NCBI RefSeq assembly: GCF_030697925.1 | Contig: NZ_JAUYOJ010000173.1 | Coordinates: 1-64,000, forward strand | Reading direction: 5' to 3' | Length of the DNA: 64,000 nt | DNA from: Phenylobacterium sp. | GTDB taxonomy: Bacteria; Pseudomonadota; Alphaproteobacteria; Caulobacterales; Caulobacteraceae | Shown: positions 1 to 64,000 of the stretch, piece after piece | Numbering within the stretch: the stretch's first letter is position 1 | Layout of the letters: each line of letters begins with the position of its first letter | The notes under the pieces: generated by a model | Database searches by the model: none | Seen by the model: only the letters and a program-made list of their open reading frames with translations | What the model was told of the DNA's origin: nothing | Made by a program: the position numbers and the translations under genes

Positions 1-729
1 GATGCGCGGGTAGTTGATCTCTCCAGTGCCCGGCTCACATCGGCCTGGCACGTCGGCTACCTGAATTTCACCGATGTAAGGCAACGCCTGCCGGCATAGC
101 TCGATCAGGTTACCTTCGCCGATCTGCGCGTGGTAAAGATCGAGCATGAGCCTCACCGAGGGCCGGTCGACCGACGCGACCAATTCGATGCAGTCGATTG
201 CTCGCCCGAACGGTACGCCGGGATGGTCGACCGCAGTGTTGAGGTTCTCAAGCACGAAAGTAACCCCTGCTCCTTCCCCGAGGTCGGCCAGACGGCGCAA
301 CGTGTCGCGGGCGTGAAGCCACATGGCGCCCGTCACCGAGGCGGCCGGCAGCAGCGGTAGTCCGTCAGGACCAAGACCCGTACCGTGCAGGTTTAGGCGG
401 GGCACGCCCAACCGCTTGGCCACGGCGATCGACTCCTTGGCGGTCGCGACAAGCTCTTCGGCGCCATCGCGATCCGCAAGCCGGCCCCGCACATATCCCG
501 TCATCGACGAGAAGGTGACGCCGCTCGCCGCCAAGGCCCCGATATCGTGGCGCGTCCAATCCCAGATCTCGACCATAAAGCCTGCCGAATCGATCCGCTT
601 CGCACGCTCAAGCAGCGGTAGCTCAAGGAAAAGCATTTCGCTTGAGGCGGCGAGCCGGAAAGGCACGCCGGCAAAAACGCCCTTTGTCGCCGCTGGTTGG
701 GGCTCAGCTTCTGGCCTGGCGTTTGTCAT
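1..729 (-). CDS. Hydroxypyruvate isomerase-like TIM-barrel protein (C-terminus cut by window edge)
   Basis: The minus-strand frame from the ATG at 729 stays open to base 1 (243 codons), so the gene runs off the left edge, which is why the ORF track misses it. Its translation carries LNLHGTG, DLYHAQIGEGNLI and ADVPGRCEPGTGEINY. These match the hydroxypyruvate isomerase (Hyi/OtnI) branch of the xylose-isomerase-like TIM barrels, which interconvert keto and aldehyde sugars or acids using a divalent metal. An AAAGG ribosome-binding site lies just upstream. It sits at the edge of the inositol island and could be an IolI-like inosose isomerase, but its motifs fit Hyi better. Family call is firm, substrate uncertain. 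Confidence 0.75.
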   Translation of the reverse strand, partial: MTNARPEAEPQPAATKGVFAGVPFRLAASSEMLFLELPLLERAKRIDSAGFMVEIWDWTRHDIGALAASGVTFSSMTGYVRGRLADRDGAEELVATAKESIAVAKRLGVPRLNLHGTGLGPDGLPLLPAASVTGAMWLHARDTLRRLADLGEGAGVTFVLENLNTAVDHPGVPFGRAIDCIELVASVDRPSVRLMLDLYHAQIGEGNLIELCRQALPYIGEIQVADVPGRCEPGTGEINYPRI

Positions 730-1651
730 GGTCTGGCTACCTTTCGGCGTGAGCCAGCCCACTCCGCCAACGATCCCGCGATGCTCAGTGGAGCGTACGC
801 TTTGTTGGCTGCCCCAACTGGGGTGAGGGGCAGCAGGCAATGGGTCAATCAGAACTACAATTGCAGCTCGAACCGCTGGAGAACCTGGCGCCTGTCGGCA
901 GGCCCACCGCTTTCGGCGCGCGAACCGCGGGGGCCGGCTGCTCTTGCCGCCTCGAGGCCAACGCGTCGCTGAACACCGCGCCACAAGTGCATATGTCGGC
1001 TTCACCGGTCGCCACGGGACAGCAAATCGCGTGTCGAAGCATCGGTTTAACTCCTCCGGCCCATCCGCCGTAGGCTTGTGTCGCTGCGCAGCGACGGGCT
1101 CACGAGTGGCGTTGGATAGAATATTCTAGTTTTTTAAAAAGGGAAATTGATAGTTCACTCTGTCTCGCCCGGAGAGGCGTCTTGCGCCGCCTCGCGCCAC
1201 GGGTCGGCAGCCTTGCGCGCCCTTCGCGTGCTCGCCCCTTTCAATGATCTTTCGTGGTTTTGCTCGAGCTTAGCTCGCCGTCGTCGGCGGTGAGCCGCGA
1301 GCCGCGAGCTGCGCCCGACCCCATGCGGAAGGCTTCGAGATCCTCTAGACCGTGGGAACGACCCACGAGACACGATGCACCTGGACGTTCTCGCGAGGGA
1401 CCCGAGGGGGAGATCGATCGTCTAGCCGCGATGGCGAGCGCGCCGATCGGGCCGGTACGAAATGTATCTTGCGAATGCGACATCAGTCGAAATATACATT
1501 CCATCCAACTACGGCGGGGGCCCACAACGCGCGTTGAGGGCGTGGTCAGTCCGCTGGTCGCCCAGTCGGCTCGCCCTTCTGGCGCGGGAAATCAGAGCGT
1601 CCTCGGCGCAAGGTCCACGCAAATGCCCACCAACGAGGGGGAGGTTAGGTG
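730..1651. other. Long intergenic region, no recognisable gene
   Basis: About 0.9 kb separates the divergent isomerase and CocE-type genes. The short ORFs here have no family motifs and look like chance frames. Visible signals are a perfect 12-bp palindrome TAGAATATTCTA at 1117-1128 followed by a T-rich then A-rich run, and two operator-like sequences at 1458-1473 and 1488-1503. It may be a divergent control region or the scar of a deleted gene. Confidence 0.5.
1458..1503 (+). promoter_or_regulatory. Paired operator-like sites upstream of CocE-type hydrolase
   Basis: CGAAATGTATCTTGCG (1458-1473) and CGAAATATACATTCCA (1488-1503) both resemble the TGGAA-N6-TTCCA motif found before other genes of the island, with one or more mismatches each. 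They are 30 bp apart, about three helical turns, and also form an imperfect inverted repeat with each other. The second ends about 148 bases before the start at 1652. Weaker than the other sites. Confidence 0.4.
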
Positions 1652-3379
1652 ATGACCGAGAAACTAGGGACGCAAACTCCGGATACCGGAAGGGCGCCGG
1701 ACGGGACGGTTCAAGGCTCCCCAAAGGTCGCGGTCGACTTCGACGTGCCTGCGCGAATGCGCGATGGGAACGTCCTCCGCGCCAACGTCTACAGACCCGA
1801 AGGCGCCGGGCCCTGGCCCGTTCTGCTGGCCCGATTGCCGTACTTTAAGGATTCGCCAATGCTGGCGAGCGTCCTGGATCCCGTTCAGACCGCGCACCGC
1901 GGTTTCATGGTTGTGGTTCAGGACACGCGCGGCCGCTTCGCCTCCGAGGGCGAGTGGGAGCCGTTCCGCTATGAGCGCGAGGACGGTTTCGACTCCGTCG
2001 AGTGGGCGGCGCGCCTGCCCGGCTCGAACGGTCGCGTTGGCATGTTCGGCGGCAGCTATTTCGGGAACACCCAGTGGATGGCCGCGATCCAACGGCCGCC
2101 CTCGCTCGCCGCGATCTCGCCCATGGTCACTTGGTGCGACCCCATGGACGGCCTGTTCGCTAGGGGCGGGGCGGTGGAATTGGGCCTTGAGCTTGCCTGG
2201 ACGCTGCAGACGGGTGCCGCCTATCTGCTGAGGTTGCCCATCTCGGAGGAAGAGCGGGCGCGCCGCTTAGTCGCCATCGTAGCCGAATATGACTCTCTTC
2301 CGACGAAGGGCTACTGGGACCTTCCCGTGAAAACTGGCGAGATCCAAGGCCACCAACTTCCGTCGCTTGGCGCGATCCCGGTTCTGACCAATCCTGATGT
2401 CGCCACATGGTGCCGCGTCGCCGGAAATCATCAGCGCGTGACCGTGCCGACCTTCCACACAGCGGGTTGGTACGACGTCTTCCTGCAGGGAACGCTGGAC
2501 AATTTCAGGGCGATGAGAGACCTCGGGCGTGACGCCCGGCTGGTGGTCGGGCCGTGGTCGCACGGTGAATTTGGCGATGCGGTCGGTGACTTGCGCTTCG
2601 GACTTCCCGCGAGCCGTGTGGGCGCAGCGGTTCATCCGTATGGCGACGTCAATGACTTCCAGCTCGCCTGGTTCGGCCAGCATCTCAAATCGGATTCAAG
2701 CGTCGAACTTCCCGAACCGAGGGTGCGGCTGTTCGTAATGGGCCGCAACGCGTGGCGTGACGAGAACGAGTGGCCCTTGCAGCGCGCCGAAATCCAGCGT
2801 CACCACCTTCGTGCCGACGGCTCCCTGACGACTGCGGGGCCGGCCGCCGACGAAGGCGCGACCGAGTTCCTCTACGACCCCTCCGATCCGGTTCCGACGG
2901 TCGGCGGTCAAACCGTCATGATGAGCGCCTTTCCATCGGGTCCCAAAGAACAGGCTAGGGTCGAGGCGAGGCCGGATGTCTGTGTTTTCACCTCCGAGCC
3001 TCTCGATGAAGAGTTCGAAGTCACAGGTCGCGTGCGGGTCGTCTTGCACGCCGTCAGCTCGGCGCCGTCCACAGATTGGGTCGCGCGCCTGTGCGACGTC
3101 CATCCAGACGGACGCTCGTATAATCTCTGCGACGGCATTGTCCGGACGGGCCAAAACGCCAGCAGCGTCGGCTGTTACGAAGTCGATCTATGGTCAACCA
3201 GCAACGTATTTCTGCCGGGTCACAGAATTAGAGTGCATGTCACGAGCAGCTCGTTCCCGCGCTGGGACCGCAATCTCAATACTGGCGATCAGGACAGCCC
3301 GCGACATCAAGTGGCGCAACAGCGCCTATTCCACGACGCCGATCGCCCGTCCTTCATCGAACTACCTGTCATTCGCTAG
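1652..3379 (+). CDS. CocE/NonD family hydrolase (X-Pro dipeptidyl-peptidase S15 type)
   Basis: A 575-residue serine hydrolase, the usual size for the cocaine-esterase/glutaryl-7-ACA acylase family, which cleaves esters or amides. The N-terminal alpha/beta-hydrolase domain has the nucleophile motif GGSYFG (Ser135), a probable Asp275 in AGWYD and a probable His304 in PWSHG. The C-terminal half is the jelly-roll domain of the S15 family. No convincing signal peptide is seen, so a cytoplasmic location is likely. The ATG at 1652 is preferred over the GTG at 1649 because GGGGGAGG lies 7 bases upstream. Its upstream operator-like sites place it in the putative inositol regulon; the natural substrate is unknown. 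Confidence 0.85.
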   Translation: MTEKLGTQTPDTGRAPDGTVQGSPKVAVDFDVPARMRDGNVLRANVYRPEGAGPWPVLLARLPYFKDSPMLASVLDPVQTAHRGFMVVVQDTRGRFASEGEWEPFRYEREDGFDSVEWAARLPGSNGRVGMFGGSYFGNTQWMAAIQRPPSLAAISPMVTWCDPMDGLFARGGAVELGLELAWTLQTGAAYLLRLPISEEERARRLVAIVAEYDSLPTKGYWDLPVKTGEIQGHQLPSLGAIPVLTNPDVATWCRVAGNHQRVTVPTFHTAGWYDVFLQGTLDNFRAMRDLGRDARLVVGPWSHGEFGDAVGDLRFGLPASRVGAAVHPYGDVNDFQLAWFGQHLKSDSSVELPEPRVRLFVMGRNAWRDENEWPLQRAEIQRHHLRADGSLTTAGPAADEGATEFLYDPSDPVPTVGGQTVMMSAFPSGPKEQARVEARPDVCVFTSEPLDEEFEVTGRVRVVLHAVSSAPSTDWVARLCDVHPDGRSYNLCDGIVRTGQNASSVGCYEVDLWSTSNVFLPGHRIRVHVTSSSFPRWDRNLNTGDQDSPRHQVAQQRLFHDADRPSFIELPVIR

Positions 3380-3638
3380 TTGTTGTTGACGTGCCAGGTC
3401 GAAGAGGACCGATGCGCCGGGTTGACGAGCTCCTCGACCTATAGGGCGCGCCCGCCTGCGCGGAGGGCGGTGCTAGGATCCGCTTCGATCTCCTGATCGT
3501 GCTCGACGCGGAACACGGCCCAGGCCTTTTATGGCTGGATGAGGGGGGCCGGGGAGGGGATCGGGGATGGGCCGGTTCCGGTTCCAGCGCCTGTTCGACG
3601 GCGCTCCATCAGGCGTGAGGAGCGCCGCCTTGAGGTGA

Positions 3639-5888
3639 TCAGAATTGGCGCCTGACCCGGATCCCGTACCGACGGACATCACCAAAGCTCGTGACCCTGC
3701 TCGCGCCGCCGCCACCGACATCTGCAGCAACCGCGTTGGTGGTATAGAACTCATTGGTGAGATTGGTGCTGAACGCGCTCACTTCCCAATCGCCGCTCGG
3801 GTCGGCCAGCGAAATGGAACCGCTGAGAATACCCACCGAGTCCTGTGAGAAGCCCGGGTTGTTGTAGATGTCGAGCGGGACCTCGCTATTCCAGCTATAG
3901 CTGGCGTTGAGCCTGCCCTGCCATTCTCCGACGGGGAATTTATAGTCTCCACCGACGTTGAACTGCCACTTCGGCGCCCCGGCCAGCCTGTTGCCGGTGA
4001 GATCCCTGACACGCAGCGCAGGGTTGCCAGGAGCCGCGTCACCCAGTTCGGGATACAAGGGGTCGACCGTGCGCAACCCGTCGTATTCCGTGTCGAGATA
4101 GGCGACTGAGCCGTTGAACCTTAGCCCATCCATCGGCGACACTTCCAACTCGGCCTCGATACCTCTGATCTTGGCCTTGGACGAGTTGATGGTGCGGAAG
4201 GAAATTTCCCCCGGATCGAGCCCGAGCACCGCCTGCTGGAGATTGGAGTAATCCATGATGAAGCCGGTCAGGTTGCCTGACAGACGGCGATCGGCTGTGC
4301 TGGCCTTCAAGCCGACTTCGTAGTTCCAGACGTATTCCGGATTGTAGGAGCGTGACGGGAAGGCGAATTCGTCAAAGCCGCCGGATTTATATCCGCGTGA
4401 CGCCGTGGCGTAGACCAGCACGTTTTCGCTTGGCTTCCAGTCGATCGAGACGCGCGGCGTCCAGGCTGAGCCTGTGAGGCTACCGGACGAGGTCAGAGTA
4501 TTGAACGCCGCCCGGCTGGACTTTTTGTCGTGCGTGTAACGGGCCCCTGCCGTGAGGCGGACAGTATCGGTCACATCGAAACGGACCTGACCATAGCCTG
4601 ACCGAGAGGTGAGTTTCTGGTTGTCGAGGAAGGCGAGCCCGCCTGCCGGAATGCCAAAGAAGGGAAAGCCAACGTCGCCGCGAAGCTTATAGTCATAATC
4701 CAGGTAGAGGCCGCCGACGATAAAATCGAGACGGTCGCTGATCTGTCCAGATAGCGTCACCTCCTGCGACAATTGTTCAAAGGGCTGCCGACGTGGATTC
4801 GGTCCCCAGAGAACAGCTGCAACGGTGGTGTGATCCTGGTCCTCATTATAGAGCAGCTTGCTTTTCACGTACCCACTGGTGGTCACAAGCTGCAGGTTAT
4901 CGCTCAGGTCCCAAGCGAGCCGGAACGTACCCTGGAAGAACTCGTCCTTGCGGATGTCGGTCCGATCCTGACTCATTGTCCTGGTGTCGGGATTGAAGTC
5001 CAGCGCTCCATTTGCTTCGGCGAGCGATGGCCTGTCCGGTCGAGACCGCCCGAAGGACACAGTCGCCGGAAGAGCTTCGTCGACGCGGGCCTGGAGGATC
5101 AGGCTCATCTCCAGCGAGTCGCTCGGACGGCCTAGGAGGTAAAGGCGGGCTTGTCGCTTGTCGATGCCGCCATAGGTGTTTCCGGTTTGCGTCTCGGTGA
5201 TCCAGCCGTCGGCCTTGTCGACCTGAGCCGCCAGCCGGAAGAGCAACTTGTCGCCGGCGATCGGGCCCGTGACCGCGCCTTCGACCGCGATGCGATCGTA
5301 GTTGCCCACGGTGGCTTCCAAATAGCCGCCAGGCTCTGAAGACGGCTTGGCGGAGATCACATAGACGCCGCCGGCGGTCGCGTTGCGGCCACCGAGCGTG
5401 CCCTGCGGCCCGCGCAAGACCTCGACGCGTTCGACATCGAAGAAGTCAAAAGTGCCGATTCGGCGGGACGCGTAGGAGACGCCATCCTGAACCATCGCGA
5501 CGGCCGGCTCGAAGCCCCCGAAGCTGCCGACGCCGCGGATAACGACATTCACGCCCAGACCGCCGTTGGCGTTCTCGGGTACGCGTATCGACGGGCTCAA
5601 GAGCGACAAGGAGTTCAGATCGGCTACGCCGCGGTCTTTGAGCGTCTCGGTCGAGTAGGCGGAGATTGCGAGCGGCAGCGAGCTGAGGCGTTCGGCGCGC
5701 CTTTCGGCCGTAACGACAATCTCGTTCACGTAGCTGGGCTCGGAGGCGGCCAGCGCCGCATCGCCCGACTGGCCCTTGGGTGCGCGTTGAGCCTCGGTGT
5801 CGCCCTGTTGCGCCCAAGCGCCGGCCGACGCACAGGCAGACATCGCGGTCCCGACAAGCAGGCGCGCCAGCCATGAGGTCATCTTCAT
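3639..5888 (-). CDS. TonB-dependent outer-membrane receptor 1
   Basis: A 749-residue outer-membrane active transporter that would import a bulky substrate using TonB-ExbBD energy. It has a signal peptide ending near AGAWAQ, a TonB-box-like NEIVVTAERR, a plug domain with VEVLRGPQGTLGGRN, and a 22-strand type barrel ending in a terminal Phe (RVRRQF). The start at 5888 has GGAGGG upstream. A perfect TGGAA-N6-TTCCA operator lies 76 bases ahead, so it probably belongs to the IolR-type regulon and imports an inositol-related compound. The substrate cannot be read from sequence. Confidence 0.9.
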   Translation of the reverse strand: MKMTSWLARLLVGTAMSACASAGAWAQQGDTEAQRAPKGQSGDAALAASEPSYVNEIVVTAERRAERLSSLPLAISAYSTETLKDRGVADLNSLSLLSPSIRVPENANGGLGVNVVIRGVGSFGGFEPAVAMVQDGVSYASRRIGTFDFFDVERVEVLRGPQGTLGGRNATAGGVYVISAKPSSEPGGYLEATVGNYDRIAVEGAVTGPIAGDKLLFRLAAQVDKADGWITETQTGNTYGGIDKRQARLYLLGRPSDSLEMSLILQARVDEALPATVSFGRSRPDRPSLAEANGALDFNPDTRTMSQDRTDIRKDEFFQGTFRLAWDLSDNLQLVTTSGYVKSKLLYNEDQDHTTVAAVLWGPNPRRQPFEQLSQEVTLSGQISDRLDFIVGGLYLDYDYKLRGDVGFPFFGIPAGGLAFLDNQKLTSRSGYGQVRFDVTDTVRLTAGARYTHDKKSSRAAFNTLTSSGSLTGSAWTPRVSIDWKPSENVLVYATASRGYKSGGFDEFAFPSRSYNPEYVWNYEVGLKASTADRRLSGNLTGFIMDYSNLQQAVLGLDPGEISFRTINSSKAKIRGIEAELEVSPMDGLRFNGSVAYLDTEYDGLRTVDPLYPELGDAAPGNPALRVRDLTGNRLAGAPKWQFNVGGDYKFPVGEWQGRLNASYSWNSEVPLDIYNNPGFSQDSVGILSGSISLADPSGDWEVSAFSTNLTNEFYTTNAVAADVGGGGASRVTSFGDVRRYGIRVRRQF

Positions 5889-5964
5889 TTCGTACCCTCC
5901 TCACCCAAGATTTTGGCGGGATATGGAGCGCCGTTGGGCATGTCCATTCCGTCTTGCGACTAGG

Positions 5965-5980
5965 TGGAACAAATATTCCA
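5965..5980 (-). promoter_or_regulatory. Operator TGGAA-N6-TTCCA upstream of TonB receptor 1
   Basis: TGGAACAAATATTCCA is a perfect inverted repeat of 5-bp arms around 6 bases. It is one of two perfect copies in the window; the other is at 20959-20974. From memory, a GGAA-N6-TTCC motif has been reported for rhizobial IolR, an RpiR-type repressor, and an RpiR gene lies 8 kb away. Confidence 0.7.
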
Positions 5981-6019
5981 TCATGAGTCAATGGGGAATC
6001 GCCTGCCCAAGCGCCGTCA

Positions 6020-6260
6020 CGCAGGATCATGTTCCTGTCGATCGCCGGATGAACGATGGCGCGGAAATCGGGCTGGGCGCCGAACAGCCCCGCCGTGTCT
6101 ATCGGGGCGTAGGCGCAGGTCCGCCGGCCCGAGAGCATGGCGGCGAGACGCCCGCCGGCCGAGAGACCCATGGCGCAGATCCGGTGAGAATCGACCTCGA
6201 TCCGCAAGGCGCTCGGAGCACGGCCTGGGCCATGCCGCACACATTGGGCCCGCGGCACCG
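6020..6260 (-). pseudogene. Remnant of an alpha/beta hydrolase (esterase)
   Basis: One minus-strand frame encodes HRICAMGLSAGGRLAAML, a nucleophile-elbow segment (G-x-S-x-G), followed by TAGLFGAQPDFRAIVHPAI, which is the next conserved strand of this family. It resembles the same region of the intact hydrolase at 18642-19496. The HGG region and start before it and the Asp/His region after it are missing in any continuous frame. It is therefore a truncated or frameshifted relic between TonB receptor 1 and mmsA. Boundaries are approximate; the rest of 5889-6388 holds only the operator and leader of the receptor. Confidence 0.6.
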
Positions 6261-6388
6261 CGCAATGGACCTGCGCAGCCTCGGAAGGGGGCCGTGCTTC
6301 GGGCTTCGGCTGGCCTGCGGCGCTCCGATCGCCTGGCGGAGCCTGTCAAACCCTGGATCGGGAGGGCGGGTCAGGCGCTCACCGGCCG

Positions 6389-7894
6389 TCACCGCATCGT
6401 TGGAATGACGAAGCTCTGATCTGAAACGGCGCCGCCAATGTTCCTGGGCCAACGCTGGGTGACGGTCTTGGTGCGCGTGTAGAAGCGAACGCCATCCAGG
6501 CCATACTGATTGAGGTCGCCGAAGCCGGACCGCTTCCAACCGCCGAACGAGTGATAGGCGACGGGCACTGGAATGGGGACGTTGATCCCGACCATGCCGA
6601 CCTCGACCCGATCGGCGAACTCGCGCGCCGCATCCCCGTTGCGGGTAAATATGGCGACGCCGTTGCCGTATTGATGCTGCGAGGGCAGGGCTAGCGCCTC
6701 CTCGAAGTTGGCGGCGCGGACGATCTGAAGCACCGGTCCGAAGATTTCCTCCTGGTAGGCCTTCATTTGTGGGGTGACGTGGTCGAACAGGGTGGGAGAC
6801 AGGAAGAAGCCCTTCTCGTAGCCCTGAAGCTCGAACCCTCGCCCATCGACGACCAGTTCGGCGCCCTCATCGACGCCCGTCTGAATGTAGCCCTCGATGC
6901 GGGTCTTGTGCGCGGCGGAGACGACCGGGCCGTAGTGGGCGTCGGGATCTGTGGAGACGCCGACCAGCAGCGCCTCGATCGCCGGCAGCAGCTTGTCGCG
7001 CAGGCGTTCGGCGGTCTCTTCGCCGACCGGCACCACGACCGGCAGGGCCATGCACCGTTCGCCGGCCGAACCATAGGCCGCGCCCATCAGGTCCGCGACG
7101 GTCTGGTCCATGTCGGCGTCAGGCAGGACGATGCCATGGTTCTTGGCCCCTCCCATGGCCTGAACCCGTTTTCCGTGCAGGGCCCCCAGGGCGTACACCG
7201 ACTGGGCGATGTCGGAGGAGCCGACGAAGCTGACGGCCTTGATCGTCGGATGCTTCAGGATCGCCTCGACGATGTCCTTGTCGCCATGGACGACGTTGAG
7301 AATGCCAGGGGGCGCCCCGGCCTCGATCATGAGCTCGGCCAGGCGGACCGGCACCGACGGATCACGCTCGCTCGGCTTCAGGATGAAGCCGTTGCCACAG
7401 GCGATGGCCGGTCCGAACATCCACATCGGGATCATGGCCGGGAAGTTGAAGGGCGTGACGCCGGCGACGACCCCCAGGGCCTGGCGCGCGGAATAGACGT
7501 CGATGCCGGGCCCCGCGCCCTGGCTATGTTCGCCCTTCAGCAGATGCGGGATGCCGCAGGCGAATTCGATCACCTCCAGCCCGCGCATGATGTCGCCCCT
7601 GGAATCGGCGATGACCTTGCCGTGCTCGGACGACAGCAGATGCGCCAACTCCTCCATGTGGGCCTCCAGCAGCCGTTTGAACTCGAACATCACCCGCGCC
7701 CGACGCTGGGGATTAGTCGCGGCCCAACCGTTCTGCGCCTCCGCGGCATTGGCGATGGCGGCGTCGAGTTCGTCCAGCGAAGCCAGCTGGACCCGCGCCT
7801 GAACCTCACCTGTATTAGGATCGAAGACGTTGCCGAAGCGGCCGGAGGCGCCAACGACCGTGCGGCCGCCGATGAAGTGGTTGATGTCGCGCAT
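6389..7894 (-). CDS. mmsA: Methylmalonate-semialdehyde dehydrogenase (CoA-acylating)
   Basis: A 501-residue aldehyde dehydrogenase that oxidises malonate semialdehyde to acetyl-CoA (or methylmalonate semialdehyde to propionyl-CoA) with NAD and CoA. It is the last step of inositol breakdown, also called IolA. The catalytic Cys281 sits in GSAGERCMALP, and GVTPFNFPAMIPMWM and PSERDPSVP are typical of MMSDH. The ORF track extends to 7963, but homologues begin at MRDINHFIGG, so the ATG at 7894 is chosen; it lies 2 bases after the iolB stop. It is the distal gene of the iol operon. Confidence 0.95.
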   Translation of the reverse strand: MRDINHFIGGRTVVGASGRFGNVFDPNTGEVQARVQLASLDELDAAIANAAEAQNGWAATNPQRRARVMFEFKRLLEAHMEELAHLLSSEHGKVIADSRGDIMRGLEVIEFACGIPHLLKGEHSQGAGPGIDVYSARQALGVVAGVTPFNFPAMIPMWMFGPAIACGNGFILKPSERDPSVPVRLAELMIEAGAPPGILNVVHGDKDIVEAILKHPTIKAVSFVGSSDIAQSVYALGALHGKRVQAMGGAKNHGIVLPDADMDQTVADLMGAAYGSAGERCMALPVVVPVGEETAERLRDKLLPAIEALLVGVSTDPDAHYGPVVSAAHKTRIEGYIQTGVDEGAELVVDGRGFELQGYEKGFFLSPTLFDHVTPQMKAYQEEIFGPVLQIVRAANFEEALALPSQHQYGNGVAIFTRNGDAAREFADRVEVGMVGINVPIPVPVAYHSFGGWKRSGFGDLNQYGLDGVRFYTRTKTVTQRWPRNIGGAVSDQSFVIPTMR

Positions 7895-7896
7895 GA

Positions 7897-8718
7897 TCAG
7901 TCCTGGGGAGGGATTTTTGGCCTGGCGATCCAGTCGTGGGCGGGATCGTTGCGGAAGATCCACTGCCGCTTGGGGCCGGCCATGACGTTCAGATAGTAGA
8001 GGTCGTAGCCGTGCGGTGCGCCGACCGGATGGTAGCCGCGCGGCACCATCACCACGTCGCCGTCCTCCACCGAGATCGTCTCGTCCAGGCTGCGATCGTC
8101 GGTGTAGACCCGCTGGATCGCGAACCCCTGCGGCGGGTCGAGGCGGTGGTAGTAGGTCTCCTCCAGCTGGGTCTCTTCGCTCGGCGTGGCGGTGTCGTGC
8201 TTGTGCGGCGGATAGCTGGACCAGTGGCCGCCCGGGGTGATGACCTCCACCACGAGCAGGCCCTCCGCCGGTTGGGTCTCGGGCAGGATGTTCCTGACTC
8301 GGCGTTCGTTGGCGCCGCTGCCGCGGATCTCTTGCGGCATGTCGGCCTCTGCAATCAAACGCGGGTCGCCTCGCCCCGAACCCGGCGCGGTGCAGACCGC
8401 CAGTTCGACGATGTCGCTGGCGGTGACGAAATAGCGGGTTCCGGCGGGGACATAGACGGCGCCGGGGGCTCGGTCCTCGAACGGCGTGGCGCGACCGCCG
8501 ACGTCCTCGAAGCTTCGGTCGCCCGCCGTGATCGCGGCGGTTCCCGCGACAATGACCAGACAGGCTTCGCGACCGCCCTCGCCGCCGCTGTAGGTCTGGC
8601 CCGCCTTCAACCGCAGCACCTTGAAGCCGACATAATGCCAGCCTGCGCTCTGTGGCGTAACTTCCAGGACGCTGCCGTCGGCGTCGGGGGCGTGAGGGCG
8701 GATGCGCAGGTTGGGCAC
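7897..8718 (-). CDS. iolB: 5-deoxy-glucuronate isomerase
   Basis: A 273-residue double-cupin enzyme converting 5-deoxy-D-glucuronate to 2-deoxy-5-keto-D-gluconate in inositol catabolism. Visible family signatures are SAGWHYVGFKVLRL near the start, the metal-site segment SSYPPHKHD, EETYYHRLDPP, and MVPRGYHPVGAPHGYDLYYLNVMAG. The start is a GTG at 8718 that overlaps the iolE stop by one base (TAGTG). The longer ORF to 8985 is antisense read-through of iolE. Translational coupling within the operon is likely. Confidence 0.95.
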   Translation of the reverse strand: MPNLRIRPHAPDADGSVLEVTPQSAGWHYVGFKVLRLKAGQTYSGGEGGREACLVIVAGTAAITAGDRSFEDVGGRATPFEDRAPGAVYVPAGTRYFVTASDIVELAVCTAPGSGRGDPRLIAEADMPQEIRGSGANERRVRNILPETQPAEGLLVVEVITPGGHWSSYPPHKHDTATPSEETQLEETYYHRLDPPQGFAIQRVYTDDRSLDETISVEDGDVVMVPRGYHPVGAPHGYDLYYLNVMAGPKRQWIFRNDPAHDWIARPKIPPQD

Positions 8719-9602
8719 TAGATGAGGCCCGCTTCCAAGGCGCGGGCCTTCAGCGTCTTCAGCCCCAGCTCGGCGTATTTGCGCGGGTTGGCGAGGCTCG
8801 GATCCTGTTCGGCCTCGATGACGATCCAGCCCGAATAGTCCATGCGGCGCAGGGCCTCCATGATCTCGGCATAGTCGATGCCGCCGTCGCCCGGCACGGT
8901 GAACATGCCCGACAGCACGCCATCCAGGAAGCTGGAACCGCCTCTCTTCGCCTTGGCGAAGGTCTCCCACCGCACGTCCTTGCAATGGACATGGGCGACG
9001 CGCTCGGGGTGGTCGCGGATGAGGGCCAGCGCGTTCACCCCGCCCAAGGCCGCATGGCCGGTGTCGAGGGTGAAGCCCACCGAGGGCGCGGTCGCAGCGA
9101 TGAAGGCGTCCATGTCGGCGGCGGTCTCGACCACCGTGCCGAGGTGGTGGTGATAGGCGAATTTCATCCCCTGCGAGACCACATAGTCGGCGACGCCGGT
9201 CATCCGTTCGCCGAACGACTTCCAGTCGTTGGAGGCCAGGCGCGGGGCGGCGCTTATGGGAACCGAGCGATCGCCGTGCACGGCGTTGGAGGTCTCGGCG
9301 AAGACGAAGACCTTCGATCCCATGGCCTTCAGCAGGTTCATGTGCGGCTGCAGGGCGACGATCTCGGCCGCGGCGTCGCGCACCAGCAGCGAGCCGGAAT
9401 ACCAGCCGCCGATCAGGTCGAGGCGTCCCAGCATGGCCCTCAGCGCGATCGGGTCCTTGGGGAATCGCCCGCCGAGCTCGACCCCCTCGAAACCGACCTC
9501 GCGGATGTCGTTGATGATCTCCTCCAGCGGCGTGTCACCGCCGAGTTCGGGCATGTCGTCGTTGGACCAAGCGATCGGGCTCACGCCCCAGCGGATGCTC
9601 AT
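8718..9602 (-). CDS. iolE: Inosose dehydratase
   Basis: A 294-residue TIM-barrel dehydratase that removes water from 2-keto-myo-inositol to give 3D-(3,5/4)-trihydroxycyclohexane-1,2-dione, the IolD substrate. The N-terminus WGVSPIAWSNDDMPELGG, the segment GFTLDTGHAALGG and VIEAEQDPS near the C-terminus are characteristic. The ATG at 9602 overlaps the iolD stop (ATGA) and replaces the longer ORF-track start at 9701. Third gene of the iol operon. Confidence 0.95.
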   Translation of the reverse strand: MSIRWGVSPIAWSNDDMPELGGDTPLEEIINDIREVGFEGVELGGRFPKDPIALRAMLGRLDLIGGWYSGSLLVRDAAAEIVALQPHMNLLKAMGSKVFVFAETSNAVHGDRSVPISAAPRLASNDWKSFGERMTGVADYVVSQGMKFAYHHHLGTVVETAADMDAFIAATAPSVGFTLDTGHAALGGVNALALIRDHPERVAHVHCKDVRWETFAKAKRGGSSFLDGVLSGMFTVPGDGGIDYAEIMEALRRMDYSGWIVIEAEQDPSLANPRKYAELGLKTLKARALEAGLI

Positions 9603-11428
9603 GGCAGCTCTCGCTTGCTGCGGATGTGTTGTTCGTAGTCGCTGCGGGCGGCGTTCACATGCGGACGGTCGGAAACCTCGGGGACGGCGACGTCCCACCA
9701 CCAGCCGCCGGCCTCGGTGGTCGTCAGCGGGTCAGTGTCGATGACGACCACATAGGACCGGTCGGCGGCGCGGGCGCGGACCATGGCCGCCTCGAACTCG
9801 CCGAGCGTGGCGACATGCTCGCTGATCGCGCCCAGGCTGCGGGCGTGGGCGGCGAAGTCGATGTCGGGGAGGATCGCGTGGAGACTGTCGACCAGCAGGT
9901 TGTTGAAGCCGGGCGAGCCTGTCGCCTGTTGCAGCCGGTCGATGCAGCCGAAGCCGCGGTTGTCGAGCAGGGCGACGATCAGCTTGCAGCCCATCATCAC
10001 CGAAGTGGCGAGTTCGGAGTTCAGCATCAGATAGGAGCCGTCCCCGACCATGACGACGACCTCGCGGTCGGGCTCGGCCATTTTGACGCCGAGACCCCCG
10101 GCGATCTCGTAGCCCATGCAGGAGAAGCCATATTCGAGGTGGTAGCCGCCCGGCCGCGCCGTGCGCCACAGCTTGTGGAGCTCGCTGGGCAGGCCGCCGG
10201 CCGCGCAGACCACGATGGCGTCCTCGCCCATGGAACGCTGCACCGCACCTATGACCTGGGCGTCGCTGGGCAGGGTTTTGTCGGCGGGGCCGGCGGTCGC
10301 CGCATCGACGGCCGCGGTCCATCCCGAGACATCGGCGGCGATCTCTGGCGCGCGCCAGCCGGCGAGGGCGACCGACAGGGCCTCAATTACCTCCCGGGCG
10401 TCGCCGACGACGGGCTCGGCGCCGTGCTTGTGCGCGTCGAACGCCTGGACATTGACCTGGCACAGCCTGCGGTCCGGGAACAGGCTGCGCGAGCCGGTTG
10501 TGAAGTCCTGCAACCGGGTGCCGACGCCGACGATCAGGTCGGCGTTCGAGGCCGCCTCGTTGGCGGCGCTGGACCCCGTGACACCGATGGAGCCGAGGGT
10601 GTTGGGATGATCCCAGGGCAAGGCGCCCTTGCCCCCTTGGGTCTCCGCGATCTTGAGCCCGGTGGCTTCGGCCAGGGCGATCAGTTCGGTCTCCGCCTGG
10701 CTGTAGAGGACGCCGCCGCCAGAGACGATCAGCGGGCGTTTCGACGCCTTCAGCGCTTCGACGAGGGCGGCGATCTCGCCCGCATCGGCGGGCTGTCGGC
10801 GCGCCTTCCAGAGGCGGCGATCGAAGAATGCGGCGGGATAGTCGAAGGCTTCAGCCTGGACGTCCTGGCAAAAGGCGATGGTCGCCGGGCCGCAGGTGGC
10901 CGGATCCAACATGGTCGCCAAAGCCTTGGGCAGGGCGTCGAGGATCTGCTCGGGCCGGGTGATCCGGTCGAAGAACCGCGATACCGGTCGGAAGCAGTCG
11001 TTGGCCGTGACCGTCCCGTCGCCGAAGGCCTCGACCTGTTGCAGGACGGGGTCGGGGCGGCGGCTCGCAAAGACGTCGCCCGGCATGAACAGGACCGGGA
11101 TGCGGTTCACATGGGCGACCGCCGCGGCCGTCACCAGGTTGGTGGCGCCGGGCCCGATCGAGGTGGTGCAGATCATCGCGCGTCTGCGGCGCATCTGCTT
11201 GGCGTAGGCGATGGCCGCGTGGGCCATGCCCTGTTCATTGTGCGCCCGCCAGGTCGGCAGGACCTCGCGCGACGCATGCAGGGCCTCGCCGATCCCGGCG
11301 ACGTTGCCGTGGCCGAAGATGGCCCAGCAGCCGGCGAAGTAGGGAACCTCGGCGCCGTCGACGACGACGTGCTGGGCGGCCAACCAGCGGACGGCGGCCT
11401 GGGCGGCGGTCAGCCGGATCGTGGTCAT
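9599..11428 (-). CDS. iolD: 3D-(3,5/4)-trihydroxycyclohexane-1,2-dione acylhydrolase, ThDP-dependent
   Basis: A 609-residue thiamine-diphosphate enzyme that opens the inositol-derived ring to give 5-deoxy-glucuronate. It shows the acetolactate-synthase-type fold: an N-terminal ThDP pyrimidine domain (HNEQGMAHAAIAYAK with the conserved Glu), a middle domain (LIVSGGGVLYSQAE), and a C-terminal diphosphate-binding motif VGDGSYLMLNSELATSV. Its ATG at 11428 overlaps the iolC stop (ATGA). The ORF-track start at 11770 lies inside iolC and is rejected. Confidence 0.95.
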   Translation of the reverse strand: MTTIRLTAAQAAVRWLAAQHVVVDGAEVPYFAGCWAIFGHGNVAGIGEALHASREVLPTWRAHNEQGMAHAAIAYAKQMRRRRAMICTTSIGPGATNLVTAAAVAHVNRIPVLFMPGDVFASRRPDPVLQQVEAFGDGTVTANDCFRPVSRFFDRITRPEQILDALPKALATMLDPATCGPATIAFCQDVQAEAFDYPAAFFDRRLWKARRQPADAGEIAALVEALKASKRPLIVSGGGVLYSQAETELIALAEATGLKIAETQGGKGALPWDHPNTLGSIGVTGSSAANEAASNADLIVGVGTRLQDFTTGSRSLFPDRRLCQVNVQAFDAHKHGAEPVVGDAREVIEALSVALAGWRAPEIAADVSGWTAAVDAATAGPADKTLPSDAQVIGAVQRSMGEDAIVVCAAGGLPSELHKLWRTARPGGYHLEYGFSCMGYEIAGGLGVKMAEPDREVVVMVGDGSYLMLNSELATSVMMGCKLIVALLDNRGFGCIDRLQQATGSPGFNNLLVDSLHAILPDIDFAAHARSLGAISEHVATLGEFEAAMVRARAADRSYVVVIDTDPLTTTEAGGWWWDVAVPEVSDRPHVNAARSDYEQHIRSKRELP

Positions 11429-13371
11429 CGGCGCACCGCCTCCCGAACCGGGGCGGTCGAAACTCGTGCCTTGGCGGCGCGCCAGGCCTCGATCAGCACC
11501 GAGAAGCGTGACGACAGATCGGTGATCGCCGCCTCGTCGTCCATCTTGCCCGACAACCACTGCTCCCCGGCGTCGGCGAAGATCGTGCGGCCGACGGCGA
11601 ACCCCTTGACGATGGGCCGGGCCGCGGCGGCGTCGAACGAGGCGATCAGCTCGGCTTCCGGCGTGGACAGGCCCAGGAGCAGGACGCCCCGACATAGCGG
11701 GTCGTTGGCCTCGATGGCCTGCTCGATATTGACCCAGGCGACCGCATCGTCGGTCGGCTCCAGCTTCCACCAGTCGGGTTTCATGCCCAGATCGTAGAGC
11801 CGCTGGATGGCGCGGGAAATCGTGGTGGCGTCAATCGCGCCGTTCTTGGAGGCGATGATCTCCAGCAGCAATTCGTGGCCGGTCTTCCGGCAGGCGTCCT
11901 GAAGCCTCAGCATCTGCCGCTCCTGCCGGTCGCGCAGGCCGGGCGGATCGTCCGGATGATAGAGGACGAGGCATTTGGCGACATGGTTGGACGGCCAGGT
12001 CGCCAGCTCCGTCGCCACGTCGGCCGAGCTCTCGAACTCGAGCGGGCACGATCCCGGCAGCTCGATGGGCCGCCCGATCCAATAGTTATGGTCGGCGGCG
12101 GCCTCGAGCCCGCGCATCCCGAACCGGCCGTCCAGCAGCACGCCATATCGCCGATCGCCCTTGGCCAGCCGGTCAACGGCCTGAAGCGCCAGGGCCTTGA
12201 AGGCCGGGATGCGTTCGGGATCGGCGCCCAGCCGTTCGCACATCTCCTCGAACTGGCTTCGGTGGTCCATGGCCAGGACGGTGAGTTCGTCGTACCTCCC
12301 ACGCCGAGTGGTGGCCCAGTGGATGTGTTCCAGCTCGGCGTCCTCCCGCAGGCGGTACGGGCGCTGTTTCTCGCCCAGGAACAGCTGCAGTTCGTCCCAG
12401 GTCGGCATGGCCGGGGCGCAGCCGTGGCGCGATACGACAATGGCGCCGCAGGCGTTGCCGAAAGCGCAGCAGGTCCCCAGCGGCTCGTCCCTCAGCCAGC
12501 CGCGCAGGAAGCCGGCCATGAAGGCGTCACCCGCGCCCAGCACGTTGAAGACGTCGACGCGGAAGCCGCGCCCGACGATCCCCCCAGCCAGGGTGTCGGG
12601 AATGGCGTCCGGGAAGGCCGAGCATCCGTCGGGGCCCCGCTTGCAGACCAGCAGGGCGTCGCTCATTTCGCGAATGGTGCGCAACGCCGCGATGGTGTCG
12701 GTCGACCCACCGAGGATGTGGACCTCTTCCTCAGTGCCGACGATCAGGTCGCAGAGCGGCAGGACCTGTTGCAGCCGGGCGGTGACGTCCAGATCGGCGA
12801 CGAAGCGATTCTCGCCCATGTCCTTGCCGGTCAGGCCCCACAGCACGGGACGATAATCGATGTCGAAGACGATCCGCCCGCCGCCCTCGCGCATCAGCCG
12901 GCAGGCCTTCATCGTCGCCTCGAACACGTTCGGTTGCGACAGGTGGGTGCCGTTGATCAGCAGGGCGCCCGCCGACTGGATGAAGGCGGGATCGACATCG
13001 TCGACGCAGAGCGCCATGTCGGCGCAATTCTCGCGATAGAAGATCAGGGGAAAGGTGTCGGGGTCGCGGATGCCGAGGAAGACCAGCGCGGTCAGCCGTT
13101 CGGCGTCCGTGAGGACACCGTCCACCGCCACGCCCTCAACGGTCAGTTGCTCGCGGATGAAGCGGCCGAAGTGGTCGGCGCCGACCTTTGTCACCAGGCC
13201 CGTCTTCAGGCCCAGTCGCGACGACCCGATCGCCGTATTGGTCGGGCTGCCTCCGATGTATTTGGCGAATGAGGCCATGTCCTCGAGCCGCCCCCCAGTC
13301 TGCTGACCGTAGAGATCGACGCAGGACCGGCCCAGGGTGATCAGGTCAAGTCCGCCTCTCCCTCTCGCCAT
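11425..13371 (-). CDS. iolC: IolC-DUF2090 fusion: 5-dehydro-2-deoxygluconokinase with C-terminal aldolase-like domain
   Basis: A 648-residue two-domain protein. Residues about 1-320 form a PfkB/ribokinase-type kinase (GGSPTNTAIGSSRLG and anion-hole motif NVLGAGDAFMAGF) that phosphorylates 2-deoxy-5-keto-gluconate. Residues about 335-635 are DUF2090 (LAMDHRSQFEEM, VLLDGRFG, WWKLEP), a TIM-barrel region thought to act as the following aldolase in place of IolJ; no separate iolJ is seen. The ATG at 13371 is preferred over 13386 because GGAGATAAGG precedes it. It is first in the iol operon, with its own operator 48 bases upstream. Confidence 0.9.
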   Translation of the reverse strand: MARGRGGLDLITLGRSCVDLYGQQTGGRLEDMASFAKYIGGSPTNTAIGSSRLGLKTGLVTKVGADHFGRFIREQLTVEGVAVDGVLTDAERLTALVFLGIRDPDTFPLIFYRENCADMALCVDDVDPAFIQSAGALLINGTHLSQPNVFEATMKACRLMREGGGRIVFDIDYRPVLWGLTGKDMGENRFVADLDVTARLQQVLPLCDLIVGTEEEVHILGGSTDTIAALRTIREMSDALLVCKRGPDGCSAFPDAIPDTLAGGIVGRGFRVDVFNVLGAGDAFMAGFLRGWLRDEPLGTCCAFGNACGAIVVSRHGCAPAMPTWDELQLFLGEKQRPYRLREDAELEHIHWATTRRGRYDELTVLAMDHRSQFEEMCERLGADPERIPAFKALALQAVDRLAKGDRRYGVLLDGRFGMRGLEAAADHNYWIGRPIELPGSCPLEFESSADVATELATWPSNHVAKCLVLYHPDDPPGLRDRQERQMLRLQDACRKTGHELLLEIIASKNGAIDATTISRAIQRLYDLGMKPDWWKLEPTDDAVAWVNIEQAIEANDPLCRGVLLLGLSTPEAELIASFDAAAARPIVKGFAVGRTIFADAGEQWLSGKMDDEAAITDLSSRFSVLIEAWRAAKARVSTAPVREAVRR

Positions 13372-13419
13372 CGACCTTATCTCCATACACAGCAGACTGC
13401 GCCTCCGCCCAGCCAGATA

Positions 13420-13435
13420 TGTAACACATATTCTA
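13420..13435 (-). promoter_or_regulatory. Operator-like site upstream of iolC
   Basis: On the minus strand the sequence is TAGAATATGTGTTACA. It matches the island motif (T/C)(A/G)GAA-N6-TTCCA with one changed base in each arm. It lies in the 90-bp gap between the repressor gene and iolC, 48 bases before the iolC start, and so suggests that iolC has its own repressed promoter. Confidence 0.5.
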
Positions 13436-13461
13436 ATATCCTGAGATTAGCAACTTTCGTT

Positions 13462-14355
13462 TCATGACGCCACGCGCTTGCGTGCCCCTCCGGACGCTAT
13501 CGGCTTGCGCTTTGGTTGAGACGTCGCGAAAGCGAAGGAAATCACCAAGGCTTGGGCAAGGCACATCGACGTCGCGAGCGAGCGGAACTGGCGGATCTCA
13601 GCTTCGCGAACCTGCAGGACTTGCGTCGCCGGCTTGGCCACGGGGCTCACCAGACTGTCACTGATCGCCAGTACGGCCGCCTTCCGACCGACGGCTGAGT
13701 CGATGAGCTGCACCGCTTCCTGGGCATATGGGTGATAGCTGACGGCGATCAGCAGATCGTTGGAGGTGATGGCGTGGACCTGCTGACTGGCCATGCCGCC
13801 GACGTTGTCGATAAAGACGGTCTTCTTATCCACCTGGTGCAGGGAATAGGCGATATAGGCCGCAACCGGGAACGAGCGGCGGAAGCCGGCGACGTAGATC
13901 GTTTCGGCCCTGGTCATAAGATCGACGGCGGCCGATAGGGCCGCGGGGCTGACGGTCTCGCCCAGGTTCTGCAGGGCCAGGCTGTTGCCCTCGATGAACT
14001 CGGCCAGAACCTGGCCGGGTTCGCCCGCCGCCTTGCCGTCGACGGCCCGACTGAACTGTCTGACACGCTCGCCATAGGCCAAGGCCGCATGCCCGGACAT
14101 CAGGCCGTCTCGGAAGAGGCGCTGCATCTGCGTGGCGCCGTCGAATCCAAACGCCTTCGCGAACCTGACGATCGCGGAAGGCTGCACCCCGGTGCGGTCC
14201 GCCAGCACCGCGAGCGTTTCCAACGCCACCGTATTGGGCTCGTCGAGGACGTACCTGGCGATCTGCTTGAGCCGCTTACTCAGCGACTCGTATCGATCCA
14301 GAATCGCCGCCCTCAATTCATCGGCCGTGGTGGGTGTCGTCAGCTTGTCTGTCAT
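13462..14355 (-). CDS. iolR: RpiR/MurR-family transcriptional regulator, probable inositol repressor
   Basis: A 297-residue regulator with an N-terminal RpiR-type helix-turn-helix (about residues 10-85, ALETLAVLADRTGVQPSAIVRFAKAFGFDG) and a C-terminal SIS sugar-phosphate-binding domain (about 130-270, IYVAGFRRSFPVAAYIAY). Such proteins sense phosphorylated sugars; IolR members repress iol genes. The ATG at 14355 (AGGG upstream) starts the conserved HTH region, unlike the ORF-track start at 14571. It sits between iolC and the divergent iolG-like gene, whose shared spacer holds motif copies, so autoregulation is likely. Confidence 0.85.
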   Translation of the reverse strand: MTDKLTTPTTADELRAAILDRYESLSKRLKQIARYVLDEPNTVALETLAVLADRTGVQPSAIVRFAKAFGFDGATQMQRLFRDGLMSGHAALAYGERVRQFSRAVDGKAAGEPGQVLAEFIEGNSLALQNLGETVSPAALSAAVDLMTRAETIYVAGFRRSFPVAAYIAYSLHQVDKKTVFIDNVGGMASQQVHAITSNDLLIAVSYHPYAQEAVQLIDSAVGRKAAVLAISDSLVSPVAKPATQVLQVREAEIRQFRSLATSMCLAQALVISFAFATSQPKRKPIASGGARKRVAS

Positions 14356-14410
14356 TGTGGCCCTGCCTCGCCTCGCACGGAAACGAAGGTGGCACGGACC
14401 GGACTGAAAT

Positions 14411-14469
14411 GGAACGATTCCTGGCGCCGTGGAAATTCCATGCCATATATGGGCAGAATATTGGTTCCA
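14411..14469 (+). promoter_or_regulatory. Operator cluster in the iolR-iolG divergent spacer
   Basis: The clearest site is CAGAATATTGGTTCCA at 14454-14469, 49 bases before the iolG-like start, matching the island motif with one mismatch. Upstream are two further GGAA/TTCC arm pairs with other spacings: GGAACGATTCC at 14411-14421 and TGGAAATTCCA at 14430-14440. The spacer would let the repressor control both its own gene and the dehydrogenase. Confidence 0.6.
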
Positions 14470-14518
14470 TGACGTGTTGCGCGTGAGATGGGCGCCGGTG
14501 GAGTTTAGGGGGCTTTCA

Positions 14519-15496
14519 ATGAACAAGGTCGCGATCATCGGCGCGGGGCGCATTGGCCGCATCCATGGCAAGAATGCTGCTCACAACAGCCGCCTCGAAC
14601 TGGCTGGCGTGGTCGACCCCATCGCAGAAGCGGCGTCGGCGCTCGCAGCCGAATTGGGCTCGAAGGTCATCTCGCTCGATGAAGCTTTGGTCGATCCGTC
14701 CATCACCGGCGTCATCATCGCCTCGTCGACGGACACTCACCTCGACTACAGCGTCCTGGCGGCGAAGGCGGGCAAGGCGATCTTCTGCGAGAAGCCGATC
14801 GACCAGGATTTGGAACGCGCTCGAAGCGCCGCCGCCGACCTGGGGGAGGCGCGCATGTTGCTGGCCTTCAATCGACGCTTCGACCCCAACTTCCAAGCCC
14901 TGAAGGCGCGCCTGGACAGCGGCGCGGTGGGTCACTTGGAAAGCGTGCAGATCACCTCGAACGACCCGTCCCCGCCGCCGCCGTCCTACGTCGCCGCGTC
15001 GGGGGGACTGTTTAAGGACATGGCCATTCACGACTTCGATATGGCGCGCTGGCTCCTCGGTGAGGAGGTGAGCGAGGTTTACGCCGTCGGCAGTTGCCTC
15101 GTCGATCCCGCCATTGGCGAACTGGGCGACATCGATACGGCCCGCACCGTGTTGAAGACGGTCTCTGGAAAGCTCTGCGTCATCGCCAACAGCCGCCGGT
15201 CAGGTTTCGGCTATGACCAGCGCATCGAGGCCTATGCGTCCAAAGGACTGGTCAGGGCGGACAACGTGCTGGAATCGACCGTCCAGGTCTGGAGCGAAGC
15301 CGGGGCGTCCGCCGACCGGTTCCAGAACTTCTTTCTCGATCGCTACGCCGAGGCTTACCGCCGCGAGATGGACCATTTCGCCGATATGCTGGAGGGCGCC
15401 GCCGCATCGGTCGGCTATGCCGACGGGATCGCGGCGCTGGCCCTGGCCGAGGCGGCGGCGAGATCTGTGCGAACGGGATTGCCGGTCCGTACCTGA
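14519..15496 (+). CDS. iolG: Gfo/Idh/MocA oxidoreductase, probable myo-inositol 2-dehydrogenase
   Basis: A 325-residue NAD-dependent dehydrogenase with an N-terminal Rossmann fold (AIIGAGRIGRIHGKNAA) and the family catalytic elements CEKPID and DMAIHDFDMARWLLGEE. In the inositol pathway it would oxidise myo-inositol to 2-keto-myo-inositol, the IolE substrate. The ATG at 14519 has AGGGGG upstream; the longer ORF-track start has no family homology. Divergent from iolR with operators between. A related sugar dehydrogenase activity cannot be excluded. Confidence 0.85.
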   Translation: MNKVAIIGAGRIGRIHGKNAAHNSRLELAGVVDPIAEAASALAAELGSKVISLDEALVDPSITGVIIASSTDTHLDYSVLAAKAGKAIFCEKPIDQDLERARSAAADLGEARMLLAFNRRFDPNFQALKARLDSGAVGHLESVQITSNDPSPPPPSYVAASGGLFKDMAIHDFDMARWLLGEEVSEVYAVGSCLVDPAIGELGDIDTARTVLKTVSGKLCVIANSRRSGFGYDQRIEAYASKGLVRADNVLESTVQVWSEAGASADRFQNFFLDRYAEAYRREMDHFADMLEGAAASVGYADGIAALALAEAAARSVRTGLPVRT

Positions 15497-15798
15497 TCCG
15501 CGTTCCGCCCAGCTGTTGCAGCTGGCGCCGCGTGACGCGATGCGCTCGGCGCCTGGCCGGGAAGGGGCCCGCGGCAAGTGCGGACGATCCTCTCGGCGCG
15601 GGAAAACTTGCGGTCGTTTTCTAAATCTATAGAAGATAGAAGCGTCGTTCCAACTCTCGTTGTGTGTTCGTTCGCCCGCGGTGGCGAGGGTGGAGCGTCG
15701 AGAGGCCAGGCGATATCCGGATCGCCCGTCGTCGGACTCGCCACTGATGGAAGACTTCACGCAACCAGCGCCGCTGGCTCGTCCAATGGGAAAATCAC
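15497..15798. other. Intergenic region with promoter-like AT-rich patch
   Basis: Three hundred bases between iolG and the esterase gene hold no supported ORF. An AT-rich stretch around 15610-15650 contains the inverted repeat TTCTA-N6-TAGAA at 15619-15634 and, overlapping its neighbourhood, the operator-like TAGAAGCGTCGTTCCA. Confidence 0.5.
15637..15652 (+). promoter_or_regulatory. Operator-like site upstream of esterase / acyl-CoA synthetase pair
   Basis: TAGAAGCGTCGTTCCA matches the (C/T)AGAA-N6-TTCCA form of the motif seen before iolG and TonB receptor 2. It lies about 146 bases before the esterase start at 15799, inside an AT-rich stretch that could hold the promoter. Confidence 0.5.
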
Positions 15799-16746
15799 AT
15801 GTCGCTCGACCCAGTGCTCCAACAGATCCTTGACCAGATCCCTCTGCCGTCGGGCGACCTCGACTGGGGGAAGCTACGCGCGGAATCCGCCTCCCTGATC
15901 GCCCTTCTGAACGGGCCCGAAGGCCCGGTCGTCGTGGCCGACGTCCAGACGTTGGAGATCGACGGCAAAGGTGGCCCGGTGCCTCTCCGCATCATCCGGC
16001 CAGAGACCGAACCGCGCGGGACCCTGCATTTCGTCCATGGCGGGGCTTGGGCCCTTGGGAGCGTGGATCACATCGAGGGCGTCGTTCGCAGGCTCGCAAA
16101 GGAGCTGTCCATGGTCGTCGTCGCCAGCGGGTACAGGCTTGCCCCCGAAGCCCCGTTTCCGGCTGGCTTTGAAGACGTCATGACGGCGGCGGCCTGGGTG
16201 CTGGACCACGCCGCCGAGCTTGGCGGCTCGACCCTGCCGGTCGCCATCGGCGGCGAGAGCGCCGGGGCGAATTTGGCCGCAGCCGCAGCGATTGCTCTGA
16301 GGGGCGGCGATCATCCCAGGTTCGACGCGCAACTCCTCTTCTTTCCGGCGGTGGATCTTCGCGATGGGGCCAATAGCCTGCCATCGCGACGTGCAGACGC
16401 CGATCCGACGCTCCCAGCCACGACGTTCCCGCAGATCTTCTCGACCTACTGCGGCGAGAACGATCGTGGCGATCCCCGTATTTCACCCATGGCGGCGGAA
16501 AGCCTCGCCGACCTGCCGCCCGTCTTGCTGGTTGTGCTTTCGGTTGATCCGTTGCGCGACGAGGCCGTCGCCTATGCAGAGCGTTTGAAGAGCTCGGGCG
16601 TGCCTGTCGACGTCATGGAATTCGACAATCTCACGCACGGATTTCTCGGCTTTGCAGGTCTCGTGCCGGCGGCCGCGGCGGCTGTCTCGGACATCGCTGA
16701 CCGCTTTTCCATGATGCTCGCAAGACTACCGCACCAAACGAAATAG
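15799..16746 (+). CDS. Alpha/beta hydrolase, hormone-sensitive-lipase (HSL) family esterase
   Basis: A 315-residue carboxylesterase. The oxyanion-hole motif HGGAW is at about residue 80, the nucleophile Ser154 is in GGESAGAN, and Asp (SVDPLRDE) and His (NLTHGFLGF) complete the triad, as expected of the GDXG/HSL family that hydrolyses short- to medium-chain esters. No signal peptide, so cytoplasmic. It is followed after 25 bases by an acyl-CoA synthetase, which suggests that the acid it releases is activated to a CoA ester. Confidence 0.9.
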
Positions 16747-16771
16747 CTCGGCGTCGAAGGGAGAGAACCAT

Positions 16772-18517
16772 ATGGACAGTTTGGTCTGCGGACGACGCGA
16801 CATCCCGCTGATGGACATGACGATCGGCGAGGCCTTGGACGCAGCGGCCGCAAGATGGCCCTCGGGCGAAGCGGTGGTGTTTCCCGAACAGGGCGTGCGC
16901 CTCTCCTGGTCTGACCTCAAGGACCGCGCCGAGGCGTTCGCCGCCGGACTGCTCCTGCGCGGCCTGCGGCCGGGCGATCGCCTAGGTGTCTGGTCGCTCA
17001 ATCGGGTCGAGTGGGTGATCGCCATGTTCGCGGCCGCCAAGGCTGGCCTGGTCCTCGTCAACGTCAATCCAGCCTACCGTCTTGACGAGCTTGAGTACGC
17101 GCTCGCCAAGGTCGACTGCAAGGCGCTGGTCATCTCCCCGCCTTTCAAGACGAGTGACTATCCGCAGATCCTGCGCCAGTTGGTCCCGGAGATCGGCCAG
17201 GGCCCTGCCTGGCGGTCCGTGCGCCTCCCCGCGCTGCGCTTGGTGGTGCAGATGGGTCCGCAAACCCTGGCGGGGGCCGTCGATTTTGCAGGCATCGAAA
17301 AGGAAGGCCGGGCGGCGGGGACGCTCGCCCTCCTCGACGCCGCCCTTGGCGTGCGATCCCGTGATCCGGCGAACATTCAGTTCACGAGCGGGACGACGGG
17401 CCGGCCCAAGGGCGTCACCCTGAGCCACCACAGTGTGCTGAACAACGGCTACTTCTGTGGCTTGGCTTTGGGATTGACGGCGGCGGACCGTATTGCAGTT
17501 CCCGTTCCTCTTTACCATTGCTTCGGCATGGTGATGGCCGTCCTGGCCGGTCTGACGCATGGCGCGGCGACGGTTTTCCCCGGAGAGGGATTCGACCCGG
17601 GGCGAACGCTGGCGACAGTGGCGGCTGAACGCTGCACCGCGCTTTACGGCGTGCCGACCATGTTCATTTCCATGCTCGACGACGCCCATTTCGACGACTT
17701 CGACCTGTCGAGCCTGCGTACGGGCATCATGGCCGGGTCGCCATGCCCGATCAAGACGATGCGAGAGGTGGTGGAGCGCATGAACATGGCCGACGTCACG
17801 ATCGCGTACGGGATGACGGAGACGAGCCCGGTCAGTTTCCAATCCGGATTGGACGATACGCTCGAGCGTCGCGTATCGACCATTGGCCAGGTTCATCCTC
17901 ACGTCGAATGCAAGGTCATCGACGCCGAGGGCAGGACCGTTCCCCGCGGTGCGCCTGGGGAACTATGCACGCGGGGCTACTCGGTGATGCTTGGCTATTG
18001 GGAAGATCCCGAACAAACGGCTGCAGCCATCGATGCTGACGGATGGATGCATAGCGGCGATCTCGCGGTCATCGACGAAGCCGGGTACGGCACGGTCGTC
18101 GGCCGCCTGAAGGATTTGATCATCCGCGGCGGAGAAAACCTCTACCCGCGTGAGATCGAGGAGTTTCTGTCTCGTCATCCGAAGATCCGCGACGTCCAGG
18201 TGTTTGGCGTTCCCGACGATCGCTACGGTGAGGAGGTTTGCGCCTGGATCGTGGTCGCTGACGGCGAATCCATGGCCGCCGCCGAAATTGACGCCTACTG
18301 CGAAGGTTCGATCGCCCATCAGAAGAAGCCGCGATACGTTCGGTTCGTCGAGACCTTCCCACTGACCGTCACGGGCAAGCCGCAAAAATTTCTGATGCGC
18401 GACGCTATGGTCGCCGAACTCGCCAAGGCGAGGGGAGTCTCAGGCGTCTCGACCACGACGGGCGAGACACACTCGGTCGATGGCCTGCCTGGGACGCCGA
18501 TGGTCGGAAAGGGCTGA
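16772..18517 (+). CDS. AMP-dependent acyl-CoA synthetase (FadD-like)
   Basis: A 581-residue ANL-superfamily ligase that adenylates a carboxylic acid and transfers it to CoA. The P-loop [11 protein letters not shown] begins near residue 204, followed by [21 protein letters not shown], the hinge [20 protein letters not shown] and the C-terminal catalytic Lys segment TGKPQKF. The sequence type fits medium- or long-chain fatty acyl or aryl acids. GAAGGGAG precedes the ATG. Probably co-transcribed with the esterase upstream, forming a release-and-activate pair. Confidence 0.9.
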
Positions 18518-18565
18518 AACGGCCGACCCCGTTCGCCTTTCACGCGCAGGTTCGCCACTGCGCGG

Positions 18566-18581
18566 GGCCGGTTGACCGGCC
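18566..18581. terminator. Hairpin between convergent genes
   Basis: GGCCGG-TTGA-CCGGCC forms a perfect 6-bp stem with a 4-base loop in the spacer between the convergent acyl-CoA synthetase and hydrolase genes. There is no T-run, so it is only a possible bidirectional terminator. Confidence 0.3.
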
Positions 18582-18641
18582 GTTGAGAGGACTATGACCC
18601 CAACGCTTGCGGCGGGCGGCCGTTTCGTCGTCGGGGCGACG

Positions 18642-19496
18642 TCACACCGTCCCATCCGTTCGGTTTGGCGGCCCAAGGGGCGAGTTGAAGCCGTGGCGGT
18701 TCAGCCAGCGATCAAGGTCCTGGGGCCAGGCATCCACCGGCAGGCCAAGGCGGCGCATGCCGAAACCATGCCCTCCGGCGTCGAATCTATGGAGATCGCT
18801 CGGACGTCCACGAGCCTGCCAAGCTTCGAACATTCGGACGCTCTCGCCAACAGGTACCAAGGGATCATCATCTGCGTGAACGAGGAACACGGGAGGCGCG
18901 TCGTGCGGCACTGGCTCATCCGGCATCGCGCCGTAGATGACCGCGCCGAAGTCCGGACGGCTGGCGACGTCTGCCCCAAGCAGTGTTGTCGCTGTCGTAA
19001 TAGCTCCCGCTGAGAAGCCGATCATCCCGATACGGGTCGGATCGACGCCGAAGGCGACGGCGCCGCTCCGGACGGTCCGCACGGCCTGCCGCGCATCGTC
19101 CGCGGCAAGCATGCGGCCAGGCAGCATCAGCTGCATGGCTTGCCGCCATGCTCTCACGGTGAGCAGTCGGCTCAGATGATCATCGTCGGAATCGTGAACG
19201 CGATACTTGAGGACGAAGGCGACATAGCCGCGCTCAGCGAACCAGGTCGCGATTTCGGCCCCTTCCTTGTCCACCATGAGACAGCGGAACGCCCCGCCAG
19301 GGAGAACGATCACCGCGCCGCCATGCGCCTTATCCTGCGGTGGCGCATAGCGGGTGAGGGTAGGCTCGGAAACGTTGGTGACGCTGATGGCCGGGCCCGT
19401 GGCGGGCTCGACGATCGCGGTTGACGTTTCCGCCGGAATTCCAGCGGCGAGGTGCGGCGAACCCGCGGGCCAAATCGCGAATGTATCGGTGGACAT
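18642..19496 (-). CDS. Alpha/beta hydrolase, acetyl-esterase/BD-FAE type
   Basis: A 284-residue hydrolase with VIVLPGGAF (oxyanion-hole strand) near residue 63, nucleophile Ser162 in GFSAG, Asp in VHADDDPLVP and His in GGHGFG. This group includes acetyl-xylan and feruloyl esterases and xylanase-associated esterases, so a small acyl ester is a plausible substrate. No signal peptide. It lies 138 bases downstream of the MFS gene on the same strand, probably in one operon behind the operator at 20959. The remnant near 6.1 kb belongs to the same family. Confidence 0.85.
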   Translation of the reverse strand: MSTDTFAIWPAGSPHLAAGIPAETSTAIVEPATGPAISVTNVSEPTLTRYAPPQDKAHGGAVIVLPGGAFRCLMVDKEGAEIATWFAERGYVAFVLKYRVHDSDDDHLSRLLTVRAWRQAMQLMLPGRMLAADDARQAVRTVRSGAVAFGVDPTRIGMIGFSAGAITTATTLLGADVASRPDFGAVIYGAMPDEPVPHDAPPVFLVHADDDPLVPVGESVRMFEAWQARGRPSDLHRFDAGGHGFGMRRLGLPVDAWPQDLDRWLNRHGFNSPLGPPNRTDGTV

Positions 19497-19634
19497 TGGG
19501 AGGGACCTTCGCTGTGTCAGGGGCCGGTTGGAGACGGCTCAAAGGCGCCCGCCGCCGAGGCCGGAAGCGCGCCGGACGACGTCGGACCTGAACTCGGATG
19601 GGGCGCGGGCGTCCGGCGACGGCCGACGCGCCCG

Positions 19635-20900
19635 CTATCCTCGCAGGCGAATGAGGATCGCACACAGGCCAGCCGCCATCGAGACCAGCGCTCCGAAGAC
19701 AAACAAGCTGGGGTAGCCGCCGGACGCTATGATTCCGGCGGCGATCGCGGGCGCGACCACGCCGGGCGCCGAGCCGGCTGCGAGGAGCAGTCCGAGATCT
19801 CTTCCAGCTGTCTGTTCCGAGGGCAAAACGAGCGTGGCGAGCTTTAGGTCGAGAACAAAATAGGTGCCGAACATCACGCCGATGCCGACGCCAAACAGGA
19901 TCATCACCGACCAGTCCGCATTCAGGGCGGGCAGCAGCGTGACCAACCCGGCGCCGAACGAGACGACCGCCACGATGAACGCGGTCCGGCGCAACCTATC
20001 TGCGACGAAGCCCACGACCGGCGTAACGATCAGCCAGCTGATCGTCATGACTGTTAGCAGCATGCTCACGGCGACACCGGGATTCTGGTGCGGCAGGTTG
20101 GGCACGCCGACGTAGTCCTGGAGGACGTAGAAGAGGTAGCCGTTCACGCCGAAATAGCACAGGAACATCAGGAAGCGGGAGGCGACCGCCAGGGCGAAAT
20201 TGCGGTCCCTGAGGCTCTTGAACTCGTCGAGGGCGCTCGTCAGAGACAGGCGCGGGCGGGGGGGCAGCACCTCATCAAGGCTGGACGGCTCTCGCTCGAG
20301 AGCAATGAGCGCAAACGTCAGAATGGTGAACGGGATGGCCAGGAAGACGTATCCAAGCACCGGATTGGGCGCGAACGCGCCGATGTTGACGCCTCCAAAG
20401 ATGCCGACCGGCGCCCCAAGGCCGATGGCTGCGGACGCAAAGCCCAGCTCCTTCAGGGGAATACGGTCGGGGAGGGCGGCGAGCAGAACCGACTGGTAGT
20501 AGTTCAGCGTGAACCAAAGCAGCGGCATGACGATCATGAGCTGCACCACCGAGTCCGCGAACGCCATCAGCGGCATCAGCGCGATGCTGGCGAGCCAGGA
20601 GAGAACAAGCGACGGGGTCCGACGTCCCCATCGGCTCCGCGTGCGGTCAGAGATGGCTCCGCCCGCAAACAACGCCACGATCGTCGTCAACGACGCGAGC
20701 GTGGATAGGACCGCCAGAGTGCCGACCTTGTCGTCCGGGGTCAGGGCCTCCACGACCGGAGGCAACAGGATGTTCTGGATGCCTTGGAAGATCGTGATCA
20801 GCGAGGCGTAGGCGAGGAACAGGAGCAGCGCCAAGCGTCGCGGCCTGACGCTCAGGGACTGTCGGTGAACCGACGATGAAGCTTCTCCTTGATCGGTCAT
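19635..20900 (-). CDS. MFS transporter, SLC45/sugar-permease-like
   Basis: A 421-residue inner-membrane permease with about twelve hydrophobic segments and an MFS loop motif GGAISDRTRSRWGRR after helix 2, repeated in degenerate form (GFVADRLRR) in the second half. Such proteins import sugars or polyols with protons. The ATG at 20900 has GGAGGA upstream and is preferred over the TTG at 20906. A perfect operator lies 58 bases ahead, so it is the probable inner-membrane uptake step for the island's substrate. Confidence 0.85.
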   Translation of the reverse strand: MTDQGEASSSVHRQSLSVRPRRLALLLFLAYASLITIFQGIQNILLPPVVEALTPDDKVGTLAVLSTLASLTTIVALFAGGAISDRTRSRWGRRTPSLVLSWLASIALMPLMAFADSVVQLMIVMPLLWFTLNYYQSVLLAALPDRIPLKELGFASAAIGLGAPVGIFGGVNIGAFAPNPVLGYVFLAIPFTILTFALIALEREPSSLDEVLPPRPRLSLTSALDEFKSLRDRNFALAVASRFLMFLCYFGVNGYLFYVLQDYVGVPNLPHQNPGVAVSMLLTVMTISWLIVTPVVGFVADRLRRTAFIVAVVSFGAGLVTLLPALNADWSVMILFGVGIGVMFGTYFVLDLKLATLVLPSEQTAGRDLGLLLAAGSAPGVVAPAIAAGIIASGGYPSLFVFGALVSMAAGLCAILIRLRG

Positions 20901-20958
20901 AGCCAAGGTCCTCCATGGGCCGGTATCGCTGAAATAAATCTTCTGTCAAGGCAAAAAT

Positions 20959-20974
20959 TGGAATTGACCTTCCA
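20959..20974 (-). promoter_or_regulatory. Operator TGGAA-N6-TTCCA upstream of MFS gene
   Basis: TGGAATTGACCTTCCA is a perfect inverted repeat identical in architecture to the site before TonB receptor 1. It lies in the spacer shared by the divergent MFS gene and TonB receptor 2 gene; a separate site at 21109 serves the receptor side. Confidence 0.7.
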
Positions 20975-21108
20975 TTGTCGCCCTGGCGCGGCCTGGCCGA
21001 CTTGCGCCCCTGGGCGTCCGACGCGCGCTTTCCTCCCGACCGATGCGCTCGGTCCGACACGGCGCACGCACGCCGCTCGTCGAATGTTTAGTTCATAAAT
21101 TGCATGGA

Positions 21109-21124
21109 CAGAATGTGTGTTCCA
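21109..21124 (+). promoter_or_regulatory. Operator-like site upstream of TonB receptor 2
   Basis: CAGAATGTGTGTTCCA matches the form seen before the iolG-like gene (CAGAA-N6-TTCCA) and ends 37 bases before the receptor start. Together with the perfect site at 20959 it would let one repressor control outer- and inner-membrane transport. Confidence 0.6.
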
Positions 21125-21161
21125 TAATAGGGTGGCGGCAATAATAACGGGGAGAGGGAAT

Positions 21162-23432
21162 ATGACGTCCAAGAACAGCCTTCTGTGCGCGACAGCCTGT
21201 CTGGCGTTGTTTCCCGCGATTGCGACTGCTCAATCGTCGGCCGCCGCAGGCGCGCAGCCCGGCGAGGGTGGCGGGCAAGCGAGCGTCGTCGAGGAAATCA
21301 TCGTCACCGCCAACCGAAGGGCCGAGCGGCTGCAGGACGTGCCGATCAGCGTCACCGCGATCGCTGGCGAAACGCTGCAGGAGCGTGGCGTGCAGAACCC
21401 CGAGGATCTCAGTCGCCTCGCCCCCAGCCTGGTCACCCAGAACAACGCCGCCAACGCCCAGGGAACGAATTTCTCAATCCGAGGCGTGGGCACGTCCAGC
21501 TTCCAACGCTCGGTTGAGCCGAGCGTCGCCGTGGTGATCGATGACATCACACTGATCAGGTCTGAGCTCGCCGTCATCAACTTCACCGATCTGGCCCAGG
21601 TCGAAGTCCTGAATGGACCTCAGGGCTTTCTCTTCGGAAAGAACGCTTCCGCCGGCTTGGTCAACATCCGGACCCGCGATCCAGAACTCGGCGACAGCGG
21701 AGGACGGCTGTTCTCCGAATATGGCCAGCTCAACAACTCCAATAATACTTCATTGTTTCGCGCCCAGGGCATCGCCAACCTCGCCATTCGGGAAGATGCG
21801 GCAGCGCGCTTCAACCTGTTCTACGTGAAGAACTCGGCGCTTCAGGACAACGTCGTACCCAACCCCGCCTTCGATGGCGGCCTAGAGCAGATTGGCGGCT
21901 CGGGGAAACTCCTCTGGCAGCCCAGCGACGCTCTGCGCGTCCTGCTGTCAGCGGACTACATGGACTCTCAAGGCACGGGGGGCGGGGTGGCGACGCTCCG
22001 TAACGCCACGGCGGCAAGCCCGCTCTCCATTGTGCTTCCGGCCATCGGCGTTACGCCGGGTGTGGACAACGACCGGAGCGCTTACAACGGGCTGACCTTC
22101 TATGACCTGAAGGTGGGCGGAGGCCAGGCGCGTATCGACTACGAGTTCGACAGCGGTTTTCGACTGACGAACATTGCAGCCTACCGAGGCTTCAAGACCG
22201 AACAGGCCTTCGACGCGGATTACAGCCCACTGGACCTGGTCCAGTTTTTTGGCGGTGGAATCTCCACCCGTCAGTTCTCGGAAGAACTTCGGCTCGCGTC
22301 CCCGGTCGGTGGAAGGTTGGACTATCAGGTCGGCGTCTTCGTCCTGCAGGCCCGAGTTCGCGAGAGCAACCTCTTGGCGGCGTCACTGGGACAAACACCC
22401 CCGCCAGGGTTCACGACCGTACTGGGTTCCGACAGCTTCTGGCGCCAGAACCTCGGCAGCTACGCGGTTTACGGGCAGGGCACTTACCGGTTCACGGATC
22501 GCTTGAGCCTGACAGCGGGCGCTCGCGTGACCCACGAGACAATCGACATGCGATTTGAGAATACGGCGGGTGGCGGCGTGGCGCCCCTTCTGCCGATCGC
22601 CCCAGACCGCAGCCAAGATCGGAAGGAAAGCAACTTCTCGTGGCGAACGACGCTTCAGTACGACCTGAACGACGATTGGATGATCTATGGGACGGCGGCC
22701 GAGGGCTACAAGGGCCCAGGCTATGCGCAGTACTCCTTCTCCTACGTGAAACCTGAAACGTCGACGCACTTCGAGATCGGTTCGAAAAGCCAGCTTCTTG
22801 ACCGCAAGCTGACCGTCAACGTCTCCGCCTACAACACCGATTTCAAGGACTTCCAGGCCCAGAGCATCGACTTCACGACGCTGTCCTTCCTGCTGCAGAA
22901 CGCGGGCAAGCTCCGCACCCGCGGCGCCGAAGTTCAGGTCATTGCACGACCGACATCGCGCCTGACGCTGAATGCTGGCGTGGCTTACACCGACGCGCGC
23001 TTTCGGGATTTCCAAGGGGACACCTGCTACGTCGGCCAGGTGGACTGCGTGGGGGGAGCCACGGACTCCTCGGGCCGGAGGCTGCCCAATGCTCCGAAGT
23101 GGAAAGGCGTGTTCGACGCGAGCTACGAACAGCCGCTCGGGCGTGACTTCGCAGCCATTTTCAACGTCGGTGTCGTCGCCCAGTCCTCCTACAACTTCCT
23201 CTCGAACGGAGATCCGGACGCCCTTCAGGGCGGCGTCACCACCATCGACCTCGGGGTGACGCTGAACCAAACGGCGCAAAACTGGAGCTTGCGCGCCTTC
23301 TGCCGCAACTGCACGGATGAGCGCTACGTGGCGACGGTCCAGGGACATCCGTTCTTCGGGGCTGATCACATCCAGAACCTGAGCGTTGGCGGGTTCCGTC
23401 AGATCGGGGTGGCCTTGGACCTGTCCTTCTGA
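21162..23432 (+). CDS. TonB-dependent outer-membrane receptor 2
   Basis: A 756-residue TonB-dependent transporter with a signal peptide ending around PAIATAQ, a TonB-box-like EEIIVTANRR, plug motifs (TNFSIRGVGTSSF, VEVLNGPQGFLFGKN) and a barrel ending in LDLSF. The ATG at 21162 has GGGGAGAGGG upstream; the ORF-track start at 21117 lies inside the operator. It is divergent from the MFS gene and a likely uptake route for an inositol derivative. Compared with receptor 1 the plug is recognisably different, so the two may take different substrates. Confidence 0.9.
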   Translation: MTSKNSLLCATACLALFPAIATAQSSAAAGAQPGEGGGQASVVEEIIVTANRRAERLQDVPISVTAIAGETLQERGVQNPEDLSRLAPSLVTQNNAANAQGTNFSIRGVGTSSFQRSVEPSVAVVIDDITLIRSELAVINFTDLAQVEVLNGPQGFLFGKNASAGLVNIRTRDPELGDSGGRLFSEYGQLNNSNNTSLFRAQGIANLAIREDAAARFNLFYVKNSALQDNVVPNPAFDGGLEQIGGSGKLLWQPSDALRVLLSADYMDSQGTGGGVATLRNATAASPLSIVLPAIGVTPGVDNDRSAYNGLTFYDLKVGGGQARIDYEFDSGFRLTNIAAYRGFKTEQAFDADYSPLDLVQFFGGGISTRQFSEELRLASPVGGRLDYQVGVFVLQARVRESNLLAASLGQTPPPGFTTVLGSDSFWRQNLGSYAVYGQGTYRFTDRLSLTAGARVTHETIDMRFENTAGGGVAPLLPIAPDRSQDRKESNFSWRTTLQYDLNDDWMIYGTAAEGYKGPGYAQYSFSYVKPETSTHFEIGSKSQLLDRKLTVNVSAYNTDFKDFQAQSIDFTTLSFLLQNAGKLRTRGAEVQVIARPTSRLTLNAGVAYTDARFRDFQGDTCYVGQVDCVGGATDSSGRRLPNAPKWKGVFDASYEQPLGRDFAAIFNVGVVAQSSYNFLSNGDPDALQGGVTTIDLGVTLNQTAQNWSLRAFCRNCTDERYVATVQGHPFFGADHIQNLSVGGFRQIGVALDLSF

Positions 23433-23474
23433 AGCTTGGCCTCGACCGAGGGGAACTCGTCTTTGTGGATCTGC

Positions 23475-23508
23475 GATGGGGGTGGCGGTCTGCGACCGCC
23501 GCCCCATC
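23475..23508 (+). terminator. Strong hairpin after TonB receptor 2
   Basis: GATGGGGGTGGCGGTC and GACCGCCGCCCCATC pair over about 15 bp with one bulge and a 3-base loop, 42 bases after the receptor stop. Only a short CTT follows, so it may be a transcript-stabilising hairpin or a weak terminator. Confidence 0.45.
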
Positions 23509-23627
23509 TTGATGCAACTGGCCCGCCTACTGTCGAACTCCGCTTGCCTTTTCTGGTTTCGGGTGGCGGCGCTCGAGCGTGATGGAGCGAGGACGGTCAG
23601 CCTGGACGACCAAATAGCGAATACCGA

Positions 23628-23969
23628 TCACTCGCGTGGCGACCCGGCCGCAGGCGTCAGCGTCCGTCCCAACCAGTCGAAGGCGCGTACGTAGAGGTCA
23701 CGCAGGTTGGCGGGGCTGGAGATCAGGTGGCGCTCCCCCCAATAGGTGATCAGCTGGGTGTCCTTGCCTTGCCGATAGAGGGCCGAAAACATCGCCTGGC
23801 TCTGGGTGACGGAGACCTCGTCCTGGTCTCCGGCGATCAGCAGCAACGGGGCCGAGATCCTGTCGGCGGCGACATCGAACGCAATGTCTGGTAGAGTCAG
23901 GTTGTTGAATCTGAGCGCCTTGGCCAATTGCGTATCAAGTACGCAAGCGAGACGTTTCCAAGCCGAGCA
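23628..23969 (-). pseudogene. C-terminal remnant of an S9 prolyl-oligopeptidase-family hydrolase
   Basis: The 99-codon ORF encodes APLLLIAGDQDEVSVTQSQ and GERHLISSPANLRDLY, the Asp- and His-bearing C-terminal part of S9-type peptidases. The usual N-terminal propeller and the GxSxGG nucleophile segment are absent: the frame hits a stop just upstream at 23970-23972. The ORF-track start is only a TTG. It is therefore most likely a truncated relic. Related S9 enzymes include lasso-peptide isopeptidases of this bacterial group, but the fragment is too short to say. It marks the right edge of the island. Confidence 0.6.
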
Positions 23970-24096
23970 TCAACAACACCTCACGGATTTATGATCGACC
24001 TCCGCGAGTGGGCGTATCTCCAAAACTCCAATGAAATCATAAGCGTAGCGATGTGACGGTCGAGTTGACGGCAAATCGTGTCTCGAAACCCAAAAA

Positions 24097-24118
24097 CCGA
24101 AGTATTTTCATATACTTC
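24097..24118. repeat. Perfect 8-bp inverted repeat in an AT-rich spacer
   Basis: CGAAGTAT-N6-ATACTTCG lies in a 200-bp AT-rich stretch between the S9 relic and the small conserved gene at 24168. It could be an operator, a terminator for either side, or the end of a past insertion. Confidence 0.4.
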
Positions 24119-24167
24119 GACTGATCATTGATGATCGAGTGGGAGTGACTCGCGTGATCGACCCGCG

Positions 24168-24467
24168 CTAAACCCGATGCAACCGTAGCGGCTTGGTGTT
24201 CTCTCGGGCGATCAGGCCCTTGGCCTCCAGGTCGAGTTGCACGCCCTTCAGCCACCAGCCGGCCGTGGCGCCGCCTGGAAACAGCGCCTCGGGTAGCAGG
24301 GGCAGCAGGCGCGCCTTGGCATCCGCCACCGCCAGGCCGGGCGCCGCCGCGGGTAGCACGGCGAGGATCGCCTCGCGCATGGCGTTGTACTTGTCGGCGT
24401 CGACCCGCACCGGACGATCCGGACTGTTGGGATTCTCCATCAGGACCTTGTCGGACTGGGCGGTCAT
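24168..24467 (-). CDS. Small conserved protein of unknown function (DUF6958-like)
   Basis: A 99-residue soluble protein. Its start at 24467 overlaps the stop of the GFA-like gene (ATGA), so the two are probably translated together; the longer ORF-track form to 24965 is read-through of that gene. The central part (RVDADKYNAMREAILAVLP, then GWWLKGVQLDLEAKGLI) looks like a small winged-helix-like fold that includes a C-terminal RENTKPLRLHR. I believe it matches DUF6958 but cannot verify this. No function is assigned. Confidence 0.7.
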   Translation of the reverse strand: MTAQSDKVLMENPNSPDRPVRVDADKYNAMREAILAVLPAAAPGLAVADAKARLLPLLPEALFPGGATAGWWLKGVQLDLEAKGLIARENTKPLRLHRV

Positions 24468-25000
24468 GCGGGCAGGCCCTCGACCTTGGGGTTGCGAAAG
24501 CCCATCGCGGCCCACGCCTTCATCAGCCGCCACATGAACCGTCCCGAGTGGCCGGAGTAGCTGGGGATGTCGCCCAGCAGCTCGACGCCTTCCGGCCGCT
24601 CGGCGGCCATGGTCCGCTCGTCCAGCGGCGGCGCTCCCTCGGCCAGGCGGTCGCGATAGACACTCAGCCAGTGGCCACCCTTGAACTCCAGGGCCATCGG
24701 CGCATTGCAGCACTTGGCCACCAGGCGGCGCGTGGTCGAGGCGGGCGTAAGCCGCAACGCCTCCAGCCGCTCGCCGCCCCGCACGCAGCGAACGCGATCC
24801 TTCCGATGCATCACGAAGTCCGTTCCGGCGTCGGCGCGGAGCACCGGCGGCGCCTCGGCCAGCGCCTCGATCTGCCGGCCTGCGTCCTGGCAGCTCTTGC
24901 AGTAGCAGGCCACGCTGAGGATCGGCGGCCCCGCCATTTCGAACGCCACCTGGCCGCAGAGGCACGACGCGAGCAGGGGTTCCTGCCGTCTCCTGTTCAT
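24464..25000 (-). CDS. GFA-like zinc protein (DUF6151 type)
   Basis: A 178-residue protein with cysteine pairs CLCG near residue 13, CYCKSCQ near 33 and CCN near 98, the pattern of the glutathione-dependent formaldehyde-activating (GFA/CENP-V) fold that binds zinc. It lacks an obvious remaining GFA half-site, so it may be a divergent member without that enzyme activity. Divergent from the TetR gene at 25073 with a palindrome between. Confidence 0.7.
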   Translation of the reverse strand: MNRRRQEPLLASCLCGQVAFEMAGPPILSVACYCKSCQDAGRQIEALAEAPPVLRADAGTDFVMHRKDRVRCVRGGERLEALRLTPASTTRRLVAKCCNAPMALEFKGGHWLSVYRDRLAEGAPPLDERTMAAERPEGVELLGDIPSYSGHSGRFMWRLMKAWAAMGFRNPKVEGLPA

Positions 25001-25031
25001 CCGGGTTCTCCCGTCTTCATTCTTGACTAGA

Positions 25032-25046
25032 ACTGGACGGTCCAGT
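25032..25046 (+). promoter_or_regulatory. TetR operator palindrome within a promoter
   Basis: ACTGGAC-G-GTCCAGT is a perfect 15-bp palindrome. It fits between a possible -35 TTGACT (25023-25028) and a -10-like TACTAC (25046-25051) 17 bases later, an arrangement suited to autorepression by the TetR protein starting at 25073. It also lies upstream of the divergent GFA-like gene. Confidence 0.65.
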
Positions 25047-25072
25047 ACTACGAGTCAACCGGGCCGAGGGCA

Positions 25073-25726
25073 ATGACGAAGGCGACCGTCGCCACGAAAC
25101 GTGAGGAACCGGGCCGCTCCGGACGCAAGCGCCGGGCGATCCTCGACGCCGCCGCGGAGATCTTCCTGCGGCAGGGCTATCTGGGCGCCAGCATGGACGA
25201 TGTCGCGGCCCAGGCCGAGGTGTCGAAGCAGACCGTCTACAAGCAGTTCGTGAGCAAGGAGGCGTTGTTCGTCGCGGTCGTGAGCGCCATGACCGGGGCG
25301 GCGGGCGACGAGGTCCAGCGCGAGATCGCTAGGCTGGGCGAGCAGGACGATCCCGCAAAGGAGCTGCTGGCCTATGCCGAGCGGCAGCTGACGGTGGTGC
25401 TGACCCCGCGGCTGATGCAACTTCGCCGCCTGGTGATCGGCGAGGCCAACCGCTTTCCGGCGCTGGGGCGGGCGCTTTACGACGGCGGTCCCGGTCGCGC
25501 CATCGCCGGCCTGGCCATGGCGTTCGCGCGATGGACCGAGCGGGGCCTGCTGGCGATCGAGGATCCGGGGGCTGCGGCGTCGCACTTCAACTGGCTGGTC
25601 ATGGGCGAGCCCGTGAACAACGCGATGCTGTTGGGCGATGAGTCCATCCCGAAGCCGGCGGCGCTGCGTCGTCACGCGGTCGATAGCGTCCGCGTCTTCC
25701 TGGCCGCTTACGGACGCCCGGGCTGA
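25073..25726 (+). CDS. TetR/AcrR-family transcriptional regulator
   Basis: A 217-residue repressor with an N-terminal TetR helix-turn-helix (about residues 20-65; AAEIFLRQGYLGASMDDVAAQAEVSKQTVYKQF) and a ligand-binding C-terminal domain of the AefR-like type. Its own promoter region contains a perfect palindrome, so it probably represses itself and the divergent GFA-like/DUF pair. The ligand is unknown. Confidence 0.9.
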   Translation: MTKATVATKREEPGRSGRKRRAILDAAAEIFLRQGYLGASMDDVAAQAEVSKQTVYKQFVSKEALFVAVVSAMTGAAGDEVQREIARLGEQDDPAKELLAYAERQLTVVLTPRLMQLRRLVIGEANRFPALGRALYDGGPGRAIAGLAMAFARWTERGLLAIEDPGAAASHFNWLVMGEPVNNAMLLGDESIPKPAALRRHAVDSVRVFLAAYGRPG

Positions 25727-25738
25727 GCGTTCGAACGC

Positions 25739-25772
25739 ATTAGCGTTGACTCATCAATGAGTGAATGCTAAT
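25739..25772 (+). promoter_or_regulatory. Extended palindromic ArsR operator overlapping a leaderless promoter
   Basis: ATTAGC...ACTCATCAATGAGT...GCTAAT is a 34-bp palindrome with 15 of 17 pairs matched. It overlaps a possible -35 TTGACT (25746-25751) and an extended -10 TGCTAATTG (25766-25774) at 17-base spacing. That promoter would start transcription at about 25781, the A of the ArsR start codon. Autorepression by the ArsR protein is the simplest reading. Confidence 0.65.
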
Positions 25773-25780
25773 TGATTTCC

Positions 25781-26110
25781 ATGCCCGAAGCCGCCGCCTT
25801 AACCAATGTCATGCGCGCCCTTGCCGATCCAACCCGGCGCGCCGTGTTCGAACGCGTCGTCGGCTCCGACGAGATCACGGTGGCCGAGCTGACCCGAGGG
25901 AGCGGGGTGACGCAGGGGGCCATCTCCCAGCACCTCAAGTCCCTGAAGCAAGCTGGCCTGGTCGCCGAGCGCCCCGAGGGCCGCAACGTCTTCTATCGAG
26001 CCCAGCCCGAGGGGCTTGAGCCGCTATTCGACTGGATGAACCACTACAGCGTCTTCTGGCGCGAAGGGTTCGACAAGCTCCGCAGCCTTTTGAAGGAGAT
26101 AGATCCATGA
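25781..26110 (+). CDS. ArsR-family winged-helix regulator
   Basis: A 109-residue regulator with the ArsR winged helix (ALADPTRRAVFERVV, ITVAELTRGSGVTQGAISQHLKSLKQAGLVAERPEGRNVFY). It lacks the classical metal-binding cysteines, as in the SdpR-like group that is paired with SRPBCC proteins. The ATG at 25781 is preferred over the TTG at 25772. There is no ribosome-binding site, which fits a leaderless transcript from the overlapping promoter. Stop and next start overlap (ATGA), so it is co-translated with the AHSA1 gene. Confidence 0.9.
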   Translation: MPEAAALTNVMRALADPTRRAVFERVVGSDEITVAELTRGSGVTQGAISQHLKSLKQAGLVAERPEGRNVFYRAQPEGLEPLFDWMNHYSVFWREGFDKLRSLLKEIDP

Positions 26111-26574
26111 GCGACGCCGCGATGATGGCCGACACCCAGCAGATTGTCGTCGACGAGGTGTTTCCCCACACCCTGGACGTGGTGTGGAAGACCCTCACGA
26201 GCCCCGAGATGATGGCCCGATGGCTCAGGATGGAGCCCAGGGGCTTCAGGGCCGCAGTGGGGACCCGCTTCACCTATCAGACCACGCCGGCCGGGGCGTG
26301 GGACGGCGTCATTCGCTGCGAAGTGCTCGAAGTCGAGCCGCTGGAACGCCTCTCCTATGCCTGGACGGGCGGCCATGACGGAAACGTCGGATACGGCTCG
26401 CGGCTGGACACCGTGGTGACCTTCCTGCTCTCGGCCGAGGACAACGGGACCCGCATTCGACTTGTCCATTCCGGCTTCGTGCTCCCGAGGAACGAGTCGG
26501 CGTTCAAGAACATGAGCGAGGGCTGGAGGAAGGTCGTTCAGACGATCGACTCGATCGCCGCCGAACAGGCCTGA
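26107..26574 (+). CDS. SRPBCC/AHSA1-domain protein
   Basis: A 155-residue START-like protein with a hydrophobic ligand cavity. Typical features are the opening VVDEVFPHTLDVVWKTLTSPEMMARWL and the C-terminal VHSGF...GWRKVVQTID. ArsR-AHSA1 operons are very common, but the ligand of this type is usually unknown. It overlaps the ArsR stop by 4 bases and is followed by a terminator-like hairpin. Confidence 0.9.
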   Translation: MSDAAMMADTQQIVVDEVFPHTLDVVWKTLTSPEMMARWLRMEPRGFRAAVGTRFTYQTTPAGAWDGVIRCEVLEVEPLERLSYAWTGGHDGNVGYGSRLDTVVTFLLSAEDNGTRIRLVHSGFVLPRNESAFKNMSEGWRKVVQTIDSIAAEQA

Positions 26575-26591
26575 CGCACCCTGGCCGATCG

Positions 26592-26619
26592 CCGAAGGCC
26601 GTCGCAGCGCGGCCTTCGG
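26592..26619 (+). terminator. Hairpin after the ArsR-AHSA1 operon
   Basis: CCGAAGGCC-N10-GGCCTTCGG is a perfect 9-bp stem just after the AHSA1 stop. No T-run follows, so intrinsic termination is possible but not certain. Confidence 0.4.
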
Positions 26620-26741
26620 ATGGCGGAATTTGTGGGAACTATGACGTTTTGGCCATGAGCGGCCGCCCTTAGAATAATCCCGTCAACTCGCTTGGCGGGA
26701 ACCTGCCGGCCTGCACCTGGCCGTGCTCATAGGAGGTTTCG

Positions 26742-27509
26742 ATGAACCAGCCGATAGGCGGACAACCCGCCATGCAGCCGCCCCCGATCGTCTCCCGGCA
26801 GGCGTGGGAGGCCGCGCGCGAGCAGCTGCTCGTAAAGGAGAAAGCCCAGACCCGCGCCCGTGACGCCCTGGCCGCCGAGCGCCGGCGTATGCCGTGGATG
26901 GCCGTGGAGAAGGCCTACGAATTTGAGGGTCCTGACGGCAAGGTGAGCCTGCTCGACCTGTTCGAGGGCCGCCGCCAGCTGATCGTCTACCGCGCCTTCT
27001 TCGAGCCCGGGGTGTTCGGGTGGCCGGATCACGCCTGCCGCGGCTGCTCCATGGTGGCCGACCAGGTCGCCCACGTCGCCCATCTGAACGCCCGCGACAC
27101 CACGCTCGTCTTCGTTTCGCGGGCCCCGCAGGCCGACATCGCGCGCCTTAATGCGCGGATGGGCTGGGAGATCCCCTGGTACACCTTGACCGACGCCTTC
27201 GACGCCGACTTCGGCGTCGACGAGTGGCACGGCACGAACGTGTTCATCCGCGACGGCGACCGCGTGTTCCGCACCTACTTCATCAACTCCCGCGGCGACG
27301 AGGCGATGGGGGGCACGTGGAGCTATCTCGACATCACGCCGCTCGGCCGGCAGGAGGTCTGGGAGGACTCGCCCGAGGGCTATCCCCAGACCCCGCCCTA
27401 CAAATGGTGGAACTGGCACGACAACTACGCCGCCGAGGCCGCGCCCGACCCGAAGTGGGTCGAGGTGTCCGACGCCGGCGAGGCGACGTTCAAGACCCCC
27501 GAAAACTAG
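26742..27509 (+). CDS. DUF899 thioredoxin-like protein
   Basis: A 255-residue cytoplasmic protein of the DUF899 family. It has the family segments VSRQAWEAAREQLLVKEK at the N-terminus, ACRGCSMVADQV with a Cys pair near residue 97, and TLVFVSRAPQADIARLNARMGW. The fold is thioredoxin/peroxiredoxin-like, but the activity is not established. A perfect AGGAGG precedes the ATG. It leads a tight run with the small membrane protein and GFA genes downstream. Confidence 0.9.
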   Translation: MNQPIGGQPAMQPPPIVSRQAWEAAREQLLVKEKAQTRARDALAAERRRMPWMAVEKAYEFEGPDGKVSLLDLFEGRRQLIVYRAFFEPGVFGWPDHACRGCSMVADQVAHVAHLNARDTTLVFVSRAPQADIARLNARMGWEIPWYTLTDAFDADFGVDEWHGTNVFIRDGDRVFRTYFINSRGDEAMGGTWSYLDITPLGRQEVWEDSPEGYPQTPPYKWWNWHDNYAAEAAPDPKWVEVSDAGEATFKTPEN

Positions 27510-27556
27510 CTCGCCGACGCCGATAGGCCGATCGCCCTCACCGCAGGAGAAACGGA

Positions 27557-27799
27557 ATGAGCGAGGGCGCGCCCGCACGGGGCGCGGCCGGCTGGCTAAG
27601 CCTCGCGGCCGCGCCCACCTTCGCCGTGATGGCCCTTCTTACGGCCATGGGCGGCGGGCCGTCCGACATGCTCTGTTCGGCCGGCCCAGCCGCGTCACCG
27701 CTGACCGGAATGACGACGATGTACCTGCTGATGAGCGCCTTCCATTTGGCGCCCTGGCTCAAGCTGATCTCAAACCGACGAACAGGACCATCGACATGA
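27557..27799 (+). CDS. Small two-helix membrane protein
   Basis: An 80-residue protein with two hydrophobic segments, LSLAAAPTFAVMALLTAMGG and the stretch around GMTTMYLLMSAFHLAPWLKL. No family is recognised with certainty. GCAGGAGAAACGG precedes the ATG, and the stop overlaps the GFA start at 27796, which supports it as a real translated gene. Confidence 0.7.
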   Translation: MSEGAPARGAAGWLSLAAAPTFAVMALLTAMGGGPSDMLCSAGPAASPLTGMTTMYLLMSAFHLAPWLKLISNRRTGPST

Positions 27800-28209
27800 A
27801 CGAGCCCTATGCCGGCGGCTGCGCCTGCGGCGCGATCCGTTATGAAATCGCCGAGAAGCCGCTTGTGGAAGTCGACTGCCAATGCCGCGACTGCCAGCGG
27901 ATGAGCGGCACGGGCCACGGATCCTATCTGACCTTCCCGAGCCGCGACAAGGTCACCCTCACGGGCCGGGCGGCGCATTGGGATGTGGCCGGCGACAGCG
28001 GCAATGTGAAGACCCACGCGTTCTGCCCAACCTGCGGATCGCCGGTCTATCTGACCTCAGCGGCCATGCCCGACTTCTTCTCTGTGCATGCGGCGAGCCT
28101 CGATGATCCCGGTCGATTCAAGCCCCAGATGGTGTTCTACACCGCGAGTGGCTTTCCCTGGGACCGCCTCGATCCAGCCCTGGCGAAATTCGAGAAGTTG
28201 CCGACCTGA
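27796..28209 (+). CDS. GFA (glutathione-dependent formaldehyde-activating)-family protein
   Basis: A 137-residue zinc protein with the complete GFA cysteine pattern: GGCACGAIRY, DCQCRDCQRMSG and FCPTCGSPVY. True Gfa enzymes promote S-hydroxymethylglutathione formation, but most family members are uncharacterised. It overlaps the membrane-protein gene by 4 bases. Confidence 0.9.
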   Translation: MNEPYAGGCACGAIRYEIAEKPLVEVDCQCRDCQRMSGTGHGSYLTFPSRDKVTLTGRAAHWDVAGDSGNVKTHAFCPTCGSPVYLTSAAMPDFFSVHAASLDDPGRFKPQMVFYTASGFPWDRLDPALAKFEKLPT

Positions 28210-28243
28210 CCCAGGTCGGCGGCTTGCCGTTCCCGCCATGCAT

Positions 28244-28258
28244 GTTCTATGTTTGTTC
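28244..28258 (+). promoter_or_regulatory. LexA (SOS) box, alphaproteobacterial type
   Basis: GTTC-TATGTTT-GTTC is an exact GTTC-N7-GTTC match, the direct-repeat LexA site of alphaproteobacteria. It lies 31 bases before the 2H-phosphoesterase start codon in an otherwise free intergenic spacer, a typical position for LexA repression. Confidence 0.65.
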
Positions 28259-28288
28259 TCACTCAATGCGCGAGGGGAGAACCTGCAG

Positions 28289-28915
28289 ATGAGCCGGGAA
28301 AGGGACGAATCGAGGCGTGACCCCGGCGGCCTTGCGCAGCTCCCGCTAGCCTTCGACCGTCCCGGCCCGCCAATGGCGGCGACCTGGCGCGACGTCCTCT
28401 ATTTTGCGCTCCTGCCGGACGCTGAGGCCATCGCCCGGATCTCCCGTCTCGAGCTCGGGCTGCGGCGGCGTCTCGGCCGGACGTGGCGGCCGTGCGCGCC
28501 TGCCAGGCTCCATCTCTCACTGTTGGGCGTAGCGGCCGGACCGTTCGCGCGCGCCACCGTGCTGGCCGCGGCCTCGCGGATCGCCGCGGCGGTGGCCTTC
28601 CCACCGTTCGAGGTCGTGCTCACCGGGGCCGCCAGCTTCGGCGGCGGTTCGGTGGTCCTCGGTTGCAGCGAGGGCTCGGCCGCCGCCCTCACCGGGCTGC
28701 ACGATCGGCTGAAGGATGCTGGCGAGGACCTCGGACTGAGGCTTGGCGCGCGCGCCTTCACGCCCCATCTGACCGTCGCCTACGACGAGGTTCCGATTCC
28801 GGAGACGATGCTCGACCCGCCGATCGCCTGGTCGGCCCGGGAGATCGTCCTGGTGTCCAGCGAGCAGGGCAGGGGGCGCCACACCCACCTGGGCCGCTGG
28901 CCGCTGGTCGCTTGA
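28289..28915 (+). CDS. 2'-5' RNA ligase / 2H phosphoesterase family protein
   Basis: A 208-residue protein with the two HxT/S motifs of the 2H phosphoesterase fold, RLHLSLLG and FTPHLTVAYD, about 90 residues apart. Members cleave or form 2'-5' or cyclic phosphodiester bonds in RNA or nucleotides (LigT/ThpR). The ATG at 28289 with GAGGGGAG upstream is chosen; the ORF-track start at 28088 lies in the previous gene. The LexA box upstream predicts induction by DNA damage. Confidence 0.85.
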   Translation: MSRERDESRRDPGGLAQLPLAFDRPGPPMAATWRDVLYFALLPDAEAIARISRLELGLRRRLGRTWRPCAPARLHLSLLGVAAGPFARATVLAAASRIAAAVAFPPFEVVLTGAASFGGGSVVLGCSEGSAAALTGLHDRLKDAGEDLGLRLGARAFTPHLTVAYDEVPIPETMLDPPIAWSAREIVLVSSEQGRGRHTHLGRWPLVA

Positions 28916-28975
28916 CTTCGACGGGAGGTCATCCGATCCGACGGCAGGCGCCGTCGCCGTTCCCTGGAGCCTTGA

Positions 28976-29680
28976 ATGCCGGATCTTTCCGCCTTTCCCA
29001 TCACCAAGCTTTGGCCGGCCAAGCATCCCGATCGTCTGCAGCTTTATTCGCTGCCGACCCCAAATGGCGTGAAGGTCTCCATCATGCTGGAGGAGATCGG
29101 TCTTCCCTACGAGCCGCACCCGGTCGACATCGGCAAGAACGAGAGCTGGAAGCCCGAATACCTGGCGCTGAATCCGAACGGCAAGATCCCGGCGATCATC
29201 GATCCGAACGGGCCGGACGGGGCGCCGCTGGCCCTGTTCGAGTCCGGCGCCATCCTGCTCTACCTCGCGGAGAAGGCCGGCAAGCTGCTCCCGAGCCCGG
29301 CTGCGCGGCGCTACGAGGCCATTCAGTGGGTGTTCTTCCAGATGGCGGCGGTCGGGCCGATGTTCGGCCAGGTCGGCTATTTCAACAAGTTCGCCGGCAG
29401 GGAGGTCGCCGACAAGCGTCCGCTGCAGCGCTATGTCGACGAGTCCAAGCGCCTGCTGGGCGTGCTGGAGAGCCGCCTGGCCGGTCGACGCTGGATCATG
29501 GACGACGACTATTCGATCGCCGACATCTCCCTGGTGGGCTGGGTGCGCAACCTGATCGGCTTCTACGAGGCCGGCGACCTGGTCGAATACGACGCCCTGG
29601 AGCATGTGCCGGTCTGGTTGGAGCGCGCGCTCGCGCGGCCGGCCGTCCAGCGCGGCCTGCAGATCCCCGACCGGTCGTAG
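28976..29680 (+). CDS. Glutathione S-transferase (YfcG/YghU-like)
   Basis: A 234-residue GST with an N-terminal thioredoxin-like domain (YSLPTPNGVKVSIMLEEIGLPYEPHPVDI, LNPNGKIPAIIDP, ESGAILLYLAEK) and an all-helical C-terminal domain. The TPNGVK motif resembles the Nu-class disulfide-bond oxidoreductases YfcG and YghU. It is followed 12 bases later by an ArsC-like reductase gene, so the two may share a thiol-redox role. Confidence 0.9.
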   Translation: MPDLSAFPITKLWPAKHPDRLQLYSLPTPNGVKVSIMLEEIGLPYEPHPVDIGKNESWKPEYLALNPNGKIPAIIDPNGPDGAPLALFESGAILLYLAEKAGKLLPSPAARRYEAIQWVFFQMAAVGPMFGQVGYFNKFAGREVADKRPLQRYVDESKRLLGVLESRLAGRRWIMDDDYSIADISLVGWVRNLIGFYEAGDLVEYDALEHVPVWLERALARPAVQRGLQIPDRS

Positions 29681-29692
29681 GAGAGGCGCGCG

Positions 29693-30040
29693 ATGACCAT
29701 CACCATCTACGGCATCAAGGCCTGCGACACGATGAAGAAGGCCCGGGCCTGGCTGGACGGGCGCGGTGTCGCCTACGCCTTCCACGACTACAAGGCGCTG
29801 GGGATCGATCGGCCGCGGCTGGAACGGTGGATCGGCCAGGTCGGCTGGGAGGTGCTGCTCAACCGCTCGGGGACCACCTTCCGCGCCCTGCCGGACGCCG
29901 CCAAGGTCGGGCTCGATGCGGAGAAGGCCATTGGCCTCATGCTGGCCCAGCCCTCGATCATTAAGCGGCCGGTGGTGGACCTGGGCGAGCGCCTGCTGGT
30001 CGGCTTCAAGCCGGAGATCTACGAAGGGGCGCTGGGCTAG
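29693..30040 (+). CDS. ArsC-family reductase (YffB-like)
   Basis: A 115-residue thioredoxin-fold protein starting YGIKACDTMKKARAWL, with a single Cys near residue 10, and LLNRSGTTFRALP then PSIIKRPVVDLG, the pattern of the ArsC/Spx-related YffB group. It probably works with glutathione as a thiol reductase; arsenate reduction itself is not implied. Likely in an operon with the GST gene. Confidence 0.9.
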   Translation: MTITIYGIKACDTMKKARAWLDGRGVAYAFHDYKALGIDRPRLERWIGQVGWEVLLNRSGTTFRALPDAAKVGLDAEKAIGLMLAQPSIIKRPVVDLGERLLVGFKPEIYEGALG

Positions 30041-30100
30041 TCGGAATTATTTTCGCGGCTCCGCATCCAAAGCCCGCCGCGGCGGCGACTAGAGGGTGAA

Positions 30101-30135
30101 GGAACGGAGAGATGGCTCTCCGTTCCAACGGAGGG
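30101..30135 (+). promoter_or_regulatory. 5'-leader hairpin with alternative pairing to the ribosome-binding site
   Basis: GGAACGGAGAG-ATGG-CTCTCCGTTCC is a perfect 11-bp stem-loop. Its 3' arm can instead pair with the following AACGGAG, which contains the Shine-Dalgarno region of the membrane-protein gene at 30146. Two exclusive structures could therefore expose or hide the ribosome-binding site. An ECF-like GGAAC...CGTT pair is also present but spaced 15 bases, one shorter than usual. Confidence 0.45.
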
Positions 30136-30145
30136 GCGATCACTC

Positions 30146-30583
30146 ATGCAAGACGTGTTTCACAGTTACTGGTGGTTGATCTTCCCGCTGGCCGCCTTCG
30201 CGTTCGGCGCCTGGGACCGCTGGTTGGCCTATAGCCGTTCGCGCGCGCATCTGGAGCTGATCAAGACCTACGCCGCCCAGGGCAAGGAACCGCCGCCCGA
30301 GCTGATGAAGCGCATCCAGGAAGAAGAAGATGACGACGAGGAGAGCGACTGGAGCGGCCTGGGCCGCCGTCACCGCCGCAATAGCAAGCGCCATTCGCGG
30401 CACGACGACATCCGTAGGGTGATCTTCACGGGCGCCTTGGCCGGAGCCTTTTGGATCGCCGCGGAGGCATCGTTGATCAACGGCACCGAGGGGCCGTTCC
30501 GGCTGGTGGCGCTGATCCTGGTCTGCATCTCCGGCGCGACCCTGCTCTCGGTCCTCGTGACCTCCCGCTTTCGTGACAGATGA
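30146..30583 (+). CDS. Membrane protein with acidic linker, cassette A (DUF6249-like)
   Basis: A 145-residue inner-membrane protein. It has one N-terminal helix (WWLIFPLAAFAFGAWDRW), a cytoplasmic linker with KEPPPELMKRI and an acidic run EEEDDDEE followed by a basic stretch, and two C-terminal helices. The linker and layout resemble the protein at 31519 (GATLPPEVIEALT). The stop overlaps the start of the ECF sigma gene (ATGA). It may sense or sequester, by analogy with sigma-linked membrane proteins. Confidence 0.75.
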   Translation: MQDVFHSYWWLIFPLAAFAFGAWDRWLAYSRSRAHLELIKTYAAQGKEPPPELMKRIQEEEDDDEESDWSGLGRRHRRNSKRHSRHDDIRRVIFTGALAGAFWIAAEASLINGTEGPFRLVALILVCISGATLLSVLVTSRFRDR

Positions 30584-31116
30584 ACCCTGCCGCCTTGGAC
30601 GCGACCCTGGTCCGCGCCGCCCAGGGCGGCTCGGAGGAGGCCTTCGCGCGACTGGTGGACCGTCACCAGCAGGCGCTACGCGCCTTCCTGCGCCGGGCCT
30701 GCGGGAACCGGGCCCTGGCCGACGACCTGGCCCAGGAGGCCCTGCTGACGGCCTGGTCGCGGATCGACCGGCTGGACGAGGCGGCCAATGTGCGAGCTTG
30801 GCTGTGCGGGATCGGGTACAACAAGTGCCGGACCGAACTGCGGTCCGGCCGCAGGGTCCGACAACGGGAGGCCGACTACCAGTCGTCCGACCATCGCTCA
30901 ACAGGGGTCGCGCCGGAGGACCGGCTGGCCTTGGAGCAGGCGATGGCCGTCCTGCCGCTGGAGCAGCGGGCCGTGGTGGCCCTCTGTCTGGCCGCGGAGT
31001 TCAGCCACGCCGATGCGGCCGAGGCGCTCGGCCTCCCGCTCGGCACGGTGAAGTCTCATGTGACGCGCGGACGCGCGCGGCTCATGGAAGCCTTGGGAGT
31101 GCGTGATGAGCGATGA
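30580..31116 (+). CDS. ECF-type RNA polymerase sigma factor, cassette A
   Basis: A 178-residue sigma-70-family protein. Region 2 (EEAFARLVDRHQQALRAFLRRACGNRALADDLAQEALLTAWSRI, about 15-75) and region 4 (LPLEQRAVVALCLAAEFSHADAAEALGLPLGTVKSHVTRGRARL, about 120-170) are separated by a short linker, and regions 1 and 3 are absent, as in ECF factors. Both junctions overlap its neighbours, so it is translationally coupled in a three-gene cassette. Confidence 0.9.
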   Translation: MNPAALDATLVRAAQGGSEEAFARLVDRHQQALRAFLRRACGNRALADDLAQEALLTAWSRIDRLDEAANVRAWLCGIGYNKCRTELRSGRRVRQREADYQSSDHRSTGVAPEDRLALEQAMAVLPLEQRAVVALCLAAEFSHADAAEALGLPLGTVKSHVTRGRARLMEALGVRDER

Positions 31117-31414
31117 CGACGCCAGGCTGGCCGCCTTCTTCGCGGCCTCGGAGCCTCCGGCCAGGGACCTCGCCTTCTCGGCCGGGGTGATGGAGGCGGT
31201 CGCCCGGGCGCGGTTCCGGCGGGAAATGGCGCGTCTGGCCCTGTTCAGCCTGGTGGGCGGCGTGGTCCTCTGGGCGGTATGGCCCAGCCTCGCGCCGGTG
31301 TTGGTCCAGGTCGGCGGCGGGCTGGCGCCGGCCGGCGCGGCCCTGGTGGTCGCCGCCGCGGTGCTGCTGCTGGCCGACGGTCGAGCCATGTCGGCTCTCG
31401 GTTTGCGATCATGA
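31106..31414 (+). CDS. Small two-TM protein after ECF sigma, cassette A (possible anti-sigma)
   Basis: A 102-residue protein with a short cytoplasmic N-terminus (SDDDARLAAFFAASEPPARD) and two hydrophobic helices. It starts inside the end of the sigma gene (ATG 31106 or GTG 31103). Position, size and topology suggest a membrane partner or anti-sigma, but no zinc-anti-sigma motif (HxxxCxxC) is present. It parallels the protein at 32498. Confidence 0.65.
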   Translation: MSDDDARLAAFFAASEPPARDLAFSAGVMEAVARARFRREMARLALFSLVGGVVLWAVWPSLAPVLVQVGGGLAPAGAALVVAAAVLLLADGRAMSALGLRS

Positions 31415-31518
31415 CGAACATTTCATGCCAAGCTTTGCATCTGTACGCAGGGCCCGGCGCCTCTTTCCTTTCAGAACGGGGCTGATACGCCCGGCAATCC
31501 TGAAGAGGGGAAGACGAG

Positions 31519-31890
31519 ATGGAAATTCTGATCCCAATCACGATGTTCGCCATGATCGCGGCGATCGTCATCGCGCCACGCTGGTTCAAGAGCCAGGAAC
31601 GCCAGAAACTGCAAGAGACCCTGCGGGCCTCTATCGAGAAGGGCGCGACCCTTCCGCCGGAAGTGATCGAAGCCCTGACCAGCGACGTGAAGGCGCCGCC
31701 TTCGCCATACAAGGATCTCCGCTCCGGCATCGTCTGGCTGGGCGTGGCCATCGGCTTCGCGGCCCTGGGCTTCGCGATCAGTTTCGAAGAGCCCGACGCC
31801 CTCTATCCGTTGCTGGGCATCGCCGCCTTCCCGGGCTTCATCGGCCTGGCCCTGATCGCCCTGTCTTTCGTCACCCGCGGCAAGAACTGA
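31519..31890 (+). CDS. DUF6249-like membrane protein, cassette B
   Basis: A 123-residue protein with an N-terminal helix (MEILIPITMFAMIAAIVIAP), a cytoplasmic linker (TLRASIEKGATLPPEVIEAL) and two C-terminal helices. It shares layout and the PPE-type linker with the protein at 30146. GAGGGGAAGACG precedes the start. A second ECF sigma gene follows after 33 bases. Confidence 0.8.
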   Translation: MEILIPITMFAMIAAIVIAPRWFKSQERQKLQETLRASIEKGATLPPEVIEALTSDVKAPPSPYKDLRSGIVWLGVAIGFAALGFAISFEEPDALYPLLGIAAFPGFIGLALIALSFVTRGKN

Positions 31891-31923
31891 AACGCCCTCT
31901 AGAGGGGATGGGGAAAAGCCCAA

Positions 31924-32505
31924 ATGTCGGGCGCTAACACTACAAGGCTGGCCAATCTCCACGACGTGGAACTGGCCGCCCTGGCGGCGGCGGGAGACCG
32001 TGCGGCCTTCGGGGAGTTGGTCCGCAGGCATGGCTCGGCCGTGCGCGGCCTGCTGCGGCGGATGGGCTCCCCGCCGGCCGAGGCCGACGACGTCGCCCAG
32101 GACGCGTTCCTGACGGCCTTCGAGCGGATCCGCGAGTTCCGCGGTGAAGGGGCCTTCGCCGCCTGGGTCAAGAAGATCGCGGCTCGGCTCTATCTGCGCC
32201 GCCTGCAACGCGAGCGGAGATTGGCGGGCCTGGCCCAGGAAGCCGAGGACGCCGCCATCGACGCCCATCAGCCGGATGCGGCGGGGCGGATCGACCTGGA
32301 CGAGGGGTTGAAGTCGCTGGGAGCGGCCGAAAGGCTGTGCGTGTCCATGTGCTACGGCGCGGGTCTTTCCCACGCCGAGACGGCAGAAGCCTTGAACCTG
32401 CCGCTTGGAACGGTCAAATCGCATGTCAAACGTGGTCTGGAGAAGCTCAGAACGCGACTGGCGCCTGCCGGCGCTGCACTTGAAGGGAAGCAGGGCAATG
32501 GCTGA
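31924..32505 (+). CDS. ECF-type RNA polymerase sigma factor, cassette B
   Basis: A 193-residue sigma factor with region 2 (DRAAFGELVRRHGSAVRGLLRRMGSPPAEADDVAQDAFLTAFERI) and region 4 (AERLCVSMCYGAGLSHAETAEALNLPLGTVKSHVKRGLEKLRTRL). The region 4 core matches that of the sigma at 30580 closely (ALxLPLGTVKSHVxRG), supporting a shared origin. Its end overlaps the next gene by 8 bases. Confidence 0.9.
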   Translation: MSGANTTRLANLHDVELAALAAAGDRAAFGELVRRHGSAVRGLLRRMGSPPAEADDVAQDAFLTAFERIREFRGEGAFAAWVKKIAARLYLRRLQRERRLAGLAQEAEDAAIDAHQPDAAGRIDLDEGLKSLGAAERLCVSMCYGAGLSHAETAEALNLPLGTVKSHVKRGLEKLRTRLAPAGAALEGKQGNG

Positions 32506-32878
32506 GCTTGAATTCGAGCGGCGTCTGGAACGCCTTTTCGGCGACGCGCCGGCCTTCTCCGACGAGAAGGCTTTCGCCATGGCGGTGGAACGCAAGCTGG
32601 CGCGGGGCTGGACCCTGCGCCGGATGCTGATCGGCGCGGCCGGCCTGGTCGGCGGCGTGGTCGGCGCGAGCCAGCTCATCCTCTCCAACTTCGTGGGGCA
32701 GGTCGAGGCCGCCTCGGAGGGGTCGAGCCGCGTCCTGCGCGCCGGCGTGGCCGAATGGGCGCCGCGGGTTGAGCTGCTTTCGGCGCTGCCCGACGGCTCT
32801 TCGGTGGTATGGATCGCCAGCGGCCTTGCGGTCCTGGCCATGGGGTTCGTGCTGACCCGCGTCATCGAGGAGTTCTAG
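32498..32878 (+). CDS. Two-TM protein after ECF sigma, cassette B (possible anti-sigma)
   Basis: A 126-residue protein with a soluble N-terminal region (FERRLERLFGDAPAFSDEKAFAMAVERKLARGW), a first helix (MLIGAAGLVGGVVGASQLIL), a periplasmic loop and a second helix near the C-terminus. The N-terminal segment resembles sigma-binding regions of small anti-sigmas, but this is inference. ATG at 32498 has GGGAAGCAGGG upstream. panB starts 3 bases after its stop. Confidence 0.65.
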   Translation: MAELEFERRLERLFGDAPAFSDEKAFAMAVERKLARGWTLRRMLIGAAGLVGGVVGASQLILSNFVGQVEAASEGSSRVLRAGVAEWAPRVELLSALPDGSSVVWIASGLAVLAMGFVLTRVIEEF

Positions 32879-32881
32879 TTC

Positions 32882-33709
32882 ATGTCGGCCCAGCGTCAGG
32901 AAACGGTCAAGCGGCTCGCCGCCCCGGATATCACCGCGCGCAAGGGCGGGGTGCCGGTGGTCTGCCTGACCGCCTACACCGCGCCGATGGCCGAACTGCT
33001 GGATGAGCACTGCGACCTGATGCTGGTGGGGGACTCCCTCGGTATGGTGGTCCACGGTCTGCCGAACACGGTGGGCGTGACCCTTGATATGATGATCCTG
33101 CACGGCCAGGCGGTGATGCGCACCGCCCGGCGGGCCATGGTGGTCGTCGACATGCCCTTTGGCTCCTACGAAGGCGCGCCCGAGACCGCCTACGCCAACG
33201 CCGCGCGGATCATGAAGGAAACCGGCTGCCAGGCCGTGAAGGTCGAGAGCGGCGCCATCGTGGTCGACACTATCGACTACCTGGTCAAGCGCGGCATCCC
33301 GGTCATGGGCCATGTGGGCCTACGGCCCCAGGCGGTGAACGTCGACGGCGGCTTCAAGGCCAAGGGCAAGGGCGCCGACGAGCGCGCCCGCATCCTGATC
33401 GAGGCCAAGGCCACTGCCAACGCCGGCGCCTTCGCCGTGGTGGTCGAGGGCGTGGCCGAGGGCCTGGCCCGTGAGATCACCGAGGCCATCAGCGTCCCGA
33501 CTATCGGCATCGGCGCCTCGTCCGGCTGTGACGGCCAGATCCTGGTCACCGACGACATGCTGGGCCTGTTCGACTGGACGCCCAAGTTCGTCCGCCGCTA
33601 CGCCGACCTGCGCGGCGAGATCTCCAAGGCCGTCGCCGGCTACGCCGAGGACGTCCGCCAGCGCCGCTTCCCCGGCCCGGCCGAGATCTATTTCGCCAAG
33701 GCGGGGTAG
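32882..33709 (+). CDS. panB: 3-methyl-2-oxobutanoate hydroxymethyltransferase (ketopantoate hydroxymethyltransferase)
   Basis: A 275-residue enzyme that adds a hydroxymethyl group from methylene-THF to alpha-ketoisovalerate, the first committed step of pantothenate and CoA synthesis. The conserved segments [38 protein letters not shown] and [23 protein letters not shown] include the Mg-binding Asp residues and the catalytic Glu region. It lies directly behind the ECF cassette B, possibly as read-through. Confidence 0.95.
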
Positions 33710-33852
33710 GGCGCGGCGCGGTCGGATAGAGCCGCTCAATCCTGCCTATAAATTAAATCGATTAGGTCTATCGCGTAGTCGGTCCATACTTCCGCCGACG
33801 GCGAATTCGCGCACCGGCCTTCAAGGTGCGCCGCGCTTCAAGGGAGAAGACC

Positions 33853-34272
33853 ATGAGCCTCGCGACCAGCAAGACCCTGCAGAACCTGAAAGACGCCTTC
33901 GCCGGCGAGAGCCAGGCGAACCGGCGCTACCTCTATTTCGCCCAGAAGGCCGACGTGGAAGGCTACAACGACGTGGCTGCTGTGTTCCGCTCGACAGCCG
34001 AAGGCGAGACCGGCCACGCCCACGGGCACCTGGAATTCATGGAAGCCGTCGGCGATCCCGCCACCGGCCTGCCCATCGGCGCCACCGGCAACAACCTGAA
34101 GGCCGCCATCGCCGGCGAGACCCACGAATACACCGACATGTATCCGGGCATGGCGCGCACCGCCCGCGACGAGGGCTTCGAGGAAATCGCCGACTGGTTC
34201 GAGACCCTCGCCAAGGCCGAGAAGTCCCACGCCGGCCGCTTCCAACGCGCCCTGGACACCCTGGACGCCTAA
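33853..34272 (+). CDS. Rubrerythrin (short form)
   Basis: A 139-residue ferritin-like diiron protein with ExxH motifs ([13 protein letters not shown] and EKSHAGRF) and conserved Glu residues in [13 protein letters not shown], but without a C-terminal rubredoxin domain. Such short rubrerythrins reduce peroxides or handle iron. AAGGGAGAAG precedes the ATG at 33853. An AT-rich patch at 33750-33775 probably holds its promoter. It leads a cluster with the Fe-S protein and DUF3501. Confidence 0.9.
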
Positions 34273-34280
34273 GGTCCCGC

Positions 34281-34304
34281 CGGGCGGCGCAGCGTCGCCG
34301 CCCG
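34281..34304 (+). terminator. Perfect hairpin between rubrerythrin and the Fe-S protein
   Basis: CGGGCGGCG-CAGCGT-CGCCGCCCG is a perfect 9-bp stem 9 bases after the rubrerythrin stop, with no T-run. It may lower read-through into the next gene or stabilise the rubrerythrin mRNA. Confidence 0.4.
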
Positions 34305-34328
34305 AAGCCTTCTGATTGCGAGGTCTAT

Positions 34329-35684
34329 GTGGCCGACAGTCCCGCCCGCGAGGGCAGCCTCGACGCGCCCTTCCGCCATCCCATCGCCTGGCAGGACGAG
34401 GCCTATTACGACCTGGCCGCCGTCGAGAAGGAGATGGAGCGGCAGTTCGACGTCTGTCACACCTGCCGGCGCTGCTTCAACCTCTGCGACAGCTTCCCGC
34501 GACTGTTCGACCTGATCGACGAGTCCAAGACCGGCGAGCTCGATAGCGTGGCCAAGAGCGACTACGCCAAGGTCGATGAAGCCTGCACGCTTTGCGACAT
34601 GTGCTTCCTCACCAAGTGCCCCTATGTCCCGCCGCACCCCTTCGACATCGACATCCCGCACCTGATCCTGCGCTATCGCGCCGCCAAGCGCCGGGCAGGG
34701 GAGGTCCAGTTCATCCGCGAGCAGCTGGGCGAGACCGACCGCAACGGCAAGCTCGCCAAGCCCGTGGCGCGCCTGGCCAACTGGGCCACGGCGCGCAAGA
34801 ACACCCCGCTGCGCAAGCTGCTCGAGGCCATCGCCCAGATCGACGCCGAGGCCGTGCTGCCGAAGTACCATTCCAAGACCGCCACGGACCGGCTGAAGGT
34901 CCCGGTGCCGCCGAACCCAGCCGGGCCGGCCGTCGGCCAGCGCAAGGCGGTGCTCTACGCCACCTGCTTCGTCGACTACAACCAGCCCGACACCGCCGTC
35001 GCGGCGGCCCGGGTCCTGGCCCTGCAAGGGGTCCAGGCCGAGCTGCTCTATCCGGAGTGCTGCGGCATGCCCCAGCTGGAGGCCGGCGACCTGGCCGACG
35101 TGGCCGGCCGTGCGGAACGCCTCGCCGCAGCCTTCGCCCCCTATATCGACCAGGGCTACGAGGTGATCGCGCTCACCGCCAGCTGCGGCCTGATGATGAA
35201 GTTCGAGTGGCCGCTGATGCTGCCGGAGAACCACGCGGTCCTGCGCCTGGCCGCCGCCACCCGCGACATCAGCGAATATGTGGTCGACATCGCCAAGACC
35301 CACGGGCTGGCCCCGGGCCTGTCGCCGGTCGAGGGTGGAGTGACGGTGCATCATGCCTGCCACGCCCGGGCGCAGAACATGGGCCAGAAATCGGCCGAGA
35401 TGCTGCGCCTGATCCCCGACACCGCCGTCGAGGTGGTGGAGCGCTGCTCCGGCCACGGCGGCACCTTCGGCGTCATGAAAGCCACCCACCCGGTCGCGCG
35501 CAAGGTGGGCCGCCCCGCCGCCCGCGCCGTGGCCCAGAAGGCGAGCGCCGAGCTCTGTTCCGACTGCCCGCTCGCCTGCAAGCACCTGGGCCAACTGCTG
35601 ATCGTCGAGACTGGAGCCGACCAGGCCCAGCCGCGCCAGTCCCATCCCATCGAGATTTTCGCCCGTGCCTATGGCGCGCTCTGA
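34329..35684 (+). CDS. Heterodisulfide-reductase-like (Fe-S) oxidoreductase with CCG domains
   Basis: A protein of about 451 residues. It has two 4Fe-4S motifs ([15 protein letters not shown] and [17 protein letters not shown]) near residues 35-110 and two cysteine-rich CCG domains further on (YPECCGMPQ and [13 protein letters not shown]...CSGHGG), like GlpC and HdrD. It would pass electrons between a quinone or small donor and a partner. The GTG at 34329 (GCGAGG upstream) is the best start; the ORF-track start at 33471 runs through panB and rubrerythrin. Its partner is probably the DUF3501 protein. Confidence 0.85.
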
Positions 35685-35694
35685 AGGAGGTCCC

Positions 35695-36288
35695 ATGCCG
35701 CTCGCCCTTCGCCAGGTGACCCACGACGACCTGATCCCGGACGAAGAGTTCGCCAAGGTCCGCGCGGAACGCCGGGCCGCCCTGCTGCCGGCCAAGCGGC
35801 TGCGCCGGATCGCGCTGGGCCCCAGCTGCACCGTCTATTTCGAGTCCTTCGAGACCATGTTGTTCCAGATCCAGGAGATGCTGCTCACCGAGAAGGGCGG
35901 CGCAGCTCAGGTTCCAGATGAGCTTGCGGCCTACAACCCCTTGATTCCCCAAGGTTCGGAACTGGTGGCGACCATCATGTTCGAGGTCGACGATCCGGTT
36001 CGGCGCGCGGCTTTGCTGGCCCGGCTGGGCGGTGTGGAGGAGCTGTTCTTCCTGCAGATCGGCGGCGACAAGGTCATGAGCGTCCCCGAGGGCGACGTGG
36101 AGCGCACCCGTGAGGACGGCAAGGCCTCCTCGGTCCACTTCGTCCGCTTCCCGCTGAAGCCCGAGCAGATCGCGGTCTTCCGCGATCCCGCCGTGGCGAT
36201 CCTGGTGGGCTGCGACCACGAGGCCTATGCCCACATGGCGGTGCTCGGACCGGCGACACGGGCCGAGCTGGCCAAGGATTTCGCCTAG
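35695..36288 (+). CDS. DUF3501 family protein
   Basis: A 197-residue protein matching DUF3501, recognisable from LIPDEEFAKVRAERR, the segment FESFETMLFQIQEMLLTEKG and VDDPVRRAALLARLGG. AAGGAGG precedes the ATG at 35695, and it begins 10 bases after the Fe-S protein stop. Its function is unknown; the conserved neighbourhood with rubrerythrin and the CCG protein suggests a redox or peroxide-stress role. Confidence 0.9.
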   Translation: MPLALRQVTHDDLIPDEEFAKVRAERRAALLPAKRLRRIALGPSCTVYFESFETMLFQIQEMLLTEKGGAAQVPDELAAYNPLIPQGSELVATIMFEVDDPVRRAALLARLGGVEELFFLQIGGDKVMSVPEGDVERTREDGKASSVHFVRFPLKPEQIAVFRDPAVAILVGCDHEAYAHMAVLGPATRAELAKDFA

Positions 36289-36339
36289 GGTTCGCGCGAA
36301 ACCGGTTTCCAAGCCCCGCGAACGCTCTAGGTTCGGGCG

Positions 36340-37596
36340 ATGGCCTCGTTCATCTCCGCCCTCCGCGCCGCCGCCGGCCAATCGACCCTGCGCATCCTGG
36401 CCAGCCTGGTGGTCGGCCTGATCCTGGGGGCTGCGCTCGCCGACGCCTGGTTCCTCGACAACATCCTGGCGGTGGCCGAGCCGGTGGGCGGGCTGTGGCT
36501 GGACGCCCTGCGCATGACCATCGTGCCGCTGGTCTTCTCGCTGCTGGTGGTGGGAATCGCCTCGGCGGCCGGCACCGCCGCCGCGGGCGGGACGGCGGCC
36601 AAGTCGCTCGCCTTCTTCGCGCTCTTCCTGGTGCTGTCGGCCAGCTTCTGCGCCGTGGCCTTGAGCGCGGTCCTGGCGGCGTGGCCCGCGCCCGTTGAAG
36701 CCGTGGCCGGCCTGCGCGAGGCGGCGGGCTCTTCCACGGACAAGGTGCCGGACTTCCCGACCATGGGCGCCTGGCTGCGCGCCTTCATCCCGACCAATCC
36801 CGTCGAGGCCGCGGCCACCGCCCAGATGGCGCCCCTGGTGGTGTTCGCCCTGCTATTCGGCCTGGCCGCCACCCGCATCCGGGCGGACCTGCAGACCGGC
36901 CTGATCGCGGTGTTCCAGGCGGTGATGGACACCATGCTGGTGCTGGTCCAGTGGGTGCTGTGGGTCGCGCCCGTGGGCGTCCTGGCCCTGGCCTTCATCG
37001 TCGGGGCCAAGGCGGGCTTCGGGGCCGCCGGGGCGCTCGGCCACTACATCCTGCTGCTGTCCGGCGTCTGCATCTCGGTCACTCTACTGGCCTATCTGAT
37101 CGCGCTGGTCGCCCGGGTCCCGCTGTTCGCCTTCGCCCGCGCCGTGGCGCCGGCCCAGGTGGTGGCCTTCTCCACCCAGTCCTCGATCGCTTCTCTGCCG
37201 GCCATGATCGCCGGCGCCGCGCAGCTCGGCGCGCCCGAGCGGGTCAGCGGCGTGGTCTTGCCGCTGGCGGTCTCGCTGTTCCGCATTACCAGCCCGGCGG
37301 CCAATCTGGGCGTGGCGATCTATTGCGCCCACGTCTACGGCGTAGACCTCACCGTCGCCCTGCTGATCGCCGGCGTCGGGGTGGCCGCCGTGATCAGCCT
37401 GGCCTCGGTGGGCCTGCCTGGCCAGATCACCTTCTTCACCACCACCGGCCCCATCTGTCTGATCATGGGCGTGCCGCTGGAACTGCTGCCGATCCTGCTG
37501 GCGGTGGAGACCATCCCGGATATCTTCCGCACTGTGGGCAATGTGACCGCCGACGTGGCGGTCACCTGTCTCGTCGACGAGCGGGCCAAGCCATGA
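36340..37596 (+). CDS. Dicarboxylate/amino acid:cation symporter (DAACS family)
   Basis: A 418-residue inner-membrane secondary transporter of the GltP/DctA family. It has about eight helices plus the hairpin motif STQSSIASLPAM and the conserved TMVPLVFSLL-like and SPAANLGVAIYCAHVYGVD segments. It would take up C4-dicarboxylates, glutamate or aspartate with protons or sodium. The stop overlaps the TetR start by 4 bases, an arrangement that suggests local control. Confidence 0.9.
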   Translation: MASFISALRAAAGQSTLRILASLVVGLILGAALADAWFLDNILAVAEPVGGLWLDALRMTIVPLVFSLLVVGIASAAGTAAAGGTAAKSLAFFALFLVLSASFCAVALSAVLAAWPAPVEAVAGLREAAGSSTDKVPDFPTMGAWLRAFIPTNPVEAAATAQMAPLVVFALLFGLAATRIRADLQTGLIAVFQAVMDTMLVLVQWVLWVAPVGVLALAFIVGAKAGFGAAGALGHYILLLSGVCISVTLLAYLIALVARVPLFAFARAVAPAQVVAFSTQSSIASLPAMIAGAAQLGAPERVSGVVLPLAVSLFRITSPAANLGVAIYCAHVYGVDLTVALLIAGVGVAAVISLASVGLPGQITFFTTTGPICLIMGVPLELLPILLAVETIPDIFRTVGNVTADVAVTCLVDERAKP

Positions 37597-38291
37597 CCAC
37601 CCCGGTCCTGCGTCCCATCGCCGCCTCGCGCGGTCGCCGTCGGAAGGGGGAGGGCCCTGACCTGCGCGGCGCTATCCTCGACGCCGCCGAGCTGCTGTTC
37701 GCCGGACACGGCTTCTACGGGGTCACCACACGCCAGGTAGCGGCCGAGGCTGGCGTCGACACCGCCCTGATCCACTATTATTTCGGCTCCAAGCGCGACC
37801 TGTTCGACGCGGTCTTCGCCCGCCGCGCCGAGATACTGAACGCCGAGCGCCTGCAGGCCATGGCCGCCTACGAGGCCGCTCATCCGGGAACCATGACAGC
37901 CAGCGGCGTGATCGAGGCCTTCATCGGCCCGCTGATCGAGCGTTCCCTGACCGCCGAGGCGGGCTGGAAGAACTATTTCCGGCTGGTGGCCCTGGTGAAC
38001 AACACCCCGGCCTGGGGCGGGGAGACCATGCACCGGTACTTCGACCCCGTGGTCCACCGGTTCATCGACACCCTGAAGAAGGTGATGCCGGGGGCCGAAC
38101 TCGCCGACCTCTACTGGGGCTACCAGTTCCTCACCGGCTCGATGATGCTGGCCCTGTCGGAGACTGGCCGCATCGACCAACTTTCCGAGGGGCTCTGTCG
38201 CTCGACCGACTTGGCCGCGGTGCGGGCCCGGCTGTTCGACTACTGCGCCGCCGGCTTCGAGGCGATCGTCGGAAAGTCAGCGCCCAGCTAG
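37593..38291 (+). CDS. TetR/AcrR-family regulator
   Basis: A 232-residue regulator with the TetR helix-turn-helix (AAELLFAGHGFYGVTTRQVAAEAGVDTALIHYYFGSKRDLFDAVFARR, about residues 32-80) and a C-terminal domain of the CecR/DUF1956-like type. The start at 37593 overlaps the symporter stop (ATGA); the ORF-track start is a shadow frame of the symporter. It precedes a TonB receptor and may control the symporter or receptor. Confidence 0.9.
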   Translation: MTTPVLRPIAASRGRRRKGEGPDLRGAILDAAELLFAGHGFYGVTTRQVAAEAGVDTALIHYYFGSKRDLFDAVFARRAEILNAERLQAMAAYEAAHPGTMTASGVIEAFIGPLIERSLTAEAGWKNYFRLVALVNNTPAWGGETMHRYFDPVVHRFIDTLKKVMPGAELADLYWGYQFLTGSMMLALSETGRIDQLSEGLCRSTDLAAVRARLFDYCAAGFEAIVGKSAPS

Positions 38292-38455
38292 CGGGGCTGT
38301 GGCGCCAATTCATCACTTGATTAAAAAACGTGCGGGCGGGGCGTCACGCCCCTGGCGGCGCACGCCCGAATAGTCGCAGTGTCCGCGAAATTCGTCCGAC
38401 GATGAATTTCAACAACGCTCGCCGTCCGAACGGCCGGGCCTGGGAGAGAGACACG

Positions 38456-40684
38456 ATGCACAACATGTTGAAGGCGGCGCTCCTGGCGGGCGCGGCGTGG
38501 TCGGCTATGGCGACGATGGCCGTGGCCCAGACTCCGGACGGCGATGGAACGACCGTCGAGGAGATGGTGGTCACCGCGCGGCGTCGCGAGGAAAGCTTGA
38601 AGGACGTCCCGGTCGCCGTGACCGCCGTGACCGCCGAGCGCCTGGAGCGCACGGGCGCCGTCGACCTGACCGTCATGCAGCAGACCACGCCCAACCTGAC
38701 CGTCCAGGTGGCGCGGGGCTCCAACTCGACCCTGATCTCCTTCATCCGCGGCGTCGGCCAGCAGGACCCGCTATGGGGCTTCGAGCCTGGCGTCGGCCTC
38801 TATATCGACGACGTCTATGTCGCCCGCCCGCAGGCCGCGGTGCTGGACGTGTTCGATATCGAGCGGATCGAGGTGCTGCGCGGGCCCCAGGGCACGCTCT
38901 ACGGCCGCAACACCATCGGTGGGGCGATCAAGTACGTCACCGCCAAGATCCAGGGCGAGCCGGAAATGAAGTTCAAGGGAGCCTTCGGCTCCTACGGCCA
39001 GCGCGACTTCGTGGCCTCGGCCAAAGGCAAGGTCTCCGACACCGTGGGCCTTGGCCTCACCTGGGCCAAGTTCGACCGCGACGGCTATGGCACGAACCTC
39101 AACACCGGCGCCGAGCACTACAACAAGGACGTGGGCGCGGCGCGGGCGACCATCGAGTGGGAGCCCTCCGAACAGCTGTTCTTCCGCCTGTCGGGCGACC
39201 TGGTGCAGGACAAGTCCAACCCGCGCCACGGCCACCGCGAGACCCCGGCCTTGAACTTCCTGGGTCAACCCATCGCCGGCGGCGCCCCGCCGGCCGACGT
39301 CTATGACACCTACGCCGGATCTGGCGACGTCAACCGGGTCGAGACCCGCGGCGTCTCGCTGCTGGGCCAATGGAACGTCAGCGACACGCTGACCTTCAAG
39401 TCGATCACCGCCTACCGCGCCGGCGAGACCGAAGGCACGATCGACTTCGACGAACTGCCGGCCAAGATCCTCGACATCCCGGCCCGCTACAACGACCATC
39501 AGTTCAGCCAGGAACTGCAACTTCTCTATACCGGCGAGCGCCTGCAGGCGGTGGCCGGGGTGTTCTACCTGAACGCCACGGCGGCCGGCGCCTTCGACAC
39601 CGTGCTGAGCCAGGCCAACCTGACCATCGCCACGGCCGGTGCGGTCGACACCAAGAGCTGGTCGGCCTTCGCCGACGTGAGCTACGACCTCACCGACGCC
39701 CTGACCCTGTCGGTCGGCGGACGCTGGACCCGGGACGAGAAGACCGGCCAGGTCTATCGCCAGAATTTCACCGGCTTGATCAGCCCGCTGTTCGGCAACC
39801 CGACGGCGATCCCGGGCCTGGTGCGGTCGAACTTCACCAACGAGAAGTCGTTCGAGAAGTTCACCCCGCGGGTCTCGCTGCGCTACGAGGTCAATCCCGA
39901 CCTGACCGGTTACGTCTCCTACAGCCAGGGCTTCAAGTCGGGCGGCTTCGACATGCGGGCCGACGCCATCCTGACCCCCACCTCGGTCGACGGATATGAG
40001 CCGGAAACCGTGGATTCCTACGAGGCGGGTCTGAAGGGCTACTTCTTCGACCGCCGCCTGTCGCTCAATTCGGCGGTGTTCTACGGCAAATACAAGGATC
40101 AGCAGATCACCCAGCAGACCCCGGTCGGCGCCTCCATCGCCAGCCAGGTGCTGAACGTCGGCAAGAGCCACATGTCGGGCTTCGAGCTGGAAGGCGTCGC
40201 TTCCTTCACTTCCAGCCTCAGCGCCAACTTCTCGCTGGGTTACATCAAGGCCGAGTTCGACGAATACAGCGCCCTCGACCTCACGGTCGTTCCGCGGGTT
40301 GTGCGCGACTTCGCCAATAGCCGCGTATTCCAGAACACACCGGAATGGAACGGCAGCGTCGGCCTGACCTACATCCACGACATGGGCGACCACGGGAAGG
40401 TCAGCTTCTCGCCGAGCGCCGCCTATCGCAGCAGCTTCCATATGTTCGAGATCCCCTCGATGCTGGACCAGAAGGCCTACTGGCTGATGGACGCCAGCGT
40501 GGTCTGGTCGTCGTCCGATGATCGCTACCGCGTGGGCCTGCACGGCAAGAACCTCGGCGAGGAGACCTATCGCGTCGGCGGCTACAACTTCCCGCAGACA
40601 GCCGGCGTCCTGTTCGGCAACTCGGTGACCGCCTTCTACGGCCCGCCGCGCACCGTGACCTTGTCGCTCGAAGCCAAGTTCTAG
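38456..40684 (+). CDS. TonB-dependent outer-membrane receptor 3
   Basis: A 742-residue TonB-dependent transporter. It has a signal peptide ending at ATMAVAQ, a TonB-box-like EEMVVTARRR, a plug with FIRGVGQQDPLWGFEPGVGLYIDD and IEVLRGPQGTLYGRNTIGG, and a barrel ending LSLEAKF. GGGAGAGAG precedes the ATG at 38456. It is followed by a terminator and an MFS gene; the pair may import and export one nutrient. No operator of the inositol type is seen. Confidence 0.9.
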   Translation: MHNMLKAALLAGAAWSAMATMAVAQTPDGDGTTVEEMVVTARRREESLKDVPVAVTAVTAERLERTGAVDLTVMQQTTPNLTVQVARGSNSTLISFIRGVGQQDPLWGFEPGVGLYIDDVYVARPQAAVLDVFDIERIEVLRGPQGTLYGRNTIGGAIKYVTAKIQGEPEMKFKGAFGSYGQRDFVASAKGKVSDTVGLGLTWAKFDRDGYGTNLNTGAEHYNKDVGAARATIEWEPSEQLFFRLSGDLVQDKSNPRHGHRETPALNFLGQPIAGGAPPADVYDTYAGSGDVNRVETRGVSLLGQWNVSDTLTFKSITAYRAGETEGTIDFDELPAKILDIPARYNDHQFSQELQLLYTGERLQAVAGVFYLNATAAGAFDTVLSQANLTIATAGAVDTKSWSAFADVSYDLTDALTLSVGGRWTRDEKTGQVYRQNFTGLISPLFGNPTAIPGLVRSNFTNEKSFEKFTPRVSLRYEVNPDLTGYVSYSQGFKSGGFDMRADAILTPTSVDGYEPETVDSYEAGLKGYFFDRRLSLNSAVFYGKYKDQQITQQTPVGASIASQVLNVGKSHMSGFELEGVASFTSSLSANFSLGYIKAEFDEYSALDLTVVPRVVRDFANSRVFQNTPEWNGSVGLTYIHDMGDHGKVSFSPSAAYRSSFHMFEIPSMLDQKAYWLMDASVVWSSSDDRYRVGLHGKNLGEETYRVGGYNFPQTAGVLFGNSVTAFYGPPRTVTLSLEAKF

Positions 40685-40697
40685 GCTTCTTCACAAG

Positions 40698-40727
40698 GGG
40701 CGCGGGGCTTTCGGCTCCGCGCCCTTT
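40698..40727 (+). terminator. Rho-independent terminator after TonB receptor 3
   Basis: GGGCGCGGGGC-TTTCG-GCTCCGCGCCC with a short TTT run forms a GC-rich stem with one mismatch just after the receptor stop. It separates the receptor from the MFS gene. Confidence 0.65.
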
Positions 40728-40749
40728 CGATTCCTGATAGGGCTCGACC

Positions 40750-42042
40750 ATGGCCACGACGGACGCGCGAGCGACGGTGCGGGGCGGCGGCTATCGCTAT
40801 GCGGTGCTGGCGCTGCTGATCATCGCCTACACCTTCAACTTCCTGGACCGCCAGATCCTCGGGATCCTGGCCGGTTCCATCAAGAAGGACCTCAATCTCA
40901 CCGACAGCCAGCTCGGCTTGATGGGCGGGCTGGCCTTCGCGCTGTTCTATACCGGGCTTGGCATCCCCATCGCCTGGCTGGCCGACCGCTGGAGCCGCAC
41001 CTGGATCATGACCGGGGCGCTGACCATCTGGAGCGGCTTCACGGCGCTCTGCGGCCTCGCCACCGGCTTCTGGCCCTTGTTCCTGTGCCGCATGGGCGTG
41101 GGCGTGGGGGAGGCGGGCGGCGTGGCCCCGGCCTATTCGCTGATCTCCGACTACTTCCCCAAGGAACAACGGGCGCGCGCCTTGGCGGCCTATTCCTTCG
41201 GCATCCCGGTGGGCAGCGCGCTGGGCATCCTGTTCGGCGGCCTGATCGCCGCCAGCATCGACTGGCGCGCGGCCTTCATCATCGTGGGCCTGATGGGCGT
41301 GGCGCTGGCGCCGGTGTTCCGCCTTGTGGTGCGCGAGCCTCGCCGGGGCTTGGCCGACCTGGAGGCCGGCGCGCCGATTCCCGAGACCGAGCCCGTCGCC
41401 CCGCCGAAGGGGGCGCTCGGCCTTCTGCTGAGGAAACCCAGCTTCTGGCTGATCTCGCTCGCGGCCGCGGCCTCGTCGGTTTGCGGCTATGGCGTCTCGT
41501 TCTGGCTGCCGTCCTTCTTCGAGCGGAGCCTGGGCATGGGCCTGGTCGACCGGTCGCTGTTCCTGGGGGCCATCACCCTGGTGGGCGGCACCGCGGGCGT
41601 CTGGGCCGGCGGATGGCTGGGCGACCGGCTCGGCGGTCGCGACAAGCGCTTCTACCTGCTGGTCCCGGCGGCGGCCTTCGCGCTCGCCCTGCCGTGCTTC
41701 TTCTTCGCCATCGGGGCCAAGTCGTTGGCCATGGCCTTCGTGCTGTTCCTGATCCCCCAGGGCCTGAACCTCGCCTGGCTGGGACCGGTGATCAACGCCA
41801 TCCAGCACCTGGTTCCGGCCGCCTCGCGCTCCACGGCCAGCGCCTGCTTCCTGTTCGTCAACAACCTGATCGGCCTCGGCCTGGGCACCTACTACTTCGG
41901 CGCGGTCTCGGACCTGCTGACCCCGCGCTTCGGCGCCGAGGCTCTGCGCTACGCCATCTATTCCGGGCTGGGATTCTATCTCTTGAGCGCGCTGCTTTTC
42001 GTGGCCGCCGCCGGCGTCATCAGGCGCGATTGGGTCGACTGA
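40750..42042 (+). CDS. MFS transporter, spinster-like
   Basis: A 430-residue major-facilitator permease with an N-terminal helix pair, YTFNFLDRQILGILAGSIKKDL, and the MFS loop motif WLADRWSRTWIM. It also has GVGEAGGVAPAYSLISDYFPKEQRARALAAYS, which is characteristic of spinster-like transporters. It could take up the solute delivered by TonB receptor 3. The substrate is unknown. Confidence 0.9.
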   Translation: MATTDARATVRGGGYRYAVLALLIIAYTFNFLDRQILGILAGSIKKDLNLTDSQLGLMGGLAFALFYTGLGIPIAWLADRWSRTWIMTGALTIWSGFTALCGLATGFWPLFLCRMGVGVGEAGGVAPAYSLISDYFPKEQRARALAAYSFGIPVGSALGILFGGLIAASIDWRAAFIIVGLMGVALAPVFRLVVREPRRGLADLEAGAPIPETEPVAPPKGALGLLLRKPSFWLISLAAAASSVCGYGVSFWLPSFFERSLGMGLVDRSLFLGAITLVGGTAGVWAGGWLGDRLGGRDKRFYLLVPAAAFALALPCFFFAIGAKSLAMAFVLFLIPQGLNLAWLGPVINAIQHLVPAASRSTASACFLFVNNLIGLGLGTYYFGAVSDLLTPRFGAEALRYAIYSGLGFYLLSALLFVAAAGVIRRDWVD

Positions 42043-42125
42043 TTGCGAGCGTTGCAGCGCACGTCCCGCCGCTATAGGTTCCCCCGCTCAAAACCCTAAC
42101 GCCCTTTCGCGCGGAGTCCCCTTTC

Positions 42126-42902
42126 GTGGTTGATGTCTTTGAAGAGGTCGAGGAGCAGCTCCGCTCCGACCGCTACAAGGCGCTTGCGCTGAAAATCCTG
42201 CCGTGGATCGGCGGGGCCCTGGTGCTGGCCCTTGTCGTCGCCCTCGGGATCTGGGGCTATCAGAGCTATCGCGCCAAGGCCCATACCGAGGCCTCCGACC
42301 AGTACGCCTCGGCCATCGAGGCCTTCAATTCCGGCGACCGGAACGAGGCCGTGCGGCTGTGGGGCGAGGTCGGAAAGTCGTCATCCAAGGCCTACAAGTC
42401 CCTGGCCCTTCAGCAGTTGGGCGGGCTCCAGCTCTCCGACGGCAAGGTCGCCGAGGCCGTGAAGCTGTTCGACGAAGCCGCCGAGGCCGCGCCGACCCCG
42501 GTGCTGGGCGACGTCGCCCGCCTCAAATCCGCCTTCGCCTTGCTCGACTCAAGCTCGTACAAGGACATGGAGGCGCGCCTGAAGCCGCTCACTGAGGAAG
42601 GCCGCCCCTATCGGGTCCAAGCGCGCGAAGCGCTGGCCTTCGCCAAGATCATGGCCGGCGACCTGCCGGGCGCGCGGACCGAGTTCTCCGTGCTGTCGCT
42701 GATGGTCGACGGCGGCGAGGGCGTGAGCCAGCGCGCCAAGGCCGCCATCGCCCTGATCGATTCCGGCTCGGCCAAGGCGGTGCCTGGCGCGGTGAAGGCC
42801 GCCCTGGCCCTGCCGCCCGCCGTCGCCCTTCCGCCGGGCGCCCTGCCGCCCGGGCTCCAAGCCCAGCCCGCGCCGCAACAGCCAGCCCCTGGACCCCAAT
42901 GA
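42126..42902 (+). CDS. YfgM-like tetratricopeptide protein
   Basis: A 258-residue protein with an N-terminal cytoplasmic segment (DVFEEVEEQLRSDRYKAL), one transmembrane helix (WIGGALVLALVVALGIWGY) and a TPR-type region outside (YASAIEAFNSGDRNEAVRLWGEV, then SLALQQLGGLQLSDGKVAEA). It ends in a Pro/Gln-rich tail. The GTG at 42126 is the only plausible start. It overlaps bamB by 4 bases, as in the common yfgM-bamB-der arrangement, and may assist secretion or outer-membrane biogenesis. Confidence 0.85.
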   Translation: MVDVFEEVEEQLRSDRYKALALKILPWIGGALVLALVVALGIWGYQSYRAKAHTEASDQYASAIEAFNSGDRNEAVRLWGEVGKSSSKAYKSLALQQLGGLQLSDGKVAEAVKLFDEAAEAAPTPVLGDVARLKSAFALLDSSSYKDMEARLKPLTEEGRPYRVQAREALAFAKIMAGDLPGARTEFSVLSLMVDGGEGVSQRAKAAIALIDSGSAKAVPGAVKAALALPPAVALPPGALPPGLQAQPAPQQPAPGPQ

Positions 42903-44302
42903 CGTCGATCCGCCGTAACAGCCTGCTCGTCCTGCTCCTCGCGGCCTCCGTGGCCGTGAGCGGCTGCTCGACGATCAACAGGCTGAACCCGTTCAACCGC
43001 GGCGGGGACGACAGTCCCAGCGAGACCGCCGCCGAGGGCGAGCGAATCTCCATCGTCGCGGCCGACCAGACCCTGGAAGTCGCCGAAGCCCTCAAGGGCG
43101 CGGACTTCTTCCTGCCGACTCCCGCGGCGGTCACCGAGTGGCCGCTGCCCGGCGGGACGGCCGAGCAGTCGGTGGGCCATCCGGAGGCCGGCGGTGGCCT
43201 GTCCATCGCCTGGAAGCGCGGCTTTGGCCAGGGCTCGGGCAAGGGCGCCTACGTCACCGCCCCGCCGGTCGCCGCGAACGGCAAGATCTTCGTCATGGAT
43301 GGCGAGGCCACGGTCTCGGCCTTCGACGCCCAGTCCGGCTCCCAGGTGTGGAAGGCCAACCTCCGCCCCAGCAGCAAACGCGACAAGGAAGCCTTCGGCG
43401 GCGGTCTCGCCGTGGCCGACGGCAAGCTCTATGTCGCCTCGGGCTATCGCTTCGTCGCCCAGCTCAACGCAGACACCGGCGCGGTCGTCTGGAAGACCAT
43501 GACGGAACAGCCGATCCACGCCGCGCCCACGGTTTCGGGCGGACGCCTGTTCGTGGTCGCCGTGGACAACACCCTGCTGACCTTCGACACCGCCAACGGC
43601 GCCGATGGCTGGACCTATCAGGGCCTGTCGGAATCGGCCCGCATCCTGGCGGCCTCGTCGCCGGCGGTCTCGGGCGACACCGTGGTCGCGGCCTTCGGGT
43701 CCGGCGAACTGGTGGCCTTGCGCGCGGCCAATGGCAATGACCTGTGGAACGAGGCGCTCAGCCGCGCCAACCGCAACAACGCACTGTCCGAGATCCGCGA
43801 CATCCCCGGCCGCCCGGTGATCTATCAGGGCGACGTCTTCGCGGTCAGCCATTCGGGCGTGTTCGCGGCCACCGACCTGCGCACCGGCCAGGCCCGCTGG
43901 AGCCTGCCGGTCACCGGCATCACCACCCCGTGGCCGGCCGGCGACGTGGTCTATGTGGTGTCGAAGGCCGGTGAGGTGATCTGCGTCGCCCGCGAGAGCG
44001 GCCAGATCTATTGGATCCGAGACCTGGGCGTCGGGCGCGAACAGTCCAAGGGCGGTCTGTTCGGCATGAAGTTCCTGGGCCGGAAGAACTATACAAGCCG
44101 CCCGTTCTGGTCGAGCCCGATCCTGGCTTCGAACCGGATCGTGCTGGCCGGCACCAGCGGCGAGCTGGTGGCGATCAACGCCAAGACCGGCGAAGTCGAA
44201 AAGACCATGAACCTTGGCGCCCCCACCCTGATCGGCCCGATCGCGGTGAACGGAACCATCTATGTCGTGACGGATGAGGCTCAACTCATCGCGCTGCGCT
44301 AG
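42899..44302 (+). CDS. bamB: Outer-membrane protein assembly factor BamB
   Basis: A 467-residue lipoprotein with a lipobox at VSGCS (Cys23). It also has eight-bladed PQQ-type beta-propeller repeats, seen as [40 protein letters not shown] and [17 protein letters not shown]. It would sit on the periplasmic face of the outer membrane as part of the BAM complex. It overlaps the yfgM-like gene (ATGA) and is followed by der after 20 bases. Supplying so many TonB barrels makes it important here. Confidence 0.9.
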
Positions 44303-44322
44303 ACCGGACGAAACGTGACGCT

Positions 44323-45975
44323 ATGCCGATGCGGCTAGCCATTGTCGGGCGTCCCAACGTCGGGAAGTCGACGCTGTTCAACCGGCTTGCCGGGCGCAAG
44401 CTCGCCATCGTCGACGACCAGCCGGGGGTCACCCGCGACCGGCGCTATGGCACGGGCCGGATCGGCGACCTGGACCTGGAGCTGATCGACACCGCCGGCT
44501 TCGAGGACGTCACCGACGACAGTCTCGAATCGCGGATGCGCCAGCAGACCGAGCTCGCCATCGCCGAGGCCGACGTGGCCCTGTTCGTCATCGACGCCCG
44601 CGACGGCGTGACCCCGATGGACGAGGTGTTCGCCGAGATCCTGCGCAAGCACGACAAGCCGGTGATCGTCGCGGCCAACAAGGCCGAGAGCAAGGCCAGC
44701 GACATCGGCGTCATGGAAGCGTTCGGCCTGGGCCTGGGCGAACCCGTCGCCATCTCCGCCGAGCATGGCGAGGGCATGGCCGACCTCTTTCAGGCCCTGC
44801 TGGCCGTCCAGCCGGACGATGACGAGGAAGCCGCCGAGGAGGCCGACAAGCCGATCCGCATCGCCATCGTCGGCCGCCCGAACGCCGGCAAGTCGACCCT
44901 GGTCAACAAGCTGATCGGCGAGGACCGCCTGCTGACCGGTCCCGAGGCCGGGATCACCCGCGACGCCATCTCCGTGGACTGGACCTGGGACGGCCAAGCC
45001 ATCCGCCTGGTCGACACCGCGGGCCTGCGCCGCAAGGCCAAGGTCCAGGAGAACCTGGAGAAGCTCTCCACCCACGACTCGATCCGGGCCATCACCTTCG
45101 CCGAGATCGTCATCCTGGTGATGGACGCCACCCACCCGTTCGAGATTCAGGATTTGCAGATCGCCGACCTGGTCGAGCGGGAAGGGCGCGGCCTGGTCTT
45201 CTGCTTGGCCAAGTGGGACCTGGTGGCCGACCAGGGCGCGACGCTGAAATACCTGATCGAGGAGGCCGGCCGCTTGCTGCCGCAGCTTCGCGGCTCGCCG
45301 GTGATCGCGCTCTCGGCCGAGACCGGCCGCCATCTCGACCGGCTGATGCCGGCGGTGATCAAGGTCCACAAGGACTGGTCGACTAAGGTCAAGACCCGCG
45401 ACCTCAACGACTGGCTGCACATGGCCATCGAGCGCCATCCGCCCCCGGCCGTGGGCGGCCGTCGCGTGCGCCCGAAATACATGGCCCAGACCAAGGCCCG
45501 GCCGCCGACCTTCGTGCTGTTTGCGAGCCGCGCCGACCAGCTGCCCGACCACTACCGGCGCTATCTAATCAACTCGTTGCGCGAGAGCTTCGACATGCCC
45601 GGGGTGCCCATGCGGCTCACCGTCAAGTCGAACAAGAACCCCTATGCCGAGGGCGAGGACAAGGGCGGCCCGAAGCCGCGCTCCCAGGCCCCGGTGTTCG
45701 CCCCCAAGATCGGCAAGAAGGCGGCCGCCCCCAAGGGCGTCGCAGCCACCCGCGCCGGGATCACCGCCGCGGCCATGGCGGCGGAACTCGATGCGCCAGC
45801 GGTGAAGGCCAAGCCGAAACCCAAGGTGAAGCCCAAGACCAAGCTGGCCTCGGTGGGCAAGCCGAAGATCGGCGCCGGCCCCACGCCCAAGGGGCGCAAG
45901 GCCAAGCTGATGCGCCCCGGCGTCAAGCCGAAGCGAGCTTCCCGGCCGCCGCCCAGTCGGAAAAGCGGACGTTGA
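44323..45975 (+). CDS. der: Ribosome-assembly GTPase Der (EngA) with extended basic tail
   Basis: A 550-residue GTPase with two tandem G domains ([16 protein letters not shown] at residue 7; [19 protein letters not shown] near 187) and a C-terminal KH-like domain. It is essential for 50S assembly. The protein is 60-100 residues longer than usual, with a Lys/Ala/Pro-rich C-terminal tail ([13 protein letters not shown]). Its last 53 bases overlap the convergent SDR gene, so both reading frames are coding there. Confidence 0.95.
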
Positions 45976-46672
45976 CCTTGGGCAGGCCCAGATCGGCCTG
46001 CGCCAGCTCCACGATCATCGGACCGATCTCGGCCGGCTCGGGTAGGGTCATTGGATCCTCGCCCGGCATGGCCTCGGCGCGCATCTTGGTGCGCATGACG
46101 CCGGGATCGACCAGCACCGCCCGGATGGTGGTGTTCTCCAGTTCGTCGGCCCAGGTGCGCACCAGGTGCTCAAGAGCGGCCTTCGAGGCGCCATAGGCCC
46201 CCCAGAACGCCTTGGGCCGCTCCACCCGGCCGGTGGTGAAGAAGATGCCCCGTCCAGCCGGCGACACCCGCAGCAGCCGCTCGGTGGAGCGGATCAGCCG
46301 GTAGGTGGCGGTGACGTTGCTCGAGAATACCTTCTCCCAGTTCGACGGGTCGATGTGCGAGATCGGCGACAGCCCGCCCAGGATGGCGGCGGCGTGGACC
46401 AGCACGTCCAGCCGGCCGAACCGCTCGTGGATCGCCAGGCCCAGGCCGTCGATGGTGTCGCCTTGGGTCAGATCGAGCGGCACGAGGGTCGCGGACTTGC
46501 CGGTGGCGGCCTTGATCTCGTCGTCCAGGGTTTCCAGCGCCCCCTGGGTGCGGCCGACGGCGACCACGTGGGCCCCGGCCTGGGCGAGCGCCAGGGCGCA
46601 GGCGCGGCCGATGCCGCGGGTGGCGCCGGTGACCAGGGCGATCTTGCCGTCGAGGGGGAGGGAGGCGGTCAT
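45923..46672 (-). CDS. Short-chain dehydrogenase/reductase (YciK-like)
   Basis: A 249-residue NAD(P) Rossmann enzyme with TGATRGIG at residue 15 and the YGASK catalytic motif. The residue 13 before the catalytic Tyr is Thr rather than the usual Ser ([21 protein letters not shown]). The C-terminus overlaps der by 53 bases on the opposite strand. The start overlaps the SBF-like gene stop (ATGA), so the two are one operon. The substrate is unknown. Confidence 0.85.
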
Positions 46673-47643
46673 GCGGGAACTCGTTTGGCGTAGCGCTGCG
46701 CCAGGGCGGCGCAGGTGATCAGTTGGAACTGGTGATAGAGCATCAGGGGCAGGAGAATGAAGCCCACAGTGGCGGCGGGGAACAGGACCCCGGCCATGGG
46801 GACCCCGGCGGCGAGGCTCTTGTTTGAACCCCCGAAGACGATGGCGATCTCATCTTCGGTGGAGAAGCCGCGCGTCCGGGCGACCCAGACCATGAAACCC
46901 AGCGACATGGCCAGCAGGACCACGCAGATCAGCATGATCCTGGCGAGGTCCAGGGCCGTGACCTGGTTCCAGATCCCGGCCACCACCGCGCCGGAAAAGG
47001 CGTTGTATACCACCAGCAGGATCGAGCCGCGGTCCACCAGGCCGAAGGGCTTGGCGTGACGCTGGATGAAGCCGGCGACCCATGGCCGCAGCAACTGGCC
47101 CGCCAGGAAGGGCGCCAGCAGCTGCAGCAGGATGGCCTGCAACGAGGCGAGCGAGACGCCTTCGCCCTGGGCGCCTAGTAGGACGCCCGCCATCACGGGG
47201 GTGGCGACCATGCCGATCAGGTTGGAGGCCGAGGCGCCGCAGACCGCGGCGGCCACATTGCCCCGGGCTATGGCCGTGAAGCCGATCTGCGACTGGATCG
47301 TCGAGGGCAGGCAGGCCAGGAACACCACGCCTGGCGCCAGAGCGGCCGGCAGGACCCAGCTCGGCAGGGCCGCCGCGCCGAGGCCGGTCAACGGCCAGAG
47401 GATGAAGGTTGTGACCAGCACCAGGCCGTGCAGCCGCCAGTGCAGCAGGCCCTTGATCACCGCGTCCGGACTGAGCTTGGCGCCGTGCAGGAAGAACACC
47501 AGGGCGATGCCGAACTTGGTGGCGGTGGCGACCACGGGCGCGGCCTCGCCCCGGGCCGGCAGGATCGAGGCCAGCACGACCATGCCGACGATGGCGGCGA
47601 TATACCAATCCAGGCCGAGGTTCTTGAGGACGCCACGGATCAT
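46669..47643 (-). CDS. Bile acid:sodium symporter-like membrane protein (SBF-like)
   Basis: A 324-residue polytopic protein with about nine to ten hydrophobic segments. The motifs GIALVFFLHGAKLSPDAV, ACLPSTIQSQIGFTAIARGN and FGGSNKSLAAGVPMAGVLFP define the SBF-like (PF13593) branch of the BASS transporters. It probably exports or imports an organic acid with sodium; the solute is unknown. First gene of an operon with the SDR. Confidence 0.85.
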   Translation of the reverse strand: MIRGVLKNLGLDWYIAAIVGMVVLASILPARGEAAPVVATATKFGIALVFFLHGAKLSPDAVIKGLLHWRLHGLVLVTTFILWPLTGLGAAALPSWVLPAALAPGVVFLACLPSTIQSQIGFTAIARGNVAAAVCGASASNLIGMVATPVMAGVLLGAQGEGVSLASLQAILLQLLAPFLAGQLLRPWVAGFIQRHAKPFGLVDRGSILLVVYNAFSGAVVAGIWNQVTALDLARIMLICVVLLAMSLGFMVWVARTRGFSTEDEIAIVFGGSNKSLAAGVPMAGVLFPAATVGFILLPLMLYHQFQLITCAALAQRYAKRVPA

Positions 47644-47716
47644 CGGCCTGAGCCACCGCAGAGGAAGGCTGGACAGCTACCTCGCCGAAGCCACTTCCTC
47701 TCCACCCGTCTTGGGG

Positions 47717-47818
47717 GGGGAGAGGGTAGGGTGAGGGGGGCCTTGCCGCCGCAATGAGCTGGATGGGAGACCGGATTGCGTCGCTCCGCGCCGCATCCCC
47801 TCACCCTACCCTCTCCCC
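47717..47818. repeat. Pair of inverted REP-like repeats between SBF-like gene and purF
   Basis: GGGGAGAGGGTAGGGTGAGGGG at 47717-47738 and its exact reverse complement at 47797-47818 are a 22-bp inverted pair separated by 58 bases. The right copy continues into a small hairpin (CTCTCCCC-TTGAA-GGGGGAGAG). Elements of this kind recur in intergenic DNA of this bacterial group; here they could terminate transcripts from both sides. Confidence 0.6.
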
Positions 47819-47877
47819 TTGAAGGGGGAGAGGAGACGAACGCACCGCGCGCGATCGTCCCCGCGGCCTCGATGAGA

Positions 47878-49377
47878 TCACGCGTCGACCAGGAACGAGA
47901 GCTGGCGGTCGGCGCCGTCGTTGCGGCCCTCGGCGATCTCGCGGTCCAGCAGACGCGTCGGGTAGTCGCCGGTGAAGTAGTGGTCGGTGAACTGGGGGTT
48001 CACGGGGTCGCGCGGGTCGGCGTTCATCGCCGCGTAGAGCCCGTCGACCGAGAGATAGCCCATCGAGTCGACCTCGAGGATCTTGGCGATCTCTTCGACC
48101 GACTTGTTGGCCGCCAGCAGGTGCTCGCGATCGGGCATGTCGATGCCGTAATAGTCCGGCCACTTGATGGGCGGGGAGGCCGAGCGCAGGTGCACCTCGG
48201 CGGCGCCGGCCTCGCGCACCATGCGCACCACGCGCACCGAATTGGTGCCGCGCACGATGGAGTCGTCGATCAGCATCACCCGCTTGCCGGCCAGGACATT
48301 GCGGTTGGGCGACAGCTTCATGCGCACGCCCAGTTCGCGGGCGCCCTGGGTCGGCTGGATGAAGGTGCGGCCCACATAGTGGTTGCGGATGATGCCCATC
48401 TCGAAGGGCACGCCGGTCTCCTGGGCGTAACCCAGGGCCGCGGGCACGCCGGAGTCGGGCACCGGCACGACCACGTCGACCGGGACGTGGCTTTCCTGGG
48501 CCAGGCGGCGGCCCATGCGTTTGCGCACCTCATAGACCGAGCGGCCGTTCACCACCGAGTCGGGCCGCGCGAAATAGACATATTCGAAGATGCAGGGCCG
48601 GGCCCGGGCGGCGGGGAAGGGCTTCAGGCTCTCGATCCCGTCATGGTCGATGACCACCATCTCGCCATGCTCGATGTCGCGGACGAAGCGGGCGCCGATC
48701 ATGTCCAGGGCGCAGGTCTCCGAGGCCAGGACGTACTTGCCGTCGACCTCGCCCAGCACCAGCGGGCGGATGCCCAGCGGATCGCGCACGCCCACCAGCT
48801 TCTTGTTGGTCAGCGCCACCAGGGCGTAGCCGCCCTCGATGCGGGAGAGCGCGTCGATGAACCGGTCGACGAACCGCGATTTCCGCGAGCGGGCCAGCAG
48901 GTGGAGGATCACCTCGGAGTCCGAGGTCGACTGAAAGATCGCGCCTTCCGAGACCAGCTGTTCGCGCAGGGTCAGGAAGTTCGTCAGGTTGCCGTTGTGG
49001 GCCAGCGCCACGCCGCCGGCCTCGAGGTCGGCGAACATCGGCTGGACGTTGCGGATAAAGCTGCCGCCGGCGGTGGAGTAGCGGGTGTGGCCGATGGCCA
49101 TGTGGCCGGGCAGGCGGTCGACCAGGTCGGCGCCGGCGAAGGCGTCGCCTACGTGGCCCATGTGGCGTTCGGTGTGGAAGCGCTGGCCGTCGAAGACCGC
49201 GATGCCGCAGGCCTCCTGGCCGCGGTGCTGCAGGGCGTGGAGGCCGAGAGCCGTGATGGCCGCCGCGGCGTTGACGTCGTAGACGCCGAACACGCCGCAT
49301 TCCAGTCGGGGGGCGTCGTCGTCAGGATCCCGGGGATTCAGCGCCGATTGGCGCCATCGATCCAGATCCTGGGTCAT
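47878..49377 (-). CDS. purF: Amidophosphoribosyltransferase
   Basis: A 499-residue glutamine-PRPP amidotransferase, the first step of purine synthesis. It has a propeptide ending at RLE followed by the nucleophile Cys27 (ECGVFGVYD). The Ntn glutaminase domain shows HALQHRGQEACGIAVF, and the C-terminal phosphoribosyltransferase domain shows the PRPP loop VMLIDDSIVRGTNSVRVV. The start overlaps the cvpA stop (ATGA), the classical cvpA-purF arrangement. Confidence 0.95.
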   Translation of the reverse strand: MTQDLDRWRQSALNPRDPDDDAPRLECGVFGVYDVNAAAAITALGLHALQHRGQEACGIAVFDGQRFHTERHMGHVGDAFAGADLVDRLPGHMAIGHTRYSTAGGSFIRNVQPMFADLEAGGVALAHNGNLTNFLTLREQLVSEGAIFQSTSDSEVILHLLARSRKSRFVDRFIDALSRIEGGYALVALTNKKLVGVRDPLGIRPLVLGEVDGKYVLASETCALDMIGARFVRDIEHGEMVVIDHDGIESLKPFPAARARPCIFEYVYFARPDSVVNGRSVYEVRKRMGRRLAQESHVPVDVVVPVPDSGVPAALGYAQETGVPFEMGIIRNHYVGRTFIQPTQGARELGVRMKLSPNRNVLAGKRVMLIDDSIVRGTNSVRVVRMVREAGAAEVHLRSASPPIKWPDYYGIDMPDREHLLAANKSVEEIAKILEVDSMGYLSVDGLYAAMNADPRDPVNPQFTDHYFTGDYPTRLLDREIAEGRNDGADRQLSFLVDA

Positions 49378-50009
49378 CGGGATTTCTCCACCAGATCGTC
49401 GAGCCCGCCGCGTTCGCCGGGGTCATAGCCTTGAGCGTCCCGAGAGTCACCCCCGGCCGACTTGGAACTGTCACGAACCGCCTCGTCGAACGAGGGCCGC
49501 AGCCGGTCGGCCATGTCGAAACCCTTGGGCGCAATGGCCTTTAGCGTATCGGCCGCCGCGCGGGTCAGGGGATAAAAAGCCGCACCCGTCATCCATTTGG
49601 GCAGCCGGTCGGGCGGCGTGGCGGCGTGGAACACCAGATGGAAAGCCCCCAGGACCACCAGGGCGCGGATCAGCCCGAATCCCAGGCCGATGACCCGGTC
49701 CAACATGCCCAGCACCTGCATGTCGCGGACCTTGCGCACCATGCCGGCGCCGGTGATGCGCAACAGGCCGTAGATCGCCACGAACACCACCAGGCCGGCG
49801 CTCACCGTGCCCAGCCAGTCGGGATCGATCAGGTTGCGGCCGATAGGCCCCGACCAGCGCAGGCCGAAGACCGCCGCCAGGGCCGCGATGATCAGGGCCA
49901 GCGCCGTGACCACCTCGCGCGTGCCGCCGCGATAGAAGCCGACCCCCGCCGAGACCAGCAGCACCAGGCCCACAATGATGTCGAACCAGGGCAGGGGATC
50001 TAGTCCCAT
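49374..50009 (-). CDS. cvpA: CvpA family membrane protein
   Basis: A 211-residue protein with four hydrophobic helices (WFDIIVGLVLLVSAGVGFYRGGTREVV is the hallmark N-terminal part) and a C-terminal hydrophilic tail. CvpA is associated with envelope or colicin V-related functions and is generally co-transcribed with purF. The ATG at 50009 overlaps the radA end by about 10 bases; the ORF-track start at 50336 lies inside radA. Confidence 0.9.
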   Translation of the reverse strand: MGLDPLPWFDIIVGLVLLVSAGVGFYRGGTREVVTALALIIAALAAVFGLRWSGPIGRNLIDPDWLGTVSAGLVVFVAIYGLLRITGAGMVRKVRDMQVLGMLDRVIGLGFGLIRALVVLGAFHLVFHAATPPDRLPKWMTGAAFYPLTRAAADTLKAIAPKGFDMADRLRPSFDEAVRDSSKSAGGDSRDAQGYDPGERGGLDDLVEKSR

Positions 50010-51364
50010 TGGCTCTCGCCGATCCGAGCGATGGCCTCGGCCAGGCGGCTCACGCCATCGATCTTCATGCCGCCTCCGTCGATGTCCTTTGGCCCCAACG
50101 CCCGACGGAAGCCCAGCTTGGCGGCTTCCTTCAGCCGCGAGTCCATGCGGCTGACCGGTCGGATGTCGCCTGAGAGGCTGATCTCGCCGAACACCACGCA
50201 GTCCTGCGGTAGGGCCGCGTCCAGGGCCGAGGAGGCCAGCGCCGCGGCGGCGGCGAGGTCGGCGGCGGGCTCGTTGACCCGCAGACCGCCGGCCACGTTC
50301 AGATAGACGTCGCGATTGCCCAGCGACAGGCCGCATCGGGTCTCAAGCACCGCCAGCACCATGGCCAGCCGTCCGCTGTCCCAGCCGACGACCGCGCGGC
50401 GGGGGGTGCCGTAGGCCGAAGGGGCCACTAGCGCCTGGAACTCCACCAGCACCGGGCGCGAGCCCTCGATCCCGGCGAACACCGCCGCGCCGGCCGCCCG
50501 CTCGCCGGAGGTGTCGAGGAACAGAGCCGAGGGATTCTTCACCTCGCACAGCCCCGCGTCGCCCATCTCGAACACCCCGATCTCGTCGGTGGCGCCGAAA
50601 CGGTTCTTCACCGCGCGCAGGATGCGGAACGGGTAGCCGCGCTCGCCTTCGAAGGCCAAGACGGCGTCGACCATATGCTCGATCACCCGCGGACCGGCGA
50701 TGGTCCCCTCCTTGGTGACGTGGCCGACCAGGATGATCGCCACGCCCTGCTTCTTGGCCAGCCGCACCAGTTCGCCTGTGGCGGCGCGGACCTGGGTCAC
50801 CGAGCCCGGCGCGGCCTCATGGACGTCGCTCCACATGGTCTGGATGGAGTCGATCACGACGAGGTCGAACTTCTCGCGCTTCAGGCTGTCGAGGATATCG
50901 CGCAGGCTGGTCTCGGTTGCCAGTTTCACCGGCGCGTCGGCCAGGCCCATGCGCTGGGCGCGGCTGCGCACCTGGGCGATGGCCTCCTCGCCGGAGATGT
51001 AGGCGCAGGACGCCCCGCGCCGCGCGGCGCTGGCCATGACCTGCATCAGCAGTGTCGACTTGCCGACTCCGGGGTCGCCGCCGAGCAGGATCGCCGAGCC
51101 CGGCACCACGCCGCCGCCGCAGACCCGGTCGAACTCGTCCACGCCGGTGGCGATCCGAGGCGGGGAGGGCGTGTGCTCGTCCAGGCCCTGGAAGGCGAGG
51201 CCCCGGGTGCGCGAGGCCTTGCTGGGCGCGAGCGCGCCGGGCGGCCGCGACTGCAGCTCCTCGACCAGGGTGTTCCAGGCGCCGCAGGCGGGACACTGGC
51301 CGGCCCACTTGGTCTGCGTGGCCCCGCAGGACTGACAGACATAGACGGCGCCGTCGCGGGCCAT
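50000..51364 (-). CDS. radA: DNA repair protein RadA (Sms)
   Basis: A 454-residue RecA-like ATPase with an N-terminal zinc finger (CQSCGATQTKWAGQCPACG), a Walker A motif (GGDPGVGKSTLL, about residue 97), the RadA-specific KNRFGATDEIGVFEM and a C-terminal Lon-protease-like domain. It helps process recombination intermediates and branch migration. The ATG at 51364 begins the zinc-finger protein; the longer ORF-track N-terminus is spurious. Probably first in the radA-cvpA-purF operon. Confidence 0.95.
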   Translation of the reverse strand: MARDGAVYVCQSCGATQTKWAGQCPACGAWNTLVEELQSRPPGALAPSKASRTRGLAFQGLDEHTPSPPRIATGVDEFDRVCGGGVVPGSAILLGGDPGVGKSTLLMQVMASAARRGASCAYISGEEAIAQVRSRAQRMGLADAPVKLATETSLRDILDSLKREKFDLVVIDSIQTMWSDVHEAAPGSVTQVRAATGELVRLAKKQGVAIILVGHVTKEGTIAGPRVIEHMVDAVLAFEGERGYPFRILRAVKNRFGATDEIGVFEMGDAGLCEVKNPSALFLDTSGERAAGAAVFAGIEGSRPVLVEFQALVAPSAYGTPRRAVVGWDSGRLAMVLAVLETRCGLSLGNRDVYLNVAGGLRVNEPAADLAAAAALASSALDAALPQDCVVFGEISLSGDIRPVSRMDSRLKEAAKLGFRRALGPKDIDGGGMKIDGVSRLAEAIARIGESQWD

Positions 51365-51514
51365 GCGGGCTCCCTGATTCGCTTGAAGACGACAGTTTAG
51401 ACGGGCGGAAGGTCCGCGTCCGTCGCAGATCGAAGCCGGTTGCCGAAAGGGTGGCATAGGCTAGGCTCGCCATGTGGGGATTGGACTGGGGCTTTTACAG
51501 GCTGGGAGGCGTCT

Positions 51515-52699
51515 ATGAGCGCAGTTGAACCGGGGCCCGCCGCGTCGGGGCTCGTCGAGCGTGCGAAATCCATCTTGCTGCAGCCTTCGGCCACCTGGGC
51601 GGTGATCGACGACGAGCCGGCGACCATCGGCGGCCTCTACAAGGGCTACGTCATTCCCTTGGCCCTGATCCCGGCGGTGGCCGGCCTGATCGGCGCCATC
51701 GTGTTCGGCTACGGGATGTTCGGCATCAACTACAAGCCGACGGTCGTTTCGGCGCTGGTCGGCGCGGTGGTGAACTTCGGGATCGCCCTGGCCAGCGTCT
51801 ATGTCCTGGCCCTGATCATCGACGGCCTGGCTCCCAGCTTCGGCGGTACGAAGAACCAGACCCAGGCCTTCAAGGTCGCGGTCTACGCCAGCACCGCCAG
51901 CTGGCTGGCTGGGATCTTCATGATCTACCCGCCGCTGGGCATCCTGGGCCTGCTCGGCCTCTACAGCCTGTTCCTGCTCTTCAAGGGCCTGCCGGTGCTG
52001 ATGAAGGCGCCCGAGGACAAGGCGACCACCTACACCGTGGTGGTGGTCATCGCCGCCATCGTGCTGGCGATCATCGCCGGGGCGATCCTCAGCCCAATTC
52101 GCAGCATGGGCCAGGGCTCGGGCCTGATGGCCGATCACAGCGCTGGCGCCGGAACCGTCACCTTCGGCGGCAACAAGGTCGACCTCGGCAAGTTGGAAGA
52201 GGCCTCCAAGAAGATGGAAGCCGCCGCCAAGCAGATGGAGAGCGGCGAGGGTCCGGCTCCGACCGATCCCAGCCTGCTGAAAGCCTACCTGCCGGCCGAC
52301 GTGGCGGGCTTCGCTCGGACCGAGGTCACCACCGGATCCGGCGGGGCCGGCGGCGTCACCGGCTCGCAGGCCGAGGCCATCTACACCAAGGGGGACGGAC
52401 GCATCCGGCTCAGCGTCACCGACCTGGGGGCGGCGGGCGCCCTGGCCGGCATGGCCGGGGCCTTCAACGTCCAGTCGTCCAGTGAGAGCGATGGCAAGTA
52501 CGAGAAGGTCGGCAAGGTCGACGGCCGCATGACCACCGAGTCCTACAACGCCGCCTCGCGGCACGGCGAGTACAGCGTCCTGGTCGGCGACCGCTTCATG
52601 GTCGCCGCCGAGGGCGACGGCGTCCGCATCGAGGACCTCAAGGCCGCCGTGGCCTCGGTCGGGCCCGCCCGGCTGGAGGCGCTCGCCAAGAAGGGCTAG
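51515..52699 (+). CDS. Yip1-domain membrane protein
   Basis: A 394-residue protein. The N-terminal part (residues about 1-200) contains the Yip1-type opening (GLVERAKSILLQPSATWAVIDDEPATIGGLYKGYVIPLALIPA) and five hydrophobic helices. The C-terminal part is a soluble region with a coiled-coil-like start (KLEEASKKMEAAAKQME) and a beta-rich tail. GGGAGG precedes the ATG at 51515. Function unknown; the soluble part would lie on the side of the membrane facing the cell envelope. Confidence 0.8.
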   Translation: MSAVEPGPAASGLVERAKSILLQPSATWAVIDDEPATIGGLYKGYVIPLALIPAVAGLIGAIVFGYGMFGINYKPTVVSALVGAVVNFGIALASVYVLALIIDGLAPSFGGTKNQTQAFKVAVYASTASWLAGIFMIYPPLGILGLLGLYSLFLLFKGLPVLMKAPEDKATTYTVVVVIAAIVLAIIAGAILSPIRSMGQGSGLMADHSAGAGTVTFGGNKVDLGKLEEASKKMEAAAKQMESGEGPAPTDPSLLKAYLPADVAGFARTEVTTGSGGAGGVTGSQAEAIYTKGDGRIRLSVTDLGAAGALAGMAGAFNVQSSSESDGKYEKVGKVDGRMTTESYNAASRHGEYSVLVGDRFMVAAEGDGVRIEDLKAAVASVGPARLEALAKKG

Positions 52700-52735
52700 C
52701 GCGTATCGGGCGGTCCGACCCTACCAATGTTCGTC

Positions 52736-52761
52736 ATGGCCGGGCCGCAGGTCCCGGCCAT
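52736..52761. repeat. REP-like hairpin (ATGGCCGGG / CCCGGCCAT)
   Basis: ATGGCCGGG-N8-CCCGGCCAT is a perfect 9-bp stem in the spacer between the convergent Yip1-type and alr genes. It resembles the ATGGCCGGGCTTGTCCCGGCCAT intergenic repeats common in alphaproteobacteria, with the tail of such a repeat (GAGGATGACGAG) at 52826-52837. Confidence 0.55.
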
Positions 52762-52869
52762 CCAGTCGGCGGACTGGCTTGCGAGTCCTGCGCGTATGGA
52801 CCCCCGACACGCGCTGCGCGCGGCCGAGGATGACGAGCGTGGGTAGGGTCTGGCTCGTGGTGTGACGAC

Positions 52870-53958
52870 CTAGCGCGCGCCCAGATAGACCCGCTCGGCC
52901 CGGTCGCCTAGGCGCACGAGGCATTCGTGCGCCACTGTGCCGGCCGCCGCCGCCAGGTCATCGAGCAGCACATGGGAACCCAGCAATTCGACCATGTCGC
53001 CGGGGCTCGCCTCGGCCTCGCCGATCTCGATGGCGATCAGGTCCATGGTGACGATCAGCACCTTGCGCAGCGCGCCTGCGAACCAGGCCTGGCTGCGGCC
53101 CATGGTCCCGCGGATCAGGCCGTCCGCATAGCCCGCGGCGATCACGGCGACCCGGCTCTCAGCCTCGACGATGGTCTTGGAGCCGTAGCCGATCATCTCG
53201 CCGGCCCCCACCTGGCGCACATAGAGGATCGGCGCCTCGAAGGTGGCCACGGCCTTCAGGCGTGCGTCCGGCCGCTCCTCGGGACCGCCGCCATAGAGGC
53301 TGATCCCCGGCCGGACGATGTCGAAATGATAGACGTGCCCCAGCGCGATGCCCGCGGAGGCCGCAAAGCTGGCCCGCGCCTCGGGAAACAGCGACCGCAC
53401 ACCGGCGAACGCGTCGAGCTGGGCGGCGCTGCGGGGATCGGCCGGATCGGTGGCCGAGCCCAGATGGCTCATGATCGTCTCGACGCGCAGACCCCGCGGT
53501 GGGTTCGCGGCCAGGTCCCTGATCTCGGCGGCGGTCAGGCCCTGGCGGTTCATGCCGGTGTCGACCTGGATGGCCGCGGTCATGGCTTCGGCGGCTGCAA
53601 AGGCGCTCGCGGCCTCGATCTGTGGGCGGCTGCAGAGCACCGGCGTCAGGTTCGCCGCCGCCAGCCGCGGCCCGGTGTCCGGCGTGAAGCCGTCCAGCAC
53701 ATAGATGGTCGCCGGATGGCCGAGCTCGGCCCGCAGCGCCTCGCCCTCGCTCAAGCGGGCCACGAAGAAGGCGCGCGCGCCCTCAGCCCACAGCCGGCGC
53801 GCCACCGGGACTGCGCCCAGGCCATAGCCGTCGGCCTTGACCACCGGTGCGGCCTCGGCGCCCGGCGCCAGATCGCGCAACACCGCGTAGTTATGGGCGA
53901 GCGCGTCGAGATCGATGGTCAGGCGCGCGGAGGAGGGAGCAGGCATCGTCGCTCCCAT
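52870..53958 (-). CDS. alr: Alanine racemase
   Basis: A 362-residue PLP enzyme making D-alanine for peptidoglycan. The PLP-binding Lys41 is in PVVKADGYGLG, and the C-terminal domain carries GEMIGYGSKTIV with the catalytic Tyr of the opposite subunit. It starts 7 bases after the dnaB stop, so it is probably in a dnaB-alr operon. A later ATG at 53946 is possible. Confidence 0.95.
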   Translation of the reverse strand: MGATMPAPSSARLTIDLDALAHNYAVLRDLAPGAEAAPVVKADGYGLGAVPVARRLWAEGARAFFVARLSEGEALRAELGHPATIYVLDGFTPDTGPRLAAANLTPVLCSRPQIEAASAFAAAEAMTAAIQVDTGMNRQGLTAAEIRDLAANPPRGLRVETIMSHLGSATDPADPRSAAQLDAFAGVRSLFPEARASFAASAGIALGHVYHFDIVRPGISLYGGGPEERPDARLKAVATFEAPILYVRQVGAGEMIGYGSKTIVEAESRVAVIAAGYADGLIRGTMGRSQAWFAGALRKVLIVTMDLIAIEIGEAEASPGDMVELLGSHVLLDDLAAAAGTVAHECLVRLGDRAERVYLGAR

Positions 53959-53965
53959 AACCGGT

Positions 53966-55459
53966 TTAGTGCGCGTTGTAGAATCCCTCGCGGGCGAGGT
54001 TGCCGAACTTGGTGATGTCGGAGTTGAAGGACAGTTTCACCGTGCCGATGGGACCGTGGCGTTGCTTGCCGATGATCACCTCGGCCATGCCCGCGACCTG
54101 GTCCATCTGCTCCTGCCAGGTCAGGTGCTCAGGCGTGCCTTCGCGGGGTTCGGTCCGGCCCAGATAATATTCCTCGCGATAGACAAACATCACCATGTCG
54201 GCGTCCTGCTCGATGGAGCCCGATTCCCGCAGGTCGGAGAGCTGGGGCTTCTTGTCCTCGCGGTTCTCGACCTGACGAGAGAGCTGGCTGAGCGCGATGA
54301 TCGGCACCGACAGCTCCTTGGCCAGGGATTTCATCGACTGGGTGATCATCGAGACTTCCTGCACCCGGTTGTCGTTCTTGCCGGTGCCGTCTCCGCCAGT
54401 GACCAGCTGCAGGTAGTCGATGACAATCAGGTCCAGGCCGCTGGTCCGCTTCAGGCGTCGCGCCCGCGCGGCCAGTTTGGCGATGGTGATGCCGCCGGTG
54501 GCGTCGATGAACAGCGGCGCGTCCTGGATCTCCAGCGCCGCGTCGCGGATCCGACCGAACTCCAGGGCGGTGATCTCGCCCTTGCGCAGCCGGTCGCCGG
54601 AGACCCCGGAGACCTCGGCCAACAGGCGCATCGCCAGCTGTTCGGCCGACATTTCCAGCGAGAAGAAGGCCACGACCCCGCCGGAAACGGTCTTCTTCGA
54701 CCCGTCCGGCTGCGGCTCCCACGCGTAGTGGCGCGCCACGTCGAAGGCGATATTACAGGCCAGCGCGGTCTTTCCCATCGAGGGACGGCCGGCGAGGATC
54801 ACCAGGTCGGAGGGGTGTAGGCCGCCCATCTTCTTGTCGAGATCGATCAGACCGGTGGAGATACCCGCCAGGCCGCCGTCGCGGGCGTGGGCCTCGGCGG
54901 CCATGGTGACGGCGCCGTGCAGGGCGTCGGCGAAGGGGATGAAGCCCTGGTTGACCGATCCGGTCTCGGCCAGGCTGAACAACTGCTGCTCGGCCGCCTC
55001 GATCTGATCGCGGGCCGAGCGCTCGGCGTCGGGCTGGGCGGCGGTGGTGGAGATGTCGCCGCCGATGCGGATCAGGTCGCGGCGCAGGGCCAGGTCGTAG
55101 ATGACCCGCGAATAGTCGTTGGCGTTGGCCGACGGCGGCGCGCGGTCCACCAGGTCGGCGAGGTAGCGCACCCCGCCCAGTTCCTCAAAGGCCGCGTCGC
55201 GGCTGAACTGCTCGGCCAGCAGGATCGGCTCGGCCAGCTGGCCCTTGCGCACGGCGGTCTCGACGGCGGAGAACAGCCGCTGGTGGAAGGGCTCATAGAA
55301 GTGGCGCGCCTGCAGGTAGTCGCCGATCCGCTCGAAAGCGGCGTTGTCATAGAGCACGGCGCCCAGCAGGGCCTGTTCGGCCTCGATATTGGCCGGGGCG
55401 TGCGGGATCGCCGCGTCATTGTGGGCGGGCCGAAGGTCGAGGGCGGGAACGAGAGCCAT
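53966..55459 (-). CDS. dnaB: Replicative DNA helicase
   Basis: A 497-residue hexameric helicase that unwinds DNA at the replication fork. The N-terminal primase-interacting domain (NIEAEQALLGAVLYDNAAFERI) is followed by a RecA-like domain with Walker A GRPSMGKTALACN and the DnaB segment VFFSLEMS-like (VAFFSLEMSAEQLAMRLL). IVIDYLQLV is Walker B. No intein is present. A CtrA-like sequence lies directly before its start. Confidence 0.95.
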   Translation of the reverse strand: MALVPALDLRPAHNDAAIPHAPANIEAEQALLGAVLYDNAAFERIGDYLQARHFYEPFHQRLFSAVETAVRKGQLAEPILLAEQFSRDAAFEELGGVRYLADLVDRAPPSANANDYSRVIYDLALRRDLIRIGGDISTTAAQPDAERSARDQIEAAEQQLFSLAETGSVNQGFIPFADALHGAVTMAAEAHARDGGLAGISTGLIDLDKKMGGLHPSDLVILAGRPSMGKTALACNIAFDVARHYAWEPQPDGSKKTVSGGVVAFFSLEMSAEQLAMRLLAEVSGVSGDRLRKGEITALEFGRIRDAALEIQDAPLFIDATGGITIAKLAARARRLKRTSGLDLIVIDYLQLVTGGDGTGKNDNRVQEVSMITQSMKSLAKELSVPIIALSQLSRQVENREDKKPQLSDLRESGSIEQDADMVMFVYREEYYLGRTEPREGTPEHLTWQEQMDQVAGMAEVIIGKQRHGPIGTVKLSFNSDITKFGNLAREGFYNAH

Positions 55460-55461
55460 GG

Positions 55462-55477
55462 GTTACCGATAGCTTAA
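55462..55477 (-). promoter_or_regulatory. CtrA-like site upstream of dnaB
   Basis: On the minus strand TTAA-GCTATCG-GTAAC matches the Caulobacter CtrA box (TTAA-N7-TTAAC) with one mismatch, and it ends 2 bases before the dnaB start codon. If functional it would link helicase expression to cell-cycle control. A chance match is possible. Confidence 0.3.
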
Positions 55478-55611
55478 GGCGGAGCGCTCACGCATGCGGC
55501 GCAGCGTCCGGACTCACAGGTTTGACGCGGCCTGTGGACAAGCTGAAGACGAAACGACGCGGAGAGGCTATCCCCGCGTCGCGTCAGTTTCGGTCGTAGC
55601 GCCCCGAAGGC

Positions 55612-58092
55612 CTACCAGGTGTAGGCGACTCGACCGTAGAGGTAGCGGCCAGAGCGGCCGAACGGCGCGTAGTTCGAGAACGGCGTGTTCGAGGTGGTGT
55701 TGAGTGCAGGGGGCGAGGCGGTGGGGTACTCGTCGAACACGTTGTCCGCGCCTAGCGAGACGCGCACCTTCTCGGTGACGTTCCAGCGGCCTTCTAGGTC
55801 GATTACGACCTTGGCCTTGAGCGTCAGGTCCTGGGCCGCCGACGTTCCCGGGCTGAGAACCTCGCCGTAGCGCGTGGCCCGTACGGTCGCGCCGAACTTG
55901 TCCAGGGTCCAGTCCACCGAACCGGTGAACTTCGACTCCGGCGAGCCCTTCTCAAAGGTCAGCACGTTCACGCGGTCGAACAGCACCGGGGCAGGGTTGA
56001 GCGCCGCGAGCTGGGCGGTGGCCGGGACCTTGGTCACGTCGGTGGAGTTGAAGTTCGCGCCGAGGGTGAAGGCGAAGGTCCCCATGGCCTCGGTGTCGTG
56101 CTTGAAGTTGGCGATGATGTCGACGCCCTGGGTCTCGGTGTCGACGCCGTTGATGAAGAAGCGTCCGCCGCCAACGGCCACGAAGCCCTGCGAGACCAGA
56201 TAGGCGCGCACATTGGCCTGGGTCAGGTTCTCCGAGAGGACGATACGATCCTCGATATCGATGCGATAGGCGTCGATCGTCAGGTTGACCCTGCCGAAGC
56301 GGAAGACCGCGCCGATCGCGTAGTTGATCGACTTCTCCGCGTCGAGCGGCTTCGCGCCCAGGGCCGCCGCCACCGGATCCGTCGCCGGGAAGGTGGTGAT
56401 GTCGAAGGGCACGCCGTTGATGAAGTTCGTCGAGGTGGTCGAGAAGAATTGCTGCTGCAGGGACGGCGCCCGGAAGCCGTTTTGGATCGAGCCGCGCAGG
56501 GCGAAGTTCTCAGTGAAATCATAGCGCGCGGCGAACTTTCCGGTCACCGTCTCGCCGAAGTCGGAATAGGACTCCGCCCGGACCGCGGCCGACATCAGTA
56601 GCTCGTCGGTGACGTTGGCTTCGACGTCCAGATAGAGGCCGACCGAGGTGCGGTCCTCGTCGAGCTCATTGGAAGGACGGAAGCCTGGGAAGACCTGGGC
56701 GCCGGACGGGGTCGGGGCGCCGTTCAAAAGGGCGCCGCCGTTGCGGTACGAGTCCGGCTCGCCCGCGTGGATCTCATAGCCCTCTTTCCGCCACTCCAGG
56801 CCGGCGGCGACGTTCAGCGGCGAGGCGAGGCCCACCTCGTAGGTCCGAACGCCGGAGACGTTGAGGACCAGCTGGTTGTACTCGAACCCGCCGGCGTCGA
56901 AGACCGTCTTGCTGCTGGGCCCGATGGACCGGTTCAGCGTGTCGCGGATCACGAAATCCATCTCGTTGGAGCCGTAGACCAGCGAGATGTCCGTGTCCCA
57001 GCTGCCCAACCTGGACTTGGCGCCGCCGGCGACCGAGAAGTCCTCCACGGTCGGATTGATCAGCGGCAGGAAGCCGTCGGGATAGATGGAGACGATGTTG
57101 CGGTCGTCGAGCGAGCGGCGGAAGAAGCCCGCCGAGAGCGCCTCGCGGTTCTGGTAGCTGGCCCAGCCGTAGAGGCTGGTGGTGTCGCTGACGTCATATC
57201 CGGCGTTGGCGAACAGCGAGTACTGCTTGACGTCCGGCTCGCCGAACCAGGCGTTGTAGCGATTGAAGCTCGCCTCGCGCGGATCGAAGGCGCCGCCCAC
57301 CAGGGTGTATTGCTGACGCCAGTCGGGGGCGGTGCGGATGGTCTTGTTCTGGTCGAGATATTCCGCCGCCAGGGTCAGGAAGCCGGATTCGCCGAGCGGC
57401 AGACCGATCCAGCCCGAGAGGTTGATGGTCTCGCCGTCGGTGCGGTCGTACTTGGCCTTGTCGGCCACGGTCCAGTTGGCGCCGGCTGGCGGCGACGCGA
57501 CCAGGGTCTTCACGGTGGTGACGCGCGCGCCGTAGGTGGCGGTCAGCCCGCCGCCGCTGTTGGCTTTGCGCAGGCGCAGGTTCAGCACGCCGGCGATGGC
57601 GTCGGAGCCGTATTGCGCCGAGGCCCCGTCGCGCAGCACCTCGATCGACGACACCATGGCGGAGGGAATGGTGTTCAGGTCTACCGACGAGGCTCCGCGG
57701 CCGATGGTGCCGTTGACATTGACCAGGGAGGCCGAGTGGCGGCGCTTGGAGTTCACCAGGACCAGGGTCTGGTCGGGCGCGAGCCCGCGCAGGGTGGCCG
57801 GGCGGATGGTGTCAGTGCCGTCGGCCAGGCCGGGGCGGGGGAAGTTGAACGAGGGCAGGGACACCGAGAGCGCCTGGTTGACCTCGGTCACGCCAAGCTG
57901 GTTCAGCTCGGCGGCGCTGATCACGTCGACGGGCGCGGCGGTGTCGAGCACGGTGCGGTTGGCCGCCCGGGTGCCGGTGACGATGAATTCCTCAAGCTCC
58001 GTCGCCGGGGTCTGTGTCTGGGCCATCGCCTGGCCGCCGGCGAGCAGGGTCGCGGCGGAGGCCGTCGCGAGCAGAATGTGACGAGTGTTCAT
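55612..58092 (-). CDS. TonB-dependent outer-membrane receptor 4
   Basis: An 826-residue TonB-dependent transporter with a signal peptide ending QAMAQ, a TonB-box-like ELEEFIVTGTRA and a plug including LRGLAPDQTLVLVNSKRRH and IEVLRDGASAQYGSDAIAG. The barrel ends YGRVAYTW, an aromatic terminal residue as required for assembly. It is larger than receptors 1-3 and of a different branch. No ligand is evident. Confidence 0.9.
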   Translation of the reverse strand: MNTRHILLATASAATLLAGGQAMAQTQTPATELEEFIVTGTRAANRTVLDTAAPVDVISAAELNQLGVTEVNQALSVSLPSFNFPRPGLADGTDTIRPATLRGLAPDQTLVLVNSKRRHSASLVNVNGTIGRGASSVDLNTIPSAMVSSIEVLRDGASAQYGSDAIAGVLNLRLRKANSGGGLTATYGARVTTVKTLVASPPAGANWTVADKAKYDRTDGETINLSGWIGLPLGESGFLTLAAEYLDQNKTIRTAPDWRQQYTLVGGAFDPREASFNRYNAWFGEPDVKQYSLFANAGYDVSDTTSLYGWASYQNREALSAGFFRRSLDDRNIVSIYPDGFLPLINPTVEDFSVAGGAKSRLGSWDTDISLVYGSNEMDFVIRDTLNRSIGPSSKTVFDAGGFEYNQLVLNVSGVRTYEVGLASPLNVAAGLEWRKEGYEIHAGEPDSYRNGGALLNGAPTPSGAQVFPGFRPSNELDEDRTSVGLYLDVEANVTDELLMSAAVRAESYSDFGETVTGKFAARYDFTENFALRGSIQNGFRAPSLQQQFFSTTSTNFINGVPFDITTFPATDPVAAALGAKPLDAEKSINYAIGAVFRFGRVNLTIDAYRIDIEDRIVLSENLTQANVRAYLVSQGFVAVGGGRFFINGVDTETQGVDIIANFKHDTEAMGTFAFTLGANFNSTDVTKVPATAQLAALNPAPVLFDRVNVLTFEKGSPESKFTGSVDWTLDKFGATVRATRYGEVLSPGTSAAQDLTLKAKVVIDLEGRWNVTEKVRVSLGADNVFDEYPTASPPALNTTSNTPFSNYAPFGRSGRYLYGRVAYTW

Positions 58093-58263
58093 GAATCCCC
58101 CAGGAATGCCCGCGGACTCTTCGGCCGCGCGCAGGCGTCGAGGATTCTGAAACTAGTTGGGTTTGCGCCGGCCCGGTATGGCAAAACTGTCACAAAACTA
58201 CGCAAACGAAATGTGCCGTTGCTCAGTTACGCGGCATCTATGGGCCGGTATCCACCGCGCGCA

Positions 58264-58298
58264 AAGAAAACGGCGCGGAACCCGAAGGTCCCGCGCCG
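58264..58298 (-). terminator. Rho-independent terminator of the rpsF-rpsR-rplI operon
   Basis: Read on the minus strand, CGGCGCGGGACC-TTCG-GGTTCCGCGCCG is a 12-bp stem with one mismatch, closed by a stable UUCG tetraloop and followed by TTTTCTTT. It lies just past the rplI stop, the most convincing intrinsic terminator in the window. Confidence 0.85.
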
Positions 58299-58324
58299 CT
58301 GTCTTGGGTCTGGAAGGCGTCGAC

Positions 58325-58912
58325 CTAGTGGTCGGCGCCGAAGTCCACATCATGCGAACCGGCGCCGCCGGCCGCCATGTCGGCGGCGGCTTCCTCGTCG
58401 GCGATCCGGTCTTCCTCGAACTGCGAGGTGATGACGTTCTCGCCGCGGGCCTGGCGTTCGGCCTCGTCCTGGCTGCGGGCGATGTTGATCGTCACCGTCA
58501 CGGTCACTTCGGCGTGCAGGCGGATCTTCACCGGGTGCATGCCCAGGGTCTTGATCGGCTTATCGAGCGAGACCATCGAGCGGTCCACCTTGCCACCGGC
58601 GCCGTTGACGATGTCGGCCACGTCGCGACCGCTGACCGAGCCGTAGAGTTGGCCGGTCTCGCCCGCCTGACGGATCAGGATGTAGGACGTGCCGTCGAGG
58701 GACTCGCCGGCCTTGCCGGCTTGATCCTTGGCCTTGAGGTTGCGCGCCTCGATATCGGCGCGCTGGGCGTCGAAGACCTTCTTGTTGGCGCTGGTGGCCC
58801 GCAGGGCCTTGTGGCGCGGCAGCAGGTAGTTGCGAGCGTAGCCGTCCTTGACGGTGACTTCGTCGCCCAGGCCGCCACGGCCTTCGACTCGTTCGAGCAG
58901 AATGACTTTCAT
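58325..58912 (-). CDS. rplI: 50S ribosomal protein L9
   Basis: A 195-residue L9 with the typical N-terminus [36 protein letters not shown] and a C-terminal domain. It carries a long acidic/alanine-rich tail ([13 protein letters not shown]) found in alphaproteobacterial L9. It is the last gene of rpsF-rpsR-rplI and is followed by the terminator at 58264-58298. Confidence 0.95.
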
Positions 58913-58925
58913 GTGCCTGGCTCCC

Positions 58926-59192
58926 TTACTTCACGACATAGGGGAGGAGGGCCAGGAAGCGGGCGCGCTTGATGGCCTTGGCCAGTTCACGCTGCTTCTT
59001 GGCCGACACCGCGGTGATGCGCGAGGGCACGATCTTGCCGCGCTCGGAGACGTAGCGCTGCAGCAGCTTCACGTCCTTGTAGTCGATCTTCGGAGCGTTG
59101 GCGCCGGAGAACGGGCAGACCTTGCGACGGCGGAAGAAGGGACGGCGCGCGGCGCCGGCGGCCGCGGGGCCCGTTGCGGTTTCGTCGGTCAT
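58926..59192 (-). CDS. rpsR: 30S ribosomal protein S18
   Basis: An 88-residue S18 with the core [42 protein letters not shown] and [19 protein letters not shown]. The start overlaps the rpsF stop (TGATG), so translation is coupled. S18 forms a heterodimer with S6 on the 30S platform. Confidence 0.95.
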
Positions 59193-59617
59193 CAGAAGCC
59201 CCCTTCTTTCGGAGCAAAGCCGCCATCTTTCGAGCCGAAGCCGCCGTCCTTCGAACCGAAGTCGTCGCGGCGCGGTTCGCGCTCACGATCGCGGTCGCGA
59301 CGGGCGAGAACCGGGGAGAGCTCCAGGTCGAGTTCGTCGACGCGGACGGTCAGGTGGCGCAGGACGTCTTCGTTCAGCGACAGCTGGCGCTCCATCTCCT
59401 TCACCGCCGGCGCCGGGGCGTCGATGGAGAGCAGGGAGTAGTGGCCCTTGCGGTTCTTCTTGATACGGTAGGTGAGGTTGCGAAGGCCCCAGTACTCGAT
59501 CTTGGCGACGGATCCGCCGCCTTCTTCGATCAGGTGCTTCAGGGTGTCGTTGAGGGCTTCGGCCTGTTGCGGCGAGATATCCTGCCGCGAGATGACGACG
59601 TGCTCGTAGAGCGCCAT
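59192..59617 (-). CDS. rpsF: 30S ribosomal protein S6 with repetitive C-terminal tail
   Basis: A 141-residue S6. The N-terminal core ([40 protein letters not shown]) is normal. The tail beyond about residue 105 is rich in Arg/Asp and ends in three near-repeats of GSKDGGF ([22 protein letters not shown]). Such extensions vary in number between strains of this group. AAAAGGAAACC precedes the start; the leader carries a likely S6:S18-binding element. Confidence 0.95.
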
Positions 59618-59648
59618 GGTTTCCTTTTCCCATTTGGAGGGCGGCGCG

Positions 59649-59671
59649 TCCGGCGGCGGGTGACCGCCGGA
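59649..59671 (-). promoter_or_regulatory. Putative S6:S18 autoregulatory leader element
   Basis: On the rpsF mRNA, TCCGG-CGG-TCAC-CCG-CCG-CCGGA folds as an outer 5-bp stem, a 3' CCG bulge and an inner 3-bp stem with a TCAC loop. A CCG bulge next to a stem is the known recognition feature of S6:S18 leader RNAs, in which the protein pair represses its own operon. It lies 32 bases before the rpsF start. An alternative 8-bp pairing without bulge is also possible. Confidence 0.45.
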
Positions 59672-59811
59672 AACGATGGATCTCAGGCGCGGCGGCCGGG
59701 AGTTTCCCGACCCTTTCGCGTTCCGGCTTGAGACCGCCTTCCGTGAAGAGGCGCGCTAGTACGGGAAAACTGCTGTTTCGGCAAGGGTTTTCACGCCGCC
59801 GTGGCGCGGCG

Positions 59812-60360
59812 CTATTTTTTGGGATGCTTCGCGCGCCAGGCCTTCACGGCGGTCATGGTCTCGGTGACGTGATCGTTGGCGTTCAGGTTTGAATAGGCGT
59901 GCACCACCTCGCCGGCTGGCGAGATCACGTAGGAGGTGCGGTCGGACAGGCCGGGCCGGACGGCCAGCTTGGAGTCGTACTGGCCGGCGATCACCGCATT
60001 GGGGTCGGCCGCGACGGGGAACTTGCCCGAGCACTTCTCGGTGTCGGCCGAGAAGGCGGCGAGCTTGTCGAGATTGCCCGAGGTGACCCCGATCACCGTC
60101 GCGCCCTGGGCCTTGAAGCCGTCGGTGGCCTCGGCGAACAGCCGGGCTTCCAAGTTGCAGCCGGCGGTGTCGGCGGCTGGGAAGAAGTACAGCACCACCG
60201 GCCCCTTCTTGCGCGCATCGGCCAGGGAGAAGGTGATCGGCTTGCCGGCCTGGTAGCCCTGGGCCGTGAAGTCCGGCGCCTTGGCGCCTTCCTTGAGCGC
60301 GGCGAGGGCCGGGGTGGCGGCGAGGGCCGTGAGCGCGGCGACGAGGGCGAGGCGGTGCAT
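59812..60360 (-). CDS. Periplasmic peroxiredoxin (AhpC/TSA, BCP-like)
   Basis: A 182-residue thioredoxin-fold peroxidase with a signal peptide (MHRLALVAALTALAATPALAA) and the peroxidatic motif FFPAADTAGC (PxxxTxxC, Cys68), which reduces peroxides with a thiol donor. The signal peptide places it in the periplasm. A resolving Cys may be C109 in EKCSGKFPVAADP. Monocistronic as far as can be seen. Confidence 0.85.
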   Translation of the reverse strand: MHRLALVAALTALAATPALAALKEGAKAPDFTAQGYQAGKPITFSLADARKKGPVVLYFFPAADTAGCNLEARLFAEATDGFKAQGATVIGVTSGNLDKLAAFSADTEKCSGKFPVAADPNAVIAGQYDSKLAVRPGLSDRTSYVISPAGEVVHAYSNLNANDHVTETMTAVKAWRAKHPKK

Positions 60361-60463
60361 GCGATTTTCTCCCAGTTGCCGGGATCATACGGCCGGTCGT
60401 CGGCTTTGTCTTCGTTGCGGGCGCAGGGAATTTCGTCGCCTGGCGTGTCCAGTTGCCTCGGCT

Positions 60464-60478
60464 AAGGTTGTTAACCTT
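60464..60478 (+). promoter_or_regulatory. Palindrome upstream of cpaB
   Basis: AAGGTT-GTT-AACCTT is a perfect 15-bp palindrome 60 bases before the cpaB start region. A TTAA-N7-GAAC sequence overlaps it, only a weak match to a CtrA box. It is the only structured signal in the promoter region of the pilus block. Confidence 0.4.
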
Positions 60479-60537
60479 TCTGAACATTCACTTACTTCGT
60501 TGAGGTTATCGCAATCGCTGCTCCGCTAACCCTCTGA

Positions 60538-61413
60538 ATGTACGAAGCATCCAGGGGTGGGGCGTTGCGGGTAGTCACGATCGCAAGTTTGGGCGCCTCG
60601 GCGGCCCTCGGCCTCGGGGCCCTGGTGGTCGCCAAGGTGATGCTGCCGGCCCAGGGAAATGTCGCCCAGGCCTCGCCTCGGTCGCCGATGGCCAACGCCG
60701 TCTCGGTGGTCGTCGCCTCCCGCGCCATCAAGTACGGCGAGCGGCTGGACGCAGCCCGCCTGACCGTGGTGCGCATGCCGCGCGACGCCGCACCGGCCGG
60801 GGCCTTCGCCACCGTGGCCCAAGTGCTGGCTCAGGATCACGGCGGGGCGCCGGTGGCGTTGACCCCGATCGCCATCCGCGAGGCGGTGCTGCCCGCCAAG
60901 CTCTCGGGCCCCGGCGCACGGCCCTCGGTCGCCGCCGAGATCGCCGATGGACTTCGCGCCTATACGATCAAGGTCTCCGACGTCTCGGGCGTGGGCGGCC
61001 ACGCCCTGCCGGGCGACCGGGTCGACGTGGTGCTGATGCGCGATCTGTCGACCGACGACACCCACAAGGTTATCGAGTCCGAGGTGGTCATCCAGAACGC
61101 TCGCGTCCTGGGGGTCGATCTGAACGCCGATCCCACCTCCAACAAGCCCGCCAGCCCCAACACCGCCACCCTCGAGGTGAGTGTCAAGGACGCCCAGAAG
61201 CTGGCGGTCGCCGCCAGTCTCGGCGAGCTGTCCCTGGCCCTGCGCGCTTCGGGACAGGCCGAGATCGAGACCTTCGCCCCGCTCTCGACGCGCGACGTCG
61301 TCGGCGGCCTCGCTAAGGGCGCGCCGAGCGCGAGCGCCGTCCGCCCGCGCCGCGCGACGGCGCCGGCCGCGCCGCGCTCGATCATCCAGATCGTCGAAGG
61401 AGAGGGCGCGTGA
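60538..61413 (+). CDS. cpaB: Flp pilus assembly protein CpaB (RcpC-like)
   Basis: A 291-residue periplasmic protein anchored by an N-terminal helix (VVTIASLGASAALGLGALVVAKVML). It has a SAF-like domain (VVVASRAIKYGERLDAARLTVVRMP) and CpaB motifs ALPGDRVDVVLMRDL and VLGVD. It assists the secretin in Flp/tad pilus assembly. The TTG at 60565, preceded by AGGGGTGGGG, may be the true start (282 residues), since homologues begin close to RVVTIAS. Its stop overlaps cpaC (TGATG). Confidence 0.9.
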   Translation: MYEASRGGALRVVTIASLGASAALGLGALVVAKVMLPAQGNVAQASPRSPMANAVSVVVASRAIKYGERLDAARLTVVRMPRDAAPAGAFATVAQVLAQDHGGAPVALTPIAIREAVLPAKLSGPGARPSVAAEIADGLRAYTIKVSDVSGVGGHALPGDRVDVVLMRDLSTDDTHKVIESEVVIQNARVLGVDLNADPTSNKPASPNTATLEVSVKDAQKLAVAASLGELSLALRASGQAEIETFAPLSTRDVVGGLAKGAPSASAVRPRRATAPAAPRSIIQIVEGEGA

Positions 61414-62741
61414 TGTCGCGATCCAAGACCTCGGCCCGCGTGTTCTGCGCCGTGGCCGCCCTCCTGACGGCGGTCCCGGCCTCGGCCGCGGAGTCGTTCG
61501 TCAGTGAGTCCGCCCGCAGCCGCATCATCAACGTTCCCCGTAACAAGTCGCTGTCCTTCCGTCTGGACAGTCCGGCTTCCAAGATCGTGGTGGCCCAGCC
61601 CGAAACCGCCCAAATCGTCGCCACTACGGACCGCAGCTTCTATGTGCGCGGCAAGGCGCTGGGCTCCACGAACCTTCTGATCTACGGCGGCGGCGGCCAG
61701 CTGCAGGAAGTGATCGACGTGCGCGTCGGCTATGACGCCGAGTCGCTCGAGGCCGATCTCGCCGCGGCCCTGCCCGGCGAGGGTGTGCGGGTGCGCAACC
61801 TGGGCGAAGGCCTGCTGCTCACCGGGGAGGTCTCGACCACCGCTGTCGCCGCCCGCGCCAAGACCCTGGCCGACAGGTTCGCCCCCGAGGCGGTGACCAC
61901 CGCCCTGACCGTCCGGGCGTCGCAGCAGGTGATCCTGGAGGTCCGCATCCTGGAAGCCAGCCGCTCGGCCCTGAAGGACGTGGGCTTCAATCTCACGGCG
62001 TCCAACGGCTCCTTCGCCCTGGCCACCGGCAGTGGCCTCATCGGCAACACAGCGCCGCAAGGGGTGCTGCAGCTCTCCGGCTCGATCGGCTCGGCCAATG
62101 TCGACCTGACCCTGGCGGCCCTGGAGGAGAAGGGCGTGATCCGCACGCTCGCGCGGCCGAACCTGGTGGCGCTGTCGGGCCAGAAGGCCAGCTTCCTGGC
62201 CGGCGGCGAGTTCCCGTTCCCTGTGCCCGCGGGCCTCAACACGGTCAGCATCGAGTTCCGCGAATTCGGCGTAAAGCTCAACTTCCTGCCGACCGTGCAG
62301 GACAACGGCCTCATCCGGCTGCAGGTGGCCCCCGAGGTCAGCCAGCTCGACCACAACAACAACCTGCGCATCCAGGGCTTCGAGATACCCAGCCTGGTGG
62401 TCCGCCGCACCGACACCACCATCGAACTCAAGGACGGCGAGGCGTTCGCGGTCGCTGGCCTGTTCCAGCAGGACTACGTCAACCAGGTCCGCCAACTCCC
62501 CGGCGTCGGCGAGGTGCCGGTGCTGGGGACGCTGTTCCGCTCGGCGCGTTGGCGCCGCGCCGAGACCGAGCTGGTGATCATCGTCACGCCGAGACTGGCC
62601 ACCGCCGCTGACCTGGCGCCCGCCAACCAGCCCGATCCGTTCACCGGGCAGGAGGCCAGCGCGATCGACCTGATCCTCGAAGGCAAGGCCCTCGACCAGC
62701 CGATGGCGGCGCCGGTCAACGGCAAGTCGCCCCGCGGATGA
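61413..62741 (+). CDS. cpaC: Flp pilus outer-membrane secretin CpaC (RcpA-like)
   Basis: A 442-residue secretin with a signal peptide (ARVFCAVAALLTAVPASAA), a BON/pilus-N domain (PRNKSLSFRLDSPASKIVVAQPETAQIV), a secretin N1-type repeat, and the secretin core VGEVPVLGTLFRSARWRRAETELVIIVTPRL. It forms the outer-membrane pore through which the Flp pilus passes. ATG at 61413 has AAGGAGAGGG upstream. cpaE follows after 31 bases with no cpaD between them. Confidence 0.95.
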   Translation: MSRSKTSARVFCAVAALLTAVPASAAESFVSESARSRIINVPRNKSLSFRLDSPASKIVVAQPETAQIVATTDRSFYVRGKALGSTNLLIYGGGGQLQEVIDVRVGYDAESLEADLAAALPGEGVRVRNLGEGLLLTGEVSTTAVAARAKTLADRFAPEAVTTALTVRASQQVILEVRILEASRSALKDVGFNLTASNGSFALATGSGLIGNTAPQGVLQLSGSIGSANVDLTLAALEEKGVIRTLARPNLVALSGQKASFLAGGEFPFPVPAGLNTVSIEFREFGVKLNFLPTVQDNGLIRLQVAPEVSQLDHNNNLRIQGFEIPSLVVRRTDTTIELKDGEAFAVAGLFQQDYVNQVRQLPGVGEVPVLGTLFRSARWRRAETELVIIVTPRLATAADLAPANQPDPFTGQEASAIDLILEGKALDQPMAAPVNGKSPRG

Positions 62742-62772
62742 CCCTCATGCAGCGTGTAGCGAGACCTCGCGG

Positions 62773-63948
62773 ATGACCCACTGGAGCCTGCTTGGCCGTC
62801 GTGTCCTGGCCATCGGGACGACCCTCGCGCCGCTGGCGCGCGGGCCGCTGTTCGGCGCGGCTTTCGAACTGGCGGGCGTGGAGCGACTGGTCGATCTCCA
62901 GCCGGCCACGGTCGACCTGATCCTGATCGACGCGGACGCCGCCGACCCCGCGATCCTGGGCGAGGCCATAGCCGGCCTCGCGGCAATGGCGGGGGCGCCG
63001 CCGACCTTGCTAGTGGGCCAACGCCTACCCGCCAACCTGGTCCGCGCCCTCATGCGGATCAAACACTCCGACGTACTGGAGGAGCCGTTTTCCGACGAGC
63101 AGCTGCAGGCGGCCGTCTACGGCCTGCTCGATGGCGCGGCGTCGGAACCGGCCCTGTCCTCCGGCCAGGGCTCGCGCTGCTGGGCGGTGGTGGGCGCGGT
63201 CGGCGGCGCCGGAGCCACGACGCTCGCCATCGAGATCGCCAGCGCGCTCGCCGGCCGGACCACCAAGGAACAGGGGGTCTGTCTGATCGACCTGCACCTC
63301 GCCGATGGCGCGGCCTCCGCCTATCTGGCGGCCTCGCCGGCCATGGGCCTGGCCCAGTTCGGCCCAGCGGCCGAGCGGATGGACGCGGCCCTGCTCGCGG
63401 CCTTCACCACCCCGGTCGCCAAGGGCCTGGACCTGCTGGCCTGTCCTCGCGACCCGCTCGCCTTCGACCAGATCTCCCGCGAGGCGGTGCTGCGCATCCT
63501 CGAGATCGCCTGCGAGGCCTATGAGTTCGTGATCATCGACATGCCGCGCCATCGGCGGTCCTGGTCGCTGGAGGTGCTGTCGGGCGCCGACGAGGTGCTG
63601 GTGATCTCCGAGCTCACCGTGCCGGCCCTGCTGGCGGCCCGGTCTCTGTCGGAGGAGATCGAGACGGCGCTGCCGGTGGGCCGCAAGACTCGCATCGTGC
63701 TGAACCGCCTGGCCGGCCGCATGTTCGGTCCTACACCGTCGACGGCGGAGGCCGAACGCGCCCTGGAGCGCAAGACCGAGGCCAGCATCAGCTCCGACTG
63801 GGAGGCCGCCGCCGCCTCGGTCAATCTGGGCGGACCGATCAGCCAGTACCGGCCCAAGTCCAAGATCGTGCGCGACGTGGCCGTCCTCATCGACCGACTG
63901 CTGGGCGTGGCCGACCGCCGCGCCGGCTGGTCCCGGAGAGCCGCCTGA
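62773..63948 (+). CDS. cpaE: Flp pilus localisation ATPase-like protein CpaE (TadZ)
   Basis: A 391-residue protein with an N-terminal receiver-like domain (about residues 10-120, QPATVDLILIDADAADPAILGE) and a ParA/MinD-type P-loop domain. The Walker A is VVGAVGGAGATTLA: the lysine of the deviant KGGxGKT motif is replaced by Ala, as in TadZ/CpaE proteins with atypical sites. It places pili at the pole or inner membrane. Its stop overlaps the next start (TGATG). Confidence 0.9.
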   Translation: MTHWSLLGRRVLAIGTTLAPLARGPLFGAAFELAGVERLVDLQPATVDLILIDADAADPAILGEAIAGLAAMAGAPPTLLVGQRLPANLVRALMRIKHSDVLEEPFSDEQLQAAVYGLLDGAASEPALSSGQGSRCWAVVGAVGGAGATTLAIEIASALAGRTTKEQGVCLIDLHLADGAASAYLAASPAMGLAQFGPAAERMDAALLAAFTTPVAKGLDLLACPRDPLAFDQISREAVLRILEIACEAYEFVIIDMPRHRRSWSLEVLSGADEVLVISELTVPALLAARSLSEEIETALPVGRKTRIVLNRLAGRMFGPTPSTAEAERALERKTEASISSDWEAAAASVNLGGPISQYRPKSKIVRDVAVLIDRLLGVADRRAGWSRRAA

Positions 63949-64000
63949 TGGGCCGTTTCAACCTCACCCGTCCCGCGGCCCCGGTCGAGGTCGACCCAGA
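63948..64000 (+). CDS. cpaF: Start of probable cpaF (Flp pilus assembly ATPase), cut by window edge
   Basis: Only 17 codons (MGRFNLTRPAAPVEVDP) are present. ATG overlaps the cpaE stop (TGATG), the position where cpaF, the hexameric TadA-type ATPase powering pilus assembly, follows cpaE in tad clusters. The name rests on context alone. Confidence 0.5.
   Translation, partial: MGRFNLTRPAAPVEVDP

Follow-up and report, generated by a model that had tools for sequence, protein, structure and literature searches.

An accessory 2H phosphoesterase gene behind a LexA box in Phenylobacterium, with a sliding-clamp-binding-like tail in most of its family

The box and the genes at the locus

The window analyzed here is a stretch of 64,000 nucleotides from Phenylobacterium sp. 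(contig NZ_JAUYOJ010000173.1). According to the original prediction, an exact GTTC-N7-GTTC sequence, the alphaproteobacterial LexA consensus, lies before a gene of the LigT/ThpR type. Our analysis confirmed this: 30 bases separate the box from the ATG at position 28289, and the encoded protein matches two Pfam families of this type above their cut-offs. The features of the locus are as follows.

28244..28258, + strand: LexA (SOS) box GTTC-N7-GTTC, GTTCTATGTTTGTTC (from the pattern, its genomic rank, and its conservation before the genes of relatives)
28272..28279, + strand: Shine-Dalgarno-like sequence GAGGGGAG, 9 bases ahead of the ATG (read from the sequence)
28289..28915, + strand: gene for a LigT-like 2H phosphoesterase of 208 amino acids, a second paralogue beside ThpR (from Pfam, AlphaFold2, and Foldseek)
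28337..28354, + strand: QLPLAF, residues 17 to 22, a putative sliding-clamp-binding-like peptide (from counts of the tail pattern and the published consensus)
28511..28519, + strand: first catalytic motif HLS, residues 75 to 77 (H invariant in four alignments)
28766..28774, + strand: second catalytic motif HLT, residues 160 to 162 (H and T invariant in four alignments)
28976..29680, + strand: glutathione S-transferase (GST)-like gene, a possible operon partner, 60 bases 3' of the 2H gene
29693..30040, + strand: ArsC/Spx-like gene, which sits next to 2H, with or without a box, in roughly half of the alphaproteobacterial loci examined

The gene upstream lies on the same strand and stops at 28209, which places the box inside a gap of 79 bases before the 2H ATG. 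This arrangement leaves no divergent gene to compete for the box, and we therefore assigned it to the 2H gene.

Rank and distribution of the LexA box

How much weight can such a box carry? Taken by itself, the bare GTTC-N7-GTTC pattern is weak evidence because its counts are not rare: three matches in the window versus 1.64 expected, and 128 in the genome (4.8 Mb) versus 54 for the mirrored pattern. With a window count not above chance, the bare 8-base pattern was dropped as a yardstick for the box. The other two matches in the window, at 870 to 884 and 13996 to 14010, have G+C-rich spacers and look like chance occurrences. The stricter form GTTC-N6-TGTTC was found 33 times in the genome, versus 7 times for its mirror image.

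We then scored the genomic sites with a spacer matrix, for which ten putative SOS sites, the window box not among them, served as the training set. The window box ranked 7th among 111 sites, a rank that serves as a guide and gives no probability, because the ten training sites score themselves; several known sites drop to low scores once they are left out of training. The original prediction had proposed to check whether the box ranks with those of recA, lexA, and imuA. It stood among the sites of imuA-imuB-dnaE2, comM, the nth-like gene, ssb, lexA, and uvrA, and no recA box was identified in the genome (assembly ∼90% complete). Sites of the same type precede lexA, ssb, uvrA, the imuA-imuB-dnaE2 cassette, a dnaE-like gene, comM, mmcB, radC, the nth-like gene, and a glycosyltransferase/radical-SAM pair, all of them named from a by-eye reading of translations rather than from a family-library scan.

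Two further observations concern other boxes of this genome. The lexA gene itself seems to have two GTTC-N7-GTTC sites, 20 bases apart and on opposite strands (L012 and L013; G000:C33:10008-10022 and 10043-10057). Strong boxes also lie before uncharacterized or glyoxalase-like (VOC) genes that may be further members of the SOS regulon (L001, G000:C6:50486-50500; L002, C9:3834-3848; L019, C42:46431-46445; L033, C138:6972-6986; L036, C165:4396-4410). By eye, the gene 5' of the Sphingomonas 2H locus (L208:331-1452, L228:427-1398) resembles the boxed gene of L001.

Is the box kept before the genes of relatives? We gathered the relatives by protein similarity and not by the presence of a box. Family-wide and genus-wide searches placed the accessory 2H family in 28 of 101 Phenylobacterium genomes. 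The exact box was present within 250 upstream bases in 16 of these 28 relatives, versus 0.11 expected at the rate seen in the remainder of these loci and 0 for the mirrored pattern (binomial P = 1e-31). Such binomial P values overstate the case because the relatives, and hence the sites, are not phylogenetically independent. The nearest relative (L153) keeps the box, within intergenic DNA that can no longer be aligned. Among the other alphaproteobacterial orders, the exact box preceded 20 of 23 genes (7 of 10 from the class search and all 13 new ones from the phylum search); the phylum search as a whole gave 13 boxed loci out of 14, and the remaining locus belongs to a genome that had already entered the count as unboxed. 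The named Mesorhizobium and Sphingomonas loci carried it in 9 of 10 cases.

LexA is reported to recognize GTTC-N7-GTTC in Alphaproteobacteria and CTGT-N8-ACAG in most beta- and gammaproteobacteria (PMC3323433). We found the second motif, often as TACTGTATGAATATACAGTA, within 250 upstream bases of 13 of 17 Burkholderiaceae relatives versus 0.12 expected, in a sample made up of loci from a contig search with a four-relative alignment and from the phylum search. Because these relatives carry CTGT-N8-ACAG, LexA control appears to survive across two operator sequences. The box is thus shared well beyond the closest relatives, by many alphaproteobacterial families and, as the other LexA motif, by Burkholderiaceae, and it withstood the refuting condition set by the original prediction, its absence from close relatives.

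Twelve of the 28 Phenylobacterium relatives, the genus g22 members in the sample, and many other members of the Caulobacterales have no exact box within 250 upstream bases. Neither LexA motif was found upstream in Dyella and Rhodanobacter (Rhodanobacteraceae), the one GAAC-N7-GAAC match among 43 loci being at chance level. A Xanthomonas-type LexA motif was also looked for before these genes, and none was found. On the tree of the family, the boxed label requires 18 changes, and the starred branches force at least 5. These data suggest that LexA control of the 2H family is common and not universal, with gain and loss inseparable on the tree. For the window gene and its family, LexA control is well supported by these sequence comparisons. 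Two loci have two tandem 2H genes behind one upstream box (L114/L121 in G615 and L115/L122 in G538).

The 2H protein and its N-terminal tail

The window protein scored 54.6 bits against Pfam 2_5_RNA_ligase2 (PF13563; cut-off, 27) and 34.3 bits against LigT_PEase (PF02834; cut-off, 23.3). Its score against the ThpR equivalog TIGR02258 was 40 bits, below the cut-off of 65.7, and a separate gene of the same genome passes TIGR02258 with 141.7 bits and is the true ThpR. This ThpR gene is without a LexA box. Because the equivalog cut-off is not reached and a separate ThpR is present, we regard the window protein as a second, divergent 2H paralogue.

An AlphaFold2 model built from 51 sequences (mean pLDDT, 85.6) gave a confident LigT-like fold preceded by a tail that is disordered in the model, with nearly all of residues 1 to 29 at a pLDDT below 50. 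The best Foldseek matches were entries for Escherichia coli LigT, with 5ldm at an E value of 4.5e-10, a TM-score of 0.67/0.78, and 23% identity. The H of the first motif and the H and T of the second were invariant in alignments A1, A2, A4, and A5, and every boxed Phenylobacterium member retains both catalytic motifs. The sequence and the model thus lend good support to a complete 2H active site in a two-lobed, LigT-like fold. The predicted protein had been described as RNA-ligase-like. Its place in the 2H family stands, whereas "ligase" is only a family label; by analogy with the family, the expected activity is the hydrolysis of cyclic or 2'-5' phosphodiesters.

Compared with canonical ThpR/LigT (TIGR02258; PDB 5ldm and 5h7e), the window protein has the same fold and both HxS/T motifs and differs in its score below the equivalog cut-off, its N-terminal tail, and its LexA box. 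Most family members have 10 to 40 residues ahead of the 2H domain. We scored tails of at least 8 residues for Q-x-x-[LFM]-[FLPGDA] or Q-x-x-[LFM]-x-[LFI], patterns that were drawn up after inspection of the tails, with start codons picked by rule. A clamp-like peptide was present in 75 of 108 tails, versus a mean of 10.9 and a maximum of 22 in 2,000 shuffles and 7 for the reversed motif. The same held for the 69 nonredundant tails (41 with the motif; shuffle maximum, 16; reversed motif, 5), in which replacing the Q by other residues gave at most 12 matches. Among the 75 motif-bearing tails, 20 fit Q-x-[SD]-[LM]-[FL]. Examples include QADLF, QSSLF, QLDLL, QFSLF, QLWLPGL, and QTSLPGF.

According to published work, clamp-binding peptides follow the consensus QL[S/D]LF or QxxLF, with QLSLPL of Hda as a tight binder (PMC12309361), and the clamp-binding peptide of ImuB is QLPLWG (PMC10421592). 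The peptide in the disordered tail of the window protein resembles these peptides and the QxxLF of DNA polymerases, which are of the short Q-x-x-L-F/L/P type; it differs in being carried by a phosphoesterase and in its last two residues, AF where the others have LF or WG, so that QLPLAF is a variant whose final positions depart from QxxLF and whose clamp binding is putative. The Mesorhizobium form, QGEFDFG, is also less canonical. Within Phenylobacterium the motif is patchy (5 of 16 boxed members), and the tail is missing from the nearest relative. From the tail sequences, we infer that most relatives of the window protein may bind the DnaN clamp. The unboxed Phenylobacterium members were likewise without the motif (0 of 12 versus 5 of 16 boxed; L078 to L081, L084, L086, L087, L090, L091, L093, L094, and L096).

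Possible roles during DNA damage

What could an accessory 2H enzyme do in the SOS response? In the mechanism that we propose, LexA would repress the gene and DNA damage would release the repression, a step well supported by sequence and comparison. The 2H fold, predicted to be catalytically competent, would open 2',3'-cyclic phosphates or related 2'-5' bonds, as expected from its family. In most of the family, the disordered Q-x-x-L-F/L/P-like tail may dock the enzyme on DnaN, which would place it at sites of replication or repair. In the last and least certain step, the enzyme might trim termini unusable for ligase and polymerase; candidate substrates are 2',3'-cyclic phosphates left where DNA contains ribonucleotides, or ends of this kind on RNA that is cleaved in the SOS response. 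Ribonucleotides embedded in DNA are a source of DNA ends bearing 2',3'-cyclic phosphates. Our best explanation as a whole, to which we give roughly an even chance, is a LexA-repressed, often clamp-docked 2H enzyme that trims ends during DNA damage. Given the conserved LexA switch and the clamp-like tail of most relatives, a role in DNA repair is probable for the family. The narrower proposal, that an SOS-induced, clamp-tethered 2H phosphoesterase removes blocked ribonucleotide termini (e.g., 2',3'-cyclic phosphate) from DNA, is tentative, and we regard it as possible. If true, the enzyme would be a previously unrecognized proteobacterial DNA-repair factor that lets gaps made or filled in damage tolerance be sealed.

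The main rival to DNA end trimming is SOS-induced RNA repair: ribonucleases or toxins activated by damage would cleave tRNA or mRNA, and the enzyme would open the 2',3'-cyclic phosphates on the cut molecules. The tail motif would in this case be incidental or would bind a partner other than the clamp. As the family name of TIGR02258 indicates, the substrates of canonical LigT/ThpR enzymes are RNA 2',3'-cyclic phosphates, and RNA with such ends appears in a LexA-dependent manner in the SOS response of Salmonella (PMC9879122). The anticodon nuclease RloC of Acinetobacter is reported to become active upon treatment with an agent that induces DNA breaks (PMC3874168), and radiation induces both LigT and an RtcB-family protein in Deinococcus deserti (PMC5552922). 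Against this stand a housekeeping ThpR already present in the genome, an RtcB ligase that was not found there (assembly ∼90% complete), and a tail motif that RNA repair leaves unexplained; we consider it a somewhat unlikely account. The original prediction had pointed to RNA or cyclic-nucleotide metabolism. This is kept as a possibility, and the tail found in most relatives points equally to the replication clamp. Of the mechanisms discussed here, degradation of a cyclic or linear oligonucleotide signal, as by phage Acb1 or viral 2'-5' phosphodiesterases, is the least supported. It would limit a nucleotide-signaled abortive response or prophage activity during the SOS response, and these enzymes belong to the same superfamily and do occur among the fold matches. 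Their matches are far weaker than those of LigT, however (E value of ∼1e-4 versus 1e-10), no defense gene was seen in the flanks examined, and searches of PHROG, PADLOC, and phage records gave no match to the 2H protein, so that this reading appears improbable. With Acb1 only a distant fold match and no phage or PHROG match, assignment as an Acb1-type anti-CBASS phosphodiesterase was rejected. A plasmid search returned only two weak partial matches from Paracoccus.

The box could also be explained without a role for the enzyme. In the window, the 2H, GST, and arsC genes are close together and codirectional, and ArsC adjoins 2H in about half of the alphaproteobacterial loci, which suggests a single ancestral locus. 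LexA might chiefly serve the two genes 3' of 2H, GST and ArsC-like, if the three form an operon, with 2H as a passenger. Yet the box persists at 2H genes without these neighbors, in many Alphaproteobacteria and in Burkholderiaceae, whose loci have no adjoining ArsC/Spx-like gene; some arsC-linked 2H genes are unboxed; and in the nearest relative no GST gene separates 2H from arsC. We rejected ArsC or GST as the true LexA target on these grounds, and the passenger explanation is very improbable. Even less probable is a chance box in front of an ordinary 2H gene. The bare 8-base pattern is common, but upstream enrichment reaches two to three orders of magnitude in two classes and with two LexA motifs, whereas the controls (mirrored patterns and matches elsewhere in the loci) are close to expectation.

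The original prediction called a damage-induced 2H enzyme unusual; such induction does have a precedent. In Deinococcus, ligT lies in a cinA-ligT-recA operon of the DdrO/RDRM regulon (PMC1978522, PMC5552922). Like the window gene, it encodes a LigT-family 2H enzyme under a DNA damage repressor, and it is radiation induced; it differs in its repressor, its motif, and its operon with recA. A relative of Deinococcus LigT from Deinobacterium chartae passes the ThpR equivalog cut-off and the window protein does not, so recruitment to damage control was probably independent in Deinococcus. Damage control of a LigT enzyme is therefore already known, and what appears new here is control by LexA and the clamp-like tail. 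The literature searches for the family together with LexA or SOS yielded the Deinococcus work and otherwise unrelated papers. Neither LexA control of the 2H family in Alpha- and Betaproteobacteria nor a clamp-like tail on it was found in the literature searched, whose coverage was partial, so that an earlier mention of LexA control is possible. The Rtc RNA-repair operon, expressed during the SOS response of Salmonella (PMC9879122, PMC7790460), resembles our best explanation in tying this response to RNA with 2',3'-cyclic phosphate ends and differs in its RtcR/sigma-54 control and its RtcB ligase.

LexA control in two classes together with the clamp-like tail would give the family a specific, testable role in the DNA damage response. 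It would also enlarge the SOS regulon by one candidate repair factor, and it points to the boxed genes in isolated strains. Bacterial LigT/2H enzymes have known chemistry and structures, and to our knowledge their physiological role is not yet settled.

The same two-class, two-motif argument was used to place splB in the SOS regulon (PMC3323433), a paper in whose text the 2H family was not found. As for 2H, LexA sites precede splB-like genes in alpha- and betaproteobacteria, and the proteins are unrelated. A boxed radical-SAM gene is also present in the genome of the window (L031).
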